11,756 bases of DNA, taken from contig JABIBH010000020.1 of assembly GCA_018652925.1 (NCBI GenBank), positions 1-11,756 on the forward strand. Direction: 5' to 3'. Positions 1 to 11,756 of this stretch are shown piece after piece. Position numbers and translations under genes: made by a program. This DNA is from a bacterium (lineage in GTDB: Bacteria; Krumholzibacteriota; Krumholzibacteriia; LZORAL124-64-63). Positions within the stretch are counted from its first letter, which is position 1. Each line of letters starts with the position of its first letter. The notes below the pieces were generated by a model. It ran no database searches. It saw only the letters and a list, made by a program, of their open reading frames with translations, and had not been told where the DNA came from.

Positions 1-435
1 ACTGAACTCGATATTATACCTAAAATAGGGGACCCACTGGCAGATGGTTCATTTACAGAAGAGGATAAAGTTGTAAATGAGTTGCGAAAAATCATGTCTC
101 TGCCAGAATTAGATGTAACCTGCCTGGCCACAAGAGTGCCTGTCTGGAATGGTCATTCGGCAGCAATTCGTGCTATTTTTGCAAGTGAAGTTGATCGAGA
201 AAAAGCTGTTAAGGCATTGGCAATGTTCCCTGGAGTGGGAGTTGCAAAGAGTGAACATGATTTCAAAACTGCAACTGAAGTGACCGGCAAAGGTGAGGTT
301 GCTGTTGGCAGGTTGCGATTGGATCCAACAAATAAAAATGCATTATTGATGTGGGTAGTTGCTGATAACCTGCTTAAAGGGGCTGCACTTAATGCAGTAC
401 AAATTGCTGGTCAGATTGCTGAGAGTGGAAGTTGA
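1..435 (+). CDS. asd: Aspartate-semialdehyde dehydrogenase, C-terminal part (5' end outside window)
   Basis: The window opens inside this gene; 144 codons are visible before the TGA stop. Asd reduces aspartyl-4-phosphate to aspartate semialdehyde with NADPH, in the cytoplasm, at the branch to lysine/diaminopimelate, threonine and methionine. The visible part is the end of the catalytic domain. The signature TRVPVWNGHS places the substrate-binding Arg at residue 45 and the active-site His at residue 52 of the fragment, seven apart, as in R267/H274 of the E. coli enzyme. The C-terminal helix (NALLMWVVADNLLKGAALNA) is also typical of the family. The reading frame is open from the first base, so the first in-frame ATG at 82 is an internal Met and not a start. 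The stop overlaps the truA start by 3-4 nt, so the two are translationally coupled. The promoter lies upstream of the window. Confidence 0.95.
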   Translation, partial: TELDIIPKIGDPLADGSFTEEDKVVNELRKIMSLPELDVTCLATRVPVWNGHSAAIRAIFASEVDREKAVKALAMFPGVGVAKSEHDFKTATEVTGKGEVAVGRLRLDPTNKNALLMWVVADNLLKGAALNAVQIAGQIAESGS

Positions 436-1193
436 GCCACACAGTTCGCATCGACCTTTCCTACAATGGGACACAGTTTCACGGATTTCAAATCCAGACC
501 AGCTTACGATCAGTGCAAGGTGTTTTGAAACATCATTGTTCAACACTGCTAGACAGGGAAGCAAAACCAACTGGTGCTGGAAGAACTGACACCGGCGTTC
601 ATGCTCTGGGACAAGTTTGTAGTCTGGACCAGCTTTCAAAAGAAGAAGTTGAACGAGTAAAAATGGTTTTACCTGGCAAGATGCCTGCAGATATGAAAAT
701 ACATTCTATTACAGAAGTTGCTCCTGAGTTCAACGCTCGTTTTTCTGCAACCTGGCGTAAGTATGAGTATAGAATCAGCTTCGACAATAACATTTTCAGG
801 CATCAGTATCAGTGGAATGTTCGACAAAGACCTGACACAGATAAAATCGATCAGGAAATAAAATCCATTCTTGGAGTTCACGATTTTACAAGTTTTTGCA
901 AGGGTAGTTCGCTTAAAGAAGACAATAGATGCGATGTGCAGGAATGTTACTTTGACTGGACTGAGTTTGGCGGTATAATGCACATCAAATCCAATCGATT
1001 TTTGCATCATATGGTCAGAAATCTTGTTGGTGCACTTTATGAAATAGGAATTGAAAGAAGCCTGTTGTCAATTTCTGAAATCCTTGAATCCAGGGATAGA
1101 TCGTTGGCAGGCACAATGGCATCTGCATCGGGACTTTATATGGCCGATGTGGGATATCCCGAAGAACTGCTGAAACCAGCAACGGAGGAATGA
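432..1193 (+). CDS. truA: tRNA pseudouridine(38-40) synthase TruA
   Basis: TruA converts uridines 38-40 in the anticodon arm of many tRNAs to pseudouridine. The protein is 253 aa, normal for the family. The catalytic motif [15 protein letters not shown] lies at residues 48-62 with the nucleophile Asp53. Other family blocks are the N-terminal strand with [10 protein letters not shown] (11-20), [16 protein letters not shown] in the middle, DFTSFCK, and [13 protein letters not shown] near the C-terminus, whose Arg and Asn belong to the active-site region. The start is a TTG at 432 that overlaps the asd TGA (TTGA), preceded by a purine-rich stretch (GAGAGTGGAAG) that can act as the ribosome binding site. 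No nearby in-frame ATG would keep the conserved first strand ([11 protein letters not shown]). The stop at 1191-1193 overlaps the next gene's start region. Confidence 0.95.
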
Positions 1194-1840
1194 TGAAGTT
1201 TTTTATCGACACAGCAAACCTTGACGAAATTCGCGATGCAAAAGCTATGGGTGTTCTTGATGGTGTGACAACCAACCCCAGCTTGATGGCTCGTGAAGGC
1301 AGAAAAGATACTGATGCTTTGCTCAAGGAAATCTGCGATATTGTTGAGGGTCCGGTTAGTGGTGAAGTTACTGCTCTGGATGCTGAAGGAATGATTGCCG
1401 AAGGCAAAACACTTGCTGCACTGAGCAAGTATATAGTGGTTAAAATACCGACAACTCTCGCGGGCTTGAAAGCTACCCGTGCTTTGAGCGATGAAGGTAT
1501 TGCTGTCAATATGACTCTCTGTTTTTCAGCCAACCAGGCACTACTTGCTGCAAAAGCTGGTGCTGCCTATATCTCACCTTTTGTTGGCAGGCTGGATGAC
1601 ATCGGTCAAGATGGTATGGAACTGATTGCCGATATTTGTCTTATATATGAAAACTACGGCTTCAAGACTGAAGTGATTGTTGCAAGTATCAGAAGCACTG
1701 AACATGTTCACCAATCGGCACTGCTTGGTGCTCATGTTGGAACTATTCCACACAATGTTATAAAGCAACTGGTAAATCACCCTTTGACTGATAAAGGGCT
1801 CGACGCATTTATGGCAGACTGGGATAAACTGCAAGGATAA
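1193..1840 (+). CDS. tal: Transaldolase, small TalC/FsaA-like subfamily
   Basis: This 215-aa single-domain aldolase of the transaldolase fold carries the Schiff-base lysine Lys84 in VVKIPTT. The small enzymes of this family are either true transaldolases of the pentose phosphate pathway or fructose-6-phosphate aldolases. Two diagnostic positions favour transaldolase: Glu58 where FsaA has Gln, and Phe130 in SPFVGR where FsaA has Tyr. Other family blocks are the N-terminal [22 protein letters not shown] (23-31) and the C-terminal [10 protein letters not shown] and GAHVGTIP. There are two adjacent ATGs at 1190 and 1193. The GGAGG at 1184-1188 ends only 1 nt before the first and 4 nt before the second, and the family normally begins MKFF, so 1193 is chosen. 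The gene overlaps the truA stop and lies in the same operon. Activity is inferred from residues only. Confidence 0.9.
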
Positions 1841-1844
1841 TAAA

Positions 1845-3005
1845 ATGAATCATGGACCGAGATGGCAAATAGCTGTGATAGGGATACTTTCAGGTGTTTT
1901 ACTGGTCGCTTCTTTTATGATTGGCGTACTGTATAACAAAGAAACGGTTGTCGTTGAGCGGGTTGTTACTTCTGTTGAAGAAGAACGACAGAGTGCAATT
2001 ATTTCAGCAACAAAAGCTGTGGCACCGGCAGTTGTGAGTATAAATGTCATTGATCACAGGACAGTTGTTCGGTCCTCTGCGCCGCGTGGAATGGAATATT
2101 GGGAGCGTTTCTTTCCCGGTATGTTCCCACGCAGGGAGTTTCAGCAAGATATTCAGAGCATGGGCTCAGGTGTAATAGTATCCACCGATGGTTATGTAAT
2201 TACCAATGTTCATGTTATTGAAGTTGCAGATGAAATAATGGTCACTTTGAACGATGGTCGTCAGTTTGAGGCAACTCTGTTGGAGCAAGTCAAGGGTTGG
2301 GACCTAGCTTTACTGAAAATAGAAGCTGACAATCTTCCAGTTGCTAAATTTGCCAACAGTGATAGTAAGCTCCAGATAGGGCAGTGGGCTATTGCTATCG
2401 GTTCACCATTTGGATATCTACTTGCCGACACTCAACCTACAGTCACTGTTGGAGTGATCAGCGCCCTTAACCGTGATATTAAGCAGCAGCAAAATGGTCA
2501 GACTTTTCTGGGTATGATTCAGACCGATGCATCAATCAACCCGGGTAATAGTGGTGGACCCTTGATTAACAGTGACGGTGAAATCATCGGTATAAATACT
2601 TTCATATTTACTGAGAGTGGTGGCAGTATTGGACTCGGGTTTGCAGTACCAGTATCCAGAGCAAAATGGATTGTTGATGAAGTTAGGCAGTTTGGCAGAT
2701 ATAGACAGGCCTGGACTGGAGTTATGATGCAACTTCTGTCACCCAAATTGATTACAGCTTTGGAGCTTGATGAGGATATTGCCGGGTATATTGTCCGTGA
2801 AATTGAATCTGGATCACCAGCTGAAAAAGCAGGTCTTCAGGTTTACGATGTTATCACCGCAATAGATGGTGTCCCTTTGACTGATAAGGACACCGTTGAC
2901 AGGTTGGTTTATGAGGCAAAAGTAGGCAGAGAATTGCGCTACGAAGCGGTCAGAAAAGATAAAATAATAACCGGTAAAATAGTTCTGGAAGAATATCCCA
3001 GGTAA
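1845..3005 (+). CDS. htrA: Membrane-anchored HtrA-family serine protease with one PDZ domain (DegS-like layout)
   Basis: This 386-aa protein has one hydrophobic N-terminal segment (about residues 8-30), probably an uncleaved anchor that places the rest in the periplasm. A trypsin-like domain follows at about 55-280 with the full triad: His123 in ITNVHVI, Asp153 in DLALLKI and Ser236 in NPGNSGGPL. One PDZ domain (about 290-380) contains AGYIVREIESGSPAEKAGLQ. One anchor, one protease domain and one PDZ domain match the DegS layout; DegP and DegQ have two PDZ domains. A 30-residue Arg/Phe/Pro-rich loop before the catalytic His (76-106) corresponds to the LA loop. The ribosome binding site AAGGA (1833-1837) lies 7 nt before the ATG, and the gene starts 4 nt after tal. 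HtrA proteases cleave misfolded envelope proteins, and DegS cleaves an anti-sigma factor. The target here is unknown. Confidence 0.92.
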   Translation: MNHGPRWQIAVIGILSGVLLVASFMIGVLYNKETVVVERVVTSVEEERQSAIISATKAVAPAVVSINVIDHRTVVRSSAPRGMEYWERFFPGMFPRREFQQDIQSMGSGVIVSTDGYVITNVHVIEVADEIMVTLNDGRQFEATLLEQVKGWDLALLKIEADNLPVAKFANSDSKLQIGQWAIAIGSPFGYLLADTQPTVTVGVISALNRDIKQQQNGQTFLGMIQTDASINPGNSGGPLINSDGEIIGINTFIFTESGGSIGLGFAVPVSRAKWIVDEVRQFGRYRQAWTGVMMQLLSPKLITALELDEDIAGYIVREIESGSPAEKAGLQVYDVITAIDGVPLTDKDTVDRLVYEAKVGRELRYEAVRKDKIITGKIVLEEYPR

Positions 3006-3818
3006 CTATTTGAACAGTACTTTAGTTGCTCCCCAGCTACTGTCCTGATTTTCCTGCACTGCACTGTTTGAAATAGAAATAAGCTCGTCCGCAAGCACCA
3101 TGCCCAAGGCCTGATTACAGGCCAGGTTCGGGTGTGAGTCATATGCATTGTGGAATTTCTCGTAATCATATCTCAACATGTTGCTTGCTGGTGATCCATC
3201 ATCAGGGTGTGCCAGGAAATCAAACATGTCAAAATAGTGCACATTTGTTATACCGCCCAGAAGCTCTCTGCTTCCCATCCAGGATGCAAACTCGCGAGCT
3301 CTGTCAGCCTCATTACTTGAAGTTCCAAGGCGATGTTTTGGTGGTGGTGACATCAACAAAAACGTTTTGTCTGCGTGAGTCTCCAACACATCTACAATAT
3401 CGTAGTACCATTCTTTGAATTGCTGTAATTGAGTATTGCTGGTGATGTCAGATGCTGAATAGCAGGATTTGAAAACAATAACATTGTGATTGTCCAGAAT
3501 GGCATCTTTTGCAGAGTTTGAAGTAGTCCAGAGATAGTGCAATCCAGCAGGGTCTGTGTCATCATTGGGAATATTATAGCTCCCGACAATTTCTCCAGAA
3601 GGATCTGTTAAGCCGATATGATTATAGTCGTGATCCCAGAATTCAAGATTTGTATCATTGAGTGAGTTGGAATACTCGATATGAGCACGAACTGATCCAT
3701 AATCGATCACATATCTACCAACAGAGTTATGAAGGAAGAATATATTCTCGCCCGCAATAGAAAACATCGGGATAGTTATTATTGCTAACAAAACAATGAA
3801 TGGTATTAATTTTCTCAT
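3006..3818 (-). CDS. Exported SGNH/GDSL-hydrolase-like protein
   Basis: This 270-aa protein has a clear signal peptide (MRKLIPFIVLLAIITIPMFS, cleavage near residue 22), so it is exported. The mature protein opens with NIFFLHNSVGRYVID, where Ser32 sits at the place of the SGNH-fold nucleophile directly after the first beta strand. A second strand, NVIVFKSCYSASDI (112-125), resembles the following SGNH block. The C-terminal DSHPN (227-231) matches block V (Asp-x-His), giving Asp227 and His229. FLLMSPPP (153-160) is a typical core strand. The substrate cannot be read; ester-linked carbohydrate or lipid groups are usual for the superfamily. The ATG at 3816-3818 is preceded by GAGGAG (complement of 3830-3835), 11 nt away. 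The stop codon directly abuts the convergent htrA stop. The fold assignment is moderate; the precise family was not recognised. Confidence 0.6.
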   Translation of the reverse strand: MRKLIPFIVLLAIITIPMFSIAGENIFFLHNSVGRYVIDYGSVRAHIEYSNSLNDTNLEFWDHDYNHIGLTDPSGEIVGSYNIPNDDTDPAGLHYLWTTSNSAKDAILDNHNVIVFKSCYSASDITSNTQLQQFKEWYYDIVDVLETHADKTFLLMSPPPKHRLGTSSNEADRAREFASWMGSRELLGGITNVHYFDMFDFLAHPDDGSPASNMLRYDYEKFHNAYDSHPNLACNQALGMVLADELISISNSAVQENQDSSWGATKVLFK

Positions 3819-3840
3819 TTAAGACAAGACTCCTCTTGAT

Positions 3841-3857
3841 TATGTTGTCAAAACATA
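3841..3857. promoter_or_regulatory. Inverted repeat overlapping the candidate promoter (possible operator)
   Basis: TATGTT and AACATA are perfect 6-bp arms separated by the 5 bp GTCAA. The dyad covers the likely transcription start and touches the candidate -10 of the SGNH-like gene, where a repressor site would be expected. The arms are short and AT-rich, so chance is possible. Confidence 0.3.
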
Positions 3858-3883
3858 TTAACACAATTTTTAATTTATAGCAA
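3855..3883 (-). promoter_or_regulatory. Candidate sigma70-type promoter for the SGNH-like gene
   Basis: On the minus strand TTGCTA (complement of 3878-3883, 4/6 to the -35 consensus) lies exactly 17 bp from TAATAT (complement of 3855-3860, 4/6 to the -10). Transcription would start near 3848, giving a leader of about 30 nt that contains the GAGGAG ribosome binding site. Only consensus matching supports this. Confidence 0.35.
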
Positions 3884-3903
3884 CATAGCAAGACTAGATT
3901 TTG

Positions 3904-6363
3904 CTATTGAGCTCCGCCAACTAAAACAAAACTAGCCCAAATACTTGGGGAATTATAAGGCCTGCGACCCGACTCAGTTCGGAAATTACGCAGGTCTTGT
4001 TTTGCTAACATCAGACACTCAGCAGGGGCGAAGGTATTTGCTTCAGACATTCTCTTATAAAATGAAACCATCAGTTGCTGTGTCGCCTTATCATTAACTT
4101 TCCATAGACTAGTTATGAGATTATCCGCACCTGCAATGAGGAAGGCATTTGTCAAGCCAAGAAAACCATCGCTTTGAGTTGCCATCCCTAAGCCTGTTTC
4201 ACATGCACTTAAAACTACTAAGTCAGCATCAATGTCCCAGCCCATTCTGATTTCTCTGGCCGACATCAGACCGTCATCGCATGAGAATTGTTTGCTACTA
4301 AAGCTCTCAGGTAAATCTAATTGCGACAAAACAAGTGCTGACCTGTCAGGGGAATAATTATTCACAAGGGCATGTGTTGCTAAGTGAATAACTCGCCACT
4401 TTTCCAAGCTGTGATTGTCTGAAAGTGTTGCTAGATTGGCTTCTGAAGCAGATCGGCCAAGCATTAATTCACTGTTTTCAAACAGCTTTGCTATTTGTAG
4501 TGCTTCAGTTCTGGAGTTGAACAATCTAGGTAGTTGTCCTAACGCGTTTTTATCTCCAGATAAGGCACTTCTAAAAATAGCATTAACAGGAATGATGTCG
4601 CTTGCAGATGCAATACTGAATTCTTCTTCTTGATTTTCATTATATGGAGGATCCGCAACAATTAAAAGACCATCGCGAAGAGGCTCTCTGTTTTCTTTAC
4701 TACCTTGAGCAATTAGAGTAGCCGATGGGGTAGTAATAATACACATTTTATCAACTAGAAACTGATCGTCAGAAATTGCGATTGCATCAAGAGGAACGCC
4801 TGCCATTGTGTTTGAGCAGACTGCATATAGCCTAGTTACATTTTGAAGCAAATCTTCTGCAGGAGCAAATCTATTAGCCCAGATATTTTGAGAATTAGAT
4901 TCCCAAGTTTGAGCAAATGGAAGTGGTGAGTGAGTGCTTTTAATAAATTGTTCTATTGTTTTTCTGTCGTTGTTTTTGTCTGTAAGTTGTCGCCACTGAA
5001 TTTCACCCTCAGATTTAATTACATAAACATACCTAGAGTATTTTTCGGCAATAAGTGGAGCATCGAGCCATCCGATAACTGCATCACCAGGTTCTAAGTT
5101 GTTTTGTACAGAGGCAATATCCACAGAACTATCTAACATCAATTTACCGATTGTATGGTTCAGCAGGTCTGTTAGTTCTGAGTTATGTTCTGTCCAACTG
5201 GCGAATATTTCTCCACTAGAATCACCCAAAGACATTTTGTTTTCAAGTAGGAGCAGTTTTTTTCGAAGAGTTGTAATAGAGAGTCTGGTCTCAGAATCGA
5301 GTTCAGATTCAAGTTTGTGAAGCTGTAAAACCTGTCCTCGCATATGTTCCAAAGTCTGCCAAGCTTCAACAGGCTTATTGTCTGTAAGTAATGCATTAGC
5401 AAGAATTGTGTGGGGCGGATCAAGGAATGTTGCTTTTACACTTTCTCTACCAGTTGAAAGCCAAGCAAGATTATAACAGCTAACTGCGTTGCGTAAGAGC
5501 TCTATCGATTCAGAAATGTTGCCTTCAGAAAGTTCAATTTGGCCAAGACCACTGTAAGTACGCATCGCTTCAATTTGTGAAATAGAGCCTGACTGGTCAC
5601 AGGTTTTAATTATTTCATGAGCTTGATTGTAAGCTTGTTTTGCGCCTGCAATCTGGTTGCAACTAACTCTAATTGCTCCGATGCTATTATTTGGTGCAAG
5701 CAACAACGGATGAGTCTCATTATAGAGTGAAGATATAATTAATCGAGCTTGCCGATGCATTATTTCTGCAATCCAATCATTTTCTATCTCTAAATACAAA
5801 TTTCCAAGGCATTGTACAGTCGATGCATTTTGTGGATGAATATTGCCGTAAATTTTTCTGATACCTGCAAGGGCCTCAATATATTTGTCTCTAGCTTCTT
5901 TAGGATTACCTAATTCCCATGCAATTGATGCAGACAAAGAATGCAGGCGAACAAGTTGAGGATGGCCATCATAAAGTAGGTTTAATCTAACTTGATATAT
6001 GCTCTGTAAAAGCTCTTTAGCTTCAAGCAGATTGCCTTCTTCAAGGAGAGTTGCAACCAATCCTTCTTTGGCAATCGATGTTTCTATTGTAGCTATTCCA
6101 CAAGATTTTTCATAGACCAAAACAGCTTGCCTGAAATAACTTTCTGCTTTTGCAAAGTCACCTAACTCATAGGCACTACTTCCAATATTGAAAAGTAATT
6201 CACCATGTTCTTTTGAGTTTGGAACTGAATTTTGAAGTTCAGATTTGAAGCCATCAATAGCTGAAAGATAAGAACCTTCATGGAAATCATTAGGCGCATT
6301 AGAAAAACATGGCAGGGAGGCCATGAGTATAATTAGTGAAAGGGAGATGGCGGGGCGATTCAC
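3904..6363 (-). CDS. Exported TPR-CHAT protein (caspase-like cysteine peptidase)
   Basis: This 819-aa protein has a signal peptide (hydrophobic residues 6-19, cleavage likely after SNA23), so it should act outside the cytoplasm. Residues about 30-340 are a run of TPR-like helical repeats, for example FNIGSSAYELGDFAKAESYF (58-77). A charged helical linker (340-410) leads to the C-terminal CHAT peptidase domain (about 420-819). The caspase-like dyad is complete: His664 in IHLATHA and Cys721 in VVLSACETGLG. The domain ends with the usual SPSIWASFVLVGG. The start is GTG at 6361-6363, supported by GGAGT (complement of 6369-6373) 5 nt upstream; no ATG near it would keep the signal peptide. The gene follows the ECF sigma gene by 19 nt in the same direction. 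CHAT domains include true proteases (separase-like, Csx29). The substrate is unknown; the divergent membrane anti-sigma is an obvious candidate. Confidence 0.9.
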   Translation of the reverse strand: MNRPAISLSLIILMASLPCFSNAPNDFHEGSYLSAIDGFKSELQNSVPNSKEHGELLFNIGSSAYELGDFAKAESYFRQAVLVYEKSCGIATIETSIAKEGLVATLLEEGNLLEAKELLQSIYQVRLNLLYDGHPQLVRLHSLSASIAWELGNPKEARDKYIEALAGIRKIYGNIHPQNASTVQCLGNLYLEIENDWIAEIMHRQARLIISSLYNETHPLLLAPNNSIGAIRVSCNQIAGAKQAYNQAHEIIKTCDQSGSISQIEAMRTYSGLGQIELSEGNISESIELLRNAVSCYNLAWLSTGRESVKATFLDPPHTILANALLTDNKPVEAWQTLEHMRGQVLQLHKLESELDSETRLSITTLRKKLLLLENKMSLGDSSGEIFASWTEHNSELTDLLNHTIGKLMLDSSVDIASVQNNLEPGDAVIGWLDAPLIAEKYSRYVYVIKSEGEIQWRQLTDKNNDRKTIEQFIKSTHSPLPFAQTWESNSQNIWANRFAPAEDLLQNVTRLYAVCSNTMAGVPLDAIAISDDQFLVDKMCIITTPSATLIAQGSKENREPLRDGLLIVADPPYNENQEEEFSIASASDIIPVNAIFRSALSGDKNALGQLPRLFNSRTEALQIAKLFENSELMLGRSASEANLATLSDNHSLEKWRVIHLATHALVNNYSPDRSALVLSQLDLPESFSSKQFSCDDGLMSAREIRMGWDIDADLVVLSACETGLGMATQSDGFLGLTNAFLIAGADNLITSLWKVNDKATQQLMVSFYKRMSEANTFAPAECLMLAKQDLRNFRTESGRRPYNSPSIWASFVLVGGAQ

Positions 6364-6382
6364 TATTTACTCCAAAAGGTTG

Positions 6383-6949
6383 TTACTCATTACTGGAGTG
6401 TATATTATCGCACATTTTGAGGTGAGAATGCAAGACTTTTAAACATTTATGTAGTTGAACTCTAAGTGTAGATATATTTGCATTATTAGCACCTGCAATC
6501 TCGCTATAGGTTTTTTCATCAAGAAATCTTTCATGAATTAGCTTTTTGCATAATGGTCTCAATTTCTCGATAGCATTGTACAGCTTTTTTAATCGTTCAA
6601 TACAGATAACTTTTTCTTCAGGAGATTGACCTGCACAAGGAATAGATTCAGGTAACTCTTGAAAGTACCTTTTTTGCCGAAAGTAATCTACACATCTTGC
6701 AAGAGTGATGCGGACAACTAGGGAGTGAGCAGTCTGTTGAAGTTGGAAATCTGGTTTTGAAACATACTGCCAGAGATTTGTGAGGGAGAGCTGAACAATA
6801 TCATGAATGTCATCTGGTTGAAGATCTGGAATCTTGAAAAAGATAGCTTTTCGTACCCAGAGAGCTATTTGGTCACAAGCATCCTTTTCACCGGAGCGAA
6901 ATCGTTCCAGCAATGCAATATCATTATTTCTTGTAACCTTGTTTGTCAT
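6383..6949 (-). CDS. ECF-type RNA polymerase sigma factor
   Basis: This 188-aa sigma factor has the two-domain ECF layout. Region 2 covers about residues 10-97, with DDIHDIVQLSLTNLWQYV (46-63) in the -10 recognition helix area and ARCVDYFRQKRYF (84-96). A short linker (98-117) leads to region 4 (about 118-175), whose helix-turn-helix contains EKTYSEIAGANNANISTLRVQ (145-165). It has no extra C-terminal sensor domain. The ATG at 6947-6949 has GGAGG (complement of 6961-6965) 11 nt upstream. It is the first gene of a two-gene operon with the TPR-CHAT gene and is divergent from a ZAS-type membrane protein 121 bp away. That context makes a sigma/anti-sigma pair likely. The subgroup and target promoters cannot be read from the sequence. 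Confidence 0.9.
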   Translation of the reverse strand: MTNKVTRNNDIALLERFRSGEKDACDQIALWVRKAIFFKIPDLQPDDIHDIVQLSLTNLWQYVSKPDFQLQQTAHSLVVRITLARCVDYFRQKRYFQELPESIPCAGQSPEEKVICIERLKKLYNAIEKLRPLCKKLIHERFLDEKTYSEIAGANNANISTLRVQLHKCLKVLHSHLKMCDNIHSSNE

Positions 6950-6971
6950 ATAAACTTATCCCTCCACAATT

Positions 6972-6977
6972 ATTATA
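6972..6977 (-). promoter_or_regulatory. Candidate -10 element for the ECF sigma-CHAT operon
   Basis: The complement reads TATAAT, a perfect -10 hexamer preceded by TG. The expected -35 zone (about 6994-7001) is only T-rich (TTTATT), a poor match. Transcription would start near 6965, giving a leader of about 16 nt beginning at the ribosome binding site. The rest of the 121-bp divergent region (6950-7070) is purine-rich on the plus strand. I see no convincing promoter for the plus-strand gene, nor a repeated motif for ECF autoregulation. Confidence 0.28.
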
Positions 6978-7070
6978 CAGGTAAAACCCCAAAAAATAAA
7001 AGGAAAAAATTGCATAAAATATTGAACAAAATGGAATTTGCTACGACTGTATATAAGAAGGAGGAAAGTT

Positions 7071-7835
7071 ATGGATCAAAGAGAAGCAATAATTTTGCTG
7101 ACAGACTACATCAAAGGCACACTTTCAGATGATCAGAAGGTAGCCGTTGAAAAACATATTGAAACTAATCCTGAATGTCAGGAGACAGTTAGGTTTTTAC
7201 GCGACCTCGATAAAGACCTAGCTCAACACTCTGAATTATTTGCGTCTGGCCACCCCAATGCAGATGATATCGTTGCATATGCATTAGATGGTACAGACTC
7301 ATCTGGTGAGGTTGCTGAACATATTTCAGGCTGTCTATTCTGCTTTGAGGAAACTCAAAAAGTTAGGTCAGTTTACAATGAATTAGTTGTAGGGAAACCG
7401 AAAAAGAAAAATGTTATCTTGTATCTTGCTGCAGCTATAATGGTTGTCGTTTTGACAATTGTGTTCCTGCCGCAGGGTGAGCAATGGTCAGGATCTGCTC
7501 CAGTGATTCATGTTAGAGGTGTAATGCGCTCGGTTGAAATGCCGGAAGTAGTTGTTGAAAGAGATATAAAACAGTTGCCGATGGTCATACAATGGAACCC
7601 GTGGACAGACAGAGCTGATGACGATGATTATAATTTAATGATATCAATCATCGAGGATAAAAAGATGCTTCTTGAAATGCCGACAACCGCAAATGCGCTG
7701 TGGGATAGTACCAATAAAATTAGTTCGGTTGTTATTGCAACAAGTGCAGTTGGTTTTGGAATAAAAACAGTTCAAGTTACTGATGACTCTGGATCAATCT
7801 TGTTTAGTGGTCAATTTCTCCTGACCCCTCAATAA
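7071..7835 (+). CDS. Single-pass membrane anti-sigma factor (ZAS/zf-HC2-like)
   Basis: This 254-aa protein starts at the ATG at 7071, chosen because AAGGAGG (7058-7064) lies 6 nt upstream; an in-frame ATG at 7038 lies upstream of that site. Residues 1-55 form a helical unit (DYIKGTLSDDQKVAVEKHIE) like the anti-sigma helical bundle, but with only His29 and Cys36. A second copy (about 61-105) has the canonical zinc triad H-x3-C-x2-C: His84, Cys88, Cys91. A Lys-rich stretch (109-113) precedes the single membrane segment (about 114-134), so the N-terminus should be cytoplasmic. The C-terminal 120 residues should be periplasmic and contain MVIQWNPWT and YNLMISII, suggesting a beta-sandwich domain. 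Such proteins hold their ECF sigma at the membrane. The divergent ECF gene is the likely partner. Its 3' end overlaps the next gene, tail to tail, by 32 nt. Confidence 0.75.
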   Translation: MDQREAIILLTDYIKGTLSDDQKVAVEKHIETNPECQETVRFLRDLDKDLAQHSELFASGHPNADDIVAYALDGTDSSGEVAEHISGCLFCFEETQKVRSVYNELVVGKPKKKNVILYLAAAIMVVVLTIVFLPQGEQWSGSAPVIHVRGVMRSVEMPEVVVERDIKQLPMVIQWNPWTDRADDDDYNLMISIIEDKKMLLEMPTTANALWDSTNKISSVVIATSAVGFGIKTVQVTDDSGSILFSGQFLLTPQ

Positions 7836-9492
7836 GAACCCAGATTTTGTTTGCAGGCATATCATGCCAAACTTCATTCAGTCCGGATGGCCATTCCACT
7901 CGGACTGATTCTATTTTAGTTTTCTCAGCAATTCCAAAATGAGTTATAAATGGTGGCTTTTCAACTAATCTAATCATTGATAAGTCTCTGTCTTTAACAA
8001 TTATTCTGGCACCAATAGCAGATCTGTTAGATTTTGTTCCTCGCAAATCAAACATGATGGCATTGCCTGTTTTACTGTCATTTCTATAAATTAATAATTT
8101 GCTAGATTCTACAGTGACTTTATCCGAATATCCAAGTTCCTGCGGTATTATTATGTCTAAATCCATATCTCCATCAATATCAATAAGGATGTTTTTTGAT
8201 GAGTTGCAGGGTAATCTTGGCTCAAGGCAGTCGAAGCTTGTAGAAAACCTGTTATCTCCAAGGTTTCTAAAAAGCTGAAATTTTGTAGGTGTACTATATG
8301 ACCCATGCAGAAATGGTAGCAGGTCAATGTAGCTGTCGTTGTCTAGGTCACCAGTAGTAAAGCCTGCGCACACTTTATATCCAAACCAGAGCCCAGCTTC
8401 TTTGCCGATATTCTTAAAAGTTCCATTGTCGTTTAAATACAGTGGAGTCCTAGAACCATGTGCATCTGTCATTGAGGTGATTGCATCAAAATCTAGGTCA
8501 TTGTCAATATCAAGCTGAACAATTTGGACAAATTTTGGATCATCTGGATAAGCTGAAAGTTCAGCTTTGGAGAATTTGCCGTTGTCGTTAATCAGTTGAT
8601 AAGTTTTTGTTCTGACACCAAAGAATGATGGGTTGTTGTGAAATAACAGATCAGGGAATTTGTCGTTATTGATATCAAAAATAGAAATTATACCACTACG
8701 ATCAATTTCTTGTTTGTGAAATGGTAGTTCCAAAAAGTTGTTTTGGACATAATCATTTCCATCATAAATCCAGGTTAAAAGTTCACTTTTAGGCTCATTA
8801 TATTTTAAAGAAACAAAATCCAAAAAACCATCACAGTTGATATCTGAAAGGGTCATACTAGAGGGAGGGGTGTAACCGTAATAATCTGTAAAGCTGGTTT
8901 GTTTGTTGGAAAAAGTCCCGTCACCATTATTAATAAAACAGTCAATTTTATATGACCAAGGTTGGATTTTAAATTCATTTATTCTTGGTCGCTTCATTTT
9001 GCTGTCAATATATGCACTGCTGTTATAGGTAGGTGCACCTACAACAATAAGATCAGTGAAGTTATCATTATTAATATCACCACAAACAAAGCTAGAAATG
9101 TAATCTGGAAGCCCTGAATTTTGCGAAATAGTAAAATGTCCAGTTCCGTCATTTAGTAACAAAGTGGATGGAATTGGGTATCTGGTTGTTGATCCAAGTA
9201 GTAAATCAATGTCGCCATCATTGTCAATATCAAGTGCCGCAGAGCTCCGGGTGTCTCCTAGGATAGGTTTTTCAGTTGCATCGGATAATAAATTGAACTG
9301 CAAATGCTCAGTTGATCCGTATATCCCACCAGTGCCGTCAGATATAGTGTCTGAGGCTATCTCATTGAATAGCCCTAAGTTATGCTTGTTGCGAATTGAG
9401 TTTTGGGCGTAACTAGTGGTGGATATACTAACCAGGAGAAAAGCTGTTAGTAGGCATCCTGAAATTATTTCAATCTTTTTCAAAAAAAACAT
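7804..9492 (-). CDS. Exported FG-GAP repeat protein with C-terminal ASPIC/UnbV domain (CRTAC1-like)
   Basis: This 562-aa protein has an N-terminal signal peptide (KK at 5-6, hydrophobic 9-24, cleavage likely after SYA29). It then has at least seven FG-GAP/VCBS-type blades with calcium-binding D-x-[DN]-x-D-x-x-x-D loops at about residues 88, 139, 217, 273, 328, 382 and 438, for example DIDNDGDIDLLLG and DLDNDSYIDLL. These form a beta propeller. Residues about 490-556 match the ASPIC/UnbV domain: AIGARIIVK, HFGIAEKTKIESVRVEWPSG and a final hydrophobic strand. No catalytic residues are visible; such proteins are usually extracellular binding proteins. The ATG at 9490-9492 has AGGAAG (complement of 9506-9511) 13 nt away, a rather long spacing. 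The 3' end overlaps the anti-sigma gene, so it is a separate transcription unit. Ligand unknown. Confidence 0.88.
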   Translation of the reverse strand: MFFLKKIEIISGCLLTAFLLVSISTTSYAQNSIRNKHNLGLFNEIASDTISDGTGGIYGSTEHLQFNLLSDATEKPILGDTRSSAALDIDNDGDIDLLLGSTTRYPIPSTLLLNDGTGHFTISQNSGLPDYISSFVCGDINNDNFTDLIVVGAPTYNSSAYIDSKMKRPRINEFKIQPWSYKIDCFINNGDGTFSNKQTSFTDYYGYTPPSSMTLSDINCDGFLDFVSLKYNEPKSELLTWIYDGNDYVQNNFLELPFHKQEIDRSGIISIFDINNDKFPDLLFHNNPSFFGVRTKTYQLINDNGKFSKAELSAYPDDPKFVQIVQLDIDNDLDFDAITSMTDAHGSRTPLYLNDNGTFKNIGKEAGLWFGYKVCAGFTTGDLDNDSYIDLLPFLHGSYSTPTKFQLFRNLGDNRFSTSFDCLEPRLPCNSSKNILIDIDGDMDLDIIIPQELGYSDKVTVESSKLLIYRNDSKTGNAIMFDLRGTKSNRSAIGARIIVKDRDLSMIRLVEKPPFITHFGIAEKTKIESVRVEWPSGLNEVWHDMPANKIWVLIEGSGEIDH

Positions 9493-9546
9493 AAACTAAA
9501 CTCAACTTCCTGCGACTAGGTATGTGTTAGAGGAAATTGTAACAGA

Positions 9547-9566
9547 TTGTGCAGTAAAATGCACAA
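9547..9566. repeat. Perfect inverted repeat (7-bp arms, 6-nt loop)
   Basis: TTGTGCA and TGCACAA flank the loop GTAAAA. It lies 55 bp upstream of the FG-GAP start codon, where an operator could sit. No T-tract follows on either strand, so it is not a terminator. Confidence 0.45.
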
Positions 9567-9594
9567 CAAGAAGTTACTGAAACGTGTATAAAGT

Positions 9595-9622
9595 CGGTTT
9601 AGGTTTAAAGAAACCTAAATCG
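9595..9622. repeat. Hairpin with 12-bp stem and AAAG loop
   Basis: CGGTTTAGGTTT and AAACCTAAATCG pair over 12 positions, with one G-T, around the 4-nt loop AAAG (9607-9610). It is followed on the plus strand by CAAAAGAA and then at once by a second, GC-rich hairpin. The tight loop and long stem suggest an RNA structure or a dispersed palindromic repeat. Confidence 0.5.
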
Positions 9623-9630
9623 CAAAAGAA

Positions 9631-9675
9631 CCACCTCAGGGACTTGGGCGAGGACCTGGGGTGGCTATTTATTCT
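9631..9675 (+). terminator. GC-rich hairpin with T-rich tail (terminator-like)
   Basis: CCACCTCAGG (9631-9640) pairs with CCTGGGGTGG (9655-9664), giving 10 bp with one G-T, around a 14-nt loop. The plus strand continues CTATTTATTCT, a moderately T-rich tail. No plus-strand gene ends upstream, so if it terminates anything it would be a short leader or small RNA from about 9500-9630. It may instead be an attenuator or a repeat unit. The GC-rich stem stands out from the AT-rich surroundings. Confidence 0.4.
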
Positions 9676-9794
9676 CTACAGGTGGCGGACTCGTAATTAT
9701 TTGTAACATTCTCTCATAAATCTCGTTAGTTAATAAAGCCATAAATGATTTTGGTAACTCCCGACACATTTAAATACAAAGAAAATGGTGCTTT

Positions 9795-10700
9795 ATGGAT
9801 AACTCCAAGCAAGTTGTGTCTGTGAATGGAATCCAGAATCGGATTTTTACTATTCGAGGTGTGCAGGTGGTGATTGATAGGGATTTGGCTGAATTGTATC
9901 ATGTTGAAAATAAGAGGCTAAACGAACAGGTAAGAAGAAATATCGAAAGATTTCCTATAGGTTTTAGGTTTCAACTTGATGAGATTGAGAAAAACGAACT
10001 GGTCGCAATTTGCGACCGGTTCAAATCGCTTAAACATTCTGTTGTTAATCCGTATGTCTTCACTGAACAAGGTGTGTCAATGTTATCAGCAGTATTGCGA
10101 AGTAAAATAGCAATTGCAGTCAGTATAGAAATCATGAATGCCTTTGTTGAAATGCGTCATTTTATTCAGAGTAATGAACAGCTATTTACCAGAATGGACT
10201 CAATGGAATGCAGGCAGATTGCTTTTGAATGCGAAACAGGAACTAATTTTGAGAAAATATTTCAGGCACTTGAGCATCGGGAGGAGTTACCAAAGCAGGG
10301 GATATTTTATGACGGCCAAGTTTATGATGCCTACTCATTCGCAAGCGATCTAATTAGAAGCGCAAAACAATCGCTGATTCTGATTGATAACTATGTTGAT
10401 GATTCGGTTTTAACTCTGCTTTCCAAACGGTTGGAGTCTGCAACTGCCACAATTTATACAAAATCAATTTCAAAACAGCTTGCACTGGATTTGAAAAGAC
10501 ACAATACCCAGTATCCTAATATCCAAGTAAAACAGTTCAAAGATGCACATGATAGGTTCCTGATTATTGACGAAACAGAAATATACCATATTGGTGCATC
10601 GATGAAAGATCTGGGCAAAAAGTGGTTTGCATTTTCTAAGCTTGAAATATTGGTAGTGGATATTTTGAATAAACTTGGTTCTTGCAACATCAAGCTATAA
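9795..10700 (+). CDS. ORF6N domain DNA-binding protein with C-terminal PLD-like domain
   Basis: This 301-aa protein has an N-terminal ORF6N domain (about residues 12-105). Its family blocks are FTIRGVQVVIDRDLAELYHV (18-37), RNIERFPIGFRFQL and NPYVFTEQGVSMLSAVLRS (85-103). ORF6N domains occur in phage, plasmid and accessory proteins (KilA-N/Bro-like) and are thought to bind DNA. A helical linker (105-165) leads to a C-terminal domain with YDAYSFASDLIRSAKQSLIL (178-197) and HDRFLIIDETEIYHIGASMK (252-271). The latter resembles a phospholipase-D HxKx4D motif with Arg in place of Lys (His252, Arg254, Asp259); only one such motif is present. The ATG at 9795 has only weak purine-rich sequence upstream. 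The gene stands alone between a structured intergenic region and gene debris, as a laterally acquired accessory gene would. Function is unproven. Confidence 0.85.
   Translation: MDNSKQVVSVNGIQNRIFTIRGVQVVIDRDLAELYHVENKRLNEQVRRNIERFPIGFRFQLDEIEKNELVAICDRFKSLKHSVVNPYVFTEQGVSMLSAVLRSKIAIAVSIEIMNAFVEMRHFIQSNEQLFTRMDSMECRQIAFECETGTNFEKIFQALEHREELPKQGIFYDGQVYDAYSFASDLIRSAKQSLILIDNYVDDSVLTLLSKRLESATATIYTKSISKQLALDLKRHNTQYPNIQVKQFKDAHDRFLIIDETEIYHIGASMKDLGKKWFAFSKLEILVVDILNKLGSCNIKL
9996..10022. repeat. Near-perfect palindrome inside the ORF6N gene
   Basis: Two 13-nt arms flank one central T with a single mismatch; the core GGTCGCAA-T-TTGCGACC (10001-10017) is perfect. It lies over the codons for ELVAICDRF in the ORF6N domain. 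A related palindrome sits just after the gene at 10710-10735. Confidence 0.7.
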
Positions 10701-10709
10701 ATAATGTTA

Positions 10710-10735
10710 TTTGAGGTCACAATTGTGACCTCAAA
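10710..10735. repeat. Perfect 26-bp palindrome after the ORF6N stop
   Basis: Arms TTTGAGGTCACAA and TTGTGACCTCAAA abut with no spacer. It starts 10 nt after the ORF6N stop. It could fold into an 11-bp stem with loop AATT, but no T-tract follows on the plus strand, so it is a poor intrinsic terminator. Its core GGTCACAA/TTGTGACC resembles the palindrome inside the gene (GGTCGCAA/TTGCGACC) and falls in the remnant of a second ORF6N gene. Confidence 0.7.
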
Positions 10736-10780
10736 CAGTCGATGAGACAGAAGGTGTTTACCGTATGTTTTCACCGAACA
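10710..10780 (+). pseudogene. Remnant of a second ORF6N gene
   Basis: This short stretch parallels 9996-10069 of the intact ORF6N gene. At its right end, 10761-10780 matches 10050-10069 at 18 of 20 positions. Both differences are synonymous third-codon changes, and the shared codons encode PYVFTE, an ORF6N hallmark. At its left end GTC-ACA-ATT parallels GTC-GCA-ATT in the same codon phase. Between them the frame carries a TGA (10743-10745) and the spacing differs by 3 nt, so the copy is broken. It has neither the start nor the rest of the domain. Two independent anchors in the same order, plus in-phase synonymous divergence, make chance unlikely, but the fragment is short. Confidence 0.5.
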
Positions 10781-10960
10781 TATCGATTCATGGGGTCTTG
10801 GTGTAAAGAAGATAGAGGCATGCATTAATCATCAAATACCAGCTCCGTTGATATTTTGAGCGTTCAGGCGGAATTAAGAAAAAGTTCGGAGAAAATCATT
10901 CAATTGTTATTAGCTAACCCGGTGATGGGTGCAAAAGAGATATATAGTCTATCCGGCTAG
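10779..10960 (+). pseudogene. Broken 3' end of an AAA_4/RecG-C-like regulator with winged-helix tail
   Basis: In one frame, 10779-10859 encodes HIDSWGLGVKKIEACINH followed by QIPAPLIF and a stop. This matches the C-terminal signature (EKWGxGIxKIxxxC...LPxP) of ATP-binding proteins of the AlbA_2/AAA_4 (Schlafen-like)/RecG-C group. The frame then shifts: 10859-10960 encodes SVQAELRK and SSEKIIQLLLANPVMGAKEI, then YSLSG and a stop. This looks like the start of the C-terminal winged helix these proteins carry. The roughly 20 residues normally between the two blocks are missing, so a small deletion with a frameshift is likely, and the recognition helix is cut off. The left end is joined to the ORF6N remnant. 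Family assignment is from motif memory. Confidence 0.5.
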
Positions 10961-10968
10961 ACTATATA
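10941..10968. repeat. Perfect inverted repeat (11-bp arms) beside the terminator
   Basis: TATATAGTCTA and TAGACTATATA flank the 6-nt loop TCCGGC. Its right arm touches the A-run that forms the T-tract of the minus-strand terminator at 10967-10996. It also ends the gene debris on the right, as the 26-bp palindrome does on the left. Confidence 0.6.
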
Positions 10969-10996
10969 AAAAAGCCCCGAACTTTCATCCGGGGCT
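10967..10996 (-). terminator. Rho-independent terminator of the secreted-protein gene
   Basis: Read on the minus strand, AGCCCCG (10996-10990) pairs with CGGGGCT (10979-10973) over 7 bp around a 10-nt loop. A run of T residues follows (complement of the A-run 10968-10973). It begins 18 bp downstream of the stop of the minus-strand gene at 11015, the expected place. Confidence 0.85.
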
Positions 10997-11014
10997 TCAG
11001 TTAGCAATAAGATA

Positions 11015-11756
11015 TTACTTAAGTAGCAACATCCGTTTGCTCTGCCTGAACTGACCCGCTTCGATGACATAAAAGTAAGCACCTGAAGTGACTTGCCTTC
11101 CTTTGGCATCGAGTCCACGCCATTGTATTTGATGGCGACCAGCAGATTGATGCTCACCATTTATCAGTGTATTTACAACTCGGCCAGCGATGTCGTAAAC
11201 AGTCAACTTAACAGGCGACGGTTTGTTAAGGTCATACTTAATCATTGTCGATGGGTTGAATGGGTTTGGGACATTCTGATGCAGCGAGTAAGGCAACAAC
11301 GGTATCTGCACAGACGATACATTTATAACATCAAGCTGAACAATTAAGGTGTCCGTCTGGTTGACAATGTCAGTAACAGTGAATCCTAAAGTGTAAATCC
11401 CTGAATCTTGATATCCTGTTTGCCAGCTGAATATAGCTGACCCATCTCCGTTATCTATAAATTCAGACCCAATTGGTAATCCAAAACTACCCAAAGTAAT
11501 TGGTTCATCACTTGGATCATGGGCATAGACAGTGAATTCAACCAAATCTGTTTCTATTACAATTAAATCATCGAAAGGGTCAAAATAAGGCATTGGATTT
11601 CCAATAAGAATATGGCCATTAAAGGTTGTTACTGGTGGCTCTCCTTCATTATATATAAACATATCAAATTCAATATTAGTACTAGTACCTACATCACCTA
11701 GTATGTCAAATTTAAGATAAAGTAGCTCTCCGCCGCCACTTAACGGAGATGTTCCA
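11015..11756 (-). CDS. Secreted multidomain protein, C-terminal part: cohesin-like end, Ig/cadherin-like domain, FlgD-like/type IX sorting domain
   Basis: The frame stays open to the window edge, so the N-terminus is missing; 246 complete codons are visible. The first ~35 residues (TSPLSGGGELLYLKFDIL, then GDVGTSTNIEFD) resemble the end of a cohesin-type beta domain. Next comes an Ig/cadherin-like domain (about 60-145) with VEFTVYAHDPSDEPI, DNGDGSAIFSW and the paired strands IYTLGFTVTD and TLIVQLDVINV. From about 153 to the end is a C-terminal domain with LHQNVPNPFNPSTMIKYDL, VKLTVYDIAGRVVNTL and GAYFYVIEAGQFRQSKRMLLLK. This is the FlgD-like/type IX sorting domain common in FCB secreted proteins, which would target the protein to the cell surface or outside. 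A strong terminator follows. The Met at 11662 is internal. Its role is unknown, perhaps adhesion or binding. Confidence 0.82.
   Translation of the reverse strand, partial: GTSPLSGGGELLYLKFDILGDVGTSTNIEFDMFIYNEGEPPVTTFNGHILIGNPMPYFDPFDDLIVIETDLVEFTVYAHDPSDEPITLGSFGLPIGSEFIDNGDGSAIFSWQTGYQDSGIYTLGFTVTDIVNQTDTLIVQLDVINVSSVQIPLLPYSLHQNVPNPFNPSTMIKYDLNKPSPVKLTVYDIAGRVVNTLINGEHQSAGRHQIQWRGLDAKGRQVTSGAYFYVIEAGQFRQSKRMLLLK

Follow-up and report, generated by a model that had tools for sequence, protein, structure and literature searches.

Background

When an ECF sigma factor gene, a TPR-CHAT protease gene and a gene for a membrane anti-sigma factor lie side by side, do their products work together, and if they do, what does the protease cut? 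This question is raised by a locus in a stretch of 11,756 nucleotides of bacterial DNA (contig JABIBH010000020.1, here called the window), for which it had been predicted from the letters alone that the protease cleaves the anti-sigma factor and so releases the sigma factor. We think that the three genes may indeed form one signalling circuit, with a probably exported, caspase-like protease acting on a membrane protein.

Results

All three genes were found where the original prediction had placed them. The ECF sigma factor (6383..6949, minus strand, 188 aa) has orthologues in four relatives and scores 51.7 bits against TIGR02937 (cut-off 42.9); sigma regions 2 and 4 are both recognisable, the corresponding Pfam sigma-70 models matching below their own cut-offs. 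Its gene comes first in the operon proposed for sigma and protease, and this operon stands, with the TPR-CHAT gene (3904..6363, GTG start, 819 aa) following on the same minus strand after a gap of 19 bp.

The TPR-CHAT protein has the parts of a TPR-CHAT peptidase, that is, a TPR array followed by a caspase-type region that includes a CHAT domain (PF12770, 174.7 bits, found together with TPR repeats by profile search) and a His/Cys dyad. The dyad claimed for it is borne out by conservation, His664 (codon 4372..4374, minus strand) and Cys721 (codon 4201..4203, minus strand) being invariant in alignments of 9 and of 22 sequences; across the window's family the dyad is intact in 60/60 sigma-linked CHAT proteins, and also in 15 of 16 unlinked ones. 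Asp758 (codon 4090..4092, minus strand) falls at the position of the Asp in separase WDVTD and may serve to bind a P1 Arg. This S1-type Asp is not specific, since it is present in 44/44 CHAT rows at the level of the class, and it is replaced by Gly in 10/10 members of CHAT cluster 3, although that cluster retains the Arg motif described below. The AF2 model (mean pLDDT 87, pTM 0.88) has a long TPR array, and its nearest folds in Foldseek are Csx29 at the top, separase and DdvA.

The N-terminus, MNRPAISLSLIILMASLPCFSNA, is a probable signal peptide (about residues 1-23; 6295..6363, minus strand) by a loose ad hoc rule applied to the sequence. The argument that the protease shares a compartment with the outer domain of the anti-sigma factor fares well in relatives: of the 53 linked CHAT proteins whose 5' end is complete, 44 are classed as exported under the same rule (which is weakly selective, 85/193 neighbouring genes passing too), and 25/60 linked CHAT proteins carry a hydrophobic C-terminal stretch. 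Further support comes from the PDB, which contains DdvA, an anti-sigma factor that spans the membrane and bears a CHAT domain.

Divergent from this operon is the gene of a single-pass anti-sigma factor of 254 aa (7071..7835, plus strand, ATG at 7071), whose extracytoplasmic domain is of beta type. Its cytoplasmic part seems to consist of two tandem anti-sigma-like halves, the first matched by zf-HC2 at residues 4-32 (23.3 bits, cut-off 22.2) and the second carrying the HxxxCxxC motif (His84 to Cys91; 7320..7343, plus strand). The ZAS motif had thus been read correctly: His84, Cys88 and Cys91 are invariant in 5/5 orthologues and precede a single transmembrane segment at about residues 115-133 (7413..7469, plus strand, from hydropathy). 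The AF2 model of this protein is of low confidence (mean pLDDT 65.9). Among the neighbours of 64 sigma matches, an HxxxCxxC motif before a transmembrane segment was found in 34 cases and another transmembrane neighbour in 21, a few of them implausible. DUF4384, which is also reported in orthocaspases (PMC7475262), occurs in 7/46 anti-sigma factors.

The anti-sigma gene overlaps by 32 bp, tail-to-tail, a gene for an FG-GAP / ASPIC-UnbV protein (7804..9492, minus strand, 562 aa, probably exported) that occupies the same place in 5/5 orthologous modules; the whole layout of divergent anti-sigma gene, sigma-CHAT operon and tail-to-tail FG-GAP gene is repeated in four relatives. The original prediction included neither this fourth conserved gene nor the precedent of DdvA.

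Linkage of sigma and CHAT genes is kept in relatives, as the original prediction demanded. Of 76 CHAT genes in the window's family, 50 have an ECF sigma gene within 300 bp (4.2 expected) and 60 have one within 1.5 kb (6.5 expected), and the adjacency therefore goes beyond chance; linkage is much weaker in the other families of the class, where 7/44 CHAT rows lie within 1.5 kb of a sigma gene (3.8 expected). Within the family it survives across widely divergent sigma subfamilies and changes of gene order, CHAT being co-oriented with sigma or divergent from it in 58/60 linked loci, and the best seven sigma matches of a reverse search all adjoin a CHAT gene. Many genomes of the family hold several paralogous copies of the module (16 genomes with at least two among the loci examined), and between these copies the sigma and CHAT identities correlate at 0.751. 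When the pairs were shuffled 2000 times within genomes, the correlation averaged 0.181 and never exceeded 0.427, which means that partners are matched within genomes.

Which of these genes does the sigma factor control? It had been supposed that the released sigma controls its own operon with the protease. The only conserved ECF-type promoter that we found, the candidate element TTGAAC-N16-CGAC (7022..7047, plus strand), precedes the anti-sigma gene instead, so that the sequence does not suggest sigma control of the sigma-CHAT operon. An exact match lies ahead of the anti-sigma gene in 4/5 orthologous intergenic regions. Other loci, totalling 2,037 kb, hold seven exact matches, there is no genome-wide enrichment, and a second exact match was not found in the window or in loci L093, L106 and L115.

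Just outside the membrane, the anti-sigma factor carries the juxtamembrane motif G150-V-M-R153-S154 (7518..7532, plus strand), a candidate cleavage site of which Gly150 and Arg153 are invariant in 5/5 orthologues. The corresponding pattern [LVIM]R[GSTA] is present at this place in 38/51 CHAT-linked anti-sigma factors, against 5/46 unlinked controls that are not matched in their outer domain, and its significance is overstated because the motif was picked after viewing the alignment and the anti-sigma factors are related to each other. Shuffling the 51 linked proteins gives a mean of 10.05 and a maximum of 19; the pattern is found in 5/22 controls whose outer part is 60 residues or longer and, once similar sequences have been thinned, in 33/43 linked proteins against 3/30 controls. 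The 13/51 linked proteins that miss the strict motif include two from the group to which the window belongs (L093 and L106, both reading LRD) and L012, from the window's genome. Bacterial caspase homologues are reported to cut after Arg or Lys (PMC7475262, PMC6426788). The pattern is a candidate Arg cleavage site that would give the idea of cleavage a concrete position.

Discussion

We give an even chance to the reading of the locus as a sigma-release circuit, in which the exported TPR-CHAT protein cuts the membrane anti-sigma factor and frees the ECF sigma. The cytoplasmic anti-sigma domains of the single-pass protein would tether the sigma to the membrane, and the TPR-CHAT protein would work from the outside, where its TPR array, perhaps together with the FG-GAP protein, would respond to a signal. 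The CHAT domain would then cut the anti-sigma factor within its short outer juxtamembrane segment, with Arg153 as the most likely residue to precede the cut; a site-2 protease (M50 protease matches are present in the genome) and cytoplasmic proteases would complete the degradation and free the sigma, which would activate other genes and, in a negative feedback loop, that of the anti-sigma factor.

The best surviving alternative, which we consider rather unlikely, makes the TPR-CHAT protein an output: the sigma would induce an exported protease directed at other surface or periplasmic proteins, and a different protease would remove the anti-sigma factor. ECF operons often include target genes, and an autoregulated target could well show the orientations seen in the 58/60 linked loci. 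Moreover, outside the window's family most CHAT rows of the class lack a nearby sigma gene, from which it follows that CHAT proteins can work without one. However, the conserved ECF-type element stands on the anti-sigma side; linkage maintained across such different sigma subfamilies and gene orders also argues against it, and it leaves unexplained both the Arg motif of the linked anti-sigma factors and the existence of DdvA.

It is unlikely, in our opinion, that the TPR-CHAT protein is an RseB-like binding partner or sensor of the anti-sigma factor that makes no cut, its dyad serving for self-processing or for another substrate. DdvA carries its CHAT domain within the anti-sigma factor itself, the TPR array of the window's protein is long, and the TPR and DUF4384 domains found on anti-sigma factors could be docking parts. 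Yet mere binding accounts poorly for a dyad that no linked CHAT protein has lost, and for a conserved linker motif of the type expected for cleavage.

Another protease encoded in the window, a DegS-like HtrA (1845-3005, plus strand) with a transmembrane segment, a trypsin domain and a PDZ domain, could be the site-1 protease, the CHAT protein being incidental. It reaches 223.7 bits against TIGR02038, below the cut-off of 422.95, and DegS is reported to cut RseA in E. coli (PMC10028731). We find this very improbable: tblastn at E up to 1e-10 did not recover the HtrA in the four orthologous loci, and its sole other match among the searched loci was the random control region L194. That the adjacency is accidental, or a functionless leftover of shared ancestry, is hardly credible, for although the metagenome assemblies are fragmented, some CHAT genes are unlinked and linkage is weak in the other families, this is contradicted by the linkage counts, the survival of linkage in different gene orders, the seven reverse-search matches and the matching of partners within genomes.

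Comparison with known systems

The circuit proposed here recalls the E. coli sigma-E system (RseA/DegS/RseP) in its single-pass anti-sigma factor and in a cut on the outer side, which for the window is only proposed. DegS is an HtrA protease and, to our knowledge, its gene is not linked to rseA, whereas the site-1 protease proposed here would be caspase-like and encoded with its target. CHAT genes near ECF sigmas are also found in ECF54, for which proteolytic control has been proposed; the group is described without an anti-sigma factor (PMC8999054), whereas the window has one. The EACC2-caspase loci likewise couple a caspase-type peptidase to an ECF sigma, and to a TPR (DUF1822) protein, in another architecture, the description of these loci (PMC8195603) making no mention of a membrane anti-sigma factor.

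Type III-E Craspase (CASP), as reported, combines the TPR-CHAT protease Csx29, the sigma inhibitor Csx30 and the ECF-like CASP-sigma (PMC10028731). The original prediction leant on this likeness, and one part of it stood: a TPR-CHAT protease goes with a sigma inhibitor and an ECF-like sigma in both, and Csx29 is the top fold match. The family models, on the other hand, fall far below their cut-offs (NF041237 for Csx29, 24.3 bits against 300 on the TPR-CHAT protein; NF041236 for CASP-sigma, 21.5 bits against 100 on the sigma), a scan of 8 window proteins gave no cas match that reached its cut-off, and the window differs in its probably exported protease and in the membrane ZAS-type anti-sigma factor that takes the place of Csx30. 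The link to Craspase stays an analogy.

Another comparable system is DdvS-DdvA, an ECF sigma with its cognate anti-sigma factor in Myxococcus xanthus (PMC4374960). The PDB entry for DdvA, 8rot, bears the title transmembrane anti-sigma factor, and a CHAT domain that retains the His and Cys is recognised in it at 835-979 (E 5.6e-16). When the PDB was searched with a broad profile built from linked CHAT domains, DdvA came out as the best sequence match. A profile made from 16 CHAT domains that are closer to the window's places the Craspase TPR-CHAT protein first (E 0.0086), with DdvA absent from the matches at E up to 1. In DdvA, anti-sigma factor and CHAT domain form one polypeptide, whereas the window has separate genes, and our scan for fusions found no CHAT frame preceded by HxxxCxxC and then a transmembrane segment.

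It is possible, though we would state it only tentatively, that TPR-CHAT proteins are dedicated site-1 proteases, each linked family cutting its own membrane anti-sigma factor after an Arg that lies a little outside the membrane, and that the split module, DdvA (protease built in) and Craspase (RNA-guided) are three forms of one caspase-type release of ECF sigmas. If this is true, the list of enzymes that cleave membrane anti-sigma factors grows by the caspase-like proteases, CHAT proteins outside CRISPR gain a defined substrate and site, and a possible origin of the Craspase sigma circuit is suggested. The paralogous modules with matched partners make predictions of site and specificity testable by partner swapping, and a defence role for the module is worth testing because DdvS is reported to control an antiphage island (PMC12288465). 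For the present, we judge the module to be a split, CRISPR-free variant of the DdvA- and Craspase-like circuits, with cleavage as the proposed step.

Conservation of the module

The three genes on which the original prediction was built, coding for a TPR-CHAT protein (3904..6363, minus strand), an ECF sigma factor (6383..6949, minus strand) and a membrane anti-sigma factor (7071..7835, plus strand), are real and lie where it placed them, as judged from gene calls and from domain and family matches. The ATG at 7071 reproduces its numbering of His84, Cys88 and Cys91 in the anti-sigma factor, whose cytoplasmic part seems to be made of two anti-sigma-like halves, and the TPR-CHAT protein, read from a GTG at 6363, contains His664 and Cys721. 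The window is one entire contig out of the 420 that make up an incomplete genome assembly of 1.9 Mb. Four orthologous loci in relatives (L093, L096, L106 and L115) share its layout, and in all five cases an FG-GAP/ASPIC-UnbV gene (7804..9492, minus strand, in the window) stands tail-to-tail with the anti-sigma gene.

The search for CHAT genes covered 58 genomes, the window's own included, and 50 of them contain at least one. In the window's family there are 118 matches in 35 genomes (summed from the table), of which we examined the 76 stronger, that is, the 73 listed for 34 relatives plus three from the window's genome; weaker CHAT genes are thus absent from this sample. Apparent sigma-anti-sigma fusions beside CHAT in three loci (L060, L061 and L103) were dropped, their N-terminal parts looking like out-of-frame readings of GC-rich DNA, and the search for sigma and CHAT in six frames came after this. 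The sigma profile started from two sigmas adjacent to CHAT and was refined by iteration over the 76 loci. Among these best 76 of the 118 family matches, the distance from CHAT to the nearest sigma gene is at most 300 bp in 50, at most 1.5 kb in 60 and at most 5 kb in 63, and adding a more general ECF profile left the counts identical. For 11 of the 13 CHAT genes without a sigma, a contig end is less than 1.5 kb away; of the 44 genes flanked on each side by 1.5 kb or more, 33 have a sigma no more than 300 bp away and 40 no more than 1.5 kb away. As controls, 20 random regions (380 kb) contain 6 sigmas and the far flanks (425 kb) contain 5; from this density, 4.2 and 6.5 would be expected by chance at these two distances in the 76 loci. 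One of the random regions happens to contain a CHAT gene, and a sigma gene adjoins it.

The co-occurrence is clear in the window's family (63/76 within 5 kb), where we regard the module as almost certainly conserved, and weak in the other families of the class, with a sigma within 300 bp in 4 and within 1.5 kb in 7 of 44 CHAT rows (2.4 and 3.8 expected); these rows come from the 40 best-scoring loci listed, with two genes counted twice where L179 and L183 overlap. In the class, L179 (6968-13179, genome G039) holds a tandem CHAT pair with no sigma found nearby, and a single genome, G042, has 32 CHAT matches.

Other genes of the window

A DegS-like HtrA protein (1845-3005, plus strand; TM, trypsin domain and PDZ) stands in a row with what look by eye to be asd, truA and a transaldolase gene. 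The next gene (3006-3818, minus strand) codes for 270 aa with a hydrophobic N-terminal stretch and no Pfam match above the cut-off, and looks by eye like an SGNH-type hydrolase. Both were rejected as module members: neither was found in the four orthologous loci (tblastn, E up to 1e-10), and in the other loci searched at the same threshold HtrA matched in one random region only and there was no second SGNH gene. Further on (9795-10700, plus strand), an ORF6N-domain protein matches PDC-S05, a candidate defence family in PADLOC, at 2.6e-120; none of the four module proteins has a PADLOC match.

Matched partners

The linked sigmas, i.e. those near a CHAT gene, are highly diverse (mean column identity 27% over the 26 sequences of alignment A1), and a search for relatives of the window's own sigma found two proteins, itself included, as did the same search for its anti-sigma factor. 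Gene order is also variable: among the 60 loci where the two genes are at most 1.5 kb apart, the sigma gene lies downstream of a co-oriented CHAT gene in 25 and upstream of one in 15, the two are divergent in 18, and in 2 the sigma gene is on the opposite strand past the end of CHAT. Across the 60 modules, the correlation between sigma identity and CHAT identity is nevertheless 0.751, a value never reached in 2000 within-genome shuffles of partners (mean 0.181). When 80 genomes of the phylum were searched with a model built for the subfamily of the window's sigma, the five known modules came out on top, followed by sigmas on G042:C57 and G046:C24, both of which adjoin CHAT and have a related anti-sigma factor. 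The three matches that come after these are on G018:C86, G010:C13 and G077:C309, and CHAT adjoins at least the first two; the lower matches checked were mixed. We think it very probable that the predicted sigma and anti-sigma factors form a cognate pair.

The window's genome has two other CHAT loci. One (L012, 8102-10064, on G000:C242) has a two-TM anti-sigma-like protein, a lipoprotein-like gene and a CHAT gene that the contig end cuts off; the other (L013, 1-3539, on G000:C408) has a sigma gene divergent from CHAT and, where the contig stops, the first part of a ZAS protein, a layout repeated in L046 of the same genus. The same genome also contains a relative of the window's anti-sigma factor (E 2.5e-13; L015, 3176-3811, on G000:C161), truncated by the contig end.

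The CHAT protease

The His/Cys dyad is intact in all linked CHAT proteins (60/60 in the family, 7/7 in the class) and mostly so in unlinked ones (15/16 in the family). The original prediction had the protease exported. By a loose rule, a signal peptide is present in 44 of the 53 linked CHAT proteins whose genes are intact at the 5' end, versus 85 of 193 neighbouring genes; in 25 of the 60 the C-terminus bears a hydrophobic stretch, often with a basic tail behind it.

AF2 gives a good model for the window's TPR-CHAT protein (pLDDT 87, pTM 0.88), and Foldseek places Csx29 first, separase fifth and DdvA (8rot_A) seventeenth, with E 3.1e-10. Profile A7, built from 16 CHAT domains closer to the window's own, found the Craspase TPR-CHAT weakly (0.0086) and did not list DdvA among PDB matches at E up to 1. 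With a broader profile of 33 linked CHAT domains (A8), DdvA is the best PDB match (E 5.6e-16, residues 835-979 of 991) and keeps the catalytic His and Cys in the alignment; separase (1.9e-5) and the Craspase TPR-CHAT (1.2e-4) come lower. A search of the PDB with 22 CHAT sequences (A5) was discarded, being swamped by TPR proteins, and the absence of DdvA from the 50 rows of VIA-align is uninformative about fold.

Separase cleaves after Arg, and its Asp has a role in the S1 pocket. Asp758 of the window's CHAT aligns with the Asp of the separase motif WDVTD, and this position is Asp in 50 of the 60 linked CHAT proteins; the other 10, which make up one cluster, have Gly.

A candidate site in the anti-sigma factors

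Among 64 sigma-model matches, 34 stand next to a gene whose product has HxxxCxxC ahead of a TM, 21 have another TM neighbour (a few implausible) and 9 have none. Basic-residue balance fits an N-in orientation in 43 of the 51 anti-sigma factors retained below. Their outer domains vary: DUF4384 occurs in 7 and TPR models in a few of the 46 members of A6 searched with Pfam, and some others look FN3-like by eye. The CHAT-linked proteins bearing DUF4384 are, by eye, those resembling L100 and L102; this domain is also reported in orthocaspases (PMC7475262, in excerpt).

Just outside the membrane, within 36 residues of the TM, the motif [LVIM]R[GSTA] occurs in 38 of 51 linked anti-sigma factors (shuffle mean 10.05, maximum 19) and in 5 of 46 ZAS-TM proteins without CHAT linkage (shuffle mean 7.4), counts that are not blind tests, since the motif was spotted by inspection. 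The looser R[GSTA] gives 48/51 (shuffle mean 34.5) versus 21/46 (24.8). The outer part is short in many controls, and with at least 60 outer residues demanded of them the strict comparison is 38/51 versus 5/22; thinning of similar sequences gives 33/43 versus 3/30. The 51 comprise 47 of the 55 TM-neighbour candidates plus L012, L178, L190 and a new frame of L099; the eight excluded were implausible frames (L062, L081, L085, L092), contig-end cuts (L088, L107, L108) and the old L099 frame. Three ZAS proteins (L148, L149, L223) were removed from the controls, being judged CHAT-linked by their coordinates. In 14 further loci there are three ZAS-TM neighbours, two with the strict motif (L149, L191) and one with PRS only (L148), L148 and L149 being already known; three additional zf-HC2 loci yielded no TM.

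Gly150 and Arg153 do not vary among the window's orthologues, and L093 and L106 read LRD, which the strict pattern misses. The Arg is nearer the membrane in CHAT clusters 4-6 (median 15 versus 23 residues, P 0.0013, relatedness being ignored here as in the motif counts, and the second match of L079 picked by hand), and CHAT proteins of these clusters often have a C-terminal TM.

We think that CHAT probably acts on the anti-sigma factor, by cutting it or otherwise. On cutting itself, as originally proposed, we are evenly divided, and a cut at the Arg motif is a tentative suggestion that we hold with somewhat less confidence.

Position of CHAT in the circuit

The alternative is that CHAT is only an output of the sigma regulon. 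A candidate promoter, TTGAAC-N16-CGAC, matches exactly at 7022-7047 in the sigma/anti-sigma intergenic region, on the anti-sigma strand, and recurs at the equivalent place in L093, L106 and L115 (it is missing from L096), with 7 exact matches in 2,037 kb of other loci, coding DNA included. It is not enriched in its own genome (4 matches versus 6 for the reversed pattern), so that its weight rests on position. On the other strand, a TATAAT read from the sequence at 6972-6977 faces the sigma gene; a sigma-70 promoter scan of this region, which did no better than shuffles, does not list it. Bipartite-motif counts in other subfamilies gave no interpretable pattern. In the window's subfamily only, this placement of sequence motifs favours CHAT as an upstream part of the circuit over CHAT as a target of the sigma factor.

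Comparison with known systems

In the literature searched, with subscription papers mostly outside its scope, we found no CRISPR-free module made of a sigma factor, a membrane anti-sigma factor and a separate CHAT protein. The published relatives of the module are Craspase, RseA/DegS, the ECF54 proposal (PMC8999054, in excerpt) and DdvA. This last protein combines an anti-sigma and a CHAT domain in a single polypeptide and, by analogy, hints that the two may also act together in the window's module.
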